From positions 1-64,000 of the forward strand of contig CACKQW010000003.1 of assembly GCA_902602415.1 (NCBI GenBank): DNA of 64,000 nucleotides, written 5' to 3'. The position numbers and the translations under genes are program-made. This stretch comes from an uncultured Bacteroidota bacterium (GTDB lineage: Bacteria; Bacteroidota; Bacteroidia; Flavobacteriales; Flavobacteriaceae). Below, one piece after another: positions 1 through 64,000 of this stretch. The notes below the pieces were generated by a model. That model had not been told where the DNA came from, ran no database searches, and saw nothing but the letters and a program-made list of their open reading frames with translations. The first letter of the stretch is position 1, and each line of letters begins with the position of its first letter.

Positions 1-804
1 AAAATTACCAGTAAGTGTTAAATCTTTACCAGCATTTATTGTAAGTGATCCTGAGGATTCTACGGTTAAGTTTGTTGCTACAATATCAGTTGTAGAAATT
101 ATAGGATTTGTACTAGAATCACGAATAAATATTTTGTCTCCACTTGCAGGAGCTGTTCCACTTGCCCAATTGCTACCAGTATGCCATGTTGCGTCGGTTA
201 ATCCATTCCAAGTATCAATTGAAGTAGCTCCTATCCAATATCCGGGATCATATCCACCAGGAGCATTTTGTGCACCATCACCATTTCCATTATCTCCATC
301 TACTGTAAAGTTATTTACATTATATGTTGATTGAGGTGTAGTTACCGATGAAATTCTTTCAACTCTTCCATCTTCAAACTCAGATGTCGTGTTAGTTCCA
401 TCAGTACCTAATATGCCAAAAACATCTACAACAGTACCATCAGTCTCAGCCAATACATATTGATCATCCCCATTAGAGTCCGCTGTCCCTGCATCATACA
501 TGTCAGCTTCAAAACCATAAGTGCTTAAAAATTTTGCTTGCTGTTTTGCTAAAATAAAGAATTCACCGGGATTAAGAGTTCCAGATAAAGTATGTGAATC
601 TGTAACATTTGGATAATTAGCATTTGCGTATAATATAATCTTATAACCCGATAGATCAATAGCACTAGCTGAAGAGTTATAGAGTTCTATATATCTTGCG
701 TCATGATTGCCAGAACCATTAGGATCTGCAATTTCAGTTATAATTAATTGTGAAAAGCCGTTAAGACTAAAGATTAAAAATATAATCAATGTTAATTTTT
801 TCAT
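1..804 (-). CDS. Secreted lamin-tail-domain protein, 3' end cut by window edge
   Basis: Reading the minus strand from the ATG at 804 gives 268 open codons running off the window edge. The product starts with a signal peptide (MKKLTLIIFLIFSLNGFSQ) and then LIITEIADPNGSGNHDARYIELYN, split here as LIITEIADPNG and ARYIELYN, the hallmark start of a lamin-tail (LTD) domain, which spans roughly residues 19-150. After residue 165 it becomes Gly/Asn/Asp-rich and then beta-solenoid-like (TNLTVESSGSLTI). In the Bacteroidota such proteins are usually large, exported, and often end in a type IX secretion signal; that end lies outside the window, so export by T9SS is inference. It is divergent from the hydrolase at 982 across a 177-base AT-rich gap in which I see nothing else. 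Function is unknown; extracellular adhesion or surface display is plausible. Confidence 0.85.
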   Translation of the reverse strand, partial: MKKLTLIIFLIFSLNGFSQLIITEIADPNGSGNHDARYIELYNSSASAIDLSGYKIILYANANYPNVTDSHTLSGTLNPGEFFILAKQQAKFLSTYGFEADMYDAGTADSNGDDQYVLAETDGTVVDVFGILGTDGTNTTSEFEDGRVERISSVTTPQSTYNVNNFTVDGDNGNGDGAQNAPGGYDPGYWIGATSIDTWNGLTDATWHTGSNWASGTAPASGDKIFIRDSSTNPIISTTDIVATNLTVESSGSLTINAGKDLTLTGNF

Positions 805-981
805 TATTTAAATTATTATCTTTAAAATTAATAATAAGAAAACTTTTTATAAATATATTTCAAGATTATTTAGTTATTATTATGTATTAATTAAATTAAT
901 GCAAAGAAATATTATAAATATTTAATTTTCAACAAAAATTATTAACCTTCTCATAATTTTTATATTGTGTGTTATTAAAAT

Positions 982-1743
982 ATGAAAAGTATATTTATCT
1001 TTTTTACGCTTCTATTTTATTCCTGCAATAATCAAATATTAATTCCAGACTATGAAAAATTTGTTTATGGAAATAAAGAATTAGCTTACAGAATTCTTTA
1101 TCCGCAAAAATTTGATAAATCAAAAAAATACCCAATTAAACTTTTTTTACATGGAATTGGGGAAAGAGGCAATGATAATGAGTCACAATTAACCTATGTT
1201 GATAAAGTTTTTCTAAATAAAAAAAACTTCAAGGATTATCCATCCATTGTAGTTTTTCCACAGGCTCCTTTAACTGATAATTGGTCATCTTTTATTCGAG
1301 ATGGCAATACATTATCCTTTCCAGAAAATGATCCTCCTACAAATTCTTTAAATTTGGTTATCAAGCTTATGGATTCACTAACCAATGAAAGTTATGCTGA
1401 TAGAAAGAGAATTTATCTAAGTGGATTATCTAACGGCGGTATGGGATCCTTTGAGTTGTTGAAACACAGACCAAATATGTTTGCTTCTGCTGTAATAATT
1501 TGTGGAGGTGGAAATCCTGTGTGGGCTAAAGAATTTGCTAAATCTACCCCTGTATGGATTGCACATGGATCTAATGATCAAGTGGTTAAGCCTGATTTTT
1601 CACTAAAAATGGTTGAGGCAATAATAAATGAGGGTGGTAGTCCAAAAGTCACATTTTTTGAAAATGTTTATCACAACAGTTGGGATTATGTCTTTAGTGA
1701 TGCTGAGTACTTAAAATGGATGTATTCTCTTTCTAAAAACTAA
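982..1743 (+). CDS. Lipoprotein alpha/beta hydrolase (esterase/PHB-depolymerase-like)
   Basis: The 253-residue product has a short lipoprotein signal with the lipobox FYSC (Cys15), so it is probably anchored in the envelope. The hydrolase fold is shown by KLFLHGIGERG near residue 55 (oxyanion-hole HG), the nucleophile elbow GLSNGG near residue 148 with Ser as nucleophile, WIAHGSNDQVV near 195 carrying the likely acid, and a C-terminal HNSW supplying the catalytic His. This arrangement fits the dienelactone hydrolase/prolyl oligopeptidase-like esterases. The substrate cannot be read from sequence; a surface esterase or peptidase is inferred. Its last 11 bases overlap the 3' end of ribB on the other strand. 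Confidence 0.8.
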   Translation: MKSIFIFFTLLFYSCNNQILIPDYEKFVYGNKELAYRILYPQKFDKSKKYPIKLFLHGIGERGNDNESQLTYVDKVFLNKKNFKDYPSIVVFPQAPLTDNWSSFIRDGNTLSFPENDPPTNSLNLVIKLMDSLTNESYADRKRIYLSGLSNGGMGSFELLKHRPNMFASAVIICGGGNPVWAKEFAKSTPVWIAHGSNDQVVKPDFSLKMVEAIINEGGSPKVTFFENVYHNSWDYVFSDAEYLKWMYSLSKN

Positions 1744-2863
1744 TATACTCTGAAATTTCAAGTCCATATCCAATCATACCAACTCTTTTAGTCCCTTTTG
1801 TATTAGTGATAAGTCTTAGATTGGTTATATTTAAATCATGTAAAATTTGAGCTCCAATTCCAAAATCTTTATTGTCCATACTTAGTATTGGAACTTTGGC
1901 AATTTTATCTGTTTGTTGTTTTGTTTTAAGAATTTTTAGTCTTTTTAGTGTATCAACAGATTTTAGTTCAGGGCTAATAAAGATTATTGCTCCATATTTA
2001 TTTTTATTGATAATTTCAAACATTTTAGACAAGGAGCCTTCTGTATCGGAGGTTAAAGTTTCAAGGATATCATTATTAACCGATTTTGAATTAATTCTTG
2101 TTACTACTTTATCTCCTTTTTCCCACACCCCTTTACTTAAAGCAATATGTACATTATTATTTGTTGTTTGTTTGTAGGCTCTTAATCTAAATTTTCCAAA
2201 TCGCGTATTGATTTCAAAATCATCAACTTTATTAATAAGTGAATCATGTTTCATTCTATATGCAACTAGGTCTTCAATTGAAATTATTTTTAAATCAAAT
2301 TTTTTTGCAACTTTAATCAAATCAGGAACTCTAGCCATTGAACCATCTTCGTTCATAATTTCTACAATAACCCCCGCTGGTTTTAAGCCGGCAAGTCTAG
2401 GAAGGTCTATAGCAGCTTCTGTGTGCCCTGTTCTTCTCAATACCCCTCCGTTTTTTGCAACAAGAGGAAAAACATGTCCAGGTCTTGAAAATTGATTAGC
2501 TTTAATTGTTTCGTCAATGAGCGCTTTTATTGTTTTAGCCCTATCAATAGCTGAGATGCCTGTAGTGACTCCATTACCTTTGAGATCTACAGAAACTGTG
2601 AATGCTGTGTCCTGAGGATCAGTATTTGTTCCAACCATTAGATCGAGTTTTAATCTTTTAGCAATACTTTCAGTAATTGGAGCACATATAAGTCCTCTAC
2701 CATGTGTGGCCATAAAATTAATTATCTCTGGACTTATTAATTCAGCAGATGCTAGAAAATCGCCTTCATTCTCTCTGTTTTTATCATCAACAACAATGAC
2801 TATTTTTCCTTCTTTGATGTCACAAACAGCTGATTCTATTGTATTTAGTGCAAATTTTGACAT
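1733..2863 (-). CDS. ribB: 3,4-dihydroxy-2-butanone-4-phosphate synthase with decayed GTP cyclohydrolase II-like domain
   Basis: RibB converts ribulose 5-phosphate to the four-carbon precursor of riboflavin. Residues 1-205 form a full DHBP synthase domain: DDKNRENEGDFL near residue 26, the THGRGLICAP stretch near 53, and RRTGHTEAAIDLPRLAG near 140, all expected active-site segments. Residues 206-376 align in layout with a GTP cyclohydrolase II domain (FGKFRLRAYKQ start, DFGIGAQILHDL near the end) but the zinc-binding cysteines and the RxEGRGIG-type motif are missing. Only the first activity is therefore expected. Similar fused forms are common in flavobacteria, with active RibA encoded elsewhere. 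It starts immediately after the lptG stop and is the last gene of ftsK-lolA-lptG-ribB. Confidence 0.93.
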   Translation of the reverse strand: MSKFALNTIESAVCDIKEGKIVIVVDDKNRENEGDFLASAELISPEIINFMATHGRGLICAPITESIAKRLKLDLMVGTNTDPQDTAFTVSVDLKGNGVTTGISAIDRAKTIKALIDETIKANQFSRPGHVFPLVAKNGGVLRRTGHTEAAIDLPRLAGLKPAGVIVEIMNEDGSMARVPDLIKVAKKFDLKIISIEDLVAYRMKHDSLINKVDDFEINTRFGKFRLRAYKQTTNNNVHIALSKGVWEKGDKVVTRINSKSVNNDILETLTSDTEGSLSKMFEIINKNKYGAIIFISPELKSVDTLKRLKILKTKQQTDKIAKVPILSMDNKDFGIGAQILHDLNITNLRLITNTKGTKRVGMIGYGLEISEYISF

Positions 2864-4276
2864 TTACTTATTTGGATTTAATAAATTAATAAAAAAAGAA
2901 TAAAGCTTATTTGAAGATCCATCATTAGTTGCCCTGTGGGTCAAATAAACACTTATCGGAAGCATTATAATTGTCGATAACCAGCTAGATAATATCGGAT
3001 TAATACTTCCATCTTCAGCAAGATTTTTTGAAAATATTCCTAAAAAATGATAGACCAGAAATAATAATATTGAAATTACCAATGGTAATCCATAACCACC
3101 TTTGTTAATTATTGTTCCAAGAGGAGCACCAATAAAAAATAATATTACACATGCAAATCCCAAAGAAAATTTATCGTGTAAAGTGATAATATGTTTGTTT
3201 AAATTCTGAGTTCTGTAGAGTTGAATTGTCTTATTTGATTTAATAATACTTATTGAACTTTTTATTGAACTTATACCTAGATCAAATAATTGTTTTTGTT
3301 TTTTTAGTTGAAATAATCTAAAAAAATCCTTATTAAAATAATCAATACCCTCTTTTGGGTTTAAATTATAGTCAAGTGTTTTGTAATTAGATCTGGTAAT
3401 CATTTTTGATTCGATTACATCAATGTCTATTTCTCTCTTTTTTTTAAGGGAATCAATAGCAAAATCAAGTTCGTTTATATTCATCATCGAATATTGATTT
3501 ATGTCGTTAACTTCGTCAAAATCTATTTGATTAATTTTTCCAATGTCGATATTGATAACATATTCTTTAAATTTACTCTTTATAAAGGGTTTATTTGTTT
3601 TATTTTTATACTCATCTGAAATAATCTCATCATAATAATATCCATCAAATAATACTAATTTTAAAATGTTTGAATTATCACTTGAAAGTATTTTACCTTT
3701 ATTAGATTTAATCACTGTATAATTTCCAGCCTTTTGTTTTTTTTGATGAATAATAATATTTTCTAGATTTCTTCCATCGACCCCATATTTGTTTTCAACC
3801 TTGATGTTGTAGTTTCCAATTTGACTAAATTGACCTTCAGCTATCGCCATAGTGGGTTTAACTTTTGCAATATTTTTCCTTAGATTACGAAAATTATATT
3901 CAGAGATTGGAATAATATAATTTGAAAATAAAAAAGTTAAAAATCCCAAAAATACGGTAAAAATTATCAAAACTCGCATGGATCTCTGTAGTGAAATTCC
4001 ACTTGCTTTCATTGCAGCAAACTCATAATTTTCCGATAAATTTCCAAAAACCATGATACTAGAAAGGAGAATTGTTAATGGTAGTACAATTACCACAAGT
4101 CTAGGAGAAATATTCAAAAGAAACCTAAAAATAATTTCAAGTTCCAAATCTTTTCCCGCTAACTCAGAGATATATAACCAAACAGATTGTAATAAGAAAA
4201 TTAACATCAAAATGATAAATGCACTAAAAAGTGTCTTTATGTATGATTTGAGTATGTAGAAATCAAGTATTTTCAA
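2864..4276 (-). CDS. lptG: LptF/LptG family inner-membrane permease
   Basis: The 470-residue protein belongs to the YjgP/YjgQ family, the transmembrane half of the LptB2FG ABC exporter that extracts lipopolysaccharide from the inner membrane. The N-terminus (ILDFYILKSYIKTLFSAF) and the helices near residues 15-37, 55-80 and 100-122 match the family, with the conserved coupling segment ENYEFAAMKASGIS near residue 82. The middle (about 130-360) is the periplasmic beta-jellyroll region with a charged stretch, and three helices follow from about 370 (FACVILFFIGAPLGTIINKGG). It is longer than enterobacterial LptG (about 360), as is usual in Bacteroidota. Whether it is LptF or LptG cannot be decided here. 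It is tightly spaced behind lolA. Confidence 0.88.
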   Translation of the reverse strand: MKILDFYILKSYIKTLFSAFIILMLIFLLQSVWLYISELAGKDLELEIIFRFLLNISPRLVVIVLPLTILLSSIMVFGNLSENYEFAAMKASGISLQRSMRVLIIFTVFLGFLTFLFSNYIIPISEYNFRNLRKNIAKVKPTMAIAEGQFSQIGNYNIKVENKYGVDGRNLENIIIHQKKQKAGNYTVIKSNKGKILSSDNSNILKLVLFDGYYYDEIISDEYKNKTNKPFIKSKFKEYVINIDIGKINQIDFDEVNDINQYSMMNINELDFAIDSLKKKREIDIDVIESKMITRSNYKTLDYNLNPKEGIDYFNKDFFRLFQLKKQKQLFDLGISSIKSSISIIKSNKTIQLYRTQNLNKHIITLHDKFSLGFACVILFFIGAPLGTIINKGGYGLPLVISILLFLVYHFLGIFSKNLAEDGSINPILSSWLSTIIMLPISVYLTHRATNDGSSNKLYSFFINLLNPNK

Positions 4277-4282
4277 AAAAAA

Positions 4283-4936
4283 CTAATCTAATATGTTCAT
4301 GTAGTATCCATCGTACTTAGCTGAATCAAAAACAAATAAATTTTCATTTAAAGAAACATTGAACTCAAAATCAACAATAGAGATAGTAGTAATTGTTTCG
4401 TTTTTTCCAGTTTCAACTACCTCATATATCTGATTAAACTCAGTATCTATTCCCAAATCAATATACTTTATATCTGCTTCTGAATCCATTGGAATCAACT
4501 TGACATATTGTATTTTTTTTCTGAAGTCTGTATTACCAATGTACTTAACACTACCCATTTCAAAATAATATCCTTCTTCATAAAAATAAAGCATCTTATT
4601 TGGAGTTATTGTTGTTTCATCTTCAGGATTTTGACTTGAAATAGTTACTTCTTCATCATCTGGGCTAATAGTGTAAAGCTTATCGCCATCAAATATCCTT
4701 GTAATACCAAGCATTTCAAATCTCCAATTGTCTTTTTCTGTAATAAAACTGCCTCTATTAGTATAATTAATATCTTCTTCTAAATTATTAAGTGTATATG
4801 TGTAATTAATATAAATATTATCATAACTCTTAATATTTTCTGAAACTTTATTTAGTAGCTTTTCCGCATCTGTGTCTACTTGAGAATATGAAAGACTATA
4901 GAAAATTGAGATAGTCAAAAATATGTATTTTTTCAT
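4283..4936 (-). CDS. lolA: LolA-like outer-membrane lipoprotein carrier
   Basis: The product is a 217-residue periplasmic protein of the LolA/LolB fold, expected to shuttle lipoproteins from the LolCDE exporter to the outer membrane. Evidence: a clean signal peptide (MKKYIFLTISIFYSLSYSQ), then AEKLLNKVSENIKSYDNIYINYTYT and GSFITEKDNWRFEM, the characteristic first strands, and the later SIVDFEFNVSLNENLFVFD strand that closes flavobacterial LolA proteins. I chose the ATG at 4936 because it begins the signal peptide and lies 10 bases past the ftsK stop; an upstream in-frame start at 4987 would overlap ftsK. Position between ftsK and lptG is the usual flavobacterial order. LolD of the same pathway may be the gene at 52677. 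Confidence 0.87.
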   Translation of the reverse strand: MKKYIFLTISIFYSLSYSQVDTDAEKLLNKVSENIKSYDNIYINYTYTLNNLEEDINYTNRGSFITEKDNWRFEMLGITRIFDGDKLYTISPDDEEVTISSQNPEDETTITPNKMLYFYEEGYYFEMGSVKYIGNTDFRKKIQYVKLIPMDSEADIKYIDLGIDTEFNQIYEVVETGKNETITTISIVDFEFNVSLNENLFVFDSAKYDGYYMNILD

Positions 4937-4946
4937 TTTATTTTTA

Positions 4947-7292
4947 TTATTCATTTTCGAGATGACGATCAAGTGACTGAAGATCACTGATCAAAACTTG
5001 CCTTGCTTTACTTCCTTCAAAAGGCCCAACTATACCAGCAGCCTCTAATTGATCAATCAATCTACCTGCTCTGTTATAACCTAACTTGAGTTTTCTTTGT
5101 AAAAGTGATGCAGAACCTTGTTGAGCAGTAACTATTACTTCAGCTGCCTCTCTAAATAAAGCATCTCTATCTTCAATACTAATATCAATATTTGTTCCAA
5201 TATCTTCAGAAATGTATTCTGGAAGTTGATAAGCATTAGGATATGCCTTTTGAGAACCAATAAAATCAGTTAATAACTCAATTTCAGGCGTATCAACAAA
5301 TGCACACTGGATTCTAACTAATTCATTGCCTTGAGTAAATAACATATCACCTCTTCCAATTAATTGATCAGCACCAGAACTGTCTAAAATTGTTCTTGAG
5401 TCAATTTTTGAAGTGACTCTGAATGCAATTCTAGCTGGAAAATTTGCTTTAATGACACCTGTAATGACATTAACTGAAGGTCTTTGAGTAGCAATAATTA
5501 GGTGAATTCCTATTGCTCTTGCTAATTGTGCTAATCTCGCAATTGGAGTTTCAACTTCTTTACCAGCTGTCATGATTAGATCAGCAAATTCATCAACAAC
5601 TAAGACAACATAAGGTAAAAACCTGTGTTCATCATTTGGATTTAGTTTTCTGTCTTTGAATTTTTTGTTATACTCAACGATATTTCTGCAAGATGCATTT
5701 TTTAATAGCTCATATCTATTATCCATTTCTATGCACAATGAGTTCAAAGTATTAATTACCTTTTTATTATCAGTGATTATAGCCTCTTCACTATCAGGGA
5801 GTTTAGCTAAATAGTGTCTTTCAATTTTGTTGTATAGAGTTAATTCAACCTTCTTTGGATCAACTAAGACAAATTTTACCTCTGCAGGATGTTTTTTGAA
5901 TAGTAAAGATGAAAGAACAGCATTTAAACCTACTGACTTACCTTGTCCTGTTGCGCCAGCCATAAGTAAGTGAGGCATCCTAGCTAGATCAAAAACTAAA
6001 GTTTCATTGCTGATGGTTTTTCCAATGGCAACAGGTAATTCCATTTCAGATTTTTGAAATTTTTCTGAAGAAATAACAGAATGCATTGAAACCACAGTTG
6101 GATTTTTGTTAGGAACTTCAATACCAATAGTTCCTTTTCCTGGAATGGGCGCAATAATTCTAATTCCTAGTGCAGAAAGTGATAATGCTATATCATCCTC
6201 TAAGTTCTTTATTTTTGAAATTCTGACTCCTGCTTCTGGAATAATCTCGTATAAGGTAACAGTTGGTCCAATTGTAGCTTTTATATTCGAGATTGCAATA
6301 TTATAGTTAGCTAACGTTTCAACAATTTTATTTTTATTTTCTTCTAACTCCTCTTTGTCAATTGTTATTTTTTCAGAATCATATTGTTTCAAAAGTTTGA
6401 GTTTTGGGAATTGGAACTTACTTAGTTCAAGAGTTGGATCAAATTTTCCAAAATTATCTACTAGCTCATCTGAAAGGTTATCAATTTCTGACTTTTCTTC
6501 AATAATTTTTTCAACTTGAATATCTAAATCATCACTGATTTTTTTATCCTCAATTTCAATTTTTTCTGGATTTAATTTAGTAAATTCAAGATTAGTAGAT
6601 ATTACCTCACTTATTTGATTTTCAGAAAAATCATTATTATCATTTGATTCATTTTTTTCAATTTCATCGTATATTTCCTCATCTTCATTATTAGAACTCT
6701 CGTCAATATTATTTTTTTTAAACTGCTTGAAGAAATTTCTGATTTTTTTAAAATCATCAACTCCGATTTTCAGTCTGAAAGTAAAATAAATAAGTGTCAT
6801 GAAAATTATCAAAAATATTATCCCAAGGTTACTAATATATGTGTCTAATAATTTATTTATCTCAAAGCCAATTACTCCAGAAAAAACACTATCAGCGTTG
6901 ATTGATGCAAAAATGATTGAAAAATAAAAAATTAGATAAAATCCCCAAGCCCAATTTTTTAGTAAATTTTTATTTTTTATATCCAGTAAAATGTGAAGTG
7001 CACTTAAAAAAATTAGAAAAGATAAAATAATAGAACTTATTCCAAACCCTTTATATATAAAAAAATCACTTATTCTGGCACCTAATTTTCCTAAAATATT
7101 TGAGTTTATTTCATTTTTATCAAAGAAATTATTTAGTGAGCTCTGATCAATTTCACCTGTGAAAATATATGAAACAAAAGAAGAAAATAGGAATATTGCT
7201 ATAATAATTAGTGCGCTACCAATAAATAACCTTTTGGAGCTAGATAGTTCTTTTTTTTGTTTATTCTTGATAAAAGAAAATATACTTTTCAA
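4947..7292 (-). CDS. ftsK: DNA translocase FtsK
   Basis: FtsK pumps chromosomal DNA through the division septum and helps resolve dimers. The 781-residue protein has four N-terminal membrane helices (about residues 22-45, 78-105, 113-135 and 152-172), a short acidic linker rich in Asp, Glu and Asn (about 195-290), and the motor domain. Walker A is GATGQGKS at about residue 444 and Walker B VLVVDEFADL follows at about 570; IATQRPSVNVITG is also typical. The C-terminal gamma winged helix is present (SASLLQRKLKLGYNRAGRLIDQ, split around residues 730-750), which normally reads polarity sequences. The linker is much shorter than in Escherichia coli. It is the first gene of the operon with lolA, lptG and ribB. 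Confidence 0.96.
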   Translation of the reverse strand: MKSIFSFIKNKQKKELSSSKRLFIGSALIIIAIFLFSSFVSYIFTGEIDQSSLNNFFDKNEINSNILGKLGARISDFFIYKGFGISSIILSFLIFLSALHILLDIKNKNLLKNWAWGFYLIFYFSIIFASINADSVFSGVIGFEINKLLDTYISNLGIIFLIIFMTLIYFTFRLKIGVDDFKKIRNFFKQFKKNNIDESSNNEDEEIYDEIEKNESNDNNDFSENQISEVISTNLEFTKLNPEKIEIEDKKISDDLDIQVEKIIEEKSEIDNLSDELVDNFGKFDPTLELSKFQFPKLKLLKQYDSEKITIDKEELEENKNKIVETLANYNIAISNIKATIGPTVTLYEIIPEAGVRISKIKNLEDDIALSLSALGIRIIAPIPGKGTIGIEVPNKNPTVVSMHSVISSEKFQKSEMELPVAIGKTISNETLVFDLARMPHLLMAGATGQGKSVGLNAVLSSLLFKKHPAEVKFVLVDPKKVELTLYNKIERHYLAKLPDSEEAIITDNKKVINTLNSLCIEMDNRYELLKNASCRNIVEYNKKFKDRKLNPNDEHRFLPYVVLVVDEFADLIMTAGKEVETPIARLAQLARAIGIHLIIATQRPSVNVITGVIKANFPARIAFRVTSKIDSRTILDSSGADQLIGRGDMLFTQGNELVRIQCAFVDTPEIELLTDFIGSQKAYPNAYQLPEYISEDIGTNIDISIEDRDALFREAAEVIVTAQQGSASLLQRKLKLGYNRAGRLIDQLEAAGIVGPFEGSKARQVLISDLQSLDRHLENE

Positions 7293-7364
7293 AAAATTAA
7301 TTTTTCAACAATTATGCTGCAATTTAATAATCATTTAACCAAGAATGAATTTTTTAATAAAATT

Positions 7365-8795
7365 TTAAAACTTGATTTTTTTAATCTTTACATCCAGAGC
7401 AGCATATAACAAGGTTGTTATTGGGCTAAGCCAATTAAAAATAGCATAGATAAAATAATCAAAAACAGACACCCCTAAAACTCCATAATGATATGCTCCA
7501 CACGTGTTCCATGGAATTAATGCAGAAGTTACGGTTCCTGTATCCTCTAATGTTCTACTTAAATTCTCTGAGTTCAAATTCCTTTTTTCAAAAGCTTTTT
7601 TGAACATTTTACCAGGGATGACAATAGCAAGATATTGATCAGACGCAATAATATTAACGCCTAAACAGCTAGCTGCAGTACTCAAAAAAAGTTTAAAATT
7701 ACTTTTTGCTTTGCTCAGTAAAGATTTTGTTAGTGAATTAAGTGCTCCAATGGCGTCCATACATCCTCCAAATATCATAGCTGCAATGGTGAGATAAATT
7801 GTCCACAACATTCCTTTCATTCCACCCCCTGCATATAGTCTTTCAATTCTTGGGTCTTCTGTCTGAATTACCGAATCAGTAAAAATTGATTGAACGATTG
7901 AAATATAATTAGATTCATTTAAAGACTGTAGTATATCATTTTGAAATAGTAAGGCTGTTATACTTGCACCAATAATACCAATTAACAAAACTATTATGGG
8001 TCGAAATTTTAAGAACGCAAGAAAAATCACCAAAAAAGGAACAATAAAAAGTATTGGTGATATATGAAAGTCGTTTAATATAGTAGTTGATAAAGTTGAG
8101 ATGTCATTTAACTCATTTGAGTTGGGTGTTTTCAAATTAAATCCAATTATAATGAAGCAAACAAAAGTTATTATAAATGTTGGAAAGGTAGTGTAGGTCA
8201 TATATCGAATATGTGTGTAAAGATCCGTTTCAGTTATTGCCGGAGCTAAGTTTGTAGTATCACTAAGTGGAGACATTTTATCTCCAAAATATGCCCCAGA
8301 AATTACGGCTCCCGCTGTCATTCCAGCTGGTATACTAAAAGCAATACCAACAGCAACCAAAGCAATACCAACCGTAGCTGAAGTTGTGTATGAGCTTCCA
8401 GTTGTAAGAGATACTAACGTTGAAACTACTAAGGTTATTGGTAAAAAGGCTTTGAGCGAAACCAAATCTAATCCATAGTAAACCATAGCTGGAATAATTC
8501 CGCTAACTTTCCAAGTTCCTGCAAGAGCACCCACCAAGAATAAAATGATTATGGGAGTTAAAATATTTTTAATGTTTTTAAGAACAGTGTAAATAATTTT
8601 TGAAAACTTTACTTTTTCCGTTATTCCGATTAATAATGACAGGAAAGCAGATAATAAAATTATATAATGGAAGGTATAATCTCCAAACCAGTCATTATTT
8701 TCAAAAAATAAAATATTAAAAAGAAGTAAGAATGTCAGAAAGATGACAGGAATCAAAGATTTATAAACACTAATTTTATAATCTTTTCCGGACAT
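7365..8795 (-). CDS. nhaC: NhaC-family Na+/H+ antiporter
   Basis: This 476-residue integral membrane protein shows about a dozen hydrophobic segments and the family motifs: GALAGTWKVSGIIPAMVYYG near residue 85, TTGSSYTTSATVGIALVAVG near 130, AGAVISGAYFGDKMSPLSDTTNLAP near 160 (in parts SGAYFGDKMSPLSDT), and DTGTVTSALIPWNTCGAY near the C-terminus. NhaC-family proteins exchange Na+ for protons, and some members such as MleN couple organic acid exchange to it. It begins one base after the stop of the PLP enzyme gene, so the two are almost certainly cotranscribed, which suggests a transport role linked to that enzyme's product; this is inference. Confidence 0.92.
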   Translation of the reverse strand: MSGKDYKISVYKSLIPVIFLTFLLLFNILFFENNDWFGDYTFHYIILLSAFLSLLIGITEKVKFSKIIYTVLKNIKNILTPIIILFLVGALAGTWKVSGIIPAMVYYGLDLVSLKAFLPITLVVSTLVSLTTGSSYTTSATVGIALVAVGIAFSIPAGMTAGAVISGAYFGDKMSPLSDTTNLAPAITETDLYTHIRYMTYTTFPTFIITFVCFIIIGFNLKTPNSNELNDISTLSTTILNDFHISPILFIVPFLVIFLAFLKFRPIIVLLIGIIGASITALLFQNDILQSLNESNYISIVQSIFTDSVIQTEDPRIERLYAGGGMKGMLWTIYLTIAAMIFGGCMDAIGALNSLTKSLLSKAKSNFKLFLSTAASCLGVNIIASDQYLAIVIPGKMFKKAFEKRNLNSENLSRTLEDTGTVTSALIPWNTCGAYHYGVLGVSVFDYFIYAIFNWLSPITTLLYAALDVKIKKIKF

Positions 8796-8796
8796 A

Positions 8797-9996
8797 CTAA
8801 ATAATTTTTAGATTTTTTAAAGATTTATGAATTCCAATAAATGTTCTTGAAATATCTTCGTCAATACCAACAGAAAACCTTATTAACCCTTCACTTAATC
8901 CCATTTTTTTCTGATCATCATCTGATATTTCAGATGAGGTAGAAGATCCAGGAGTGCAAAATAATGTTTTATAAAATCCAAGACTCACAGCTAAATAACC
9001 TAAGTTTTTCTTTTGCATTTGTTCCATAAGTTTATTAGCATTTTCTTTCGAACCTACATCTATACTTAACATTCCACCATAACCAAATTCTTTATTCATC
9101 ATTTTTGAAAATAAATTGTAAGATGGGTGTGACTTTAAACCTGGATAAATAGTCCTAATACCTATATTTTCAAAAGATTTTGCCAAAAACATTGCATTTT
9201 CACTATGCTTTTTAATTCTGATATGTAAAGTTCTCATATTTTTAAGAACAGATGCAGCTCTTAAACTATCCATTGTAGTTCCCATCAGCATAAAAGAACC
9301 ATTATTTACATCTCTAATTGATTCAATGAAGCTACTTGAGCTGCATACAACTCCTGCTATGGTGTCACTTGTGCCATTAATAAATTTAGTAAGACTATGA
9401 ATGATGATATCGGCACCAAAGTTTTTTGGAGCTACAGAAAGTGGTGTAAATGTATTGTCAACTACTAGTTTTAAATTATGTTTTTTTGCAATTGATGATA
9501 TTTTTTTTAGATCAGCAACCTCTAACAATGGATTGGAGGCAACCTCGCAATAAATAATTTTAGTATTTGATTTAATAGAATTCTTAATTTGATTTAAGTC
9601 CGTTATGTCAACAAAGGATGTGCTTATTTTATAATCTGGAAGAAAATTTTTGAAAAAAGCATATGTACCGCCATATATTGTTCTGCTTGATATTATATGG
9701 TCGTCAGTTTTACATAGCTGAAATATTGTTGAAGTTATAGCACCCATTCCAGATGAAAATACATTTGCTGCTTCAGTATTTTCTAATGCGGCACAGGCCT
9801 TTTCCAAATATAAATTACTTGGGGATGAATTTCTTGAATATAGATAACAACCATCAGTATTTCCTTCGAAAGTTTCAGACATAGAATTAGCTGAAAGAAA
9901 TGTGTAGGTAGATGAGTCTGAAATGGATGGGTTTACTCCCCCAAACTCACCAAAAAACTGCAAATCTTGTATTTTGTTTGCTGGCTTAGATTTCAT
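8797..9996 (-). CDS. Trans-sulfuration family PLP enzyme (methionine gamma-lyase/cystathionine gamma-synthase type)
   Basis: The 399-residue protein belongs to the Cys/Met-metabolism PLP family. Visible signatures are YSRNSSPSNLYLEKACAALE near residue 53, NVFSSGMGAI near 80 (PLP phosphate), VVDNTFTPLSVAPKNFGADI near 170, and HSLTKFINGTSDTIAG near 200, whose Lys (about residue 204) should bind PLP. Members split or join sulfur amino acids: methionine gamma-lyase, cystathionine gamma-synthase or lyase, or O-acetylhomoserine sulfhydrylase. Sequence alone does not settle which; flavobacterial relatives are often called methionine gamma-lyase. It is divergent from lpdA and sits one base upstream of nhaC. 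Confidence 0.85.
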   Translation of the reverse strand: MKSKPANKIQDLQFFGEFGGVNPSISDSSTYTFLSANSMSETFEGNTDGCYLYSRNSSPSNLYLEKACAALENTEAANVFSSGMGAITSTIFQLCKTDDHIISSRTIYGGTYAFFKNFLPDYKISTSFVDITDLNQIKNSIKSNTKIIYCEVASNPLLEVADLKKISSIAKKHNLKLVVDNTFTPLSVAPKNFGADIIIHSLTKFINGTSDTIAGVVCSSSSFIESIRDVNNGSFMLMGTTMDSLRAASVLKNMRTLHIRIKKHSENAMFLAKSFENIGIRTIYPGLKSHPSYNLFSKMMNKEFGYGGMLSIDVGSKENANKLMEQMQKKNLGYLAVSLGFYKTLFCTPGSSTSSEISDDDQKKMGLSEGLIRFSVGIDEDISRTFIGIHKSLKNLKII

Positions 9997-10086
9997 GAGC
10001 TGTATAGTTATTTAGTTTGTAATAAACACGAAATTACCAAAATCAATTTTAATACTTTAAAAATCAATTTAAGATTTAATTATTTG

Positions 10087-10094
10087 TATTTTTG
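10087..10094 (+). promoter_or_regulatory. Possible Bacteroidota -7 box upstream of lpdA
   Basis: TATTTTTG matches the Bacteroidota sigma-A -7 consensus TANNTTTG and lies 18 bases before the lpdA ATG, in the divergent region shared with the PLP enzyme gene. I see no clear TTG at the expected upstream distance, so this rests on one box only. Confidence 0.35.
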
Positions 10095-10111
10095 AGTTTA
10101 AAATAATTCTG

Positions 10112-11515
10112 ATGAATTTTTATGATTTTCTTGTGATTGGTTCTGGGCCTGGAGGATATGTTTCTGCTATTCGTGCTTCACAGCTAGGCATGAAAACAGC
10201 AATCGTTGAAAAGTATCCTAATATGGGGGGTACCTGCTTAAATGTTGGATGTATTCCCAGTAAGTCCTTATTAGATTCATCACATCATTACGAAAATGTG
10301 CTGCATAATTTTGATGAGCATGGAATTGTTATTCAAGGTGATGTTAAGCTTGATTTAGATAAAATGATGAGTAGAAAATCTGCCGTTGTTGAGCAAACTA
10401 CAAAAGGATTAGATTTTTTAATGAAAAAAAACAAAATAGAAGTTTTTGAAGGTACTGCTTCATTCATAGATGCTAATACTATTGATATTAATAATGGAAA
10501 AGAATCTAAAAAAGTTACTGCCAAGAACATTATAATTGCTACTGGAAGTAAACCAACTAAACTTCCTTTTATTGATTTTGATGGAGATAGAATTATCTCA
10601 TCCACTGAGGCTTTAAAGCTGAAGGAGATTCCTAAGCACTTAATAGTTGTAGGAGGGGGGGTAATAGGTCTTGAGTTAGGGCAGGTTTACAAGAGATTGG
10701 GATCTGATGTCACCGTAATTGAATTCCAAGACAGAATTATTCCTAACATGGATGGAAGTCTTTCAAAAGAGTTAGCAAAAGTTTTTAAGAAGAGTGGTGT
10801 TAAAATTATGACCAATCACAAAGTTAAAAGTATTAGTAGAAAAGATAATATCGTTACTGTTGCTGCTGAAAATAGCAAGGGTGAAGATCAATTATTTCAA
10901 GGTGATTATTGTTTAATAGCTATTGGTAGGACTGCGTATACTGAGGGATTAAAGCTTTCAAATATTGCTGTAGAAACAGATGAACGTGGCCGTATTAATG
11001 TGAACGAAAACCTTCAAACGTCTATTCCCCATATTTATGCTATTGGGGATGTGATCAAGGGCTCGATGTTAGCTCACAAGGCAGAGGAGGAGGGTGTATT
11101 TGTTGCCGAACATATTTGTGGTCAAAAACCTCATATTGATTATAATTTAATACCCGGTGTAGTATATACATGGCCTGAAGTTGCTTCTGTTGGAAAGAAT
11201 GAAGAAGAATTAAAACAGATTGGCGTTAGTTATAAAGTCGGTCAATTTCCGATGAGAGCCCTTGGAAGGAGTAGGGCAAGTTCTGACTTAGATGGTTTTG
11301 TGAAAATTTTGGCTGATTCTGACTCTGATGAAATTTTAGGAATACATATGATTGGGGCACGATGTGCTGATTTAATTTCAGAAGCTGTTGTAGCTATGGA
11401 ATATAAAGCATCTGCTGAAGATATTGCAAGGATATCGCATGCTCACCCTACTTTTTCGGAAGCGATTAAAGAAGCAGCACTTGCCGCAACAGAGGATAGA
11501 GCAATACACATATAG
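10112..11515 (+). CDS. lpdA: Dihydrolipoyl dehydrogenase (E3)
   Basis: E3 reoxidises dihydrolipoamide in pyruvate/2-oxoglutarate dehydrogenase and the glycine cleavage system. The 467-residue product is normal length. It has the FAD-binding GSGPGGY at residue 10, the redox disulfide GGTCLNVGCIPSK with Cys42 and Cys47, the second nucleotide-binding motif VVGGGVIGLELGQVYKRLG near 180, the FAD motif IYAIGDVIKGSMLAHKAEEEG near 310, and the C-terminal HAHPTFSE whose His-Glu pair acts as base for the partner subunit. No E1 or E2 genes lie nearby, so it probably serves several complexes. tilS follows after 33 bases on the same strand. Confidence 0.97.
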   Translation: MNFYDFLVIGSGPGGYVSAIRASQLGMKTAIVEKYPNMGGTCLNVGCIPSKSLLDSSHHYENVLHNFDEHGIVIQGDVKLDLDKMMSRKSAVVEQTTKGLDFLMKKNKIEVFEGTASFIDANTIDINNGKESKKVTAKNIIIATGSKPTKLPFIDFDGDRIISSTEALKLKEIPKHLIVVGGGVIGLELGQVYKRLGSDVTVIEFQDRIIPNMDGSLSKELAKVFKKSGVKIMTNHKVKSISRKDNIVTVAAENSKGEDQLFQGDYCLIAIGRTAYTEGLKLSNIAVETDERGRINVNENLQTSIPHIYAIGDVIKGSMLAHKAEEEGVFVAEHICGQKPHIDYNLIPGVVYTWPEVASVGKNEEELKQIGVSYKVGQFPMRALGRSRASSDLDGFVKILADSDSDEILGIHMIGARCADLISEAVVAMEYKASAEDIARISHAHPTFSEAIKEAALAATEDRAIHI

Positions 11516-11548
11516 CTTAATTTAAAGCTTTATTTTTCAATATTGATT

Positions 11549-12868
11549 ATGTTAAGTAAGTTTCAATCACATATCAAGAGTAATTATTCATTTTTACTAA
11601 AGGAACGATTTATTCTTTGCTGTTCGGGGGGAGTTGATAGTGTAGTTCTACTTCATTTATTTAAATCGATGACAACTGATTTTGTAGTAGGACATTGCAA
11701 TTATAATTTACGTAAAGATATAAGTAATATGGATGAACAATTTGTGAAAGATTTGTGTGAAAAAGAAAATCTAAAGTTTTACAGTAAATCTTTTGATACA
11801 TTAAAAATTAAAAAAAAATTAAAAAAATCAACTCAAGTTGTTGCGAGAGAGCTCAGATATGAATTCTTTGAAGATCTTTCAAAAAAAAATAATATTAATT
11901 ACATTCTTACAGCACATCACATGAATGATAGCATGGAAAGTTTTTTTATCAATTTGTCTAGAGGATCTGGAATAGACGGATTAATCGGAATCCCTGAGAA
12001 TAATGGAAAAATTCTTAGACCTTTCATAAATTTTGAAAAAAAAGAAATTCTTGAATATGCTATGAAAAATAAAATTAAATGGAGAGAGGATTCATCAAAC
12101 CAATCTAATATCTATCTAAGAAATAAAATCAGAAATGAACTTGTTCCCTTGCTTAATTCATTGGAAGGAAACTTTACTAAAAATTTTCAAAAAAGCATCA
12201 GGTATTTAAAATTATCAAATTTATTAATATATGATAAAATTGAGGAGCTAACAAAAGAATACATAAGTTATGATAAAAATGATATCTTAATTAACATTAA
12301 GAAGCTAAATTTATCTACTCACAAAGAAGCATTCTTGTATTATTTGCTAAGAAATTACGGATTTAATGATTGGGATAAAATATTATTGCTTGATCAAGGT
12401 GAGCGTGGTAAGAAAATTTACAGTAACACGCATATACTATTTAAATCTTTAGGGAAATTAGTTTTAAGAAAGAAAATGCAAAATAATGTCGTAGAAATAA
12501 CTTTGGATAAACCTTCCAAAAACACAAAATTTGGTAATTCTTTAAAAATAAGTTTTCATAGTGCTGAAACAGTAAATAAAAACAAGGAAAACTTAATAAG
12601 TGTCGATTTCAAAAAACTTTTATTTCCATTAAAATTAAGGAATGTTAAAAATGGAGATTATTTTTTTCCAATTGGAATGATCGGAAAAAAAAAGGTTGTA
12701 AAATTTTTAAAGGATAGGAAAATTAACTCCGTTGATAAGTTTAATAAATTGGTTTTGGTAAACGGAGACGATGAAATCATTTGGGTTGTTGGAATGAGAT
12801 TGGATAGAAGGTTTTCAGTTTCTGATGGTTCAAAAAAAATTATTGATATTAAAATTGATAACGATTAG
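11549..12868 (+). CDS. tilS: tRNA(Ile)-lysidine synthase
   Basis: TilS attaches lysine to the wobble cytidine of the CAU-anticodon isoleucine tRNA, changing its reading from AUG to AUA; it is essential in bacteria, and AUA codons are frequent in a genome this AT-rich. The PP-loop SGGVDS is at residues 26-31, followed by GHCNYNLR and LTAHHMNDSMESFFINLSRG, diagnostic of the family, and IKWREDSSNQSNIYLRNKIRNE (in parts EDSSN and RNKIRNEL). The C-terminal TilS domain starts about residue 355 (LRNVKNGDYFFPIGM). I use the ATG at 11549; a TTG six bases upstream is also in frame. The stop codon overlaps that of the convergent aldehyde dehydrogenase in the sequence TTAG. Confidence 0.95.
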   Translation: MLSKFQSHIKSNYSFLLKERFILCCSGGVDSVVLLHLFKSMTTDFVVGHCNYNLRKDISNMDEQFVKDLCEKENLKFYSKSFDTLKIKKKLKKSTQVVARELRYEFFEDLSKKNNINYILTAHHMNDSMESFFINLSRGSGIDGLIGIPENNGKILRPFINFEKKEILEYAMKNKIKWREDSSNQSNIYLRNKIRNELVPLLNSLEGNFTKNFQKSIRYLKLSNLLIYDKIEELTKEYISYDKNDILINIKKLNLSTHKEAFLYYLLRNYGFNDWDKILLLDQGERGKKIYSNTHILFKSLGKLVLRKKMQNNVVEITLDKPSKNTKFGNSLKISFHSAETVNKNKENLISVDFKKLLFPLKLRNVKNGDYFFPIGMIGKKKVVKFLKDRKINSVDKFNKLVLVNGDDEIIWVVGMRLDRRFSVSDGSKKIIDIKIDND

Positions 12869-14232
12869 CTTAAATATTTGAGAATCTTTTTTACCAAGTT
12901 CAATTTATTTTTGTACGGTGCATATCTAAGGTTGTTTTCTAGCCACATTTTTCTTTTAACTATAGATTTTTTATGAGTAAACAAATCAAAGCTGGATTTA
13001 CCATGATAAGATCCATAACCACTATTTCCAATTCCTCCAAAGGGTAGGTTTGGATTTGTTAAGTGAATAATGGTATCATTAACAACTCCACCACCAAATC
13101 GGTATCTGCGGATAATATTTTCACTAAATTTTTTATCGTCAGAAAAAACATAGAGTGCAAGTGGATCTGGGTTTGAAAGAATTATCTTATCAATTTCAGA
13201 AACCTTTTCAAATGAAAAAATTGGCAAAATTGGACCAAAAATTTCACTTTGCATAACCTCACTGTTTATATTTGGTTCGTCAATTATGGTTGGATATATT
13301 TTACTTTCATCAGAGTCATATTCACCTCCAAACAAAATCTTATTTGTATTGATTAAATTAATAAGTCGATTAAAGTTTTCTGCATTAACAATTTTTGTTG
13401 TGTTTGTATTTGCAGATAAATCTTTACCATAAGTTACTTCAATTCTGTAGGAAAGTTCCTTTATTAAATCATTTTTAATGGATTTATGAACCAATATATA
13501 GTCTGGTGCAACACAAGTTTGTCCAGCATTCATAAATTTGCCCCAAACAATTCTTTTACATGCTATTTTTAAATTTGTTTTTTTGTCTATAATACAAGGG
13601 CTTTTACCGCCCAATTCAAGAGTGTGAGGAGTTAGCTGTTTCGCAGCTTCTGCTGCTACAATTTTACCAACGCGAACACTTCCGGTGAAAAAAATATAAT
13701 CCCATTTTAATTTTAAAAGTTTTGATGCTACTTTATAGTCACCTTCGACCACACAGACTAAATCAGAAGGAAATATTTTTGAAATTATTTTGTTTACAAG
13801 TCTAGAGGTTTCAGGAGTGTGTTCACTAGGTTTTAATACAACAGTATTGCCGCAAGAAAAAGCTGATAACACAGGAAGAATTGCTAATTGAAAAGGGTAA
13901 TTCCATGGGGATATAATCAGTACTTTACCATAGGGTTCACTATATACAAAATCATTTGAGGGAAAGTTAATTATTGAGCTTTTAACCTTTTTGGGTTTTG
14001 ACCATTTATTAAGATGTGTAATAAACAATTCTATTTCATTGAGTAGGAATCCAATTTCAGAAGTATAAACTTCAAATTTTGGCTTGTTTAAGTCATTGTG
14101 TAACGCAGAATAAATATTATCTTCATTTTGTATAATTTCCTTTTTAAGTTTATTTAAATAGTTAATTCTTTCACCAACACTTAATTTAGATATATTTTGA
14201 ATATTTTCAATTTTTTGTAATTCTTTACTCAT
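12865..14232 (-). CDS. NAD(P)-dependent aldehyde dehydrogenase
   Basis: This 455-residue protein matches the shorter class-3-like aldehyde dehydrogenases that oxidise medium or long-chain aldehydes. Motifs: ISPWNYPFQLAILPVLSAFSCGNTVVLKPSEHTP near residues 108-140 (in parts SPWNYPFQ and LKPSEHTP), FTGSVRVGKIVAAEAAK near 180, ELGGKSPCII near 207 with the general-base Glu, and the nucleophile in FMNAGQTCVAPDYI at about residue 240. The end, PNLPFGGIGNSGYGSYHGKSSFD, fits class-3 enzymes. The physiological aldehyde is unknown. It is last in the run panB-rluA-aldehyde dehydrogenase, with 3 bases between it and the pseudouridine synthase. Confidence 0.92.
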   Translation of the reverse strand: MSKELQKIENIQNISKLSVGERINYLNKLKKEIIQNEDNIYSALHNDLNKPKFEVYTSEIGFLLNEIELFITHLNKWSKPKKVKSSIINFPSNDFVYSEPYGKVLIISPWNYPFQLAILPVLSAFSCGNTVVLKPSEHTPETSRLVNKIISKIFPSDLVCVVEGDYKVASKLLKLKWDYIFFTGSVRVGKIVAAEAAKQLTPHTLELGGKSPCIIDKKTNLKIACKRIVWGKFMNAGQTCVAPDYILVHKSIKNDLIKELSYRIEVTYGKDLSANTNTTKIVNAENFNRLINLINTNKILFGGEYDSDESKIYPTIIDEPNINSEVMQSEIFGPILPIFSFEKVSEIDKIILSNPDPLALYVFSDDKKFSENIIRRYRFGGGVVNDTIIHLTNPNLPFGGIGNSGYGSYHGKSSFDLFTHKKSIVKRKMWLENNLRYAPYKNKLNLVKKILKYLS

Positions 14233-14235
14233 ACT

Positions 14236-14925
14236 TTATAATTCTTTCCAAATATCGTGCTCAAATAGTGGAGCACTAATTAAAATTTTTTTCTTGGTCA
14301 CCGGATGTGAAAAACTTATTTTTTTTGCATGTAAACAAATACCTCCATCTTTATTACTTCTTTCATATCCATATTTCAAATCCCCTTTAATCGGACATCC
14401 TACAGCACTGAGTTGGGTTCTGATCTGATGGTGTCTTCCTGTCTCTAAAAGTACTTCTAGTAAATAATAATTCTTAAGTTCTTTGATAATTTTATAGTGA
14501 AGGATGGCTTTTTTTGAATTTTCAGTTTCTTTTTTAAAGTGAGTGGACTTATTATTTTTTGGATTTTTTTTTAACCAATGGACTAAGGTGTCATTTCTTT
14601 TTTCTGGTTTGTTTTTTGTTATTGCCCAGTAAAATTTTTCAATTTCTGAGTTTTTTATCATGTTATTTAGTCTTTTTAAGGACTTTGAAGTTTTTGCAAA
14701 AATCACAACTCCAGAAGTTGGTCTATCAATTCTATGAACAACTCCGAGAAAAACATTATTTAGTTTATTGTATTTTTTTTTTAAAAATGATTTTACAATT
14801 TCGGATAATGGATTATCACCTGTTTTATCACCTTGAACAATATCTCCAACTCTTTTATTTACTGCAATGATATGATTGTCTTCATATAATACGATCAGAT
14901 TATCAATATTTGATAATTCTTTCAA
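14236..14925 (-). CDS. RluA-family RNA pseudouridine synthase
   Basis: The 229-residue protein isomerises uridine to pseudouridine in rRNA or tRNA. The catalytic motif is HRIDRPTSGVVIFAKT near residue 65 with the essential Asp, preceded by VLYEDNHIIAVNKRVGDIVQG (in parts YEDNHIIAVNK) and followed by LETGRHHQIRTQLSAVGCPI near 165 and GDLKYG. It lacks an S4 domain, as in the short RluA/RluC-like forms. The exact RNA target cannot be assigned. It starts two bases after the panB stop, a pairing often seen in flavobacteria, and is followed after 3 bases by the aldehyde dehydrogenase. Confidence 0.92.
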   Translation of the reverse strand: MKELSNIDNLIVLYEDNHIIAVNKRVGDIVQGDKTGDNPLSEIVKSFLKKKYNKLNNVFLGVVHRIDRPTSGVVIFAKTSKSLKRLNNMIKNSEIEKFYWAITKNKPEKRNDTLVHWLKKNPKNNKSTHFKKETENSKKAILHYKIIKELKNYYLLEVLLETGRHHQIRTQLSAVGCPIKGDLKYGYERSNKDGGICLHAKKISFSHPVTKKKILISAPLFEHDIWKEL

Positions 14926-14927
14926 AA

Positions 14928-15737
14928 TTAATATTGCTCATTTTTATTGGGGAAGCTCCCCTTTTTGATGTCTTTTGAAAAATTGGAAATAGCATCAACC
15001 ATATCATCATGTAAATTCATATATCTTCTTAAAAATCTAGGATTAAACTCTTTAGTCATCCCAATTAAATCATGAAGAACCAGTACTTGTCCATCTACCT
15101 TATTCCCAGCGCCAATTCCAATTATTGGTATATTAATTTCTTTTGCAACCTTTTCAGCCAAGGAGCTAGGTACTTTTTCCAATACTATTGCAAAGCATCC
15201 AATTTTTTCTAAATATTTAGCATCAGTTAGAAGTTGATTAGCCTCTTCTTCTTCTTTAGCTCTCACAGTATAGGTGCCAAATTTATAAATTGATTGTGGT
15301 GTTAATCCCAGGTGTCCCATTACAGGAATTCCAGCATTTATAATCCTTTTAATGGAGTCCTTAATTTGTTTTCCGCCTTCCAATTTAACTGCGTGTGATC
15401 CACTTTCTTTCATGATTCTTATTGCAGATTCTAAGGCAGCTTGAGAATCACTTTGATAAGTTCCAAAGGGAAGATCAACTACAACTAGCGCTCTTTTTAC
15501 AGCTCTGATAACAGAGGAGGCATGATATATCATTTGATCTAGAGTTATGGGTAAAGTTGTTTCATGTCCTGCCATTATATTACTTGCAGAGTCACCAACC
15601 AAGATGACATCAATTCCAGATTTATCAACAATGCCAGCTGTTGTGTAGTCATAAGATGTTAGCATTGAAATTTTATCCCCGCTATCTTTCATTTCTTGCA
15701 AAGATTTAACGGTAATTCTCTTGTAAACTTTCTTCAT
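14928..15737 (-). CDS. panB: 3-methyl-2-oxobutanoate hydroxymethyltransferase
   Basis: PanB makes ketopantoate from 2-oxoisovalerate and methylenetetrahydrofolate, the first committed step to pantothenate and coenzyme A. The 269-residue protein has all family blocks: MLTSYDYTTAGIVDKSGIDVILVGDSASNIMAG (in parts LTSYDYTTA and VGDSASNIM) with the metal-binding Asp, VVDLPFGTYQ near 95, AVKLEGG near 122, VMGHLGLTPQSI near 145, and IGIGAGNKVDGQVLVLHDLIG near 205. I chose the ATG at 15737 (MKKVYKRITVKSL); a start 51 bases upstream adds an unrelated hydrophobic stretch. No panC or panD is in the window. Confidence 0.95.
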   Translation of the reverse strand: MKKVYKRITVKSLQEMKDSGDKISMLTSYDYTTAGIVDKSGIDVILVGDSASNIMAGHETTLPITLDQMIYHASSVIRAVKRALVVVDLPFGTYQSDSQAALESAIRIMKESGSHAVKLEGGKQIKDSIKRIINAGIPVMGHLGLTPQSIYKFGTYTVRAKEEEEANQLLTDAKYLEKIGCFAIVLEKVPSSLAEKVAKEINIPIIGIGAGNKVDGQVLVLHDLIGMTKEFNPRFLRRYMNLHDDMVDAISNFSKDIKKGSFPNKNEQY

Positions 15738-15947
15738 CAAAATTTCTTGTAAATAGTAAGTAAATGTAATAAATAATATGAAATGCAAAAATCAAATGTC
15801 AATATATTTAAAATTATTTTACCCTGAAAACGCTATATAAATACGACATTATGTCATGGAAAATTTAAATTTACTGACAAAATTGTAATAAAAATCAAAT
15901 GGCACAATGATTGAACATTGACATAACAAATAATAAAAAAATTAAAT

Positions 15948-17855
15948 ATGAGTAAAATAATTGGAATTGACTTAGGAACAACAAATTCTTGTGTTTCCGT
16001 AATGGAAGGTAATGAGCCAGTAGTTATCCCTAATTCAGAAGGAAAAAGAACCACTCCGTCTGTAATTGCTTTTGTAGATGGTGGTGAAATTAAGGTAGGT
16101 GACCCTGCTAAAAGACAGGCAGTAACGAATCCTACCAAAACAGTTTATTCTGTAAAAAGATTTATGGGAAATAAATTTTCTGAATCTAAAAAAGAAACAG
16201 AAAGAGTTCCCTACAAAGTGGTGAAGGGAGATAATAATACCCCTAGAGTTGACATTGATGGAAGATTATATACACCACAAGAGTTATCTGCAATGATTCT
16301 ACAAAAAATGAAAAAAACAGCTGAAGACTATCTTGGAACAAGCGTAGAGGAGGCAGTAATTACTGTACCTGCATATTTCAATGATTCTCAGCGTCAAGCA
16401 ACCAAGGAGGCAGGTGAAATTGCCGGACTGAAGGTAAAAAGAATTATCAATGAGCCAACATCTGCTGCATTAGCATATGGCCTTGATAAAAAAGGCAAAG
16501 ATCAAAAAATTGTAGTTTTTGATTTTGGAGGAGGTACCCATGATGTTTCCATCCTTGAATTAGGTGACGGTGTTTTTGAAGTTTTATCTACCGACGGAGA
16601 TACTCATTTAGGTGGAGATGACGTTGATGAAAAAATTATTGATTGGTTAGCTGAAGAGTTTAAAAATGATGAAGGTATTGATCTAAGAAAGGACCCTATG
16701 TCTTTACAGAGATTAAAAGAAGCTGCTGAAAAAGCTAAAATTGAATTATCATCATCCACACAAACGGAAATTAATCTTCCTTACGTAACAGCTACGGATA
16801 GCGGTCCTAAACACTTAGTTAGGTCTTTAACAAAGGCAAAATTTGACCAGTTAATTGACGATTTAGTTAAGAGAACAATAGAGCCCTGTAAAAAAGCAAT
16901 TAAAGCAGCTGGATTATCAAAAGGAGATATCGATGAAATTATATTAGTAGGTGGTTCTACAAGAATTCCTGCTGTTCAAGAAGCAGTTGAAAAGTTTTTT
17001 GGAAAAAAACCAAGTAAGGGTGTTAATCCCGATGAAGTTGTCGCTGTTGGAGCTGCAATTCAAGGAGGTGTTTTTACTGGAGACGTAAAAGATGTTTTAT
17101 TATTGGATGTAACTCCTTTATCTCTTGGAATTGAAACGATGGGTAATGTAATGACAAAACTAATTGAGGCAAATACTACTATACCTACGAAAAAATCTCA
17201 GGTTTTTTCAACTGCAGCTGACAATCAGCCAGCAGTAGATATTAGAATTGCTCAAGGTGAAAGACCAATGTATCCTGATAACAAAGAAATTGGAAGATTT
17301 CAGCTAGCTGATATACCTCCAGCGCCTAGGGGAGTACCTCAGATTGAAGTAACTTTTGATATTGATGCAAATGGAATATTGAATGTAACAGCAAAAGATA
17401 AAGCAACCGGAAAAGAACAAAATATCAGAATTGAAGCATCATCAGGACTTACTGAGGAAGAAATCGACAGAATGAAAAAAGATGCTGAAGCAAATGCTGA
17501 AGCGGATGCTAAAGCAAAGGAATCTGTTGATAAACTAAATAGTGCTGATTCAATGATTTTCCAAACAGAGAAGCAACTCAAAGAATTTGGTGATAATCTT
17601 TCTGAGGACAAAAAGAAGCCAGTGGAAGCTGCTCTTGAAGATTTAAAAAAATCATTTGAAAGTAAAGATCTTGAAAAGATTGACAAAGATCTTGAAAAAC
17701 TAAATGAAGCTTGGAAAGCAGCAAGTGAAGAGATGTACAAGGCGCAACAAGAACAACAAGCCTCCAGCGATCAAAATAATAAGCAAAAAACTGATGCACC
17801 GAAAGATGATTCAGAAAATGTTGAGGATGTTGAGTTTGAGGAAGTCAAAGATTAA
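15948..17855 (+). CDS. dnaK: Molecular chaperone DnaK (Hsp70)
   Basis: The 635-residue protein is a complete Hsp70. The ATPase domain begins [18 protein letters not shown]; later blocks are [29 protein letters not shown] and [16 protein letters not shown]. The substrate-binding domain starts near residue 385 ([14 protein letters not shown]), and the lid ends in a Gln/Asn/Asp-rich linker with the terminal EEVKD-type tail that contacts co-chaperones. The codon use is more GC-rich and regular than in neighbours, as expected for a highly expressed gene. dnaJ and grpE are not adjacent. The 210-base upstream gap carries no CIRCE element, and a strong intrinsic terminator follows the gene. Confidence 0.98.
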
Positions 17856-17877
17856 TTATAAAGTTTTTTTATTTACG

Positions 17878-17906
17878 AAAAGGGCACAAAATTGTGCCCT
17901 TTTTTT
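17878..17906 (+). terminator. Intrinsic terminator after dnaK
   Basis: AAAAGGGCACAA and TTGTGCCCTTTT form a near-perfect hairpin followed by a run of T, 22 bases after the dnaK stop. It is one of only two convincing rho-independent terminators in the window. The AAAA/TTTT flanks make it work in both orientations, but only the plus strand has a gene ending here. Confidence 0.9.
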
Positions 17907-17909
17907 ATG

Positions 17910-17917
17910 TAAATTTG
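17910..17917 (+). promoter_or_regulatory. Probable -7 box for the thioesterase gene
   Basis: TAAATTTG, a perfect TANNTTTG match, directly follows the dnaK terminator, and a TTG sits 15 bases upstream inside the terminator hairpin. A promoter here would give a transcript starting near 17923, which favours the TTG at 17936 as the translation start of the next gene over the more upstream GTG and TTG codons. Confidence 0.45.
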
Positions 17918-17935
17918 TCACTTATAGAAACTGAA

Positions 17936-18352
17936 TTGGAAAAATCTGATATCTTAAAGGAAATTAACTCCAAAGCTCATAACACATTGATGAGCACTCT
18001 AAGCATTGAATTTATAGAAATCGGTAAAGATTTTATTGTTTGTAAAATGCCTGTAAATAATAAGGTTCATCAACCAGATGGAATATTACACGGTGGAGCA
18101 ACTGCAGCCTTGGCTGAAACTGTTGGGAGTGTAGCATCTAGATACTTTATAAATGATGATTCTGTTTCTGTTAGGGGGATTGAAATTACAACAAATCATG
18201 TTAGAAGCATCAGCGATGGATTTGTTTTTGCAAAGGCTACTAGTATACATATGGGAAGAACCATGCAAATTTGGCAAATCAAAATTACTGATGAAAAGAA
18301 TAATTTAATTTCCATGGCTAAATTAACAACACTGTCAATCAAAAAAAAATAA
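17936..18352 (+). CDS. PaaI-family hotdog-fold thioesterase
   Basis: Hotdog thioesterases of this type hydrolyse acyl- or aryl-CoA esters. The motif HQPDGILHGGATAALAETVGSVAS (in parts LHGGATAALAETVGS) contains the signature HGG and the downstream Glu active-site region; the family core continues to IHMGRTMQIWQIKITDE. From the TTG at 17936 the product is 138 residues, the usual length. Longer forms from TTG 17915 or GTG 17894 are possible, but GTG 17894 lies inside the dnaK terminator. Flavobacterial relatives begin about 12 residues before the NTLM segment, which also fits 17936. The CPBP protease gene starts one base after its stop, so they are probably cotranscribed. Confidence 0.85.
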   Translation: MEKSDILKEINSKAHNTLMSTLSIEFIEIGKDFIVCKMPVNNKVHQPDGILHGGATAALAETVGSVASRYFINDDSVSVRGIEITTNHVRSISDGFVFAKATSIHMGRTMQIWQIKITDEKNNLISMAKLTTLSIKKK

Positions 18353-18353
18353 G

Positions 18354-19289
18354 ATGTATATAAAACAAGTAATTAGAAATAGAGAAAACTGGTGGTATTA
18401 TATTTTTGGAATTGTTCTCATCGTTCCAGCTATGACATTTATATTTTCAATACCCCACGGAGTTGCAATTGCAATCAAAGCATTTGGTGATGAGGAACTA
18501 ACCAAAAAGTTAGCTGAAAATGATATAAATGCTATGATGACAATTTTAGAGTCAAATCTTAATTTGTTTTTGATGTTATTTAGTTTTTTAGGAATGCTCT
18601 TGGGTGTTTTTCTAACTGTTAAATTTATTCATAAGAATTCGATTCGAGAACTTACCACTTCAAGACCCCGTATTGATTGGAATAGGGTCTTTTTTTCCTT
18701 TTTATTGTGCGGATCGGTAAGTGTAATTATGATAGGAATAGATTACAATTTTATTTCAACAGCAGATTATGCTTGGAACTTTAAACCAATTCCTTTTTTG
18801 ATCCTATTTCTAATTTGTATTGTAATGATTCCTATTCAAACTTCAGCTGAAGAGTACCTATTTAGAGGTTATTTAATGCAAGGAATTGGAGTGATTACTA
18901 AAGTAAGGTGGGCGCCTCTTCTTTTGACTTCTATTTTATTTGGTTTAATGCATTATGCAAACCCAGAAATTGACAAACTAGGATATGGAGTTTACGTTTT
19001 TTATATTGGTTCGGGATTGTTTGCTGGAATTGCAACATTAATGGATGAGGGAATGGAGTTGGCTTTAGGATGGCATGCAGCAAATAATTTCTTTACTGCA
19101 TTGCTTGTTACCGCTGATTGGACTGCTCTTCAAACACATTCGGTTTTAAAAGATATTTCAAATCCAGAATCGCTACCTCTCGAAGAAGTTTTAATACCAG
19201 TATTGATTTTCTTTCCAATTTATCTTTACATTTTTGCAAAAAAATATCAATGGAATAATTGGTCAGAGAAGTTATTTGGTAAGATTTAG
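18354..19289 (+). CDS. CPBP family intramembrane glutamic protease
   Basis: The 311-residue membrane protein has about eight hydrophobic segments and the CPBP/Abi signatures: EEYLFRGYLMQGI near residue 165 (paired Glu and Arg of motif 1), SILFGLMHYANPE near 198 (motif 2 His), and GWHAANNFF near 242 (motif 3). Eukaryotic relatives cleave prenylated CAAX proteins; bacterial ones cut peptides or membrane proteins, and the target here is unknown. Motif residues look intact, so it should be active. Its TAG stop overlaps the TAA of the convergent DUF3857 gene in the string TTAG. Confidence 0.92.
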   Translation: MYIKQVIRNRENWWYYIFGIVLIVPAMTFIFSIPHGVAIAIKAFGDEELTKKLAENDINAMMTILESNLNLFLMLFSFLGMLLGVFLTVKFIHKNSIRELTTSRPRIDWNRVFFSFLLCGSVSVIMIGIDYNFISTADYAWNFKPIPFLILFLICIVMIPIQTSAEEYLFRGYLMQGIGVITKVRWAPLLLTSILFGLMHYANPEIDKLGYGVYVFYIGSGLFAGIATLMDEGMELALGWHAANNFFTALLVTADWTALQTHSVLKDISNPESLPLEEVLIPVLIFFPIYLYIFAKKYQWNNWSEKLFGKI

Positions 19290-21214
19290 TTTTTAGAAAT
19301 ATTTATTGTTTTTTGATAAAAATTTGCTGCAGTATTAATGATATTGCGAAAATCATTATATCGAGATTTATCATAGTACAGTGATTTATAATACTCACTT
19401 ATTTCAATTAACAGAAATCTGCCCTCTATGTTTGCTTTAGAATGAAAATATGCAATGACTTCACCAGAAACAGCAGAATATTTTGAAGTCATATTTAGAG
19501 CGGATATATCCGTAAGTTCAAATCCTCTTGGAATTTTAATCCTAATATTGTATTCATATTCATTAGGAAAGTTAATTTCAATATCATTAACTCTCTTTGT
19601 TTCATCAAATAAGTTACTTTGTAATCCAATTAATTTACCTACTTCAAAAGAATATATATTTTTTTGATTTTGTTTAATCAAATCAGTGGTTTCAATAGAT
19701 GAATGTATTATTAATGGTAGGTTATAATAATTATCCTGAATTGAAGAGTAGTTAGAATTAAACTTTTTGATTTTCTTATTTTCAAGACCACTAACTGTAA
19801 AAAAATCTTTTAAAAAGGGAGATATTTCATCATTTGATAACCATATATAATTCCTGTTGTTAATTGACCAATAACCATGATATTCTCTTATTTCCTCAAT
19901 CTTTATACGATCTGATCTAATCTGATTTGAAAACCTAACATTAATATTCTTTTTAATCTTTGTAAAATCATTATTCTCTGAAATTATTTCACTGAAATAA
20001 TAGTCTAAATTTTGATCGATAAAGATGGCATAATTTCCAAGGATATTATCCGGTGGTTCACCAATTCCATATTCATACCTGTTGGGAATAATATACTTAT
20101 TCAAACTAGGTATGTATATGAGTATTTCCCTCAATTGATTAGGATCAAAAAAATCTTTGTCAAATTTCATATAGTATCTGTTACAGCTTATTAAAACCTC
20201 ATATTCTATCTCTGCTTTTTTCAAAAGATGTGTATATAGTTGAATTCTACTGAAATCACTTGAAATTTGGTTTTTAATGATGTAATCTAAGTCATTTAAT
20301 TTGGGATTATTGTCATTCGAAACAACAATGTTATTCTTAATGAAAACATCAATTATTCTAAGCTTGTTTATGGAGCTTGTACTATTATCAATTATTGAAT
20401 CATAAAGAATATTAACATTCTCATTTTTGTTTGAGGGAAAGAATAAATTTTTAGTATTTTCAACTAGGTTTAGCCAGTATTCTTGTTCGGTTACCTCCGC
20501 ATCATTTTCCAATGCAGTTCTATATGAAAGTTTGACCTTGTTTGCCATTGGGGTAGAGTATTGTTCATCAATTGTTTCTTTGAGTTTTTGGAATTCATAC
20601 ACTTTAGTTTTTTTACTATTGATAATAGAATCGCTCACGTAATAATCTCCCAAATTATACACTTTTGCTTTTGTATAAAGATCGTTATGAATCAAAAAAA
20701 CCTTTGAATTATATATTGGATAGTCTTCCTCTAAAATTTTACTCCCATTAGGGGCATAATTTTTTTTAACGGTGTAAATTACTTCTAAATAATCATCAAC
20801 TTGCATATTTGGAATTCTGTATGAAGAGAAGTTTTCATTGGAATACTCATTTTCTAGTAGTTTTTTAATGCTCTTAAAATCATACAAGACAACAGAATCT
20901 GAGCTGATATGCCTTGCTTTTAGATCAATTATTTCAATAATATCAGTTTTAAGGATAGATATTAAATTAACTAATTCAAGACTTTTTATATCGCTTAACT
21001 TATTTTTAAAATGATGTGTTTCTAAAATAAAGTATGAATTGCTAAATTTCTCTTTTTCATAATCAACATAAAAATTATTAAACACACCAATGATACTGTT
21101 CTTATTTTCAATCTCTGGCTCAGTAGAGTTATTCCATTGTATATTTTCATGAATATGTTGTGAAAAACAAATGTTTACAAATAAAAGAAGTAAAAGGCTT
21201 TGAATTTTTATCAC
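19286..21214 (-). CDS. DUF3857/transglutaminase-like exported protein
   Basis: The 642-residue protein has a signal peptide ending near FSQ19. Residues about 40-220 fit DUF3857 (DSVVLYDFKSIKKLLEN, YRIPNMQVDDYLEVIYTV), a beta-sandwich domain found before transglutaminase-like domains in Bacteroidota. The middle (about 260-390) has the helical layout of a transglutaminase core (SDFSRIQLYTHLLKKAEIEYEVLISCNR), but the usual catalytic Cys-His-Asp context is not obvious, so it may be a non-enzymatic scaffold. The C-terminal third is beta-rich (YNIRIKIPRGFELTDISA). It is probably periplasmic or at the outer membrane. Function is unknown. Codon use matches neighbours. Confidence 0.78.
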   Translation of the reverse strand: MIKIQSLLLLLFVNICFSQHIHENIQWNNSTEPEIENKNSIIGVFNNFYVDYEKEKFSNSYFILETHHFKNKLSDIKSLELVNLISILKTDIIEIIDLKARHISSDSVVLYDFKSIKKLLENEYSNENFSSYRIPNMQVDDYLEVIYTVKKNYAPNGSKILEEDYPIYNSKVFLIHNDLYTKAKVYNLGDYYVSDSIINSKKTKVYEFQKLKETIDEQYSTPMANKVKLSYRTALENDAEVTEQEYWLNLVENTKNLFFPSNKNENVNILYDSIIDNSTSSINKLRIIDVFIKNNIVVSNDNNPKLNDLDYIIKNQISSDFSRIQLYTHLLKKAEIEYEVLISCNRYYMKFDKDFFDPNQLREILIYIPSLNKYIIPNRYEYGIGEPPDNILGNYAIFIDQNLDYYFSEIISENNDFTKIKKNINVRFSNQIRSDRIKIEEIREYHGYWSINNRNYIWLSNDEISPFLKDFFTVSGLENKKIKKFNSNYSSIQDNYYNLPLIIHSSIETTDLIKQNQKNIYSFEVGKLIGLQSNLFDETKRVNDIEINFPNEYEYNIRIKIPRGFELTDISALNMTSKYSAVSGEVIAYFHSKANIEGRFLLIEISEYYKSLYYDKSRYNDFRNIINTAANFYQKTINISKN

Positions 21215-21320
21215 TTTGGGTATTATGGATATTTTAGTTGCTAATATATAATCGAATAAATAATATTTATCATTTTAAACTAAAAAATAAATACATAAAT
21301 TGCACCATTATTTTAATTGC

Positions 21321-21767
21321 ATGAAAAAACATCTTTTTCTCTCCTTTTTTTTCGTTGTATTTTACTCTTTTTCTCAACAAATGATGTATGGTCCGCAAAG
21401 AGGGCAAAGAGGCTATATTCCTCCACCAAGAATTAATGCTAGTCCTTATATTTCTGCTGTTGATACCTATGAGGAACTTGAAAAGGTGCTTCCTAAATGT
21501 GTTGAAATGTTTTCTTTGGATGATTTTGAAAGGGAAATACTTAAAGGCATGCTAGTCAAAAAATATGATTCTTATAACAAAATTGTTGAGAATACTGATA
21601 TGTCCAAGCAGGCAAGACAAGAGGGTCTCAAAAATTTAGAAATTGAGTTCATTAAATCACTTTCTGTTATTTTATCTCCAGATGAAATAACTATATACGT
21701 TGATACAGATTTTACTGATAAAGCTGAGAAGAAAAAGAAGAAAAGAAGAAAAAAAAAGAAGAAATAA
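21321..21767 (+). CDS. Small exported protein with polybasic C-terminus
   Basis: The 148-residue product begins with a signal peptide (MKKHLFLSFFFVVFYSFSQQ) and then a short Gly/Pro/Arg-rich segment (MYGPQRGQRGYIPPPR). The rest is helical: ELEKVLPKCVEMFSLDDFEREILKGMLVKKY, in parts MFSLDDFEREIL, with a second amphipathic stretch near residue 110. It ends in about 12 Lys/Arg residues (from EKKKKKRRKKKKK). The long purine run coding for that tail is striking. Flavobacteria have similar small secreted proteins with a conserved helical core; the role is unknown. I chose the ATG at 21321 because it starts the signal peptide. The CAL67264-type gene follows after 3 bases. Confidence 0.75.
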   Translation: MKKHLFLSFFFVVFYSFSQQMMYGPQRGQRGYIPPPRINASPYISAVDTYEELEKVLPKCVEMFSLDDFEREILKGMLVKKYDSYNKIVENTDMSKQARQEGLKNLEIEFIKSLSVILSPDEITIYVDTDFTDKAEKKKKKRRKKKKK

Positions 21768-21770
21768 AGA

Positions 21771-21947
21771 ATGAATAAAAATACGATCTTAGCATGGGCT
21801 ACATTTATTATGATAATTTTTGGAATCCTTTTAGTTGCTCTGGGAATTTTTAAATACAATGAAATTGCGGGATGGGGTTTTGTTTCTGTAGGACTTGGTT
21901 TTTTAGCAATAGCTTGGGTATTTAACGCTTTAAAAGGGAGGGTTTAG
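21771..21947 (+). CDS. CAL67264-type small membrane protein (58 residues)
   Basis: A short gene read directly from the sequence: the ATG at 21771 opens 58 codons to the TAG at 21945-21947. The product has two membrane helices (ILAWATFIMIIFGILLVALG and WGFVSVGLGFLAIAWVF) separated by KYNEIAG and ends in NALKGRV. I recognise this as the flavobacterial small-membrane-protein family named after CAL67264; no function is known. It is 3 bases behind the polybasic-tail protein, so the two are likely cotranscribed. Its last 18 bases overlap the end of the convergent GNAT gene. Confidence 0.82.
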   Translation: MNKNTILAWATFIMIIFGILLVALGIFKYNEIAGWGFVSVGLGFLAIAWVFNALKGRV

Positions 21948-22400
21948 CTCCAATTTAATATCTGCTCTTTCATATGGTGAGGGTTTTTCCAAATGAATTT
22001 CTTTAAAACCATATTTTTTGTAGAGGTAAATAGCATTTTCTAGTCTTTTATTTGAGTAAATTAATATCCTTTTCATTTGTTTATTTTTTGCTTCTTTAAT
22101 GCACCGCTCAAGCAAGATTTTACCAATTCCTTTATTTCTATGAGCCTTTGTAACAGCCATTTTAGTTAATTCAAATTCATTATTGTTTGCTATTGGCATT
22201 AAAGCAATTGTACCAACAATTTCATTATCTAATTTTGCAAAAAAAATTTCCCCTCCTTTTTTGATAATAAATTTGTTAGAATTTGATAATATTTTTTTGT
22301 CATATTCTTCAACAAAAAAATACTCATTTAACCACTGAATATTTAAATCAAAAAATTTTTTTTCGTATTTAATATCAAAATTTATAATCTTTAATTTCAT
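21930..22400 (-). CDS. GNAT family N-acetyltransferase
   Basis: The 156-residue protein is a single GNAT domain. The acetyl-CoA pyrophosphate loop is KAHRNKGIGKILL near residue 93, preceded by the beta4 strand ELTKMAVT, and NAIYLYKKYGFKEI near 125 is the typical C-terminal helix and beta-bulge. The substrate is not predictable; the sequence resembles MarR-neighbour-type acetyltransferases used on small amines. It is divergent from ftcD across 54 bases, and convergent with the small membrane protein gene. Confidence 0.88.
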   Translation of the reverse strand: MKLKIINFDIKYEKKFFDLNIQWLNEYFFVEEYDKKILSNSNKFIIKKGGEIFFAKLDNEIVGTIALMPIANNNEFELTKMAVTKAHRNKGIGKILLERCIKEAKNKQMKRILIYSNKRLENAIYLYKKYGFKEIHLEKPSPYERADIKLELNPPF

Positions 22401-22454
22401 ATTAAAATATGTATGATAATATTAATATCTTTAGTCAAATATTGCAAATAAATA

Positions 22455-24143
22455 ATGAGTAAGTTAATAGAATGTGTTCCCAATATTTCTGAAGGATCGG
22501 ATTTAAATAAAATCGATAAAATTGCAAAGAGTGTTTTGAATCATGAAGGTGTTAAATTATTAAATATTGACCCAGGAAAAGCCACAAATAGAACAGTAAT
22601 AACTTTTGTTGGTCCACCTGAAACTATTGTTGATGCTGCTTATTCTCTAATATCTAAAGCGAAAGAATTAATTGACATGAGGTTACACAAAGGGGAACAT
22701 CCTAGGATGGGAGCTGTAGATGTGTGTCCTTTTATTCCTATTTCGGGTGTTTCTATGAAAGAAACTGTTGATTTAGCTCACCAACTAGGAAAAAGAGTGG
22801 GTAGTGAATTATTAATTCCTGTTTATTGTTATGAAAATGCAGCAAAAAATAACCTGAGAATAAACCTTGCAAATTGTAGATCTGGGGAGTATGAAGGATT
22901 AAAAAACAAATTGAGAGATGTTAAATGGAAACCTGATTATGGCCCTAATAAATTTAATGAAACTGTAGCAAAATTTGGTGCAGTTGCAATTGGTGCAAGA
23001 GATTTTTTAGTTGCATATAACATTAACCTAAATACAACATCTACAAGAAGGGCCAACTCAGTGGCTTTTGATTTAAGGGAAGCAGGAAGAGTAAAGAGAG
23101 AGGGTGGAACATTAACTGGGAAAATAATTACCGATAAAAACGGAGAGCCTGTTCGCGAGCCTGGTTACTTTAAAAATTTAAAAGGGATCGGCTGGTATAT
23201 TGAGGAATATGGAGTAGCACAAATTTCATACAACATTACAAACATAAGTACAACGCCATTACATGAGGTTTTTAGTAAAACATGTGATAGAGCCAATAGT
23301 AGGGGAATGCGCGTAACTGGGTCAGAATTAATTGGATTAGTACCCAAGAAGGTTTTGGTTGATGCAGGTAAATACTTTTTGAGAAGACAAAAAAGATCAC
23401 TTGCTATTTCAGAAAGTGAAATAATTCATATTGCATGTAAATCTCTGGGATTAAATGAATTGTCAGAATTTAAGCCAGAGGAGAGGGTTATTGAATATAT
23501 GATTGATAATAATGATAAAAATTTATCAGAAAAGTCCATTAAAAAATTTGCTGAATTAACTTCTAGTGAATCCCCCGCCCCGGGAGGAGGTTCAATTTCG
23601 GCTTATTGTGGTGCATTGGGTGTATCTCTAGGAATTATGGTTGCAAACCTATCAGCTCACAAAAGAGGTTGGGATGATGATTGGGAATTTTATTCCAATT
23701 GGGGAGAAAAAGGAGTCATATTACAAGAAATGTTAATTGATTTAGTTGATGAAGATACAAATGCTTTTAATTCGATAATCAAAGCCTTTTCACTGCCAAA
23801 AGATACTGCTGAAAATTTAAAAATAAGAGATATTGAGATTCAAAAAACAACAAAAAATGCAATTGATATTCCATTAAAAATAATGCATGTGTGCCTCGAG
23901 TCTTGTGACCTGTTATTAGCAATGGCTAAAAAAGGAAATCCAAATTCAATCTCGGATGTGGGTGTTGGGATGTATTGTATTCATGCAGCTGTGCATGGTG
24001 CATATTTAAATGTTAGAATTAATTCTAAAGAATTAAAAGACAAAAAAATTGTTAAAAAAGTGGATATTGAATGTAAGAAAATCATTGAAAAAATTAACTC
24101 CAAATTAATTGATATACAGAGTTTAGTAGATAAAAAATTATGA
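22455..24143 (+). CDS. ftcD: Bifunctional glutamate formimidoyltransferase/formimidoyltetrahydrofolate cyclodeaminase
   Basis: FtcD moves the formimino group of formiminoglutamate, the late product of histidine breakdown, onto tetrahydrofolate and then releases ammonia to give methenyl-THF. Residues 1-300 are the transferase (LIECVPNISEGSD start; HKGEHPRMGAVDVCPFIP near 78 with the catalytic His). Residues about 355-562 are the cyclodeaminase (ELTSSESPAPGGGSISAYCGALG near 368, in parts SPAPGGGS). The 562-residue fusion is the same architecture as the vertebrate enzyme and is common in Bacteroidota. It is convergent, with a 6-base overlap, with hutI of the same pathway. hutH and hutU are not in this window. 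Confidence 0.95.
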   Translation: MSKLIECVPNISEGSDLNKIDKIAKSVLNHEGVKLLNIDPGKATNRTVITFVGPPETIVDAAYSLISKAKELIDMRLHKGEHPRMGAVDVCPFIPISGVSMKETVDLAHQLGKRVGSELLIPVYCYENAAKNNLRINLANCRSGEYEGLKNKLRDVKWKPDYGPNKFNETVAKFGAVAIGARDFLVAYNINLNTTSTRRANSVAFDLREAGRVKREGGTLTGKIITDKNGEPVREPGYFKNLKGIGWYIEEYGVAQISYNITNISTTPLHEVFSKTCDRANSRGMRVTGSELIGLVPKKVLVDAGKYFLRRQKRSLAISESEIIHIACKSLGLNELSEFKPEERVIEYMIDNNDKNLSEKSIKKFAELTSSESPAPGGGSISAYCGALGVSLGIMVANLSAHKRGWDDDWEFYSNWGEKGVILQEMLIDLVDEDTNAFNSIIKAFSLPKDTAENLKIRDIEIQKTTKNAIDIPLKIMHVCLESCDLLLAMAKKGNPNSISDVGVGMYCIHAAVHGAYLNVRINSKELKDKKIVKKVDIECKKIIEKINSKLIDIQSLVDKKL

Positions 24144-25385
24144 GTTAAAGACCTGTCCTTTAATAATTACATTTTTGATTAAATTATCATTGTAATAATA
24201 TACCAGGTCATTTATTGAATCCATTTCTTTAAAAATGATAAAGTTTGCTAATTTCCCTTTACTTATGCTTCCGCATTTTTCGTTGATACCCATTGCATAG
24301 GCACTATTTAAAGTAGCTGCATTGATCGCCTGCTCCGTTGAAATCTTTAGTTTATTACATGCCAAGGAAACAATAAAATTCATATTTCCGTTAGGAGAGG
24401 AGCCAGGGTTAAAATCACTTGCTAATGCAAATGGAATATTATTTTTAATTAGTTTTTTTGCAGGAGCATAAGGGATATCAAGAAAAAATGAACAACCTGG
24501 GAGTAGAACAGGCATAGTCTTACTGTTTTTCAGAGCATAAATATCATTATCGTCTAAAATTTCTAAATGATCCACACTGACCAAATCATGATTAATTGCC
24601 ATTTGAATCCCTCCAATGTTATTAAATTGATTAACATGAATTTTAGCGGGAACTTTTAATTGTTTTGCTTTCTTAATTATTTTTTCAGAATCAGAAACTC
24701 CGAAGTATCCTTTTTCACAAAAAACATCTACATAGTCTACAAGCTTTTTATTAGTGAAGTCTGGAATCATCTTATTTAAAATAAGATTTAAGTATTCTTT
24801 TTTTGTAAGTTCTTTTGGATATGCATGTGCACCTAAAAAAGTAGATTTAATTTCGATGGGTAAATTATTTTTCAATTTTTTAATAACACTAAGTATTTTA
24901 AGTTCAGATTCATAGGTTAAACCATATCCAGATTTAATTTCAATACCCCCAGATCCATTTTGAATCATTTTTATAATTCTTTTCAACGATATTGAATATA
25001 ACTCCTCTTCAGAAATATTTTTAATTTCTTGTGTTGTTTTGAGTATTCCTCCACCACCATCAGCTATTTGCTTATAAGTGAGGCCCTGCAATCTCATTAA
25101 ATATTCATTCGATCTATTTCCAGCAAAAACTGAATGTGTATGTGCATCGCACCAAGTTGGAATAACAAATGAATTTGATAAGTCAACAACCTCAGTATTT
25201 TCTAGTTTTTTTGGAATATTTTCCATATTTCCAAAGTCAATAATAATCCCATTTTCAACCAATAAAAAAGCATTATGTATTTTCGGCAATTCATCCATTT
25301 TATTTCCAGGGACATAAAATTCTTCTGCATCCCTAGTCTGCAACAATTGTTTGATATTAATGTAAATTGTAGAATTAAAAGACAT
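24138..25385 (-). CDS. hutI: Imidazolonepropionase
   Basis: HutI hydrolyses imidazolone propionate to formiminoglutamate, the substrate of the neighbouring FtcD. The 415-residue amidohydrolase has the metal site WCDAHTHSVFAG near residue 78, RLQGLTYKQIADGGGGIL near 100, IEIKSGYGLTYESELK near 150, FLGAHAYPKE near 180, and the late metal Asp in ALASDFNPGSSPN near 325. All HutI-specific segments are present, so the assignment is firm. It begins 3 bases after the fumC stop, which makes a fumC-hutI transcript likely; the downstream product glutamate feeds the TCA cycle at 2-oxoglutarate. Confidence 0.96.
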   Translation of the reverse strand: MSFNSTIYINIKQLLQTRDAEEFYVPGNKMDELPKIHNAFLLVENGIIIDFGNMENIPKKLENTEVVDLSNSFVIPTWCDAHTHSVFAGNRSNEYLMRLQGLTYKQIADGGGGILKTTQEIKNISEEELYSISLKRIIKMIQNGSGGIEIKSGYGLTYESELKILSVIKKLKNNLPIEIKSTFLGAHAYPKELTKKEYLNLILNKMIPDFTNKKLVDYVDVFCEKGYFGVSDSEKIIKKAKQLKVPAKIHVNQFNNIGGIQMAINHDLVSVDHLEILDDNDIYALKNSKTMPVLLPGCSFFLDIPYAPAKKLIKNNIPFALASDFNPGSSPNGNMNFIVSLACNKLKISTEQAINAATLNSAYAMGINEKCGSISKGKLANFIIFKEMDSINDLVYYYNDNLIKNVIIKGQVFNS

Positions 25386-25388
25386 AAT

Positions 25389-26771
25389 TTAGATCATGTC
25401 TGCTGGTTTTACCCATTCATCATATTCGTCACCAGAAAGATATCCAGATTTAATGGCTTCTTCTTTTAAAGTTGTGTCATTTTTATAAGCATTATTAGCT
25501 ATTTCAGCAGCTTTATAATATCCAATTTTAGTATTTAATGCTGTAACAAGCATTAGGGAATTATGAAGTTTATTTTTAATATTATTTAAATTTGGAAGTA
25601 TTCCCAAAACACAATTTTGGTTAAAACTTTTAACAGAGTCTGCAATCAATTTTGCAGAGTTTAAAAAGTTAGCAATAATAACAGGCTTGTATACATTTAA
25701 CTGAAAATTTCCTTGACTTGCTGCAAAGGTGACAGCAGCATCATTTCCAATAACTTGACTACATACCATGCACAAAGCTTCACATTGTGTGGGATTAATT
25801 TTTCCAGGCATAATTGAACTTCCTGGCTCATTTGCTGGTAATATTATTTCTCCTATTCCACTCCTAGGTCCAGATGCTAATAATCTAATATCATTAGAAA
25901 TTTTATGAAGAGAGACAGCAACTCTTTTCAAAGTACTGTGGCTTTCGACGAAAGGATCATTAGAGGAAAGAGCTTCAAATTTATTTGTAGATGAGATAAA
26001 AGGATACCCAGTTTCTGCAGATATTTTTTTAGCAACAAGTTCGGCATACCCATCGGGTGTGTTTAATCCTGTGCCAACAGCAGTACCACCTAATGCTAAA
26101 GAAAGGAATATTTCTGCAGATTTTTCAATACTCAAAATACCTTTTTTAATTTGTTCAGAGAATGCTGAAAACTCTTGACCCAAGGTGATCGGGGTTGCAT
26201 CCATTAAATGAGTTCTTCCAATCTTTATAATTGAATTAAATTCTTCAGTTTTTTTATCCAAAGAGGTAAGAAGTTCTTTTAATACAGGGATAGTTTTGGA
26301 AATTAAAACTTCATAAGCACTAATATGCATAGCAGTTGGAAAAGTATCATTAGAGGATTGAGATTTATTAACATCATCATTAGCATTTACAACTTTTTCA
26401 TCATGTAATTCTTTATTAGCAAGTTGTTGGCTGCGATTAGAAATAACTTCATTTACATTCATGTTTGTTTGCGTTCCAGATCCAGTTTGCCAAATAACTA
26501 ATGGAAATTGATCATTGTGTTTACCAGCAATAATTTCATCACAAGTACTAACAATTAATTTCATTTTATTCTCAGGTAATACTCCACAATCAAAATTTGC
26601 TAAAGCTGCACATTTTTTTATAATAGCGTAGGAACGTATAATTTCAATTGGCATGCTTGCTTCAGGGCCAATTTTAAAATTTTGTCTTGATCTCTCTGTT
26701 TGAGCACCCCATAATTTCTCTCTAGGTACTTTAACTTCACCCAAAGTATCTTTTTCTGTTCTGTACTCCAT
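25389..26771 (-). CDS. fumC: Class II fumarate hydratase
   Basis: FumC interconverts fumarate and malate in the TCA cycle without an iron-sulfur cluster. The 460-residue protein has [15 protein letters not shown] near residue 22, [16 protein letters not shown] near 94, [12 protein letters not shown] near 130, the catalytic-His segment [10 protein letters not shown] near 182, and the superfamily signature [13 protein letters not shown] near 317. The C-terminus [10 protein letters not shown] is typical. I use the second of two adjacent ATGs (26771), matching the common MEY start; 26774 is also possible. A perfect -7 box lies just upstream. Confidence 0.96.
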
Positions 26772-26789
26772 CACTAATTATTAATTATA

Positions 26790-26797
26790 CAAATTTA
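26790..26797 (-). promoter_or_regulatory. Probable -7 box of fumC
   Basis: Read on the minus strand this is TAAATTTG, a perfect TANNTTTG match, about 19 bases before the fumC start. A TTG lies 25 bases further upstream, longer than the usual spacing, so the -33 element is uncertain. Confidence 0.45.
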
Positions 26798-26885
26798 CGT
26801 AATATTAATTATTTGTTTATATCAATGCTAGAGTAAAAATATTTTTATTGATTAAAATTTTCCATAAAATATTATTGGTATTGTG

Positions 26886-26893
26886 TATATTTG
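26886..26893 (+). promoter_or_regulatory. Probable -7 box of the 53-residue membrane protein gene
   Basis: TATATTTG is a perfect Bacteroidota -7 match, 17 bases before the ATG at 26911. It supports the view that the short ORF is a real, independently transcribed gene. The -33 region is T-rich but has no clear TTG. Confidence 0.45.
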
Positions 26894-26910
26894 TATTATA
26901 AATTTTACGG

Positions 26911-27072
26911 ATGTTTGAATTTGATCAATATTTGGGATTTCTTGCCTTTTTAACCATTCTTACCATTGGTTTTTGGTTATTTTTTGTTTTACTTTTATTC
27001 GTTATTCCTTATTGGGTATTTGGTGCGCTAAAGGAGAGAATAGAGGAGCTTATTGAGGAAAGAAAAAAATAG
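26911..27072 (+). CDS. Small single-span membrane protein (53 residues)
   Basis: A short gene read directly from sequence: 53 codons from ATG to the TAG at 27070-27072. The product is MFEFDQYLG, then one long hydrophobic stretch from FLAFLTILTIGFWLFFVLL to about residue 38, then an amphipathic charged tail (ALKERIEELIEERKK). Support comes from the perfect -7 box upstream, good protein-like codon content and an end lying one base from the convergent receptor stop, as in other gene pairs here. I do not recognise the family. A role as a small membrane regulator is possible but unsupported. Confidence 0.6.
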   Translation: MFEFDQYLGFLAFLTILTIGFWLFFVLLLFVIPYWVFGALKERIEELIEERKK

Positions 27073-27073
27073 C

Positions 27074-29485
27074 CTAAAATTCTCCTTGATTGTTAAATCC
27101 TTGTGGGTTTCTTTGATTTTTCTTCTGATTAAACCTGTATATAAAGTTTAAAACTATTCTTCTTACTCCCCAACGAAATTCATAATCGTTGTAAAAATTA
27201 TCATTAAACGTTTCATTTTTCCATCCTCTTTGATCTAACAAATCTTTAACATTTAACGAAATCGTTGCATTTTCCTTGAATAAGTCCTTACTTAATCCCA
27301 TATCAATGGAAATATCTCCTTCTCTTTTATTTACTGCAGTTTTTCTGGGGCCTCTAATATTTACGCTAGTTTGCCATTGAATTTTTGCCGGTAGGCTTAG
27401 CTTATTGTTAATCTTGAAGTCCCAGCTTACATTTTTACTGTCATATACTGTTCCTTCATAGCTTCCAATTATTTCATTTTCGAAAATATTTAAATTCGAG
27501 AAAATATTCCAAAATCTGCCCTGATTGTATGAAATATTTAATTCGAATCCAAATCTCTCACTACTTGATAAATTTATAGGAAACCTTTCGTTAATTGGAA
27601 CATTTACTCCTTCGATATTTGCAAAGTTTCCTGTTTCTCTCAAAATGGTATTGACAATATTTGTAGATTTTTGAAAATACGTAGAAGTATTAACCGTAAT
27701 TCCAGAGGGGAATTTTTTTATGTAACCAAGATCAAGATTATTTGAATACGTGGGGTATAGGTAAGGATTACCTCTCCAAATCAATATAGGACTTATTTTG
27801 GTAGGGAATGGGTTTATAAATCTTGACCAGGGTCTATTTATTCGTCTATTGTATCCAAAAGTTAATGTTTCATCTTCTTTGAATTCATATCCAAAATTAA
27901 AGGTTGGAAAAATACCAGTTTCGTCAATCTTTGTAAAATCATTTGTGGTGATTTGATTGATATTTTTTACTGTATTTTCAATTCTTAATCCAAATAAAAA
28001 AGAATAGGTGTCATCCAACTTTAAACCATATTGAGAATAAAAAGCACTAATCTTTTCTTTGTATTGAAAAAGGTTGCTTTGACCTAAATCTTCTTCAAAA
28101 TTATTATCAACGAGTTCAAATACCCTGTAATCAGTCAGTTTTTCATCATTATTAACTCTAAATCCAATTTCAAACTGTTTATTTTCGCCGATGGGGTTTA
28201 CATAATCTGATTGAATGAGATAGGATTTGTTATCTTCATCACTTGTAATTATTTCATTTTCGATACCATTTTCATTTATAATTCCGTCTTCCCATTCATT
28301 TGAATTGTCATACTGAAAATCGATTGTTAGTTTTTTGCCACTCTCGTTAAATTTCTTTTCAAAATTCAAATTGTATTCTCTATTAAATTCTGTTTCTCCC
28401 TCAGTTTCCACTTGAGTAATACTATTAATAGGAGAGAAATTTTCATCAACTTCGGTGATCAAGTTACTTTCAATATCTAATGACTCATAATCATTGTAAA
28501 AAAAAGATCCTAAAATTGATGTGTTTTCATCAATGAACCACTCAACACCATTGTTGATGAGGTAACCTTTATTGTTTCTATTTCTATCTCTGTCTTCAAG
28601 GAAGAATGTGCTTGGTTCATCCCCATTAAAATACTCTGTAAATCCACCGGACTCACCAGGTCTATTTCTATCATTTATTCCCAAGGAATTGAAAAAATTT
28701 AGTTTACCACTTCTATAATTTGAATTAGCGGAAACACCATTTGATTTCGGTTCTGCATAATTAAGACTAAGAGAACCATTAAGCCCTAGTTTCTTTGATT
28801 TTCTGAGGATTAAATTAATTATACCACCTGTCCCTTGCGCTTCAAATCTAGCAGATGGAGAAGTGATTACTTCAACTTTTTCAATAGCATCCGTTGGAAG
28901 TTGTCTGATGAAAGAGGAATTAACTCCAACAAGATTTGATGGTTTTCCATTTATGAGAACTCGTGCAGCATCATTTCCTCTTAATAAAATATTCCCATCA
29001 ATATCCGTAGAGACAGAGGGTATATTATCTAAAACGTCTAATGCAGTTCCCCCACGTGCAGTTAAGTCCTTACCCACAGTGTATATTTTTTTATCTAGTT
29101 TGATCTCTACCGTTGTTTCTTCTGCAATTATTTCTACTTCATCTAATGATTCAAAACCTGGTTTCATTATAATTTTACCAAGATCTGTATCTTTATCTAA
29201 TAGTAGTTTTTCGATATTATAATCTGTAAAGGAAATAAAATCAATATTTAAATGATAAACTCCATTAGCAGCAGATATTGAAAACTGACCTTTTTTATCG
29301 GTTAACCCCCCCGTAATGATGTCTGAACTTTCAGAATCTTTGATGGTCACAGTGGCAAACTCAAGAGGTTTATTATTTTCGGTGATAACTATCCCTGTTA
29401 TGGTTAACTCATTGTCTTTTTCAAATTGTTTTTGAGAATGTAAATTTTGGTTAAAAAATAAAAGGAACAATAGAATAAATCTCAT
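27074..29485 (-). CDS. TonB-dependent-receptor-like outer membrane beta-barrel protein
   Basis: The 803-residue protein has a signal peptide (ends near HSQ17), a CarboxypepD_reg-like beta-sandwich (ITGIVITENNKPLEFATVTI to about residue 105), a plug domain (about 130-230: TALDVLDNIPSVSTDIDGNILLRG, in parts NIPSVSTDIDGN; VEVITSPSARFEAQGTGGIINLIL, in parts PSARFEAQGTGGI), and a barrel to the end of the OMP_b-brl_3 type. Unlike SusC proteins it has no obvious TonB-box repeat or SusD partner. The ligand is unknown; relatives take up metals, peptides or sugars. It lies 43 bases behind arsC and prfB on the same strand. Confidence 0.88.
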   Translation of the reverse strand: MRFILLFLLFFNQNLHSQKQFEKDNELTITGIVITENNKPLEFATVTIKDSESSDIITGGLTDKKGQFSISAANGVYHLNIDFISFTDYNIEKLLLDKDTDLGKIIMKPGFESLDEVEIIAEETTVEIKLDKKIYTVGKDLTARGGTALDVLDNIPSVSTDIDGNILLRGNDAARVLINGKPSNLVGVNSSFIRQLPTDAIEKVEVITSPSARFEAQGTGGIINLILRKSKKLGLNGSLSLNYAEPKSNGVSANSNYRSGKLNFFNSLGINDRNRPGESGGFTEYFNGDEPSTFFLEDRDRNRNNKGYLINNGVEWFIDENTSILGSFFYNDYESLDIESNLITEVDENFSPINSITQVETEGETEFNREYNLNFEKKFNESGKKLTIDFQYDNSNEWEDGIINENGIENEIITSDEDNKSYLIQSDYVNPIGENKQFEIGFRVNNDEKLTDYRVFELVDNNFEEDLGQSNLFQYKEKISAFYSQYGLKLDDTYSFLFGLRIENTVKNINQITTNDFTKIDETGIFPTFNFGYEFKEDETLTFGYNRRINRPWSRFINPFPTKISPILIWRGNPYLYPTYSNNLDLGYIKKFPSGITVNTSTYFQKSTNIVNTILRETGNFANIEGVNVPINERFPINLSSSERFGFELNISYNQGRFWNIFSNLNIFENEIIGSYEGTVYDSKNVSWDFKINNKLSLPAKIQWQTSVNIRGPRKTAVNKREGDISIDMGLSKDLFKENATISLNVKDLLDQRGWKNETFNDNFYNDYEFRWGVRRIVLNFIYRFNQKKNQRNPQGFNNQGEF

Positions 29486-29528
29486 GCGTTTGTTTGTTAA
29501 GAGTGAAGCAAAAGATGTGCCATAAGCA

Positions 29529-29867
29529 CTATAATAATTTGTCTATATTTTCTGCAGGTCGACCAATAACAGCCAATTTTTCGCTAACAATAATAGGCCT
29601 TTCAATAAGTTTGGGCTCATTACTCAGAATTTTTATTAGCTGTTCATCACTAAAGTCTTTTCCTTTGTATTTCTCTTTCCATATTGCTTCATTTTTTCTA
29701 ACAAGTTCAATTGGTTTTAATTGAAGTTTTTTTAAAATGTTTCTTATTTGCTCTGAGGACAAATTATTTTTAATGTAATCTATTACTTCAAAATTAATTT
29801 TTTTACTTTCTAAATACTTTATGCCTTCTCGTGATTTCCTACATCTAGGATTGTGATAAATTTTCAT
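29529..29867 (-). CDS. arsC: ArsC/Spx-family arsenate-reductase-like protein
   Basis: The 112-residue thioredoxin-fold protein starts MKIYHNPRCRKSREGIKYLE, the ArsC pattern with one active-site Cys at residue 9 followed by Arg-Lys-Ser. Other family blocks are IRNILKKLQLKPIELVRKNEAIWKE and LIERPIIVSEKLAVIGRP. Glutaredoxin-coupled arsenate reductases have this layout; Spx/YfgD regulators share the fold. No arsenic resistance genes adjoin it, so a true arsenate role is uncertain. Its start overlaps the prfB stop by 23 bases, showing cotranscription with the release factor gene, as in many flavobacteria. Confidence 0.82.
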   Translation of the reverse strand: MKIYHNPRCRKSREGIKYLESKKINFEVIDYIKNNLSSEQIRNILKKLQLKPIELVRKNEAIWKEKYKGKDFSDEQLIKILSNEPKLIERPIIVSEKLAVIGRPAENIDKLL

Positions 29868-30958
29868 TTGATTGATTTGTATTAAACATTAAATAAGATT
29901 TTAAAAAATCTTTAATATTACCATTAAGTACACTGTCTGTATTTCCGGTTTCTGTTCCAGTTCTTAAATCTTTTACTAATTTATAGGGGTGAAGAACATA
30001 ATTTCTGATTTGACTTCCCCATTCGATCTTTTTCTTGCTGGACTCAATTTCATTTCTTTTTTCATTTTTCTTTTTTAATTCAATCTCATACAGCTGAGAT
30101 TTTAGCATTTGCATAGCTCTCACTTTGTTATCAAGTTGCGATCTTGTCTCGGAACAAGTAATTTGAATTCCACTGGGCTTATGTGTAATTTGAACCTTGG
30201 TTTCAATTTTATTTACGCTTTGTCCCCCAGCACCACTAGATCTGGAAGTATTAATTTCCAGGTCTGATTGATTTATTTCAATATTTATGCTATCATCGAT
30301 TAAAGGATATACATAAACCGATGCAAAACTTGTGTGTCTTTTTGCATTTGAATCAAACGGTGAAATTCGAACAAGTCTATGAACGCCATTTTCTCCTTTT
30401 AGCCATCCAAAAGCATATTCACCTTCAATTTTTAAAGTTGCCGATTTTATACCCGCTGTATCACCATCTTGTTCATTGAGAATAGAGCTTTTTAGATTAT
30501 TTTTTTCACAATACATCGTATACATTCTCATTAACATTTGTGCCCAATCACAACTTTCTGTGCCTCCAGCACCCGCGGTAATTTGTAGAACAGCGTCCAT
30601 ATTATCACTTTCGTGAGAAAGCATGGTTTTGAATTCTAATTCTTCTAATAGTGTATTGCTTTTATTATATTGATTTTGCAGCTCATCGTCAGAACATTCA
30701 TTTTTTTTATGATATTCTAATAATATTTCTAAGTCAGTTATATTTTCTTCAAGGAAATCAATATTTTTTATCCAGTTTTTTAAAAACTTAATTCTCTTAA
30801 GAGTTATTTGTGCTTCTGATGAATTTTCCCAGAAATTTTCTTGAAATGTTTTTTTTTCTTGTAACTCTAATTCTTGATGCTTGCTGCTAAGGTCAAAGGT
30901 ACCCCCTTAACGCATCCAGGCGATTTCTAATAGTGAGTATTTGTTCATTTGTATACAC
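29845..30958 (-). CDS. prfB: Peptide chain release factor 2, with programmed +1 frameshift
   Basis: RF2 ends translation at UGA and UAA. The gene is split: a 21-codon leader from the GTG at 30958 (reads VYTNEQILTIRNRLDALRGYL) stops at an in-frame TGA (30895-30893), and the main body continues in the +1 frame from GAC at 30894 to 29845, about 370 residues in all, the normal RF2 length. The codon-recognition tripeptide SPF (in VRISPFDSNAKRH) and the catalytic GGQ (SSGAGGQSVNKIE) are present. The low-level UGA readthrough-by-shift autoregulates RF2 amounts. A stop (TAA) two codons before the GTG limits the start. arsC overlaps the 3' end. Confidence 0.95.
30892..30907 (-). promoter_or_regulatory. 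RF2 programmed frameshift site
   Basis: On the minus strand the sequence is AGGGGGTACCTTTGAC: a Shine-Dalgarno-like AGGGGG, three bases, then the slippery CTT and the in-frame UGA followed by C. It differs from the classic Escherichia coli site (AGGGGGTATCTTTGAC) by one base. This internal Shine-Dalgarno is striking because ordinary genes here show almost none. Confidence 0.95.
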
Positions 30959-31042
30959 AGGTTAAAATTAATATTAAATTAAACAAGATCGTAAAGTTTT
31001 TAATGAAAATTTTTATCACTAGATTTATTTAAATTTAGGCTT

Positions 31043-33475
31043 ATGAATAGATATTCCATTTCTTTAATAATTTTCTTTTCATTTATTTTTTTAAACGCGA
31101 ATGAAAAGAATGTCAAAGATTTTGTTGGATTTTTCAATTTCAGTTATGATCAATCAAATGATAAAATATTTCTTATGGTTGATAAAATTGATCATGAATT
31201 TCTCTATGTTAGCTCCCTTGCCACCGGGGTTGGCTCTAATGATATTGGTTTAGACAGAGGTCAACTTGGATCCGAAAGATTAGTAAAATTTATAAAAAGA
31301 GGTAATAAATTGTTATTAATACAACCAAATCTTTATTATCGTGCAGAAACTGAAAATTTGAGTGAGAAAAAAAGTGTTGACCAAGCGTTTGCTAAGTCTG
31401 TTTTGTTTGGATTTGAAATAATTGATAAGTATGAAGATTCTTATAAAATTGATTTTACTTCTTTTCTTAAATATGATAGACATGGAGTTGCAAAAACATT
31501 AAAAAATAAAAATCAGGGATCATATTCGGTTGATCTCTCAAAAAGTTCCATTGAAATGTTTAATACCAAGGCGTTTCCTAGAAATGTTGAATTTGAAGCT
31601 CTACTAACTTTTTCTGGTGATGCTAAAGGAAACTTAGTTCGTAGTGTTGTTCCAGATCCAAATAATATTACGGTAACACAACATCACTCATTTATTCAAT
31701 TGCCAGACAATGATTATCAGCCTAGAAAATTTGACCCAAGGAGTGGGGCTATTTTTATTGAATTTATGGATTATTCAACACCAGTTAATAAAGAAATGGT
31801 TAAAAAATATATTATTAGGCATCGCTTGAAAAAAAAGAATCCAAGTTTAGCAGTTTCAGAACCTGTAGAGCCAATTATTTATTATTTAGATCCAGGAACA
31901 CCTGAACCGGTCAAATCTGCATTAATTGATGGTGCATCCTGGTGGAATGAAGCTTATGAGTCAATTGGTTTTAAAAATGCTTTTCAAGTCAAAGTTTTGC
32001 CTGAAAATATTGATCCAATGGATTGTCGATATAATGTCATTCAATGGGTTCATAGATCAACAAGAGGTTGGAGTTATGGAGCTAGCGTAGTTGATCCTAG
32101 AACAGGAGAAATTATCAAGGGTCATGTTAGTTTAGGAAGTTTAAGAATTAGACAAGATTATATGATTGCACAAGCACTTTCCAAAAACCCTTTTAAAAAT
32201 AAAAGTAATAACGAGAAAATGCTTGATTTAGCACTTTCAAGAATAAGACAGTTAAGTGCACATGAGATTGGTCATACCTTGGGTTTTGTTCACAATTTTG
32301 CAGCTAGCACGAACAATAGATCATCCGTAATGGATTATCCGCACCCTTTAATTGAAATAAAAAACAATGAAATTTATTTTAATAACGCATATGATTCAGG
32401 AATTGGTGAATGGGATAAAATAACTGTAGCTTATAGCTACTCTGAATTTAACGGAAACCAAAATGAAGAGAAGGAATTAAATAATATTCTGAATAATGCA
32501 ACAGCAAAAGGTTTCAGATTTATTAGTGATTATGATGCAAGATCTCTGGATGGTTCTCATGCTTATGCTCATTTATGGGATAATGGAGATGTTGCTCATG
32601 AAGGATTAGATGATGTTATCAACATTCGAAGAATAGCTATCCAAAATTTTTCAGAATTCAATGTCCCAAAAGGGTCTCCTAATTCGGTACTTGAAGATGT
32701 TTTTGTCCCACTATATTTTTTTCATAGATACCAAACAGAAGCTGCAGCAAAAATTATAGCAGGAATGGATTATAATTATTCTTTAACGGGAAGTAATCAA
32801 GGTCAGTTTAGTTACTTAGACAAAAGTACCCAGTTAAATGCTCTTAGTTCTGTAATGAAAACATTAGAAGCTGATTTTTTAGCGATTCCAAAAGAAAAGT
32901 TAGAACTATTTCCGCCCAGAGCATTTGGTTATCCAAGAACGAGAGAATCTTTCAAATCTAATTTAGGTCCTGCTTTTGATCCATTTTCTGTAAGTGAAAC
33001 ATCTGCTGACATGACCTTGAGTTTAATTTTAAGGCCCAAAAGACTCAATAGATTAATTTACCAACACGCATTGGATAATTCTAATTTGAGTTTAAATGAA
33101 TTATATGATTATATTTCTGAAAAAACAATTTTTTTAAAGAAACCCTCTGATTCATCTGGTGAGGATTCATATTTAAATGAAATACAACACATTGTGAATT
33201 TAACTCTGCTAAAAAGGATTTTTTCTGTTATTAATGATGAGACCAGCTCATTTCAGGTTAAGAGTATAAGCAACGATTTTTTAAATAAATTATCAAGGGA
33301 ATTAAGCTCTAAAAAAAACAGGAATTTAAAACTTTCAAAATACACTGATCATTACCTAAAAATGATTCGAGATTTTGAACGTAATCCAAAAGCATATAAA
33401 GTAAAGATTCCATTAAAAATTCCTGATGGATCACCTATTGGAATGGATAATTGTAATTTACACCAATTGAGATGA
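31043..33475 (+). CDS. Exported zinc-dependent metalloprotease (DUF5117/DUF4953 type)
   Basis: The 810-residue protein has a signal peptide (ends near NAN20) and an N-terminal DUF5117-like domain (FFNFSYDQSNDKIFLMVDKI; SLATGVGSNDIGLDRGQLG). The catalytic site is HEIGHTLGFVHNF at about residue 406, an HExxHxxGxxH metzincin zinc motif, with the downstream SVMDYPHP Met-turn. The C-terminal half fits DUF4953 (LHLWDNG-type segments; FVPLYFFHRYQTEAAAKIIAG). Such large proteases are common in Bacteroidota and are thought to be periplasmic or extracellular; the substrate is unknown. Its stop overlaps the threonine aldolase start in ATGA. Confidence 0.88.
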   Translation: MNRYSISLIIFFSFIFLNANEKNVKDFVGFFNFSYDQSNDKIFLMVDKIDHEFLYVSSLATGVGSNDIGLDRGQLGSERLVKFIKRGNKLLLIQPNLYYRAETENLSEKKSVDQAFAKSVLFGFEIIDKYEDSYKIDFTSFLKYDRHGVAKTLKNKNQGSYSVDLSKSSIEMFNTKAFPRNVEFEALLTFSGDAKGNLVRSVVPDPNNITVTQHHSFIQLPDNDYQPRKFDPRSGAIFIEFMDYSTPVNKEMVKKYIIRHRLKKKNPSLAVSEPVEPIIYYLDPGTPEPVKSALIDGASWWNEAYESIGFKNAFQVKVLPENIDPMDCRYNVIQWVHRSTRGWSYGASVVDPRTGEIIKGHVSLGSLRIRQDYMIAQALSKNPFKNKSNNEKMLDLALSRIRQLSAHEIGHTLGFVHNFAASTNNRSSVMDYPHPLIEIKNNEIYFNNAYDSGIGEWDKITVAYSYSEFNGNQNEEKELNNILNNATAKGFRFISDYDARSLDGSHAYAHLWDNGDVAHEGLDDVINIRRIAIQNFSEFNVPKGSPNSVLEDVFVPLYFFHRYQTEAAAKIIAGMDYNYSLTGSNQGQFSYLDKSTQLNALSSVMKTLEADFLAIPKEKLELFPPRAFGYPRTRESFKSNLGPAFDPFSVSETSADMTLSLILRPKRLNRLIYQHALDNSNLSLNELYDYISEKTIFLKKPSDSSGEDSYLNEIQHIVNLTLLKRIFSVINDETSSFQVKSISNDFLNKLSRELSSKKNRNLKLSKYTDHYLKMIRDFERNPKAYKVKIPLKIPDGSPIGMDNCNLHQLR

Positions 33476-34500
33476 TTGATTTAAGAAGTGATACCATAAC
33501 AAAACCATGTAGCAATATGCTTGAGGCAATGCTTAAAGCTAATGTTGGTGATGATGTTTATGGTGAAGACCCCACCGTAAAGCAACTCGAAAAAAAAATA
33601 TGTGATTTTTTTGGAACAGAAATGTCAATGTTTTTTCCCTCTGGAACCATGGCAAATCAAACAGCGATCAAATTACACACCTTGCCAGGTAATCAAGTCA
33701 TAACACATAAGTATTCCCACGTATTTAACTATGAAGGCGGTGGAGGCTCCTTTAATAGTGGAGTATCTTTTAAGCTTCTTGATGGCCCAAAAGGTATTTT
33801 TGAAATAAATGATATGATCAATGCTATAAATCCAAAAAACTTTTATCATGCCCCTTTATCTAAATTAGTTGTTTTGGAGAATACCACTAATAAAGGAGGT
33901 GGAGCGTGCTGGGATGTTGAAATTTTTCATGACATTAAAAAAGTGTGTAAAGACCATGATCTTGGATTGCATATGGACGGTGCCAGGATATGGAATTCAC
34001 TAATAGCAAATAAAAACAATCCACTTATTTATGGAGAAAATTTCGATACAATTTCTGTGTGCTTAAGTAAGGGATTAGGTTGTCCAATTGGATCTGTGCT
34101 TACTGGCAAAAAAGAAATATTAAAAAATGCTATTAGAATTAGAAAAATTTTTGGTGGTGGAATGAGACAGGTTGGATATTTGGCAGCTGCAGGAATTTAC
34201 GCATTAAATAATAATATTGAAAGATTAGCCGAGGATCATAATAAGGCAAAACAAATAGCCAAAGAACTCAAAAAAAAGAATTTTGTGAAAGAATTGAATG
34301 AAGTTGAAACCAATATCATAATTATTGAACTTATTGAAAATTGTAATAAGCAAAATATTATTGACTTTTTTACAGCTCAAAATGTGATCATGGATTGGCA
34401 CTCTATGGGATTAAATAAAATTAGATTGGTAACACATTTAGATTATACAGACAGTGACCACAAAAATTTTCTAGCGATTCTGGATAAATGCGTTATTTAG
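33472..34500 (+). CDS. Low-specificity L-threonine aldolase-like PLP enzyme
   Basis: Threonine aldolase splits threonine or allo-threonine into glycine and acetaldehyde. The 342-residue protein begins MIDLRSDTITKPC, as in the family, and has VGDDVYGEDPTVKQLE near residue 23, FFPSGTMANQTAI near 58, GLHMDGARIWNS near 164 with the PLP-contacting Asp, and SVCLSKGLGCPIGSVL near 195, where Lys at about 199 binds PLP. All key residues are there. Translation is coupled to the metalloprotease through a 4-base ATGA overlap, an odd partner; no shared pathway is evident. Confidence 0.92.
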   Translation: MIDLRSDTITKPCSNMLEAMLKANVGDDVYGEDPTVKQLEKKICDFFGTEMSMFFPSGTMANQTAIKLHTLPGNQVITHKYSHVFNYEGGGGSFNSGVSFKLLDGPKGIFEINDMINAINPKNFYHAPLSKLVVLENTTNKGGGACWDVEIFHDIKKVCKDHDLGLHMDGARIWNSLIANKNNPLIYGENFDTISVCLSKGLGCPIGSVLTGKKEILKNAIRIRKIFGGGMRQVGYLAAAGIYALNNNIERLAEDHNKAKQIAKELKKKNFVKELNEVETNIIIIELIENCNKQNIIDFFTAQNVIMDWHSMGLNKIRLVTHLDYTDSDHKNFLAILDKCVI

Positions 34501-34523
34501 AAGAAAAATTGATAAAATTCATT

Positions 34524-34531
34524 TATTTTTG
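34524..34531 (+). promoter_or_regulatory. Possible -7 box upstream of the sulfonolipid-type cassette
   Basis: TATTTTTG matches TANNTTTG and lies 47 bases before the start of the cysteine-synthase-like gene. A TTG occurs 12 bases upstream, shorter than usual spacing, so support is moderate. It would drive the two-gene unit at 34579-36848. Confidence 0.35.
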
Positions 34532-34578
34532 TATCCAGAAAAGATTGTTAATTACCAATTAATTTATAACATACTTCA

Positions 34579-35589
34579 ATGCCAGTTAGCAAAGGCGTTT
34601 ACAAAAATTTACTAGAGCTTGTTGGAGATACTCCTCTAATAAACATACGACATCTAACTGAAAAAAATCCTGGCTTATTTTTAGCAAAATTAGAATTAAC
34701 AAACCCAGGTCAATCCCCAAAAGATAGAATTGCATTACACATAATCAATGATGCAGAAAAAAAGGGTTTGCTAAAAAAGGGTAGTACTGTTATCGAAACC
34801 ACGTCTGGTAACACTGGTTTTAGCCTAGCAATGGTATCACTAATTAAAGGTTATAAATGCATTTTGGCTGTATCATCAAAATCTTCCACAGATAAAATAA
34901 ACACCCTTAAAGCGCTTGGTGCTGAAGTACATGTGTGTCCTGCAAATGTTGAGGCTGATGACCCTAGATCTTATTATGAAGTTGCTAAAAAATTAAACAG
35001 GGAAATTGAAGGTTCATTATATATAAATCAATATTTTAATGATTTAAATGCACAAGCACATTATTTAACAACAGGACCTGAAATATGGGAACAAACATCT
35101 GGAAAAATCACCCATTTAGTTGTTTGCAGTGGTACTGGAGGTACTATTTCTGGTGCTGCAAAATTTTTAAAGGAGAAAAATAAAAAAATCAAGATTATTG
35201 GTGTTGATGCTTACGGATCTGTTTTGAAAAAATATCATGAAACAGGTGAATTTGATAAAAATGAAATATACCCATATAAAATTGAGGGTTTGGGTAAAAA
35301 TCTAATACCATCGGTTACTAATTTTGAAGTTATTGATCAATTTATCAAAGTTGGAGATGAAGAAAGCGCAAAATCTGCAAGAGATTTGGTAAAAAAAGAA
35401 GGTATTTTTGGAGGCTATACTACTGGTGCATGCCTGCGGGCTGTTGAAAAACTAATTGAAAAAAAAGAATTTAAAAAGAACGATATAATAGTAATGCTTT
35501 TTCCTGATCATGGCTCAAGATATTTAAGTAAAATATATAATGACAAATGGTTAAATGAACAAGGATTTGAAAAAATTATTTCTAACTAA
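34579..35589 (+). CDS. Cysteine synthase/cystathionine beta-synthase-like PLP enzyme, candidate cysteate synthase
   Basis: The 336-residue fold-type II PLP enzyme has [10 protein letters not shown] near residue 14, [13 protein letters not shown] with PLP Lys48, [12 protein letters not shown] near 75, [16 protein letters not shown] near 185 (phosphate loop) and [16 protein letters not shown] near 280. The C-terminus [19 protein letters not shown] resembles the catalytic core of cystathionine beta-synthase, without regulatory CBS domains. Biochemical options are cysteine synthase, cystathionine synthase, or cysteate synthase using sulfite. The last is favoured only by context: an alpha-oxoamine synthase gene follows after 11 bases. 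That would give the head group of capnine-type sulfonolipids. Confidence 0.85.
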
Positions 35590-35600
35590 ATTATTATACA

Positions 35601-36848
35601 ATGAGAGATTTATTTGACAGAATGTACAAAGACAAAGGCCCACTTGGTAAATGGGCTCAAGTTGCTGAGGGATACTTTGCATTTCCAAAACTGGAGGGTA
35701 GTATTTCAAACAGAATGAAATTTAACGGTAAGGAGGTAATTACGTGGAGTGTTAATGATTACCTTGGTCTTGCTAATATCGATGAAGTTAGAAAAATTGA
35801 TGCAGACGCAGCAAAAAAATATGGATCTGCATATCCAATGGGCGCAAGGTTAATGTCAGGTCACACTGATTTGCACGAAAAATTACAAAATGAGCTTGCA
35901 AAATTTGTTAAAAAAGAGGCAGCTTATGTTCTAAATTTTGGATACCAAGGAATTTTATCAACAATTGATTCATTAGTTAGTAAAAATGATGTGATTGTCT
36001 ATGATATAGATTCACATGCTTGCATTGTCGATGGTGTTAGATTACATTTAGGAAAAAGATTTACATATCAGCATAATGATATGCAGAGTTTAGAAAAGAA
36101 TCTTGTAAGGGCAACTAAAATTGCAAATGAAACTAATGGAGGTATTCTGGTGATTTCTGAAGGAGTTTTTGGCATGAGAGGAGAGCAGGGTAAATTAAAA
36201 GAAATTGTTGCGTTAAAAGAGAAATTTAATTTTCGCTTGCTTGTTGATGACGCACATGGATTTGGCACGTTAGGTAAGACAGGAGCTGGAGCAGGTGAGG
36301 AGCAAGGTGTTCAAGATCAAATTGATGTTTATTTTGCAACCTTTGCAAAGTCTCTTGCAAGCACTGGTGCATTTATTGCTTCTGAAAAAGAAATTATTGA
36401 CTTTTTGAAATATAATATGAGATCACAAGTTTTTGCAAAATCTCTTCAAATGCAGCTTGTTGAAGGAGTTTTAAAAAGGTTAGAGATAATAAAGACAAGA
36501 CCTGAAATTAAACAAAAACTATGGGAAAATGTAAAGAATCTTCAATCAGGACTAAAATCTAGAGGATTTGATATTGGAACTACACAAAGCTGTGTTACGC
36601 CTGTTTATCTAAAAGGATCTGTCCCTGAGGCAATGTGCTTGGTTAAGGATTTAAGAGAAAATTATAAAATATTTTGCTCGATTGTAGTTTACCCTGTTAT
36701 ACCCAAGGGTCTTATTTTACTGAGACTCATACCAACTGCTTCTCATGATATTAATGATATAAATGAAACTTTAGATGCATTTTCTGCTATCAGAGATAAA
36801 TTAGTTTCAGGTGAATATAAAAAGGAATCCTTAAAATTAGTTTTTTGA
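35601..36848 (+). CDS. Alpha-oxoamine synthase, candidate cysteate/serine fatty acyltransferase
   Basis: The 415-residue PLP enzyme condenses an acyl thioester with an amino acid. Signatures: TWSVNDYLGLANIDEV near residue 48, YGSAYPMGARLMSGHTDLHEKLQ near 73 (in parts GARLMSGHTDLHE), SEGVFGMRGEQGKL near 184, LLVDDAHGFGTLGKTGAG near 212, and FATFAKSLASTGAF near 247 with PLP Lys about 250. Relatives are serine palmitoyltransferase, 2-amino-3-ketobutyrate CoA ligase, and the cysteate fatty acyltransferase that makes capnine in Flavobacterium johnsoniae. Pairing with a cysteine-synthase-like gene favours the cysteate enzyme, but serine palmitoyltransferase cannot be excluded. The 3' end overlaps the convergent GNAT gene by 12 bases. 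Confidence 0.88.
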   Translation: MRDLFDRMYKDKGPLGKWAQVAEGYFAFPKLEGSISNRMKFNGKEVITWSVNDYLGLANIDEVRKIDADAAKKYGSAYPMGARLMSGHTDLHEKLQNELAKFVKKEAAYVLNFGYQGILSTIDSLVSKNDVIVYDIDSHACIVDGVRLHLGKRFTYQHNDMQSLEKNLVRATKIANETNGGILVISEGVFGMRGEQGKLKEIVALKEKFNFRLLVDDAHGFGTLGKTGAGAGEEQGVQDQIDVYFATFAKSLASTGAFIASEKEIIDFLKYNMRSQVFAKSLQMQLVEGVLKRLEIIKTRPEIKQKLWENVKNLQSGLKSRGFDIGTTQSCVTPVYLKGSVPEAMCLVKDLRENYKIFCSIVVYPVIPKGLILLRLIPTASHDINDINETLDAFSAIRDKLVSGEYKKESLKLVF

Positions 36849-37964
36849 TAACTTTTTTTTGAAGGTACTTCTAGTTTTAATTAGCTCAGGACTAAAATTT
36901 TCCCAAATTTTATCAATAGAGATGTTATCTATTAGCTCAGGTGTTCTCCTACAAATTTTAATTCCCTTTTTCTTTAATGTTTGAATAAATGAGTTAAATA
37001 TAATTGCTGTTACACCTCTTTTTTGATAATCCGGGTGGATGCCAATGAGATATAAATTTATTTTTTTATTAAAAAGCTTAGAATATAACAGATAAAAAAT
37101 CCCAAAGGGATATAAATAACCTCTTATTTTTTGTAATGCCCAGGCAAAAGAAGGCATGACAATAGCAAATGCAACGAGTTTTTTATTTTCATCTTGAACA
37201 AATTTAATATACTCTGGATTTATAAATTTTATATACTTTTTTTTCATGTATTCCTTTTGTTCTTCATTGATTTTAACAAAAGAGGACAATTTAGAATACG
37301 AATCGTTAAAAAGGTCAAACATTTCATTTGATCTTTTTAAAACCTCAGAAGTTTTTGTAAAGGTTACTTCTTGCAGATTATTTCTTTGTTTTACAACATC
37401 ACTAATTTGCTTATAATATTTCCCGTCAACATTTTTAAATTCAAATATTTTTTCATGGTATTTTTTCTCTTCTACAAACTGGTGCTTGATAAAATGCTTT
37501 TTGTAATATTCGTGATTATATGTGGTGATCATTGTGCCAATTTTATCAAATCCACTTGTCAATACACCCACTTTATCCAAATTTGTAAATCCCATCGGTC
37601 CTTCCATAAACTCTAAGCTATTTTCTCTACCAATCTGATCAATTTTATCAAGTAATTTTTTACTTACCTCATAATCATCAATGAAGTCAAACCAGCCAAA
37701 TCTAATTTTTTTAATTTTGGTAACCTCAACCTCATAATTATTAATAATTGCAACAATTCTTCCAACAACTTTAGACTTCTTGTATGCCAAAAATAAATTA
37801 GTTTTTGATTGTTTGATATTTGGATTTTTTTCCTTGTCAAAATTTTCAATTTCTTGATCAACAATAGGAGGTACCCAAAATTTTGAATTTTTATACAGCT
37901 TAAAAGGGAATTTAATAAACTTTAGAAGCTCATTTTTTGAGTCAACTTTTTTGATAGTAATCAT
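36837..37964 (-). CDS. GNAT-domain protein, possible N-acyltransferase of sphingo/sulfonolipid synthesis
   Basis: The 375-residue protein is a double-GNAT-like protein, longer than ordinary acetyltransferases. Features: FPFKLYKNSKFWVPPIVDQE near residue 19, VGRIVAIINN near 67, FMEGPMGFTNLDKVGVL near 118, and the acyl-CoA-binding region LYLIGIHPDYQKRGVTAIIF near 305. Such proteins occur next to serine-palmitoyltransferase-like genes in Bacteroidota and resemble in size and domain type the bacterial ceramide synthase of Caulobacter. I infer N-acylation of capnine or a sphingoid base; the sequence does not prove it. The start overlaps the upstream outer-membrane protein gene in ATGA. Older annotations sometimes call relatives GTP cyclohydrolase, which nothing here supports. 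Confidence 0.72.
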   Translation of the reverse strand: MITIKKVDSKNELLKFIKFPFKLYKNSKFWVPPIVDQEIENFDKEKNPNIKQSKTNLFLAYKKSKVVGRIVAIINNYEVEVTKIKKIRFGWFDFIDDYEVSKKLLDKIDQIGRENSLEFMEGPMGFTNLDKVGVLTSGFDKIGTMITTYNHEYYKKHFIKHQFVEEKKYHEKIFEFKNVDGKYYKQISDVVKQRNNLQEVTFTKTSEVLKRSNEMFDLFNDSYSKLSSFVKINEEQKEYMKKKYIKFINPEYIKFVQDENKKLVAFAIVMPSFAWALQKIRGYLYPFGIFYLLYSKLFNKKINLYLIGIHPDYQKRGVTAIIFNSFIQTLKKKGIKICRRTPELIDNISIDKIWENFSPELIKTRSTFKKKLSKN

Positions 37965-38833
37965 TCTTTGGAATTTAAATTAAACCTATGACTATATCCA
38001 AAACTGAGGGTGAATATTTTTGGTGTGGTTTTAAAATTTAATGATGATCCAATATCAAGCTGAATGTTTTTATTTATTAAGTATGCGACACCAAGTGCAA
38101 TTTTATTGTCAGCATAGAAGTCACTGATAATGGCTTGATTTTCTATGTAGGAAATAAATCTACCAGTAAATGCATGAGTTAAACTTAAAATATATCCATA
38201 GTCATTTTGCTTGGATCCAATCCTGTCCCCAATTAAATTACAAATCAATACTGATCTCTTGGAAAAGTTGCTTTGTAGTATAATTGAAATAGTTGGAGAA
38301 ATTCCTTTAACCCCATAGGCAGTGTAGGGATTATTTTCAGAATCAATATTTATTGCTGAATATATAGATACCGCAGGAATTAGATTTTTGAATGAAAATT
38401 TTTTATCAGCCCAATAGCTATAGTAATTTGGTTTATCCTCAAGTCCTTTTTTTGGGTCATATACTAAATATTTTGCACCAATTCTTAAAAATTTAAAATT
38501 ACTAACTTCTGATCTTCTGACGGGAACATATCTTAAATCATCAATTTTTTCCATTTGGAAATTTCCATCAATATTTAATTCAAGTTTTTCTAAAAATGCA
38601 CCAAATCTTACTGAAAAATCAATACCTGTTTGCTCGCTCTCATAATTAATTCTATTGTGGCTAGTTTCTGAAAAATAACCTGCATTTTCAAATTGGAGAA
38701 TATTTTTTCCTACAGAAAATGCTCCATGGGAAGAACCAGGTTTATTTGTGTTTATTATTTCCGTGTACTGTGAATAGATATTGTGCACAAGAAATAGATT
38801 TAAGAAAAAAGAAATAAATAGAACTTTATTCAT
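37961..38833 (-). CDS. Putative outer-membrane beta-barrel protein
   Basis: The 290-residue product has a signal peptide (MNKVLFISFFLNLFLVHNIYS) and a mature part of alternating beta strands, starting TEIINTNKPGSSHGAFSVGKNI and ending in FTLSFGYSHRF, with aromatic-terminated strands typical of barrels. It resembles the Phenol_MetA_deg/transporter-like family of Bacteroidota. It is first in a two-gene unit with the GNAT-domain protein (4-base ATGA overlap), so it may handle or export the lipid made nearby; this is inference. It is divergent from the DUF4834 gene across 80 bases. Confidence 0.78.
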   Translation of the reverse strand: MNKVLFISFFLNLFLVHNIYSQYTEIINTNKPGSSHGAFSVGKNILQFENAGYFSETSHNRINYESEQTGIDFSVRFGAFLEKLELNIDGNFQMEKIDDLRYVPVRRSEVSNFKFLRIGAKYLVYDPKKGLEDKPNYYSYWADKKFSFKNLIPAVSIYSAINIDSENNPYTAYGVKGISPTISIILQSNFSKRSVLICNLIGDRIGSKQNDYGYILSLTHAFTGRFISYIENQAIISDFYADNKIALGVAYLINKNIQLDIGSSLNFKTTPKIFTLSFGYSHRFNLNSKE

Positions 38834-38898
38834 AACACAAAATTAAAATTATTGTACAATTTAATAAGATATTAACTTTTTTTAAGAATATAGAATTG

Positions 38899-38906
38899 TA
38901 AATTTG
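38899..38906 (+). promoter_or_regulatory. Probable -7 box of the DUF4834-yfhO-glycosyltransferase operon
   Basis: TAAATTTG is a perfect -7 match but ends only 7 bases before the ATG at 38914, so transcripts would be nearly leaderless. A T-run occupies the -33 region instead of TTG. Confidence 0.4.
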
Positions 38907-38913
38907 GAAAAAT

Positions 38914-39141
38914 ATGAAGTTTCTATTTTATCTATTAGTATTTTATTTTTTATTTAGATTAATATCTAGATTTTTTCTTTATTACTTAAAAAGTAAAATT
39001 AATTCAAGTAATTATAACTTTCAGCAAGAAAAAAAAATGAAAAAAGAGGGAGATGTTTCGTTGGACAAGGTTCCTAAAAAAAAGAAACAAAGTTCGGATA
39101 AATTAGGTGAATATGTTGACTATGAAGAGGTTGATGAATAA
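38914..39141 (+). CDS. DUF4834 family small membrane protein
   Basis: The 75-residue protein has an N-terminal membrane helix (MKFLFYLLVFYFLFRLISRF) and a charged cytoplasmic tail with EGDVSLDKVPKKKKQSSDKLGEYVDYEEVDE, in parts KKEGDVSLDKVPK and GEYVDYEEVDE. This helix plus DYEE ending is the DUF4834 pattern of Bacteroidota; no function is known. It is the first gene of a probable operon: the YfhO-like start codon lies inside its last three codons, so translation is coupled. Confidence 0.88.
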   Translation: MKFLFYLLVFYFLFRLISRFFLYYLKSKINSSNYNFQQEKKMKKEGDVSLDKVPKKKKQSSDKLGEYVDYEEVDE

Positions 39142-41527
39142 AAAAATAGATAATATCAAACTTAAATATCTTTTTCGTCATGGTTTAGCGATATTAATTT
39201 TTGCTATAATTTCTGTTCTTTATTTTTTTCCATTATTGGAGGGAAAAAAGATTTTACAAAATGATATTGTTCAGTATTCTGGAATGTCCAAAGAACTTAA
39301 AGATTACCGTTTGGAAAACTCATCTGAGACTTATTGGACCAACTCGGCCTTTTCAGGTATGCCAACTTACCAACTGGGAGCAAAATATGATAATAATTAT
39401 ATTAAGAAAGTTGACTTATTAATTAGATTCCTCCCAAGACCAGCTGATTATCTTTTTTTATATTTTCTAGGGTTTTATGTATTAATGTTTAGTTTAAAAA
39501 TAGAGTACAGGCTAGCAATTCTTGGAGCTCTTTCTTTTGGTTTATCAACCTATTTATTGATAATAATAGGCGCAGGGCACAATGCTAAAGCCCATGCAAT
39601 TGCATACATGCCATTTGTTTTGTCTGGCTTTATTTACATAACAAGAAAAAAATATTTTTTAGGCTTTTTAATGACAACTATTTTTTTGGGGCTTCAAATA
39701 ACATCCAATCATTTTCAAATGACCTATTACTTGATGCTATTGATAAGTATTTTGGGTATTTGGTTTTTGTATAAAAATCTAATAAAAAAGGATTACAAAC
39801 ATATTTTCAATTCAATAGCAATAGTATTAGTTTCCTCAACATTAGCTTTACTGATGAATGCATCTAATCTTTTGGCTACTTACGAATATTCAAAATATTC
39901 AACAAGGGGAAATGCATCGACTTTGACTATTAATCCTGACGGTTCAACAAAGGAGATTTCTAAAGGTTTAGATTATGATTATATAACACAGTGGAGCTAT
40001 GGATTTTTTGAAACTTTTAATTTATTTATACCCCGAATAGTTGGCGGTGGATCATCTGAAGAATTAGGAAAAAATTCATCTTTTTACAAGTTTTTAGTTA
40101 CGAATGGATACAACAATATAGATGCGTTAAATATTGTTAAAAATTCACCTACTTATTGGGGGGATCAACCATTTGTAGAAGCACCTGCATACATTGGAAT
40201 TGCTGTGTTTTTTCTCTTTGTATTTTCTGTTTTTCTATATCGTGGAAAACATCTTGTTTGGATCCTTTCAGCTATATTCTTATCTCTCATGCTTTCCTAC
40301 GGAAAAAATTTAAATTTATTAACTGAATTTTTTATTAATAATATTCCTCTGTATAACAAATTTCGCGCTGTAGCATCTATTCAGGTTATTCTTGAGCTTT
40401 GTGTACCTATTTTGTCAATTTTTGGCTTGCAACAACTTTTTGATTCAGGTGTTTCAAATAAGAAAAAATTAAAAGCATTAACATATACATTTATTTTTTT
40501 CATTGGAATACTATTGTTTCTGCTTGGTGTGATGTCTAGTTTAAAATTTTCCGGTGCCTCTGATCAAATGTTAGGGCAAGAAATTATTTCAGTATTGATT
40601 GAAGACAGGAAATCTATATATTCTTCGCAGCTGTTCAGAACTTTCTTATACGTAATTGCGTGCAGCTTGATTTTATTTTTATTTATAAAAAATAAGCTTT
40701 CAAAAAATTCTCTGATCATTTCATTGGCTGTTATTATATTATTTGATTTGATTAGTTTTTCTAAAGTATATATCAACGAGAGTAATTTTACTGATAAAAA
40801 ATATGTTGATTTCCCTTATAAAATGGATATAATATATAATCAAATAAAGGAAGATCAGTCTGATTTTAGAATTTTAGATTTGACAACCAGTTCTACTAAA
40901 CCAAATTATTTTTTTAATTCAGTTCTTGGATACCATGCTGCTAAACTAGGCAGATATCAAGAGATAATTGATTTTTATCTTTCCAAAAACAATCTAAATG
41001 TGTTAAGTATGTTAAACACTAAATATATCTTATATAATGATTCAATTGGAACTAAAATATTTACCAATGATATAGCGCCAGGAAGTGCATGGTTTGTTAC
41101 AGAAAATGTAAATGTAAAAAATGACAATGAAGAAATTTTATCATTAGCTGCTTTGGAATTCATGAATTCATCCGTTTCACAAAAAATAGAAGATAAAAAT
41201 TATAATAACAGAATTTATAATATTGAACTTGTTGATAAGAAGCCTAATTATTTAAAATATAAAGCAAAAACTGATGAAAAAGGATTAGTTGTATTCTCTG
41301 AAGTTTATTATCCACAAGGTTGGGTGTCATTAATTAACGGAGTAGCTGTTGATCATTTTCAAGTAAATTACATTTTGAGAGGAATGGAGATTCCTGAAGG
41401 AGAACATGTTATTGAATTTATTTTTGATCCAAAGGTTGTTAAAACTGGTTCTACTGTAAGCCTTTTTGGATCTATTGGTTTTTTACTCTTTTTTATTGTT
41501 GGAATTTATATAAAATCAAGAAATTGA
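39134..41527 (+). CDS. YfhO-like multispanning membrane protein
   Basis: The 797-residue protein has about 12-14 transmembrane segments and a C-terminal soluble domain from about residue 560. The loop motif NDIVQYSGMSKELKDYR near residue 52 and SAFSGMPTYQLG near 80 are family markers, and the end, VVFSEVYYPQGWVSLINGVAVD, is the typical YfhO tail. YfhO proteins resemble GT-C glycosyltransferases and in Gram-positives take part in glycosylating cell-envelope polymers. Here the neighbour is a glycosyltransferase, consistent with envelope glycan work. I use the ATG at 39134, which overlaps the DUF4834 stop by 8 bases. Confidence 0.88.
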   Translation: MNKKIDNIKLKYLFRHGLAILIFAIISVLYFFPLLEGKKILQNDIVQYSGMSKELKDYRLENSSETYWTNSAFSGMPTYQLGAKYDNNYIKKVDLLIRFLPRPADYLFLYFLGFYVLMFSLKIEYRLAILGALSFGLSTYLLIIIGAGHNAKAHAIAYMPFVLSGFIYITRKKYFLGFLMTTIFLGLQITSNHFQMTYYLMLLISILGIWFLYKNLIKKDYKHIFNSIAIVLVSSTLALLMNASNLLATYEYSKYSTRGNASTLTINPDGSTKEISKGLDYDYITQWSYGFFETFNLFIPRIVGGGSSEELGKNSSFYKFLVTNGYNNIDALNIVKNSPTYWGDQPFVEAPAYIGIAVFFLFVFSVFLYRGKHLVWILSAIFLSLMLSYGKNLNLLTEFFINNIPLYNKFRAVASIQVILELCVPILSIFGLQQLFDSGVSNKKKLKALTYTFIFFIGILLFLLGVMSSLKFSGASDQMLGQEIISVLIEDRKSIYSSQLFRTFLYVIACSLILFLFIKNKLSKNSLIISLAVIILFDLISFSKVYINESNFTDKKYVDFPYKMDIIYNQIKEDQSDFRILDLTTSSTKPNYFFNSVLGYHAAKLGRYQEIIDFYLSKNNLNVLSMLNTKYILYNDSIGTKIFTNDIAPGSAWFVTENVNVKNDNEEILSLAALEFMNSSVSQKIEDKNYNNRIYNIELVDKKPNYLKYKAKTDEKGLVVFSEVYYPQGWVSLINGVAVDHFQVNYILRGMEIPEGEHVIEFIFDPKVVKTGSTVSLFGSIGFLLFFIVGIYIKSRN

Positions 41528-42789
41528 AAAAAGTTTTAATTGTAACTTATTATTGGCCACCTGCAGGTGGTCCTGGGGTTCAAAGATGGTTAAAATTTGC
41601 AAATAATTTAACCAATTTTGATTTTGAACCACATGTGCTTGTACCAAAAGAACCAAACTATGCAATTATAGATAATTCTTTAGAAAAAGAGATATCATCA
41701 AAGATCAAGTTGGTTAGTTGTCCTATTTTTGAAATTTCTGATTTTATCCCATTCAAAAATTATTTCAACTCTTTTAGATCTGGAAATATTAATCAAATTA
41801 GTGATCAATCCTTTTTTGAAAAAATTCTTTTTTTTCTAAGGGGAAATTTATTCATTCCAGATTTAAAAATATTTTGGAGGAAAAAAGCTGTTAAATTTTT
41901 AAGAAAATACCTTCAAAAAAATCAATTTGATACAATTGTTACCACAGGACCACCACACAGTATTCATTTAATAGGTCTAGATATAAAAGAAGAGTTCGAT
42001 ATAAATTGGATCGCTGACTTTCGGGACCCATGGCTTATGTTAAGTAGTAATATGAAGTTTCATTTTTTATCTCAAACAAAGTCTAAACATTTAAAATTAA
42101 GAAATATGGTATTGCAAAATGCCAACAAGGTTGTTGTTACCTCGGAAAAATTAAAAAATTACTATAATAAATTTACTAGTAATATTGTTAAGATAACGAA
42201 TGGTTATGATGGAACAGATTTAAAATACGATTTAGATAAAAATTTTACAATTACACATGTTGGATCTCTGTATCCAGACAGAAATCCAGAAATATTATGG
42301 GAAGTATTGGAAAGAATGTGTATGAACACAAAAGGTTTTGAGGATCACTTTAATCTTCAGTTAATAGGTAATATTGATAAAAAAATCAAAAAGCGCTTAA
42401 ATATTTCAAAATTTTCCAAATGTGTCTCCTTTAAAGGATATATTTCAGAAAAAAATACTCACTCATATATATTTTCTAGTCAGCTATTACTAATGGTTGA
42501 ATCTATTGATAAAGTGATGTCTTATGTGATTCCTGGAAAGTTTTTCAAGTATTTATATTCAAAAAGACCAATTATTGTTATTGGGCCATCAGATTCTGAA
42601 ATCGAGCAAATAATGAATGAGTTTAAATGTGGTAAATACTTTACACAAGATAAAAAAGAGTTGCTTTATTCCTATTTAGAAGACTGCTACAGAAAGTTTA
42701 AAAAAAATGATTTAAAGAACAGGGAATATTCGGTTGAAAAGTATGATAGGCTACATTTAACAAAAAAACTTGTAGAATTAATCAAATAA
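41524..42789 (+). CDS. GT4-like glycosyltransferase
   Basis: The 421-residue protein begins KKVLIVTYYWPPAGGPGVQRWLKFA, in parts YYWPPAGGPGVQRW, the N-terminal donor-loop signature of group 1 glycosyltransferases. It continues WIADFRDPW near residue 162, VVVTSEKLKNYY near 200, THVGSLYPDRNPEIL near 244, and a C-terminal Rossmann half with GKFFKYLYSKRPIIVIGPSDSEIEQI near 338 (in parts KYLYSKRPII), where the sugar-nucleotide binds. The start is TTG, forming a TTGA overlap with the yfhO stop. The acceptor is unknown; the operon suggests an exopolysaccharide or glycoprotein pathway. Confidence 0.9.
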   Translation: MKKVLIVTYYWPPAGGPGVQRWLKFANNLTNFDFEPHVLVPKEPNYAIIDNSLEKEISSKIKLVSCPIFEISDFIPFKNYFNSFRSGNINQISDQSFFEKILFFLRGNLFIPDLKIFWRKKAVKFLRKYLQKNQFDTIVTTGPPHSIHLIGLDIKEEFDINWIADFRDPWLMLSSNMKFHFLSQTKSKHLKLRNMVLQNANKVVVTSEKLKNYYNKFTSNIVKITNGYDGTDLKYDLDKNFTITHVGSLYPDRNPEILWEVLERMCMNTKGFEDHFNLQLIGNIDKKIKKRLNISKFSKCVSFKGYISEKNTHSYIFSSQLLLMVESIDKVMSYVIPGKFFKYLYSKRPIIVIGPSDSEIEQIMNEFKCGKYFTQDKKELLYSYLEDCYRKFKKNDLKNREYSVEKYDRLHLTKKLVELIK

Positions 42790-42829
42790 AAAAAGCAAAG
42801 CCCTGTTATTTAGGAAAGAAACAGGGCTT
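42788..42829 (-). terminator. Hairpin terminator of uvrA
   Basis: AAGCCCTGTT (42798-42807) and AACAGGGCTT (42820-42829) form a perfect 10-base stem with a 12-base loop. On the minus strand it is followed by TGCTTTTTTTAT, so it ends uvrA transcription about 63 bases after the stop. It may also stop the glycosyltransferase transcript from the other side, though no T-run follows on the plus strand. Confidence 0.8.
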
Positions 42830-42891
42830 GTACTAACTATTCAATAAATTAAACTAACCATTAACCGAATTACAAAGCACGTGCCAAACTT

Positions 42892-45645
42892 TTATTTGTA
42901 AGCTTTTTCTAAATAATTAGCAGTAGGAAATTTTTTATTTAGATATTTCTTTATATCTCCGCTGAATAGGACTTTTCCTCCATTATTTCCACCTTTTGGA
43001 CCAAGATCAATTATATGATCTGAGCATTTAACTAATTCCATATTGTGCTCTATTAAAATGACAGAATTACCCAGATCAACTAATGAGTTAATGGATATTA
43101 AAAGTTTTTTTATGTCATCAAAGTGTAACCCCGTTGTTGGCTCATCAAAAAGGAAAAGTCCATTCTTAGATTTGCTTCGCATACTTAAAAAATATGCAAG
43201 TTTTATTCTTTGAGCTTCTCCACCAGAAAGGGTAGAGGAACTCTGACCTAATTTCACATAACCCAAACCAACATTTTTAAGGATATTAAGTTTATCTAAA
43301 ATTTTGTTTTTGTTTATTTCACTAAAATATTCGATAGCTTCATCAACAGTTAAATTTAACACCTCAAAAATGTTCTTATTACCTACTTTTATCTCTAAAA
43401 TTTCAGATTTAAATTTTTTTCCGTTACATGCTTCACATGGAAGTGAAACGTCAGGCATAAATTGCATTTCTATCAAATTTGTTCCTTCGCCCTTGCAATT
43501 TTCACATCTTCCACCATCTACATTAAATGAAAAATGTTTTGGTTTATATCCCCTTATTCGACTTTCACGATTTTCAGAAAATACCTTTCTGATCTCATCA
43601 TAAGCTTTTATATAGGTTATAGGATTAGATCTCGATGACTTTCCGATAGGATTTTGACTAACATATTCAACAAATTTTATATCATTAATATCCCCTCCAA
43701 TTGCATCAAATTCTCCCGGTTTAACTGAAAAATCTTTTAAATTATTTAATATAGCAGGATATATAATTTTATTCACTAGTGTGCTTTTACCTGATCCAGA
43801 AACACCAGTAATTGAAACCAAACAGTTTAGTGGAATGTCTAAATTTATATTTTTAAGATTATTTTCTCTAGCACCCTTAATAGTTATTTTTTTATTTACT
43901 TTCCTCGTTCGTTTTGGTAATTCAATTTTTAAATTACCGTTTAAATAATTTGCTGTTATAGAATTTTGATTAATAAAGTCATGAAAACTTCCACTTGCCA
44001 CAATATTACCTCCATTGGTACCTGCATATGGGCCAATGTCAATTACATAGTCAGCAGATCTTATGATATCTTCATCATGTTCTACTATTATGACAGTATT
44101 TCCTAAATTTTTAAGTTTTAGAAGAATTTTGATTAAACTTAATGTGTCTTGTGGGTGTAGACCTATACTTGGTTCATCTAAAATATACAATGATCCGGTT
44201 AAATTACTTCCAACACAAGTAGCTAAATTAATTCTTTGGCTTTCTCCACCAGAGAGAGTACTGGATTTTCTATTGAGGGTCAGATAACCTAAGCCTAAAT
44301 CATTCAAACAACTTAATCTTTCAATTATTTCATCAATTAGTCTATTTTTAGAATTTTGATTTTTAAAAAAATCAAGTAATTCATCTAATGGTAGGTTGAT
44401 TAATTCAAAAATATTTTTACCGGAAAACTTAACATAACCAGCTTCTTTGCATAATCTGTTGCCTGAGCATGAGTTACAGCTTGTTTTTCCCCTGTATCTT
44501 GAAAGCAAAACTCTATTTTGGATTTTGTATAATTTCTTTTCTAGTTTTGAAAAAAAATCATTGATACCAATCAATTCTTCATTTCCATCCCATAATAATT
44601 TTTTATTAGCTTCTGAAAGTTGTGTGTAAGGCTTATGAATTGGAAATTTATACTTTGATGCATTTTTAATAAAAAGGGACCTGTATTTGCCCAATTTTTT
44701 GCCTTTCCAAGGAAAAACACATCCTTCATATACTGATAATGAAGAGTTAGGAATTACTAGTCTTTCATCAATACCAACGATATCTCCATATCCTTCACAT
44801 TTTTTACATGCACCGCTAGGATTATTGAAACTAAAAAAATTAACAGAGGGCTGTGTAAATTTGATACCATCAAGTTCTAAATTTGTGTTAAAATATTTAT
44901 ATTTATTGGAATCAATATTTTTTACAACACATTTTCCTTTCCCCTCAAATATTGCTGTAGATATCGAATCATTAACCCTGTCTAAAAATTGCTTTGATCC
45001 GTTTACAATAATTCTGTCAATAACCAGGAAAATACTATTATAATCATTAATTTTTTTTGTATCAACATCTTTAATTTTAACAATTTCATCATCTATAAGT
45101 AATCTGTTATAATTTTGTACGATTAGTGACTTGAGTTTTTTCTTTATATTTTTTTCATTTATTTCCTCAAGTTTGATAACTAATAATAATTTAGTTCCAT
45201 ATTCTACAGATTTTATAAAATCTGAAATTTCAGAAATTGTAGTTCTTTTAACTTCTTTATTGCTAATTGGTGAGTATGTTTTACCATATCTAGAAAAAAG
45301 TAGTTTTAAATAATCATAAATTTCGGATTTAGTTCCAACAGTAGATCTGGGATTTGATAGTGAAATTTTTTGCTCTAAGGCAATAGCAGGGGATAAACCC
45401 GTAATTTTTTTGACTTTAGGCTTTTCTAATCTTTCAAGAAATTGCCTTGCGTAGCTTGAAAGACTTTCGACATACCTTCTTTGCCCTTCCGCGTAAATTG
45501 TATCAAATGCTAGGGATGATTTGCCACTGCCGGAAACACCAGTAATAACAACTAATTTTTCCTTGGGTAGTTTTAGGTTTATTGAATTTAAATTGTGCAT
45601 CTCTGCTCCAAAAATTTCAATAAACTTTGGGTTTTTACTTTTCAC
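42892..45645 (-). CDS. uvrA: Excinuclease ABC subunit A
   Basis: UvrA scans DNA for bulky lesions and loads UvrB. The 917-residue protein has two ABC modules: Walker A GVSGSGKSSLAFD near residue 35 with signature LSGGESQRINLA near 465, and GVSGSGKSTLVNK near 615 with LSGGEAQRIKLA near 805. Zinc-binding pairs are visible (CKKCEGYG; CNSCSGNRLC; CENCKGEG with CEACNGKKF). Length is near normal. The start is uncertain: the frame opens at TTG 45660, but GTG 45645 gives the usual short N-terminus before NPKFIEIFGAEMHNL. Upstream is a 154-base divergent region shared with the sigma factor. Confidence 0.96.
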   Translation of the reverse strand: MKSKNPKFIEIFGAEMHNLNSINLKLPKEKLVVITGVSGSGKSSLAFDTIYAEGQRRYVESLSSYARQFLERLEKPKVKKITGLSPAIALEQKISLSNPRSTVGTKSEIYDYLKLLFSRYGKTYSPISNKEVKRTTISEISDFIKSVEYGTKLLLVIKLEEINEKNIKKKLKSLIVQNYNRLLIDDEIVKIKDVDTKKINDYNSIFLVIDRIIVNGSKQFLDRVNDSISTAIFEGKGKCVVKNIDSNKYKYFNTNLELDGIKFTQPSVNFFSFNNPSGACKKCEGYGDIVGIDERLVIPNSSLSVYEGCVFPWKGKKLGKYRSLFIKNASKYKFPIHKPYTQLSEANKKLLWDGNEELIGINDFFSKLEKKLYKIQNRVLLSRYRGKTSCNSCSGNRLCKEAGYVKFSGKNIFELINLPLDELLDFFKNQNSKNRLIDEIIERLSCLNDLGLGYLTLNRKSSTLSGGESQRINLATCVGSNLTGSLYILDEPSIGLHPQDTLSLIKILLKLKNLGNTVIIVEHDEDIIRSADYVIDIGPYAGTNGGNIVASGSFHDFINQNSITANYLNGNLKIELPKRTRKVNKKITIKGARENNLKNINLDIPLNCLVSITGVSGSGKSTLVNKIIYPAILNNLKDFSVKPGEFDAIGGDINDIKFVEYVSQNPIGKSSRSNPITYIKAYDEIRKVFSENRESRIRGYKPKHFSFNVDGGRCENCKGEGTNLIEMQFMPDVSLPCEACNGKKFKSEILEIKVGNKNIFEVLNLTVDEAIEYFSEINKNKILDKLNILKNVGLGYVKLGQSSSTLSGGEAQRIKLAYFLSMRSKSKNGLFLFDEPTTGLHFDDIKKLLISINSLVDLGNSVILIEHNMELVKCSDHIIDLGPKGGNNGGKVLFSGDIKKYLNKKFPTANYLEKAYK

Positions 45646-45814
45646 AATTTTATAAAACAAATACTGTGCTATTTATACAAACAAATAATTTAAAAAAAAT
45701 AATTTTTGATCAATTATCATTAAAAACGTATATTTACATAAATTAAATCTACTGCCTATAGAATAACATTACACTAAAAAAGATAATTTCTGTTAATTAT
45801 TTAAAAGTAATGTT

Positions 45815-46399
45815 ATGAAAAAAAATCATATTTCTGATTCCGTTCTTGTTAAATCTTACATACAGGGAGATGAAAGGTCCCTCGAGATGCTTATTAAGAG
45901 ACATAAACAACGTATTTACAATTTTATTTATTCAAAAGTCTTTGATAGAGATCTTACCGAGGATATCTTTCAAGATACCTTCATAAAGGTTATTAGGACA
46001 CTTAAATTGGGTAATTACAATGAAGAGGGAAAATTTGTCTCATGGGTCATGAGAATAGCTCACAACTTAGTTATTGATCATTTTAGAAAAAATTCAAGAA
46101 TTCCAAAATTTGAATCAAACAATGATTTTGATATATTTTCTGTTTTAAAAGATAATGAAATTGATGTTGAAAATAAGATGATTAAGGATCAAATCCTAGT
46201 AGAAGTAAAAAAGATAATTAATCTATTGCCTAATGATCAAAAGGAAGTATTAGTTCAAAGGTACTATAACGAGCTCAGTTTCAAAGAAATATCTGAAAAA
46301 ACTGGAGTTAGTATTAATACTTCATTAGGAAGAATGAGATATGCCTTAATCAATCTAAGAAATATCATAAAAAAACAAAATATTTCATTAACGAATTGA
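45815..46399 (+). CDS. RNA polymerase sigma-70 family (ECF-like) factor
   Basis: The 194-residue protein has sigma region 2 (LVKSYIQGDERSLEMLIKRH near residue 12; DLTEDIFQDTFIKVIRTL near 47; FVSWVMRIAHNLVIDHFRKN near 75) and region 4 (LLPNDQKEVLVQRYYNELSFKEISEKTGVSINTSLGRMRYAL, in parts ELSFKEISEKTGVSINT near 150). No anti-sigma gene with a transmembrane domain follows; instead there is a 45-codon ORF 49 bases downstream, an arrangement seen beside this sigma factor in flavobacteria. Target genes cannot be read from here. The possible promoter TATATTTAC at about 45730 is one base off consensus. Confidence 0.94.
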   Translation: MKKNHISDSVLVKSYIQGDERSLEMLIKRHKQRIYNFIYSKVFDRDLTEDIFQDTFIKVIRTLKLGNYNEEGKFVSWVMRIAHNLVIDHFRKNSRIPKFESNNDFDIFSVLKDNEIDVENKMIKDQILVEVKKIINLLPNDQKEVLVQRYYNELSFKEISEKTGVSINTSLGRMRYALINLRNIIKKQNISLTN

Positions 46400-46448
46400 C
46401 GCAATATATTGAGTTTTTTTTCGTTGTATAACCAAACACTGATTATAT

Positions 46449-46586
46449 ATGCAAAAAAACTACACTTACAAGCAAAATTTTATTCTAAATCCAAAAAAAG
46501 AAACTATACAAAAAATACTAAACTACTCAAAATCAATTGTTGTTATTAAACATAATGATAATCCCTTTATTATAGATTTAAATTAG
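46449..46586 (+). CDS. Small conserved-looking protein downstream of the sigma factor (45 residues)
   Basis: A short gene read directly from sequence: ATG at 46449 to TAG at 46584-46586. The product MQKNYTYKQNFILNPKKETI is followed by QKILNYSKSIVVIKHNDNP and FIIDLN; it is soluble and lacks a signal. From memory, flavobacterial genomes often carry a roughly 50-residue protein with the same layout (a helix with NYSKS, then a short beta end ...LN) right after this sigma factor. It ends by overlapping nth by 9 bases, like other convergent genes here. A role with the sigma factor is a guess. Confidence 0.65.
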   Translation: MQKNYTYKQNFILNPKKETIQKILNYSKSIVVIKHNDNPFIIDLN

Positions 46587-47222
46587 TTTATTTATAATTG
46601 ATTTTCTGCCTATTTTTTTTGAAATTTCATCTTTTTCTAATTTCCATCCCCTAGCTGGACAATATTCCCTACCATAGAAAATAATCTGAAGATGTAATTT
46701 GTTCCATTTTTCTTTTGGAAAAAGTCTTTTTGCGTCTTTTTCAGTTTGTTTGACATTTACCCCATTGCTTAATCCCCATCTGTACATTAATCTGTGAATA
46801 TGTGTATCTACTGGAAAAGCAGGAATTCCAAAAGCTTGTGACATTACTACACTTGCAGTTTTATGACCAACTCCAGGCAGTTCCTCTAGATCTACAAAAG
46901 ATTTAGGTACATTTCCATTATGTTTTTTAATAATAATTTCACTAAGTCCATATATCCCTTTACTTTTCATTGGTGATAGTCCACATGGACGTATTATTTC
47001 TTTGATTTCTTCAATACTAAGTTTTACCATGTCATATGGATTATCTGCTAGACTAAAAAGTTTTGGGGTTATTTGATTAACTCTTTCGTCAGTACATTGT
47101 GCAGATAATAATACAGCAACCAAAAGTGTAAATGGATCCTTGTGGTTTAATGGCACTGGAACAGTTGGATATAATTCCTCTAGTTTATTAATTACATAAG
47201 AAATTTTGTCACCTTTTTTCAA
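46578..47222 (-). CDS. nth: Endonuclease III-like DNA glycosylase without iron-sulfur loop
   Basis: Nth removes oxidised pyrimidines and nicks abasic sites. The 214-residue protein has the helix-hairpin-helix LEELPGVGHKTASVVMSQAFG (in parts LPGVGHKTA) with the catalytic Lys, and FPVDTHIHRLMYRWGL with the catalytic Asp. After the first cluster cysteine (GREYCPARGW) the remaining three cysteines of the usual C-X6-C-X2-C-X5-C loop are missing and the chain ends KIGRKSIINKLI. I chose the TTG at 47222; the longer frame to 47285 would overlap bcp and adds a non-family hydrophobic stretch. That leaves 32 bases to the divergent bcp start. Confidence 0.9.
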   Translation of the reverse strand: MKKGDKISYVINKLEELYPTVPVPLNHKDPFTLLVAVLLSAQCTDERVNQITPKLFSLADNPYDMVKLSIEEIKEIIRPCGLSPMKSKGIYGLSEIIIKKHNGNVPKSFVDLEELPGVGHKTASVVMSQAFGIPAFPVDTHIHRLMYRWGLSNGVNVKQTEKDAKRLFPKEKWNKLHLQIIFYGREYCPARGWKLEKDEISKKIGRKSIINKLI

Positions 47223-47254
47223 AATCTTAAATTTAAGAGTAAATATAATTAAAT

Positions 47255-47707
47255 ATGAAAAAATTGAAAGTAGGTGATTTGGCACCGAAAATTGAATGCA
47301 AAAACCAAGACGGGGAAATCATCAGATTATCAGATTTTTATGGAAAAAAAATAGTAATTTTTTTCTACCCAAGAGCAAACACCCCAGGATGTACTGCTCA
47401 AGCCTGTAACCTTGGGGATAATTATATTGAGTTTAAAAAAAGAGGATATGAAATAATTGGTGTTTCTGCGGATAATCAAAAATCTCAAAAAAAATTTTCG
47501 AACAAATATAGTCTTCCTTTTAATTTGTGTTGTGATGAAAATAAAGAGATTATTAACGATTATGGAGTATGGGGATTGAAAAAATTTAGAGGTAATGAAT
47601 ATATGGGTATTATTAGGACAACATTTATAATTGATGAAGAGGGAAAAATTGAAGAAATTATTGAGAAGGTTAAAACAAAAGAACACTCATTACAGATTCT
47701 GCATTAA
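47255..47707 (+). CDS. bcp: Thioredoxin-dependent thiol peroxidase (Bcp/PrxQ)
   Basis: Bcp reduces hydrogen peroxide and organic hydroperoxides using thioredoxin. The 150-residue protein has KVGDLAPKIECKNQDGE at the start, then FFYPRANTPGCTAQACNLGD with the peroxidatic Cys near residue 46 in TPGC and the resolving Cys five residues later, the classical PrxQ pair. LPFNLCCDENKEIINDYGVWG follows. All expected parts are present. It is divergent from nth, another oxidative-damage gene, across 32 bases, so the two may share regulation. Confidence 0.95.
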   Translation: MKKLKVGDLAPKIECKNQDGEIIRLSDFYGKKIVIFFYPRANTPGCTAQACNLGDNYIEFKKRGYEIIGVSADNQKSQKKFSNKYSLPFNLCCDENKEIINDYGVWGLKKFRGNEYMGIIRTTFIIDEEGKIEEIIEKVKTKEHSLQILH

Positions 47708-47709
47708 AA

Positions 47710-49113
47710 CTATTTGTATCCAAAAAGCTTAAATTTTTTAATCTTTTCTGCAACGGCTTTTGGTAAAAGTTTTTCCCACCCTGATTCATTTTTTTTGATA
47801 CTTTCTAGAACCTGATGTGAATAAATTTTAAGTGATTTTTTTTTGAAGTTCTTAACATCAATAACCTTTCCATTAAATTTAAAAAACTTGTAGAGTTCTT
47901 TCATTCTTGGATGAACTTTTAGGTTGTCGCTATTGACAATATTATTATTTTTGTCTAATACAGGATAAAGGTATACTTTGAGACTTTTAAAAAAAAGTTT
48001 ACCAAATGCCTCAAGAATTCCTCCGCTTAAACTAACGTAATATTTTGGATCAAAAATTTGAATTAAATTATTTACACCCATACAAAGTCCAATTTTCTTT
48101 TTTGTATATAATGAAAAATATTCAGCCAGCCTGTAATATTCTTTGTAATTAGAAATTAATACTGTTTCACCTAAAGATCCCAATAATTTAGCCCTGTCCA
48201 TAAAATCCTTTTCATCAATTTCTCCATCAGATGTTAAATCTGCAAGTGTAATTTCAAAAATTACTATTGTATCTTTTTTATCAACATGTCTTTCATTTAA
48301 AAACATGTTTAAAGAACTTCTGTACATTTCTTCATTAACAATAGTCACTGGTCTAAATCTACCCCTCAGGGCAAGAATATTTTTTTTATAAAGTGCTGCC
48401 GCTGGAAGTATATTATTCCCATCGGGACCAAACATAACAGCCTCGGTCATCTTATTTTTAACAAGCTCTAAACTTAAAATTCTATTGTCTACCTTTTTAA
48501 AAACTGGACCTAAAAAATTAATAGTATCAATTTCAACTTGATCAATACTTAAATGATCATATAATCTTTTAATAATTTTTTTTGGAGTTTGGTTATAAAA
48601 AAAAGCACTATGAATTAAGTTTGTTCCTAAAACTCCTAAGGTTTCTTGTTGCTGTTGTGCATTATTTTCCTTGAATCTAACATGTAAAATAATATCATTA
48701 TATTTTTCTTTTGGATCAATTTGAAATCTAATTCCTACCCAACCATGTCCATTGTATTTTTTAGCAAAATCAATAGTAGCAACCGTGTTAGCAAAGCAAA
48801 AAAACTTAACATTTTTTTTATTTTTTCTATCAATTCTTTTTTCTATCAAAGAAGTTTCGTGATTCAGCATTTTTACAAGTCTGTTATGCGTAACATATCT
48901 TTTGTCATCCTCTATTCCATAGATATCATCACTAAAACTTTTATCATATGCCGACATTGCTTTTGCGATAGTTCCAGATGCACCACCAACTCTAAAAAAT
49001 TGTCTAGCTGTTTCTTGACCAGCACCTATTTCGGCAAATGTACCATAGATATCAGAGTCTAAATTAATTTGCAATGCTTTTTGCTTGATGGAAAGGATGT
49101 TATTTAGGGACAT
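47710..49113 (-). CDS. Conserved Bacteroidota protein of unknown function
   Basis: The 467-residue soluble protein is highly conserved in flavobacteria: GTFAEIGAGQETARQFFRVGGASGTIAKAMSAYDKSFSD (in parts GTFAEIGAGQETARQFFRVG) near residue 24, KFFCFANTVATIDFAKKYNGHGWVGIRFQ (in parts NGHGWVGIRFQ) near 105, and LSGGILEAFGKLFFKSLKVYLYP (in parts LSGGILEAFGKLFF) near 370. Relatives are often labelled nicotinate-nucleotide adenylyltransferase, but I see no nucleotidyltransferase HxGH or ISST-type motif, so that name is doubtful. There is no signal peptide or membrane helix. Function is unknown. It lies two bases from the convergent bcp end, with its own -7 box upstream. Confidence 0.85.
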   Translation of the reverse strand: MSLNNILSIKQKALQINLDSDIYGTFAEIGAGQETARQFFRVGGASGTIAKAMSAYDKSFSDDIYGIEDDKRYVTHNRLVKMLNHETSLIEKRIDRKNKKNVKFFCFANTVATIDFAKKYNGHGWVGIRFQIDPKEKYNDIILHVRFKENNAQQQQETLGVLGTNLIHSAFFYNQTPKKIIKRLYDHLSIDQVEIDTINFLGPVFKKVDNRILSLELVKNKMTEAVMFGPDGNNILPAAALYKKNILALRGRFRPVTIVNEEMYRSSLNMFLNERHVDKKDTIVIFEITLADLTSDGEIDEKDFMDRAKLLGSLGETVLISNYKEYYRLAEYFSLYTKKKIGLCMGVNNLIQIFDPKYYVSLSGGILEAFGKLFFKSLKVYLYPVLDKNNNIVNSDNLKVHPRMKELYKFFKFNGKVIDVKNFKKKSLKIYSHQVLESIKKNESGWEKLLPKAVAEKIKKFKLFGYK

Positions 49114-49158
49114 ATCTGTAGAATTTTATAGTCCGTTTTTGATATATTGTACCATATG

Positions 49159-49166
49159 CAAATTTA
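49159..49166 (-). promoter_or_regulatory. Probable -7 box for the conserved protein at 47710-49113
   Basis: On the minus strand this reads TAAATTTGC, a perfect TANNTTTG with the frequent following C, 45 bases before the ATG at 49113. No clear TTG is seen at the expected upstream spacing. Confidence 0.45.
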
Positions 49167-49226
49167 TTAAAATAGTGTTATTTGGAGAAAAATAAATAGC
49201 TTATTTTTATATATCATTCACAGTTA

Positions 49227-49988
49227 ATGAAAATAAATTTTTTAGGAACAGGAACATCACAGGGAATTCCTGTAATTGGAAGTAACCATCCGGTATGTTT
49301 AAGCACTGATAAAAGAGATAAAAGACTCAGAACTTCTCTCTTATTGGATTGGAATGGAGATAAGATTATTATTGATTGTGGGCCTGATTTTCGCTATCAA
49401 ATGTTAAGGTCTGAATGTTCAAAAATTGATGCAATTCTTTTTACTCATGAACACAATGATCATGTATCTGGGTTAGATGATGTAAGACCATTTTATTTTA
49501 AATTTGGTACTATTCCAATTTATGCGGAAAGAAGGGTTTTAAATTCATTGGAAGAAAGGTTTCCTTATATTTTTAATAACATCAAAAATATTCCAAGCGT
49601 TCCTTCAGTAAAAATCAAAGAAATAAACGGTCAGTTTGCAATTAAAAACAAAATTGTAATTCCCGTTCGTGCTTTTCATGGTGAGCTTCCAATTTTAGGA
49701 TATAGATTTGCAGATTTTGCATATTTTACTGATGTAAAGACAATTGAAGAAACGGAATTTAAAAAATTAAAAAACTTAGAAGTTCTTGTAATAAATGCAT
49801 TAAGAATTGAAGAACATAGATCACATTTAAATTTGGAAGACGCTATAGCTTTAATTCAAAGAATTAACCCTAAAAAGGCATATTTAACTCACGTTAGCCA
49901 CAAATTAGGATTTCACAAAGAAATTCAGAGAAGTTTACCCAAGAATATTTTCTTATCATATGATGGATTAGAAATTGAAATTAATTAA
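49227..49988 (+). CDS. PhnP/RNase Z-like MBL-fold hydrolase
   Basis: The 253-residue metallo-beta-lactamase-fold protein starts INFLGTGTSQGIPVIGSNHPVC, typical of the PhnP-like branch, and has the metal motif LFTHEHNDHVSGLDDVRPF near residue 75, IPVRAFHGELPILGYRF near 145, and LTHVSHKLG near 230. PhnP-like enzymes act as cyclic phosphodiesterases; other members are nucleases. No phosphonate genes are nearby, so the substrate is open. It overlaps the convergent esterase gene by 8 bases. Confidence 0.9.
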   Translation: MKINFLGTGTSQGIPVIGSNHPVCLSTDKRDKRLRTSLLLDWNGDKIIIDCGPDFRYQMLRSECSKIDAILFTHEHNDHVSGLDDVRPFYFKFGTIPIYAERRVLNSLEERFPYIFNNIKNIPSVPSVKIKEINGQFAIKNKIVIPVRAFHGELPILGYRFADFAYFTDVKTIEETEFKKLKNLEVLVINALRIEEHRSHLNLEDAIALIQRINPKKAYLTHVSHKLGFHKEIQRSLPKNIFLSYDGLEIEIN

Positions 49989-50622
49989 TTTTTAGCCAAT
50001 CCTTAACTGCCTCAATATTTTCCAAACATAAATTATGTTGAGATTCAAACTCTTGGTAATTGTGATCAATTTTATTTTTGTCTAACCAATCTGAAGATTT
50101 TCTAGCATATGCTATTGGAATTGTTTCATCAAGAACTCCATGTGAGCAGTAAAACTTATGATCTTTATATTTATCAACAGAAACTGGTTTTATTATTTCT
50201 TTAAGAATTTTTCCACTCAAAGCAATAACTTTTTTATACTTATCATAGAAATTTAATGATAAAGCATATGCAAGCATTGCTCCTTGACTAAATCCTAATA
50301 GAACAATGTTTTCGCTTTTGATATTATATTTTTGGATAATTTGATTTTGAATAAAAATATTTAGATTATCAACCGAATATTTGGCCTGATCAAAATCAGA
50401 TTTTAGTGTATTATTTGAATCATAATGTAATGACCACCAGCAATAAGAGTTAAGATCTAGTGCATGATTGGCCTGAATGGAAACATACAGATAATTTTCT
50501 CCAAAAAACTCACTCAAGCTGATTAAGTCATTGTAATTGCTTCCATAACCATGGAGCATAATCAAAATTTTCCCATTTTTCTTTTGCGGGTAATTTTTGA
50601 TAAGATATTGATAATCAGACAT
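49981..50622 (-). CDS. Carboxylesterase/phospholipase-like alpha/beta hydrolase
   Basis: The 213-residue cytoplasmic protein has ILIMLHGYGSNYNDLISL near residue 19 (oxyanion hole), the nucleophile elbow LLGFSQGAMLAYAL near 107 (GFSQG), the acid in HGVLDETIPIA near 160, and His in FESQHNLCLENI near 195. This is the YpfH/acyl-protein-thioesterase-type esterase family. The natural substrate is unknown. It overlaps the dihydroorotase-like gene by 8 bases at its start, so it is the last gene of lolD-TIGR02757-pyrC-like-esterase. Confidence 0.9.
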   Translation of the reverse strand: MSDYQYLIKNYPQKKNGKILIMLHGYGSNYNDLISLSEFFGENYLYVSIQANHALDLNSYCWWSLHYDSNNTLKSDFDQAKYSVDNLNIFIQNQIIQKYNIKSENIVLLGFSQGAMLAYALSLNFYDKYKKVIALSGKILKEIIKPVSVDKYKDHKFYCSHGVLDETIPIAYARKSSDWLDKNKIDHNYQEFESQHNLCLENIEAVKDWLKIN

Positions 50623-51871
50623 TAAGTTTTACTTTATTATTTGAAATAATCCCGTAAACTCTTCCTTTTAGTTTGGTATTTTTAAAAATTGAATTTTTTG
50701 ATTTTGAAAAAATTTCATTTTCAGAAAAAATATAATCATAATTAGGATTAAATAAAGTAATATCAGCTGATTCACCAATGGAAATAGTTGAAGAATTTAG
50801 TAAAAATATGGATCTTCCTCTAGTTAAAATTTGTATTGCTGATTTCGTTGAAAATAACTTATTTAGTGCTCCAAAACAACTTTCTAAACCTATTGTACCA
50901 AATGCAGCATTTTCAAACTCTAAATCTTTAAGTTCTATGTTTAAAGGATTATGATCACATGTCACTAAATCGATAGTACCATCTTTAACCGCTGTTTTAA
51001 GGGATTCTATATCAGCAAGAGATCTCAAAGGCGGTAAGACTTTAAAATTTGTATTGTAACCACTTAAATATTGATCATCAAAAAATAAATTATGTATTGT
51101 TGTGCTACAGGTTACATTGAGTCCTCTTTTCTTAGCATTTCTTATAAGTTCACAAGATTTTTCAGTAGAAATTGTGGGTATATGTAATTTTCCTCCAGCG
51201 TATTCAAGTATTGTTAGATCTCTTTGAATATTTAAGTGCTCAGAAAAACTCGGAATTGGATTTAATCCAAGTACAGTGCTTGTAACATTTTCGTTAACAA
51301 CACCATTTTCAGAAATGTCCATGGTATTAGGGAATGACAAAATTGGATAATTAGAGTTATTTGAATATTGAAGGGCAAGCTTTAATATATTGGGATTTTT
51401 TATAGACCTCTTATAATCTCCGAATGCTATTGCGCCGCCTTCACCCATATCAAAAATTTCTGACAATTTATTCCCTTCTGATTTTTTTGTAAGTGATCCT
51501 ATTGGGTGAGCTGTAACAATATTATCAGAGGATAATAATTTTATATATTCTATTTCTGATCTTTTATCTATAACGGGGTTAGTATTTGGTTGTATCCCAA
51601 TACAAGTAAAACCTGATTTTGATGCGACGTCAAGAGTATTTTTCATGTTGTCTCTCTCCTCATATCCTGGCTGACCGCATGAAATGCTATAGTCAAACCA
51701 TCCGACTGAAACATGAAGGTTATCAAATTTTAATTCCTTATAATTATTAGAATTTTTGATTGAACGAGCGATATTTGAAATAATACCATTTTTTATTAAT
51801 ATATCAACTTTATCGTTATGAAATTCACTTTTCTTATCAATAACAATTGCAGATCGAATTAATAAATTCAT
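50615..51871 (-). CDS. Dihydroorotase-like amidohydrolase lacking the HxH metal motif
   Basis: The 418-residue protein aligns with PyrC-type dihydroorotases over its length: opening LLIRSAIVIDKKSEFHND, GQPGYEERDNM near residue 67, IGIQPNTNPVIDKRSEI near 92, GAIAFGDYK near 146, CDHNPLNIELKDLEFENAAFG near 310 and a C-terminal beta-sandwich (GESADITLFNPN). Where active enzymes have the zinc ligands D-x-H-x-H before REPG, this one has DYSISCGQPG, so both histidines are gone. A non-catalytic PyrC-like role, such as the partner of aspartate carbamoyltransferase known in Pseudomonas, is one possibility. A working dihydroorotase must be elsewhere. Confidence 0.85.
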   Translation of the reverse strand: MNLLIRSAIVIDKKSEFHNDKVDILIKNGIISNIARSIKNSNNYKELKFDNLHVSVGWFDYSISCGQPGYEERDNMKNTLDVASKSGFTCIGIQPNTNPVIDKRSEIEYIKLLSSDNIVTAHPIGSLTKKSEGNKLSEIFDMGEGGAIAFGDYKRSIKNPNILKLALQYSNNSNYPILSFPNTMDISENGVVNENVTSTVLGLNPIPSFSEHLNIQRDLTILEYAGGKLHIPTISTEKSCELIRNAKKRGLNVTCSTTIHNLFFDDQYLSGYNTNFKVLPPLRSLADIESLKTAVKDGTIDLVTCDHNPLNIELKDLEFENAAFGTIGLESCFGALNKLFSTKSAIQILTRGRSIFLLNSSTISIGESADITLFNPNYDYIFSENEIFSKSKNSIFKNTKLKGRVYGIISNNKVKLNV

Positions 51872-51900
51872 TTAGAAAATTTAAGTAAAAGTAATAAAAA

Positions 51901-52674
51901 TTATAATTTGAAATCTAATTTTTCAAATACACCAATTCCAAATAAAGCATAATCGTATTTTACCGGATCATTAACATCCAAAGTTCTTAAATATGAGTCT
52001 AATTCGATTACTGCTTTGTGGTCGTTTTGTTTTCTTTTTAGAATTCCCATTTTACGTGCAATTCTTCCGGAATGTATATCCAAAGGACATGATAAATATT
52101 TTGGTTTTATTTTTTTCCATATGCCAAAATCAACCCCTTTGTTATCATCTCTTACCATCCATCTTAAAAACATATTTATTTTTTTTGCGGCCGATCCTTT
52201 AAACGGATCAGAGATGTGTTTTTTTGTTCTTTTTAAATGATCTATTTCAAAAAATTTTTTTTTGAATTCATGAATGGAATTATGCATTCTTTCTTTTAAG
52301 ATATGTTTTGCAAATACACTTTCCAGTCCATCATGATTTGAATAAATATTTTTAATACTTTTTACAAACTGAATCAAATCATATCCATTAAATGTTCTAT
52401 GTTTAAAAGATTCTAATTTTTTGAGATCGGAATCATTATGATTCATTATGAAGTCATAGGGTTTATAAGCAAAAAATTCAACTATTTTTTTTGAACTTTT
52501 AATAATAGATTTTCTATTTCCCCAAGCTATTGTTGCGGTTAAAAAGCCGGAAATTTCAATGTCTTCCTTCTTTTGAAATAAATGGGGAATTTGAATTGGA
52601 TCTTCTTTGATGAAGGATGGATTATTGTATTTTTCAGATTTATAATCCAAAAATTCTTTAATTTTTAAGCTCAC
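51901..52674 (-). CDS. TIGR02757 (DUF2400) family protein
   Basis: The 257-residue protein matches the TIGR02757 family of Bacteroidota and related phyla: IKEFLDYKSEKYNNPSFI at the start, GFLTATIAWGNRKSIIKSSKKI near residue 43 (in parts TATIAWGNRKSI), HRTFNGYDLIQFVKSI near 92, and MFLRWMVRDDNKGVDFGIWKKI near 167. The late segment PLDIHSGRIARKMGILKRKQNDHKAVIEL (in parts LDIHSGRIARKMGI) resembles the helix-hairpin-helix DNA glycosylase fold, so a nucleic acid role is possible. No function is known. It lies two bases behind lolD. Confidence 0.92.
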   Translation of the reverse strand: MSLKIKEFLDYKSEKYNNPSFIKEDPIQIPHLFQKKEDIEISGFLTATIAWGNRKSIIKSSKKIVEFFAYKPYDFIMNHNDSDLKKLESFKHRTFNGYDLIQFVKSIKNIYSNHDGLESVFAKHILKERMHNSIHEFKKKFFEIDHLKRTKKHISDPFKGSAAKKINMFLRWMVRDDNKGVDFGIWKKIKPKYLSCPLDIHSGRIARKMGILKRKQNDHKAVIELDSYLRTLDVNDPVKYDYALFGIGVFEKLDFKL

Positions 52675-52676
52675 TT

Positions 52677-53339
52677 TTAGCTGATTATTTGTCCATCATT
52701 TATTTCAATTACTCTATCAGATTTTTTTGCAAGTTTTTGATCATGCGTTGCAATCAGAAAGGTATAATTAAAATCTTTTCTTAATTTTAAAAAATACTCA
52801 TATAAATTTCGTGAATTTTGAGAATCAAGATTTCCCGATGGCTCATCCGCAAAAATTATTTTAGGACTATTAATTAATGCCCTGGCTACGGCTACTCTTT
52901 GTTTCTCACCACCTGAGATTTCACTTGGTTTATTATTAGCTATATTGCTAATTCCAAAATAATCAATTAATTTATAGGCTTCTGTTTGAGCGTCTTTTTT
53001 TGAAATACCCTTGATAAAAGCCGGTATACAAATATTTTCAACCACGGTAAATTCAGGTAAAAGTTCATGGAATTGAAAAACAAATCCTAAGTTTTCATTT
53101 CTTAATTTGGATATTTCATTTTTATTTAAAGCATCTAAGTTAATTCCATTCAGACTTAACATTGAATCATAACCAGCTTCATACTTTTCAATTGTACTTA
53201 AAATTTGTAATAAAGTTGTTTTTCCTGCACCTGAAGATCCTATTAAACTTACAATTTCTCCCTCTTCAATTTTAATATCAATGCCTTTGAGAATATGTTT
53301 ATTTTCATAAAATTTATGTATATTTTTGGCAACTATCAT
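52677..53339 (-). CDS. lolD: LolD-like ABC transporter ATP-binding protein
   Basis: The 220-residue ATPase belongs to the MacB/LolD branch. Walker A is SLIGSSGAGKTTLLQ near residue 33, the branch-typical FVFQFHELLPEFTVVENICIP near 88 includes the Q-loop, and the signature is EISGGEKQRVAVARALINSP near 138 with Walker B IIFADEPSGNLD. LolD powers release of lipoproteins to LolA; LolC/LolE are not adjacent, so the match is by family only. I chose the ATG at 53339; a TTG three codons upstream is also in frame. It is first in a four-gene run ending with the esterase. Confidence 0.88.
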   Translation of the reverse strand: MIVAKNIHKFYENKHILKGIDIKIEEGEIVSLIGSSGAGKTTLLQILSTIEKYEAGYDSMLSLNGINLDALNKNEISKLRNENLGFVFQFHELLPEFTVVENICIPAFIKGISKKDAQTEAYKLIDYFGISNIANNKPSEISGGEKQRVAVARALINSPKIIFADEPSGNLDSQNSRNLYEYFLKLRKDFNYTFLIATHDQKLAKKSDRVIEINDGQIIS

Positions 53340-53371
53340 CTTAATCAAAATTAAGACAATATTTCTTAAAT

Positions 53372-53908
53372 ATGAACAATTTAAAAAAAGCTTATTTTGC
53401 TGGTGGTTGTTTCTGGTGTACTGAAGCGGTATTTTTAAGACTGAAAGGAGTTGAGAAAGCTATCCCAGGTTATTGTGGTGGAAATTATGAAAACCCAACC
53501 TATGAACAAGTATGCAGTGGAATTACTGGTCATGCTGAAACAGTATTGATTGAATATGATTCAGATTTAATTTCATATGAAATGCTTCTAGATGTATTTT
53601 TTAGGACTCATGATCCAACCACCATAAATCGTCAGGGAAATGATGTTGGAAAACATTACAGGTCAGCAATTTTTTATACAGATTTGGAACAAAAAAAATA
53701 TGCTGAAAATTTTATCAAAAAATGCAATGAAGATGGTTTATTTAAAAAACGGATTGTTACCCAATTAGAACCACTAAAAGAATTCTACACTGCAGAGAAT
53801 TATCACATGAACTATTATGAACTAAACCAGAACCAACCCTACTGTGAGTATGTTATCACACCAAAAATTGAAAAATTTAAATTGAAATTTAAATCTGAAT
53901 TAAAATAA
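53372..53908 (+). CDS. msrA: Peptide methionine (S)-S-oxide reductase
   Basis: MsrA repairs oxidised methionine. The 178-residue protein has AYFAGGCFWCTEAVFLRLKGV near residue 8, with catalytic Cys13 in GCFWC, then GYCGGNYENPTYEQVCSG, GHAETVLIEYD and FFRTHDPTTINRQGNDVGKHYRSAIFY (in parts HDPTTINRQGNDVG), all family hallmarks. It has no MsrB domain. It is divergent from lolD across 32 bases, and abuts the DUF6787 gene end to end with no gap. Confidence 0.97.
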   Translation: MNNLKKAYFAGGCFWCTEAVFLRLKGVEKAIPGYCGGNYENPTYEQVCSGITGHAETVLIEYDSDLISYEMLLDVFFRTHDPTTINRQGNDVGKHYRSAIFYTDLEQKKYAENFIKKCNEDGLFKKRIVTQLEPLKEFYTAENYHMNYYELNQNQPYCEYVITPKIEKFKLKFKSELK

Positions 53909-54205
53909 TTAGATTTTTAATCCAAAAAGATTTAAAAATTTTTTGACAAACCTCCAGAAAAACTTAAACTCACCAAAAATAAAAGCTACTAAAATCAGTA
54001 TGAATTGATATACAATAGTTATTAAAATAATTCTGGCAAACCAGTAAATTAGAATGTTTAAGTTTTCAGTGTTGATCCCAAAAAAGTTGCAAATAGGTTC
54101 TGATATCCAAGCAGCGGTAGACCCAGTGATCCCAAAAACAATAAATATTTTAAGGATTTGTAAATTAGAATTTATACCCCATTTGTGTTTAAGTTTACTT
54201 AGCAT
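53909..54205 (-). CDS. DUF6787 family small membrane protein
   Basis: The 98-residue protein has LKHKWGINSNLQILKIFIVFGITG near its start, two to three membrane helices (about residues 18-36, 50-75), and ends FGEFKFFWRFVKKFLNLFG. The KxKWGI-NSN opening and the GxFKFFW ending are the DUF6787 pattern of flavobacteria. Function unknown. The start overlaps the serA-like gene by 11 bases, so it is the last member of luxC-serC-serA-DUF6787. Confidence 0.85.
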   Translation of the reverse strand: MLSKLKHKWGINSNLQILKIFIVFGITGSTAAWISEPICNFFGINTENLNILIYWFARIILITIVYQFILILVAFIFGEFKFFWRFVKKFLNLFGLKI

Positions 54206-55160
54206 TTGACGAGTTGTAAAAGTTTATTATTCTGTCAGCAAGTTCAATGCCAATTCTTTCTTGTGCCTCATTTGTAGCAGCACCAGTGTGCGGGGTTAAG
54301 CTAATATTAGGATTCATTAAAATCTTGATATCCGGGTTGGGTTCATTTTCAAAGGTATCCAATCCTGCAAATAAAACTTTATTTTTAGAAATTGCATTTA
54401 GTAAAGCATTTTCATCAATAACGCCTCCTCTAGCAGCATTAATAATACCGATTCCATCTTTCATTAGACTTAGCTCTTTTTCACCAATTATGTAATCTTT
54501 TTGGGCGGGAATGTGTAAGGATATAAAGTCTGATGATTTTAATAAATCTTCATAATCCGAAGATGAGAGTGAAAACTTTTTTGAGCTTCCATCAAAGAAT
54601 GAAATTTCAAGATCTGCAGATTTAGTAAAAATGTCATAAAATTTAACATGCATTCCTATTCCGAGGGCAATTTTTGCAACTTCTTGACCAATTCTGCCAA
54701 ATCCGATTATACCGATTGTTTTTCCTCTTAATTCAATTCCTTTGGAATACTCTTTTTTCAGTTGCTTAAATTTACTATCTCCTTCAAGTGGCATAGAACG
54801 ATTAGATTTAAAAAGGGATCTAGCTGCAGAGAAAAGATGTGCAAAAACTATTTCAGCTACAGATATAGATGATGCAGCAGGCGTGTTCGTGACTTGAACT
54901 CCTTTGCTATTTGCATATTCAACATCAATATTATCCATCCCAACACCACCACGGCCTACAAATTTTAAATTAGGACAATTATCAATTAATTCTTTTCTAA
55001 CTTTTGTAGCACTTCTTACGAGTAAAACTTCAATGGATTCAGCGTTAATGTAATCTGCTAGTTCTTCTTGTTCAACTTTATCTTGCATTACTCTAAAACC
55101 GTTTTCTTCTAATTTTAAAACACAATTTTTAGAAACACCATCATTTGCTAAAACATTCAT
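54195..55160 (-). CDS. serA: D-3-phosphoglycerate dehydrogenase-like 2-hydroxyacid dehydrogenase
   Basis: SerA oxidises 3-phosphoglycerate in the first step of serine synthesis. The 321-residue protein has the substrate-domain segment LLVRSATKVRKELID near residue 50, VGRGGVGMDNID near 72, Rossmann motif GIIGFGRIGQEVAKIALGIG near 148, the catalytic Arg in INAARGGVIDENALL near 235, Glu in LDTFENEPNP near 265, and His in LTPHTGAATNEAQERIG near 284. It is the short form without an ACT regulatory domain, so serine feedback through ACT is not expected. It lies two bases behind serC, confirming the pathway. Confidence 0.93.
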   Translation of the reverse strand: MNVLANDGVSKNCVLKLEENGFRVMQDKVEQEELADYINAESIEVLLVRSATKVRKELIDNCPNLKFVGRGGVGMDNIDVEYANSKGVQVTNTPAASSISVAEIVFAHLFSAARSLFKSNRSMPLEGDSKFKQLKKEYSKGIELRGKTIGIIGFGRIGQEVAKIALGIGMHVKFYDIFTKSADLEISFFDGSSKKFSLSSSDYEDLLKSSDFISLHIPAQKDYIIGEKELSLMKDGIGIINAARGGVIDENALLNAISKNKVLFAGLDTFENEPNPDIKILMNPNISLTPHTGAATNEAQERIGIELADRIINFYNSSNAK

Positions 55161-55162
55161 AG

Positions 55163-56224
55163 TTATATTTTTGATTCTAATTCACTCATTACTTCAACTA
55201 AAACTTTTACACTATGTATATCCATTGCATTGTACATAGAAGCTCTGTAGCCACCAACACTTCGATGACCAGAAAGTGCTTTTATATTTGCCTTTTCTAA
55301 CATAGATTCAAATGTATTTTTAAAGTTGTTATCAGTCAAATTAAAAGTAGCATTCATAATTGAACGATCCTCAGCTTTTGCATGACCTTTAAACAATGGA
55401 TTGATGTCAATTTCAGAATATAGGATTTCAGCTTTTTTTCTATTTTTTTCTTCTAATTTAGATATTCCGCCACTGTTTCTTATCCATCTCATATTTAATA
55501 ATGATACATAGACAGAAAATACCGGAGGAGTATTGAACATACTGCTTTTTTCAGAGTGAACTTTATAATTTAACATTGAGGGAACATTATCGTTGATTCT
55601 TTCAAGAAGTTCATTTCTGATTACAACTAAAGTAGCTCCAGCAGGTCCAAGATTTTTTTGTGCTCCAGCATAGATTAAATCAAAATCTTGAAAATTAATT
55701 ACTCTTGAGAAAATATCACTACTCATGTCACAAAAAACAGGGACATTTGATTTAGGAAAATTATGTATCTGAGTCCCAAAAATCGTATTGTTAGATGTAC
55801 AATGGAAATAATCATATTCTTTATCTATAGATATTTTGGGTATGTGATTAAAATTCTCATCTTCTGAGGATCCTAAAACATCAACTTTTCCAAAAATTTT
55901 CGCTTCCTTAATCGCTTTTTTGCTCCATGTTCCAGTATTGAGAAATGCAGCTTCATTTTTTAAGAAGTTATATGCCGTCATCAAGAACTGCATGCTGGCA
56001 CCTCCTTGTAAAAATAAAGGAGTGTAATCTTTTCTACTTAATCCTAATAGTTCAATTGATAAGTCCCTGGCCTCGTCCATAATATCTACAAAATCATGGC
56101 TCCTATGAGAAATTTCAAGTAATGATAACCCAGAATTATTTATTTCCTTAACCGCATCAGATGCCTGAGAAAAAACTTCATTTGGTAATATTGACGGACC
56201 TGCACAAAAATTGTGAATCTTCAT
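55163..56224 (-). CDS. serC: Phosphoserine aminotransferase
   Basis: SerC turns 3-phosphohydroxypyruvate into phosphoserine (and serves PLP synthesis). The 353-residue protein begins KIHNFCAGPSILPNEVF, then SLLEISHRSHDF near residue 34, FLQGGASMQF near 72, and YAGAQKNLGPAGATLVVIR near 186, where Lys about 190 binds PLP. GHRSVGGYRASMYNAM near 320 gives the conserved C-terminal Arg residues. Phosphoserine would also be the substrate for a cysteate synthase, linking this to the cassette at 34579. It is followed after two bases by serA and preceded by a 70-base gap after luxC. Confidence 0.95.
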   Translation of the reverse strand: MKIHNFCAGPSILPNEVFSQASDAVKEINNSGLSLLEISHRSHDFVDIMDEARDLSIELLGLSRKDYTPLFLQGGASMQFLMTAYNFLKNEAAFLNTGTWSKKAIKEAKIFGKVDVLGSSEDENFNHIPKISIDKEYDYFHCTSNNTIFGTQIHNFPKSNVPVFCDMSSDIFSRVINFQDFDLIYAGAQKNLGPAGATLVVIRNELLERINDNVPSMLNYKVHSEKSSMFNTPPVFSVYVSLLNMRWIRNSGGISKLEEKNRKKAEILYSEIDINPLFKGHAKAEDRSIMNATFNLTDNNFKNTFESMLEKANIKALSGHRSVGGYRASMYNAMDIHSVKVLVEVMSELESKI

Positions 56225-56294
56225 ATTTTAATTTAAAATGCCAAATTTCGTTAATTAATACAACTTGATTAAGAATAGATAAAAAATATTTTAA

Positions 56295-57335
56295 CTAATT
56301 TGTTAACAGAAATTTAATAGTATCAATATTATCTGCATAATCTGACAATTTCGGATTTTGTGTATCCCCAAAATTGACATGGTTCTCACTGATTGAATTC
56401 GAAACAATGCACTGCAAATTATCTGATTTTGTTTTTATATACTCAATTAGTTCTTTTTCATTCTCATAAAATTCATAATAAATTTCTGAGATAGGAGGGG
56501 TAAACCTTTTTGATTCTGACATTAAAAAAAATTTACCATCAATAAATTTTTCATTATTTAATATTTTGATTGTTTTGTAGTAATTAAGGTTATTTAAATA
56601 TTTGTGATGAAGTTTGATTTTTTCAAATTCATCAAAGCCATGAATTATTTTTTTTATATCAAATCCAATTGGAATAAATAACTTTGAAACATTTCTACAA
56701 CCTAGTCCAAAGTATGTGAATATATCTTTAGCTAATAAACGTAATGAATCTTTGTTAGTATGATTTTCCAAAATTGCAACGGATGTCCTACTTTTTCTGA
56801 GAATGTTTGGTTTTTTACTAAAATAATACTCAAAATATCTAAAAGTATTATTTGATCCCGTTGCAATTACTTTGTCAAATTCTTTAAGAATTTCTGTTTT
56901 AATTATGTAATGTTTTGACTTTGGAAATTTGTTCCATAAGTAATCAATTAAATATTCAATCAAAATTTTATCAGATTTTGATGGTTTAACTAAAGCAATA
57001 TTTCCAGAAATAATAACACAAATAAGATCATGTAAACCTGCAAAAGGAAAGTTCCCAGCCATGACAATTCCGACTTGAATAGGTGGGGTTTCAATCATTT
57101 CATACTTTGAAATCCATGCACTGATAATATTTAATTTAAGTTTACTTTGCCAATAATTAATTGAAGTATTTATGTTTTGTTCTGAAAACCAAGGATTGAG
57201 AATTTCAGCTTTTTTAATTGTTGTATAAAATTTATCATTTTTATTCTTTTCATAAGATGAAAAGAGATCACCTAAACAAACTAACCAATTTAGTCTTTCA
57301 GTTAATTCTGCTGATATACCTTTGATTTTAGACAT
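56295..57335 (-). CDS. LuxC-family acyl-CoA reductase
   Basis: The 346-residue protein belongs to the LuxC-like acyl-CoA reductases, aldehyde-dehydrogenase relatives that reduce acyl-CoA to aldehydes. Visible parts are VGIVMAGNFPFAGLHDLICVIISGN (in parts AGNFPFAGLHDLI) near residue 87, ALVKPSKSDK near 114, FDKVIATGSNNTFRYFEYYFS near 148, and the nucleophile in FGLGCRNVSKLFIP near 207. No luxA/B/D/E genes are around, so bioluminescence is not implied. In flavobacteria this gene is regularly divergent from a ferredoxin and followed by serC and serA, as here, but its substrate is unknown. Confidence 0.88.
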   Translation of the reverse strand: MSKIKGISAELTERLNWLVCLGDLFSSYEKNKNDKFYTTIKKAEILNPWFSEQNINTSINYWQSKLKLNIISAWISKYEMIETPPIQVGIVMAGNFPFAGLHDLICVIISGNIALVKPSKSDKILIEYLIDYLWNKFPKSKHYIIKTEILKEFDKVIATGSNNTFRYFEYYFSKKPNILRKSRTSVAILENHTNKDSLRLLAKDIFTYFGLGCRNVSKLFIPIGFDIKKIIHGFDEFEKIKLHHKYLNNLNYYKTIKILNNEKFIDGKFFLMSESKRFTPPISEIYYEFYENEKELIEYIKTKSDNLQCIVSNSISENHVNFGDTQNPKLSDYADNIDTIKFLLTN

Positions 57336-57379
57336 TATGGCTTTAATTTTGATATAAATTTATTCATTATAAAATAAAT

Positions 57380-57727
57380 ATGGCAATAGTTATAACAGAT
57401 GATTGTATTAATTGTGGGGCTTGTGAACCCGAGTGCCCAAATACTGCTATATATGAAGCCGCAATCAATTGGAAATATTCAGACGGAACGAAGCTTTCAG
57501 GGGAAGTAAACCTTATTGGAGGGAAAATAGTTAATGCAGATTTACCTCAAAGAGCATTTAGTGATGAGGTTTATTATATTGCTCCAGATAAATGTACTGA
57601 ATGTAAAGGTTTCCATGAAGAGCCGCAGTGTGCTGCTGTATGCCCTGTTGATTGCTGTATTCCTGATTTAAATAATATTGAATCTGAATCCACATTATTA
57701 GAAAAACAAAATATCATGCATGGTTAA
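57380..57727 (+). CDS. 4Fe-4S dicluster ferredoxin
   Basis: The 115-residue protein has two cluster motifs: [18 protein letters not shown] near residue 9 (C-x2-C-x2-C-x3-CP) and [25 protein letters not shown] near 77 (in parts CTECKGF and [10 protein letters not shown]), the second with the long insertion of the Alvin-type (Allochromatium) ferredoxins. It is an electron carrier, acting on unknown partners. The start is 44 bases from the divergent LuxC-type reductase, which might be a redox partner. ychF starts immediately after its stop with no gap. Confidence 0.94.
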
Positions 57728-58822
57728 ATGAAAGCTGGGATTGTAGGATTACCTAATGTTGGTAAATCAACCTTATTTAATTGTTTATCTAATACTAAAG
57801 CTAATAGTGCAAATTTCCCATTTTGTACCATTGAACCAAATCACAGTATTATAAATGTTCCTGATAAAAGAATTAACATATTAAACGGATTAGTTAACCC
57901 CGAAAAAACTATTCCAGCCACAGTTGAGATTGTTGATATTGCAGGATTAGTTAAAGGCGCGAGTAAAGGGGAGGGATTAGGAAATAAATTTTTAGCAAAT
58001 ATCAGAGAAACTGATGCTATTATTCATGTTTTAAGATGCTTTGATGATGATAATATTGCTCATGTTGATGGATCAGTAGACCCTGTAAGAGATAAAGAGA
58101 TAATAGATATTGAGTTGCAGCTTAAAGATTTAGAAACTGTTCTAAATCGACTTGAAAAAGTAAAAAAAACATCAAAATCTGGTGATAAATCATCCATTGA
58201 AGAACTTGGTATTTTAGAAAAGGTTGTTTCACATCTTGAATCTTCAAGAAATATCAGATCTATCTCAGATGAAATTAAAAATAAAGTTCATATATTAAAA
58301 CCACTTCAGCTATTAACATCAAAACCTGTCTTGTATGTTTGTAATGTTGATGAAAAAAGTGTTGTTGATGGAAATAATTACGTAAGCTCAGTGATGAATT
58401 TAGCAGAAAGGGAAAATGCACAAGTTATTTCATTAGCTGCAGGAATTGAGTCTGAGATCCAAGAATTAGAAAGTTATGATGAAAGGAAAATATTTTTAGA
58501 TGACTTAGGAATCGATGAGCCAGGTTCATCCAAACTGATCAGTGCAGTTTATGATTTATTAGATTTACACACTTACTTTACTGCTGGCCCTAAAGAGGTT
58601 AGAGCATGGACTATCCCTAAGGGATCATTAGCACCTCAGGCTGCTGGGGTAATCCACTCTGATTTTGAAAAAGGTTTTATTAAGGCAGAGGTAATTTCAT
58701 ATGAAGATTTTACTAATTATAAAACAGAACTCAAGGTTAGGGAAGCAGGTAAAATGAGAATAGAGGGCAAGGAGTATGAGGTTAAAAGTGGCGATATAAT
58801 CCATTTTCTATTTAATGTATAA
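57728..58822 (+). CDS. ychF: Ribosome-binding ATPase YchF (OLA1 family)
   Basis: YchF is an Obg-family NTPase that prefers ATP and binds ribosomes. The 364-residue protein starts MKAGIVGLPNVGKSTLFNCLS with G1, then NFPFCTIEPN near residue 34, DIAGLVKGASKGEGLGNKFLA near 70 (G3), LYVCNVDE near 203 (the altered NxxE/D G4 giving ATP preference), and the C-terminal TGS domain with YFTAGPKEVRAWTIPKGSLAPQAAGVIH (in parts GPKEVRAWTI) near 285. Length is standard. It begins directly after the ferredoxin stop, an arrangement implying cotranscription. Confidence 0.97.
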   Translation: MKAGIVGLPNVGKSTLFNCLSNTKANSANFPFCTIEPNHSIINVPDKRINILNGLVNPEKTIPATVEIVDIAGLVKGASKGEGLGNKFLANIRETDAIIHVLRCFDDDNIAHVDGSVDPVRDKEIIDIELQLKDLETVLNRLEKVKKTSKSGDKSSIEELGILEKVVSHLESSRNIRSISDEIKNKVHILKPLQLLTSKPVLYVCNVDEKSVVDGNNYVSSVMNLAERENAQVISLAAGIESEIQELESYDERKIFLDDLGIDEPGSSKLISAVYDLLDLHTYFTAGPKEVRAWTIPKGSLAPQAAGVIHSDFEKGFIKAEVISYEDFTNYKTELKVREAGKMRIEGKEYEVKSGDIIHFLFNV

Positions 58823-58916
58823 CTTACTGATTATTTCTTGATATTTTGTTAATTACTTTGTAATTCCGTTTAATATTTTGATATCCTGATATCTTATATT
58901 TACAGATTGTAGAATC

Positions 58917-60767
58917 ATGTCTGGAAAAAGTCAATATACTGAGGAAAATATTAGGTCGCTGGACTGGAAGGAGCATATTAGAATGCGTCCTGGAATGTAT
59001 ATTGGGAAATTAGGAGATGGCTCATCATCTGATGATGGAATATATATATTGCTTAAAGAAGTCTTAGACAATTCTATTGATGAATATGTGATGGGTGCAG
59101 GAAAGACTATTGAAGTTTCTGTTCAGTCATCCAGAGTTGTAGTTAGAGATTATGGAAGGGGAATTCCATTGGGAAAGCTTGTTGATGTAGTTTCTAAAAT
59201 GAATACTGGAGGTAAATACGACACAAGAGCTTTCAAAAAAGCTGTTGGATTGAATGGGGTAGGTACGAAGGCAGTAAATGCATTATCCGACTATTTTAAG
59301 GTTGAGTCTAACCGTGACGGGCAAACTGCTTTTGCCGAATTCAACCAAGGTGAATTAAAACAAGAATTACAGCCCGAGCAAAGTTCGCGTCGCAGGGGAA
59401 CTAAGGTCACATTTGTCCCTGACGAATCAATTTTTAAGAATTTTAAATTTAGATCGGAATACATTTCCAGAATGTTAAAGAATTATGTTTACTTAAACCC
59501 TGGTTTAACCATAATTTTTAACAATGAAAAGTATTACAGCGAAAACGGATTAAAAGACCTCTTAATTGAAAGAATTAAGGATAATGACATTGCTTATCCA
59601 ATCATTCATTTAATTGGAGAAGATATTGAGGTAGCAATAACCCACAGTAAAATTCAATACAGTGAGGAATATCATTCTTTTGTTAATGGGCAAAACACTA
59701 CCCAAGGAGGGACACATTTAAGTGCTTTTAGAGAAGCTTTTGTAAAGACTATTAGAGAATTTTTTGGTAAAAATTATGATGCATCTGACATTCGAAAATC
59801 CATTGTTGCTGCAGTTTCAATAAAAGTGATGGAGCCTGTTTTTGAAAGTCAAACTAAAACAAAACTTGGTTCTACTGAAATGGGTGGCAACTTACCCTCA
59901 GTTAGGGTATATATTAATGAATTTTTAAAAACAAAACTTGATAATTTTCTGCATAAGAATCAAGAAGTTTCCGAAGCAATACAACGCAAGATATTACAAG
60001 CTGAAAAAGAAAGAAAGGAACTTTCTGGGATTAGAAAACTTGCAAAGGAGAGGGCAAAAAAAGCTAGTTTACACAACAAAAAATTACGAGACTGCAGAAT
60101 TCATTTTGGAGATTTGAAGGAATCTAAAAGATTAGATAGTACATTATTTATTACTGAGGGAGATTCTGCTTCTGGTAGTATTACAAAATCAAGAGATGTA
60201 AATACACAAGCAGTTTTTAGCTTAAGAGGAAAGCCATTAAACTCCTATGGAATGTCTAAAAAAATTGTTTATGAAAATGAAGAATTTAATTTACTGCAAT
60301 CTGCTTTAAATATTGAAGATTCAATTGAAGATTTAAGATATAATAATATTGTAATTGCAACTGATGCAGATGTTGATGGTATGCATATAAGATTGCTTAT
60401 TATTACTTTCTTTCTTCAGTTTTTCCCCGAATTAATAAAAAGAGGACATTTATATATATTACAAACTCCTTTATTTAGAGTTCGAAATAAAAAAGAAACA
60501 ATTTATTGTTATTCTGAAAATGAAAAAATTGATGCCACACAAAAATTAAAACCAAATCCTGAAATTACAAGATTTAAGGGGCTTGGCGAGATTTCACCTG
60601 ATGAATTTGGTCATTTTATTGGTGATAATATAAAGTTAGATCCTGTAATGTTGGACGAAGATAAAAGCACAGAGGAATTGCTTAGTTTTTATATGGGAAA
60701 GAACACCCCGGATCGACAATCTTTTATAATTGATAATTTAAAAGTTGAACTTGATGTTTTAGATTAA
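58917..60767 (+). CDS. parE: DNA topoisomerase IV subunit B
   Basis: ParE is the ATPase subunit of the type IIA enzyme that separates daughter chromosomes. The 616-residue protein has the GHKL ATPase domain ([16 protein letters not shown] near residue 22; [15 protein letters not shown] near 47; [15 protein letters not shown] near 108), the transducer, and the TOPRIM domain with [10 protein letters not shown] near 415 and [15 protein letters not shown] near 484. It lacks the roughly 170-residue GyrB insertion, supporting topoisomerase IV over gyrase. The parC gene follows with no gap. Upstream, GATATCCTGATATC precedes a near-consensus TATATTTA at 58895. Confidence 0.95.
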
Positions 60768-63371
60768 ATGGAAGAAGATAACTTAATTAAAAATAATAAC
60801 GCAGAAGAATCAGCTTCAATAACCAGGGTAACTGGAATGTATAAGGACTGGTTTTTGGATTATGCATCTTATGTAATTTTAGAAAGGGCAGTTCCCTCTG
60901 TAGAGGATGGTTTTAAGCCTGTTCAGAGGAGAATTATGCAATCCATGAAAGATCTAGATGACGGAAGGTATAATAAAGTTGCAAATATTGTTGGTCATAC
61001 TATGCAATATCATCCCCATGGGGATGCTAGTATTGCGGATGCAATGGTACAAATTGGTCAAAAAGATTTATTGATTGATACCCAGGGAAACTGGGGAAAT
61101 GTATTGACAGGGGACAGAGCTGCAGCTTCAAGATACATTGAAGCAAGATTATCTAAATTTGCTTCAGATGTTGTTTTTAATCCAAAGGTCACAGATTGGC
61201 AGTCATCATACGATGGTAGAAGAAAGGAACCAATAAATCTTCCTGTCAAATTCCCTTTACTTCTAGCACAAGGTGCTGAGGGAATTGCTGTTGGATTATC
61301 TACAAAAATCTTACCCCATAATTTTATAGAATTAATAAATGCTTCAATTAAGCACCTAAAAAATAAAAAGTTTAAATTGTTCCCTGATTTCACCACAGGA
61401 GGCATTGCTGATTTTACCAATTATAACGATGGGAAAAGAGGGGGAAAGGTAAGGGTTAGAGCTAAGATTAGCGTTGTTGATAAATCAACTCTTCTTATTT
61501 CAGAACTCCCTTTTACCACAACTACATCTTCATTAATTGATTCTATTTTAAAGGCAAATGAAAAAGGTAAGATAAAAATTAAAAAAATTGATGATAATAC
61601 TTCATCCAACGTTGAAATATTAATTTATCTACCTTCAGGCATATCACCGGATAAAACAATAGATGCACTTTATGCATTCACAAATTGTGAAGTATCTATA
61701 TCTCCACTTTCATGTGTTATCGAAAACCACAAGCCATGTTTTTTGGGGGTTTCTGAAATATTAATAAAATCTACAAACATTACTGTTGATCTGTTGAAAA
61801 AGGAGTTAGAAATAAAACTTGGTGAACTTAAGGATCAATGGCATAATTTTTCATTAGAAAGAATTTTTATTGAAAACAAAATATACCGAGATATTGAAAA
61901 AGAAGATAGCTGGGAGGGTGTTTTAACAGCAATAAAAAAAGGAATTTCTCCATTTACCAATAATTTAAAAAGAAATGTAAATGATGATGATATAATTAGA
62001 TTGACAGAAATTAAGATAAAAAGAATTTCAAAATTTGACATAAATAAAGCTATTGAAAGAATTGAAAATCTTGAAATCCTAATCTCTGAGGTAAAGCAAA
62101 ATCTCAATAATTTAATTGATTTTGCAATCGATTATTTTGAAAGGCTCAAAAGAGATTATTCATCAGAAAAAAGTAGAAAAACAGAAATTAAAATCTTTGA
62201 TGATGTTGATGTTAAAAAGGTTGTTATTAGAAATACTAAGCTTTATGTTAATAGGGAGGAAGGATTTATCGGAACCTCTTTAAGGAGACATGAATATGTT
62301 TGTGATTGTAGTGATATTGATGATATCATAGTTTTTACTGAAAACTGTAGTATGATGGTTACAAAAGTAGATTCAAAAGTTTTTATCGGCAAAAATATAG
62401 TTCATGTTGCTGTTTTTAAAAAGAAGGATTTAAGAACTATTTACAATATGGTTTATAAAGATGGAGACAAGGGGATTAATTTCATAAAAAGATTTGCTGT
62501 TTCTGGTGTTACCAGAGATAAATTGTATAAACTCTCCAATTCAAAAAAAGAGAGTTATGTTAAATATTTTTCTGCTAACCCAAATGGTGAAGCAGAAAAA
62601 ATAACCATTAATTTGAGAAGTAACTCTAAATTAAAAAAATTGAAATGGGATGTTGACTTTTCAGACGTAATAATCAAGGGCAGAGCATCAAGAGGAAATA
62701 TTATAACTAAAAACACTATAAAAAATATTGAATTAAAAGAAAAAGGATTGTCTACATTAAAACCTAGAAAAATTTGGTTTGATGACACAGTACAAAGATT
62801 AAATGTTGATGGAAGAGGAGATTTACTAGGTGAGTTTAGGGGTGAGGATAAAATATTAGTTGTATCACAAACAGGCATTTTGAAAATAATATCCCCGGAA
62901 CTAACTACACACTTTAATGAGGATATGATTATTTTAGAAAAATGGACACCAAAAAAACCTTTATCCGTTGTTTATTTTGATTCAAAGAAAGAAAAGTATT
63001 TTGCCAAGAGATTTATTGTTGAAAATGAGAACAGGGAAGAGGTTTTTATCTCAAACAGCAAAGGATCTTTTCTTGAATTAATTTCTACAGACTGGAAGCC
63101 GGTAATTGAAGTGGTTTTCAATAAAATAAGGAACAAAGAACCAAAACCAAATCTTAGAATTGTTTTCGATGAATTTATCTCTGTAAAAGGAATTAAAGCT
63201 CAGGGAAATCAGTTAACTCCACACAAAGTTAAACAGGTAAATCTATTAGAACCACTTAAATATATTCCTCCAGTTGAAAAACCAGCTAACGAGATTGAAG
63301 TTGTGGATGAGGACGTTTTGATTGATAATTCAGATGGTGATGAAGCAACAGCTCAAACTAGTTTATTTTAA
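60768..63371 (+). CDS. parC: DNA topoisomerase IV subunit A
   Basis: ParC is the cleavage subunit. The 867-residue protein has SYVILERAVPSVEDGFKPVQRRI (in parts ERAVPSVEDGFKPVQRR) near residue 37, VGHTMQYHPHGDASIADAM near 75, and the active-site Tyr in DRAAASRYIEARLSK near 118. LAQGAEGIAVGLSTKILPHN follows. The coiled region is at about 430-470, and the C-terminal half has degenerate beta-pinwheel repeats rather than the GyrA box. The tail is acidic. It is coupled to parE (adjacent codons). Its stop overlaps the convergent lipoprotein gene by 14 bases. Confidence 0.94.
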   Translation: MEEDNLIKNNNAEESASITRVTGMYKDWFLDYASYVILERAVPSVEDGFKPVQRRIMQSMKDLDDGRYNKVANIVGHTMQYHPHGDASIADAMVQIGQKDLLIDTQGNWGNVLTGDRAAASRYIEARLSKFASDVVFNPKVTDWQSSYDGRRKEPINLPVKFPLLLAQGAEGIAVGLSTKILPHNFIELINASIKHLKNKKFKLFPDFTTGGIADFTNYNDGKRGGKVRVRAKISVVDKSTLLISELPFTTTTSSLIDSILKANEKGKIKIKKIDDNTSSNVEILIYLPSGISPDKTIDALYAFTNCEVSISPLSCVIENHKPCFLGVSEILIKSTNITVDLLKKELEIKLGELKDQWHNFSLERIFIENKIYRDIEKEDSWEGVLTAIKKGISPFTNNLKRNVNDDDIIRLTEIKIKRISKFDINKAIERIENLEILISEVKQNLNNLIDFAIDYFERLKRDYSSEKSRKTEIKIFDDVDVKKVVIRNTKLYVNREEGFIGTSLRRHEYVCDCSDIDDIIVFTENCSMMVTKVDSKVFIGKNIVHVAVFKKKDLRTIYNMVYKDGDKGINFIKRFAVSGVTRDKLYKLSNSKKESYVKYFSANPNGEAEKITINLRSNSKLKKLKWDVDFSDVIIKGRASRGNIITKNTIKNIELKEKGLSTLKPRKIWFDDTVQRLNVDGRGDLLGEFRGEDKILVVSQTGILKIISPELTTHFNEDMIILEKWTPKKPLSVVYFDSKKEKYFAKRFIVENENREEVFISNSKGSFLELISTDWKPVIEVVFNKIRNKEPKPNLRIVFDEFISVKGIKAQGNQLTPHKVKQVNLLEPLKYIPPVEKPANEIEVVDEDVLIDNSDGDEATAQTSLF

Positions 63372-63756
63372 CGGCTACTGCCTTTAGTTTTTTATTTTCA
63401 CCAACAAATGAATACTCATATGAGTAAGATGTATCTGTTGTTGTTAAAATTTTAATCAAAATATTTTTTTTACCAGACAGTTTTTTTGAGTTTATAGGGG
63501 ATAAGACCATTTCACAATCATTTATCCAACGAACTTTACTGGAGTCAATTTTACCTTGAAATTTCTCTATTTGTAAATTTTTATCATTTCGTGTAAATGT
63601 GGAGCTAAATACTACACCGTCATAATTAATTTCAGAGTAAAACATTCCTGTTTTGAATAAATTACAGTTTCTTTCAATTTCGTCACATGAATTAGAAAGA
63701 GAAATCAGAATTAATAAAATGCATAACGAACTAATTTTCTTTATAACTTCCATCAT
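63358..63756 (-). CDS. Small lipoprotein downstream of parC
   Basis: The 132-residue product has a lipoprotein signal with lipobox LSNSC (Cys about residue 24) and a mature beta-rich domain: NCNLFKTGMFYSEINYDGVVFSSTFTRNDKN (in parts FKTGMFYSEINYDG) and IDSSKVRWINDCEMVLSP. Similar small lipoproteins next to parC in flavobacteria are sometimes mislabelled DNA topoisomerase IV by neighbour transfer; nothing here supports that. Function unknown. Two adjacent ATGs (63756, 63753) are possible starts. The start overlaps the end of the upstream regulator gene by about 26 bases. Confidence 0.8.
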   Translation of the reverse strand: MMEVIKKISSLCILLILISLSNSCDEIERNCNLFKTGMFYSEINYDGVVFSSTFTRNDKNLQIEKFQGKIDSSKVRWINDCEMVLSPINSKKLSGKKNILIKILTTTDTSYSYEYSFVGENKKLKAVAVKIN

Positions 63757-64000
63757 CGTATAAGATTATAACAGATTTGATTTTTTTTTCAATTGTTTGG
63801 TATTTTTTTGATTTATTTCTTTTATTTCCTGAAATTAACCAATTTAAGTCCAATTCAGGATATGATTCTTTTATTTTTAAAAAAAAATCGGAACTTGGTT
63901 TATTTCTACCACTAAAGAAGTGGGCTAGGGTAGATCTTTGTATACCAATTTTTTGTGCAAAAGCAGATTTACTAAGCTTTTCAGTTTCTATAAATTTTTC
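63731..64000 (-). CDS. XRE-family helix-turn-helix regulator, 5' end cut by window edge
   Basis: Reading the minus strand from the window edge gives 89 codons to the TAG at 63733-63731. The product contains LSKSAFAQKIGIQRSTLAHFFSGRNKPS (in parts SAFAQKIGIQRSTLAHFFSG), a clear XRE helix-turn-helix with the recognition helix QRSTLAHFFSG, then DFFLKIKESYPELDLNWLISG, the usual flavobacterial tail. The start lies outside the window, perhaps 10-20 residues away. The C-terminal 35 residues are Lys-rich. DNA targets are unknown. It overlaps the lipoprotein gene and is probably cotranscribed with it. Confidence 0.85.
   Translation of the reverse strand, partial: EKFIETEKLSKSAFAQKIGIQRSTLAHFFSGRNKPSSDFFLKIKESYPELDLNWLISGNKRNKSKKYQTIEKKIKSVIILYDDGSYKEN

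Follow-up and report, generated by a model that had tools for sequence, protein, structure and literature searches.

Organization and conservation of the locus

Four intact open frames, read directly from the window (the whole stretch of 64,000 nucleotides of DNA that was analysed, from a flavobacterium with a small genome), span positions 34579 to 38833. They are listed here together with the nearest gene on either side.

33472..34500, + strand: GntG-family PLP aldolase, upstream on the capA strand (NCBIfam NF041359, 340 bits, cut-off 230); context only
34579..35589, + strand: gene 1, capA, predicted cysteate synthase (PLP, cysteine-synthase fold), 336 aa (NF053679, PDB 9k2p, genus orthologues at the same place)
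35601..36848, + strand: gene 2, capB/sulA, predicted cysteate fatty acyltransferase (alpha-oxoamine synthase), 415 aa (PDB 28eh and 7u7h, Lys281 site)
36837..37964, - strand: GNAT, 375 aa, a member of the bacterial ceramide-synthase family and proposed N-acyltransferase for sulfonolipids (hhalign, CapB co-occurrence, tree)
37961..38833, - strand: outer-membrane barrel, PF13557 Phenol_MetA_deg family, 290 aa (Pfam, locus conservation)
39113..41527, + strand: YfhO-like membrane protein (weak match to PF09586, 24.1 bits, cut-off 28.5); context, not claimed for the pathway

The first-pass annotation described a PLP enzyme followed after 11 bases by an alpha-oxoamine synthase, with a 375-residue GNAT facing the latter across a 12-base overlap, and the open frames confirm this layout: capA and capB are separated by 11 bases on the + strand, and the 3′ ends of capB and the GNAT gene, on opposite strands, overlap by 12 bases. 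An outer-membrane barrel had also been described with the GNAT protein; both are present, but there is no fusion, and the barrel is encoded by a separate gene directly upstream on the same (-) strand, overlapping the start of the GNAT gene by 4 bases. Because these two genes overlap, they are probably co-transcribed. Pfam matches are to PALP for gene 1 (247.3 bits), Aminotran_1_2 for gene 2 (121.7 bits), Acetyltransf_1 for the GNAT (21.6 bits, cut-off 20.7), and PF13557 for the barrel (75.9 bits), a broad family that is uninformative on lipid cargo.

The order of capA and capB followed by the facing GNAT and barrel genes is kept in both further genomes sampled from the same genus (L264 and L265). 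We also retained 80 loci of named CapB proteins, 79 of which contain capA, in 78 cases on the capB strand and less than 1 kb upstream of capB. The GNAT gene is present in 49 of these loci (convergent with capB and less than 1 kb downstream in 41), with a barrel gene no more than 1.5 kb away in all 49 and a YfhO-like gene as a frequent next neighbor of the barrel gene (46 of 49). Since the order recurs both in the two same-genus genomes and in the named loci, the arrangement is more than chance. Twenty other loci were compared upstream: a relative of the GntG aldolase was found in one, away from capA, and a prolyl oligopeptidase-type gene takes its place in five (cluster reading, with Pfam for the member in L149).

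CapA and CapB as known enzymes

The best NCBIfam model for gene 1 is the cysteate synthase model NF053679 at 577.7 bits, 22 below its cut-off of 600 and 198 above the next model (CBS, 379.4 bits), with further CBS, CysK, and CysM models at 304.7 bits and less. The comparison with solved structures is similar, with 467 bits to 9k2p and 270 to the best CBS, a margin of 197. CapA proteins from the same locus in two relatives score 660 and 650.3 bits, above the NF053679 cut-off, and a paralogue in the window's own genome (C12) reaches 478.2 bits. CapA orthologues of at least 440 bits were detected in 98 of 296 Flavobacteriales genomes, all 98 of which also encode CapB. By sequence family, gene 1 is thus a CapA-type cysteate synthase, a known enzyme; the earlier inference that the first enzyme supplies cysteate is supported, and its reading as a plain cysteine synthase was dropped because the cysteate synthase model scores best.

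For gene 2, the best matches in the PDB are 28eh, named as a cysteate-C-fatty acyltransferase (667 bits), and 7u7h (550 bits), which we took as SulA of Alistipes finegoldii from its residue numbering; SPT, KBL, and BioF structures score 244 bits and less, and the margin of CapB over SPT (3a2b, 244 bits) is 423 bits. SulA, a cysteate acyl-ACP transferase, has a diagnostic lysine, Lys281, where SPT has alanine (PMC9304779), and gene 2 keeps the lysine (RSQVFAKSL, compared with RSVMFSASM in SPT 3a2b). In a motif search all 80 named CapB loci had the lysine; among 16 SPT loci, the five with the SPT form of the motif have alanine at this site and 11 lack the motif. Among NCBIfam models, gene 2 scores highest to one for SPT (298.5 bits, cut-off 640), and no CapB model is among its matches. 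Based on the structure matches and the lysine site, we assign gene 2 to the cysteate fatty acyltransferases (CapB/SulA), again known enzymes; SPT and KBL were rejected on the same PDB scores and Lys281, which also support the original proposal that the alpha-oxoamine synthase condenses cysteate with a fatty acyl group.

Together, these results bear on the alternative that the two genes encode a plain cysteine synthase or CBS and an SPT or KBL, that is, ordinary enzymes of amino-acid or sphingolipid metabolism. Both folds are common, CapA scores below the NF053679 threshold, and gene 2 has an SPT model as its top NCBIfam match, but the lead of the CapA model over CBS, the PDB margins of both genes, the Lys281 site, and the fact that 78 of 80 named loci pair capA with capB in the same orientation make this reading extremely improbable.

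The capnine pathway has been described through CapA and CapB of Capnocytophaga ochracea and CapC of Ornithobacterium rhinotracheale (Liu et al. 2022, via PMC10191378, PMC12927429, and PMC11211663). Genes 1 and 2 of the window correspond to CapA and CapB by sequence family, and the two C. ochracea proteins have consecutive accessions (PMC12927429). For Alistipes, a cysteate synthase of the archaeal type is reported in place of CapA (PMC10191378), whereas the window encodes CapA. The pathway as quoted in these papers includes no named N-acyltransferase, whereas in the window a GNAT gene adjoins capA and capB. CapC lies outside the window's cassette, with a candidate on another contig. Of the steps first proposed for the cassette, capA, capB, and a candidate N-acyltransferase are indeed present; a 3-ketocapnine reductase is absent from it, and the best candidate is on another contig (G000:C6:72828-73631; best model NF049977, 248.5 bits, cut-off 400).

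Relationships and distribution of the GNAT

Searches of Pfam and NCBIfam for a curated model of the GNAT gave generic GNAT models only, and a search of solved structures gave two weak GNAT matches (E 0.09 and 0.47). In a profile comparison, the GNAT family aligns over its full length with proteobacterial proteins at the ceramide synthase (CerS) position (hhalign probability 100, E 5e-44, 364 columns), using a Roseomonas protein as a stand-in for CC_1154, the CerS of Caulobacter crescentus. This protein occupies the CC_1154 position between lptG2 and CC_1153, the genes that flank CerS in Caulobacter (PMC11324152), and it matches the window's family together with three relatives. Distant relatives are also found in sphingolipid clusters (Roseomonas, Diaphorobacter, Rahnella and Aureispira plasmids, and an E. 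coli record). By full-length profile similarity, we place the GNAT in the bacterial ceramide-synthase family, as one of its branches, and the resemblance first noted between the two is supported by profile similarity, synteny, and co-occurrence. The two are nonetheless distant: identity to the three CerS-position proteins compared is 20-24%, they fall in separate halves of the tree, and the GNAT in the window is linked to CapB instead of SPT. Before the tree was built, a broken sequence among 49 GNATs was excluded, and 36 of the remaining 48 were aligned with the window protein. The tree itself omits three fragments shorter than 330 residues and keeps 19 of 55 CapB-linked rows.

We then compared the distribution of the GNAT with that of CapB in 296 Flavobacteriales genomes, 146 with CapB and 150 without. 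GNAT orthologues of at least 246 bits, a threshold chosen once the scores were seen to drop from 246.6 to 188.6 bits, occur in 105 genomes, all of which encode CapB, and in none of the 150 that lack it; these are raw counts within one order, uncorrected for descent. When one CapB place was taken per genome and further copies dropped, 27 of 48 GNAT-capB pairs in the window's family lie less than 800 bases apart, all convergent, and ten more lie within 10 kb; beyond this family, 56 of 57 pairs are non-adjacent. In one locus of another family (L083) the GNAT and capB genes converge with no barrel match nearby, and an SDR gene adjoins capB.

CapB also occurs in cells without the GNAT, as is evident from whole-genome searches of the 31 named genomes in which the CapB locus lacks it: no match was found in any of the five Psychroflexus genomes or in 17 of the remaining 26, so that 22 of the 80 genomes from which the named loci come, including Salegentibacter, Mesonia, and Psychroflexus, have no GNAT altogether. 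In the order sample, 41 of 146 CapB-positive genomes have no GNAT orthologue; 22 of these hold a distant CerS-like member of at least 265 bits, and 19 hold neither form, ten of them being 96-100% complete. Two genomes of the window's family (G039 and G236) have CapB and no GNAT. The idea that these were Capnocytophaga was rejected, as G039 and Psychroflexus curvus share an identical CapB. At the level of the phylum, GNATs of 240-290 bits are found in genomes without a CapB-level match (for example, family f30), which indicates that the wider GNAT family has other duties.

Given these patterns, one alternative is that CapA and CapB make capnine while the GNAT is a true ceramide synthase acting on sphinganine from SPT, or acylates another amine, and owes its place to an inherited gene order with the barrel/YfhO block. 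This would fit the SPT-linked relatives of the GNAT: in L086 and L112, GNATs from the window's half of the tree directly adjoin SPT, in L112 together with a CerR-like gene. The genomes concerned (G013 and G324) also carry CapB elsewhere, however, so adjacency to SPT is uninformative about the base used. Two genomes (G231 and G002; loci L077 and L078) keep the GNAT with the barrel and YfhO genes apart from capB, and 11 named loci keep capB and the barrel gene in genomes that have no GNAT at all. Against this, all 105 GNAT carriers in the order have CapB, the pair in L083 lacks a barrel match, and an SPT query at E 1e-60 finds only CapB in the window's own genome (74% complete). We consider this alternative unlikely.

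The barrel could instead be the main pathway partner, exporting sulfonolipid or handling it at the surface, with the GNAT as an accessory modifier of the barrel or its cargo. The overlap of the two genes in the window, their proximity in all 49 GNAT-bearing named loci, and the persistence of the barrel gene downstream of capB in the 11 loci without the GNAT are all consistent with this. However, the barrel is also absent from 20 of the 31 GNAT-less named loci, capB-GNAT (L083) and SPT-GNAT (L086 and L112) neighborhoods occur without a barrel match, kin of the GNAT are located in lipid clusters, and PF13557 is too broad to indicate a lipid cargo, making this reading quite improbable. The initial suggestion that the barrel handles the product has gene order as its evidence.

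A candidate sulfonolipid N-acyltransferase

Taken together, the locus is probably a sulfonolipid (capnine lipid) cassette in which the GNAT of the CerS family is the N-acyltransferase of the pathway, placing the second acyl chain. CapA, with sulfite as the donor, would form L-cysteate from phosphoserine; use of phosphoserine is published for relatives. CapB would then condense cysteate with a fatty acyl thioester to give 3-ketocapnine, an SDR reductase encoded elsewhere would reduce this product, and the GNAT would acylate the amino group to yield an N-acyl sulfonolipid. We infer from sequence and gene context that the GNAT acts in this pathway, with capnine or 3-ketocapnine as its putative substrate, and likewise its acyl donor; the order of acylation and reduction is unsettled in published work (PMC9304779). 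Enzymes have been published for three of the four sulfonolipid steps (PMC11211663). The parts of the literature covered by our search name no sulfonolipid N-acyltransferase gene, although subscription journals and preprints were outside its scope and a report may exist there. CapA and CapB being known enzymes already, the new element is probably the GNAT candidate for N-acylation.

A broader proposal, which we advance tentatively and with somewhat less than even confidence, is that this GNAT fills the missing step as the dedicated N-acyltransferase for sulfonolipids in the Bacteroidota, a CerS branch paired with CapB instead of SPT, that was lost while capA and capB were kept in Psychroflexus, Salegentibacter, Mesonia, Gramella/Christiangramia, Zunongwangia, Salinimicrobium, and Gillisia. 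These genera are probably close kin. Such a loss would imply that their membranes carry free, deacylated capnine, for which Capnocytophaga is known, or that an unrelated enzyme has been recruited. In nine loci of GNAT-less genera, where most proteins are unannotated, no replacement gene stood out by eye.

Sulfonolipids, unusual membrane lipids that contain sulfur, count among the main outer-membrane lipids of certain Bacteroidota. They have been linked to gliding, have effects on macrophages, and induce choanoflagellates to form colonies (PMC12045153, PMC10191378, and PMC3463246). A conserved and specific GNAT candidate makes the N-acylation step testable and would help to decide whether acylation or reduction comes first, and the genera that have CapB without the GNAT may serve as natural knock-outs for comparison.

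Gene layout and the two synthases

The locus comprises four intact open reading frames:

34579-35589, forward strand: gene 1, capA, predicted cysteate synthase
35601-36848, forward strand: gene 2, capB (sulA), predicted cysteate fatty acyltransferase
36837-37964, reverse strand: gene 3, GNAT, proposed sulfonolipid N-acyltransferase
37961-38833, reverse strand: gene 4, outer-membrane barrel

All four are placed as the first-pass annotation had claimed. The GNAT faces capB across a 12-base 3' overlap; the GNAT and the barrel are two separate genes, which share a strand and overlap by 4 bases. The genome is a 1.27 Mb draft, 74% complete, in which the window lies on contig C3. It belongs to the same family (f1) as a genome named Psychroflexus, which places it in the Flavobacteriaceae. 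On the strand of capA and upstream of it, positions 31043-34500 hold a Met-zincin (DUF4953/DUF5117) gene and a GntG-family aldolase gene, which overlap by 4 bases.

The best NCBIfam match for gene 1 was the cysteate synthase model NF053679 (577.7 bits, narrowly under the curated cut-off of 600), ahead of the models for CBS (379.4) and the cysteine synthases (at most 304.7), in agreement with the earlier proposal that this enzyme supplies cysteate. Same-place orthologues in two relatives reached 660 and 650.3 bits to NF053679, whereas the window's own genome encodes another protein of this fold (contig C12, locus L143) at 478.2, and the window's gene thus groups with CapA. Its closest solved chain was 9k2p (467 bits; best CBS chain, 270). 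CapA orthologues, at a threshold of 440 bits, were found in 98 of 296 Flavobacteriales genomes, every one of which also had CapB.

For gene 2, the nearest solved chain, at 667 bits, was 28eh, named as a cysteate-C-fatty acyltransferase, with 7u7h next at 550 bits and SPT following at 244. We take 7u7h to be A. finegoldii SulA because its residues match the published SulA numbering at an offset of 20. No model of cysteate fatty acyltransferase is among the NCBIfam matches, the best of which, an SPT model, scored 298.5 bits, far below its cut-off of 640. In the accessible text of PMC9304779, Lys281 of SulA, in place of the Ala of SPT, is the single clear active-site difference. Gene 2 has Lys at this position, and a motif search recovered it in 80 of 80 CapB loci from named genomes; of 16 SPT loci, 5 gave the Ala-bearing SPT version of the motif and the search found no motif in the other 11. 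The suggested comparison of cysteate with serine acyltransferases thus favors the former, and gene 2 is, judged from sequence, CapB/SulA. A synthase with 43% identity to CapB was also observed on a Legionella lytica plasmid (NZ_CP071528.1, 317355-318581).

Kinship of the GNAT with ceramide synthases

The Pfam and NCBIfam matches for the GNAT include no specific model. A translated plasmid search placed relatives in sphingolipid clusters, with other matches, such as that in Bacteroides finegoldii, outside any such cluster. An E. coli record (NZ_CP141089.1, 2916690-2935676; L093), unannotated over this cluster and with genes assigned by similarity, has a ceramide-type cluster in which the GNAT relative is joined by an SPT-like synthase, an acyl-AMP ligase and an epimerase resembling CerR. 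The gene order in Roseomonas marmotae (LptF/G, LptF/G, GNAT, nucleotidyltransferase, phosphocholine cytidylyltransferase, acyl-AMP ligase, epimerase) matches the Caulobacter row of CC_1156, CC_1155, CC_1154 (CerS), CC_1153 and CC_1152, with aasR and cerR, as given in the available portion of PMC11324152, and the Roseomonas GNAT occupies the CC_1154 position. The window's GNAT family aligned with four sphingolipid-cluster proteins over 364 columns (E 5e-44), with pairwise identities of 20-24% to the three compared. Together with the position of the Roseomonas relative, this supports the relationship to bacterial ceramide synthase that had been put forward.

Many Bacteroidota relatives adjoin SPT (16 of 20 loci in a set picked partly for SPT linkage). 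A GNAT tree of 72 rows contained a fully supported group of 19, all SPT-linked, among them the proteobacterial rows; the other 53 form a second group, which holds the window's GNAT. Within the latter, a subgroup of 32 (support 100/98) contains every CapB-linked row; L086 and L112, outside this subgroup, are SPT-linked, and their genomes carry CapB elsewhere too. Family members therefore adjoin both kinds of long-chain-base synthase. Three loci of family f37 (L103, L109, L113) place same-family GNATs beside putative ketoacyl-synthase-like and small dehydratase-like genes.

Distribution of the GNAT relative to CapB

At a threshold of 246 bits, GNAT orthologues were detected in 105 of the 296 Flavobacteriales genomes and CapB in 146; all 105 had CapB, and none of the 150 CapB-negative genomes had an orthologue, a count uncorrected for shared descent. 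Both genes occurred in 48 of 50 genomes of the window's family, where 27 of the 48 pairs, all convergent, are separated by less than 800 bases, a further 10 lie within 10 kb, and 11 are apart; in other families they were adjacent in 1 of 57 pairs (L083). At 1e-10, 356 of 388 genomes of the window's family had a GNAT match. Among the best 80 of at least 588 named CapB loci, 79 held capA and 49 the GNAT, each of these 49 with the barrel gene nearby. One GNAT gene, in Lacinutrix neustonica (L201), is in pieces, through decay or sequencing error.

The 31 named genomes from this set of 80 with no GNAT in the CapB locus were searched whole, with 8 of 8 control genomes matched (one through a fragmented gene). 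No match was found in any of 5 Psychroflexus; of the other 26, 9 had the GNAT elsewhere and 17, several of them drafts of unstated completeness, had no match (4 Mesonia, 3 Salegentibacter, 3 Gramella/Christiangramia, 2 Salinimicrobium, 2 Flavobacteriaceae bins, and one each of Zunongwangia, Gillisia and Dokdonia). The 22 loci whose genomes had no match are L144-L148, L149-L153, L155, L157, L158, L161, L164, L166, L171, L175, L210, L214, L218 and L222. Of the loci of the 17 genomes, 11 (from Salegentibacter, Mesonia, Gramella/Christiangramia, Zunongwangia and Gillisia) have the barrel gene downstream of capB, within 350 bases in 10, so that what these loci lack is the intervening GNAT.

Of 41 CapB genomes with no GNAT orthologue, 22 have a member of the family's other branch, scoring at least 265 bits, and 19 have neither; CapB thus occurs in cells without the GNAT. 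In all five loci read from those 22 (L244-L247, L251), a 266-267-residue SDR is encoded head to head with the other-branch, CerS-like GNAT. Across the phylum, GNATs of 240-290 bits occur in genomes that gave no match at CapB level, f30 being one family with such genomes, and the GNAT family therefore has further duties.

A proposed route to sulfonolipids

An SDR gene adjoins capB in two loci of other families, L083 and L085, lying between capA and capB in the latter. The same row of L085 (family f10) holds a putative JmjC-like cupin gene (5402-6268), whose product might be a hydroxylase acting on the lipid or on a precursor of it. The best reductase candidate in the window's own genome, G000:C6:72828-73631, had its top model score, 248.5 bits, with 3-ketodihydrosphingosine reductase and fell short of that model's cut-off of 400. 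It lies apart from capA and capB, as do the kcr genes of two other bacteria, which the accessible part of PMC11211663 describes as unclustered with the pathway's first two genes.

CapA would convert phosphoserine to cysteate, as published for relatives (PMC10191378, in part), and CapB would condense cysteate with an acyl thioester to 3-ketocapnine (PMC9304779, in part); strong family evidence points to both steps. An SDR would carry out the reduction, and the GNAT would add the N-acyl chain to give a sulfobacin-type lipid, the order of acylation and reduction being disputed in the accessible text of PMC9304779. We infer the role of the GNAT from its relatives, its place in the gene order and its distribution across genomes. 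The whole reading, a sulfonolipid cassette of CapA, CapB, an SDR encoded elsewhere and the GNAT as N-acyltransferase, is in our judgement quite likely. The open-licence literature searched, as far as its text was accessible, describes N-acylation of sulfonolipids and gives no gene for it. CapA and CapB are already known kinds of enzyme; what we rate as new is the GNAT as a probable CerS-family enzyme allied to CapB.
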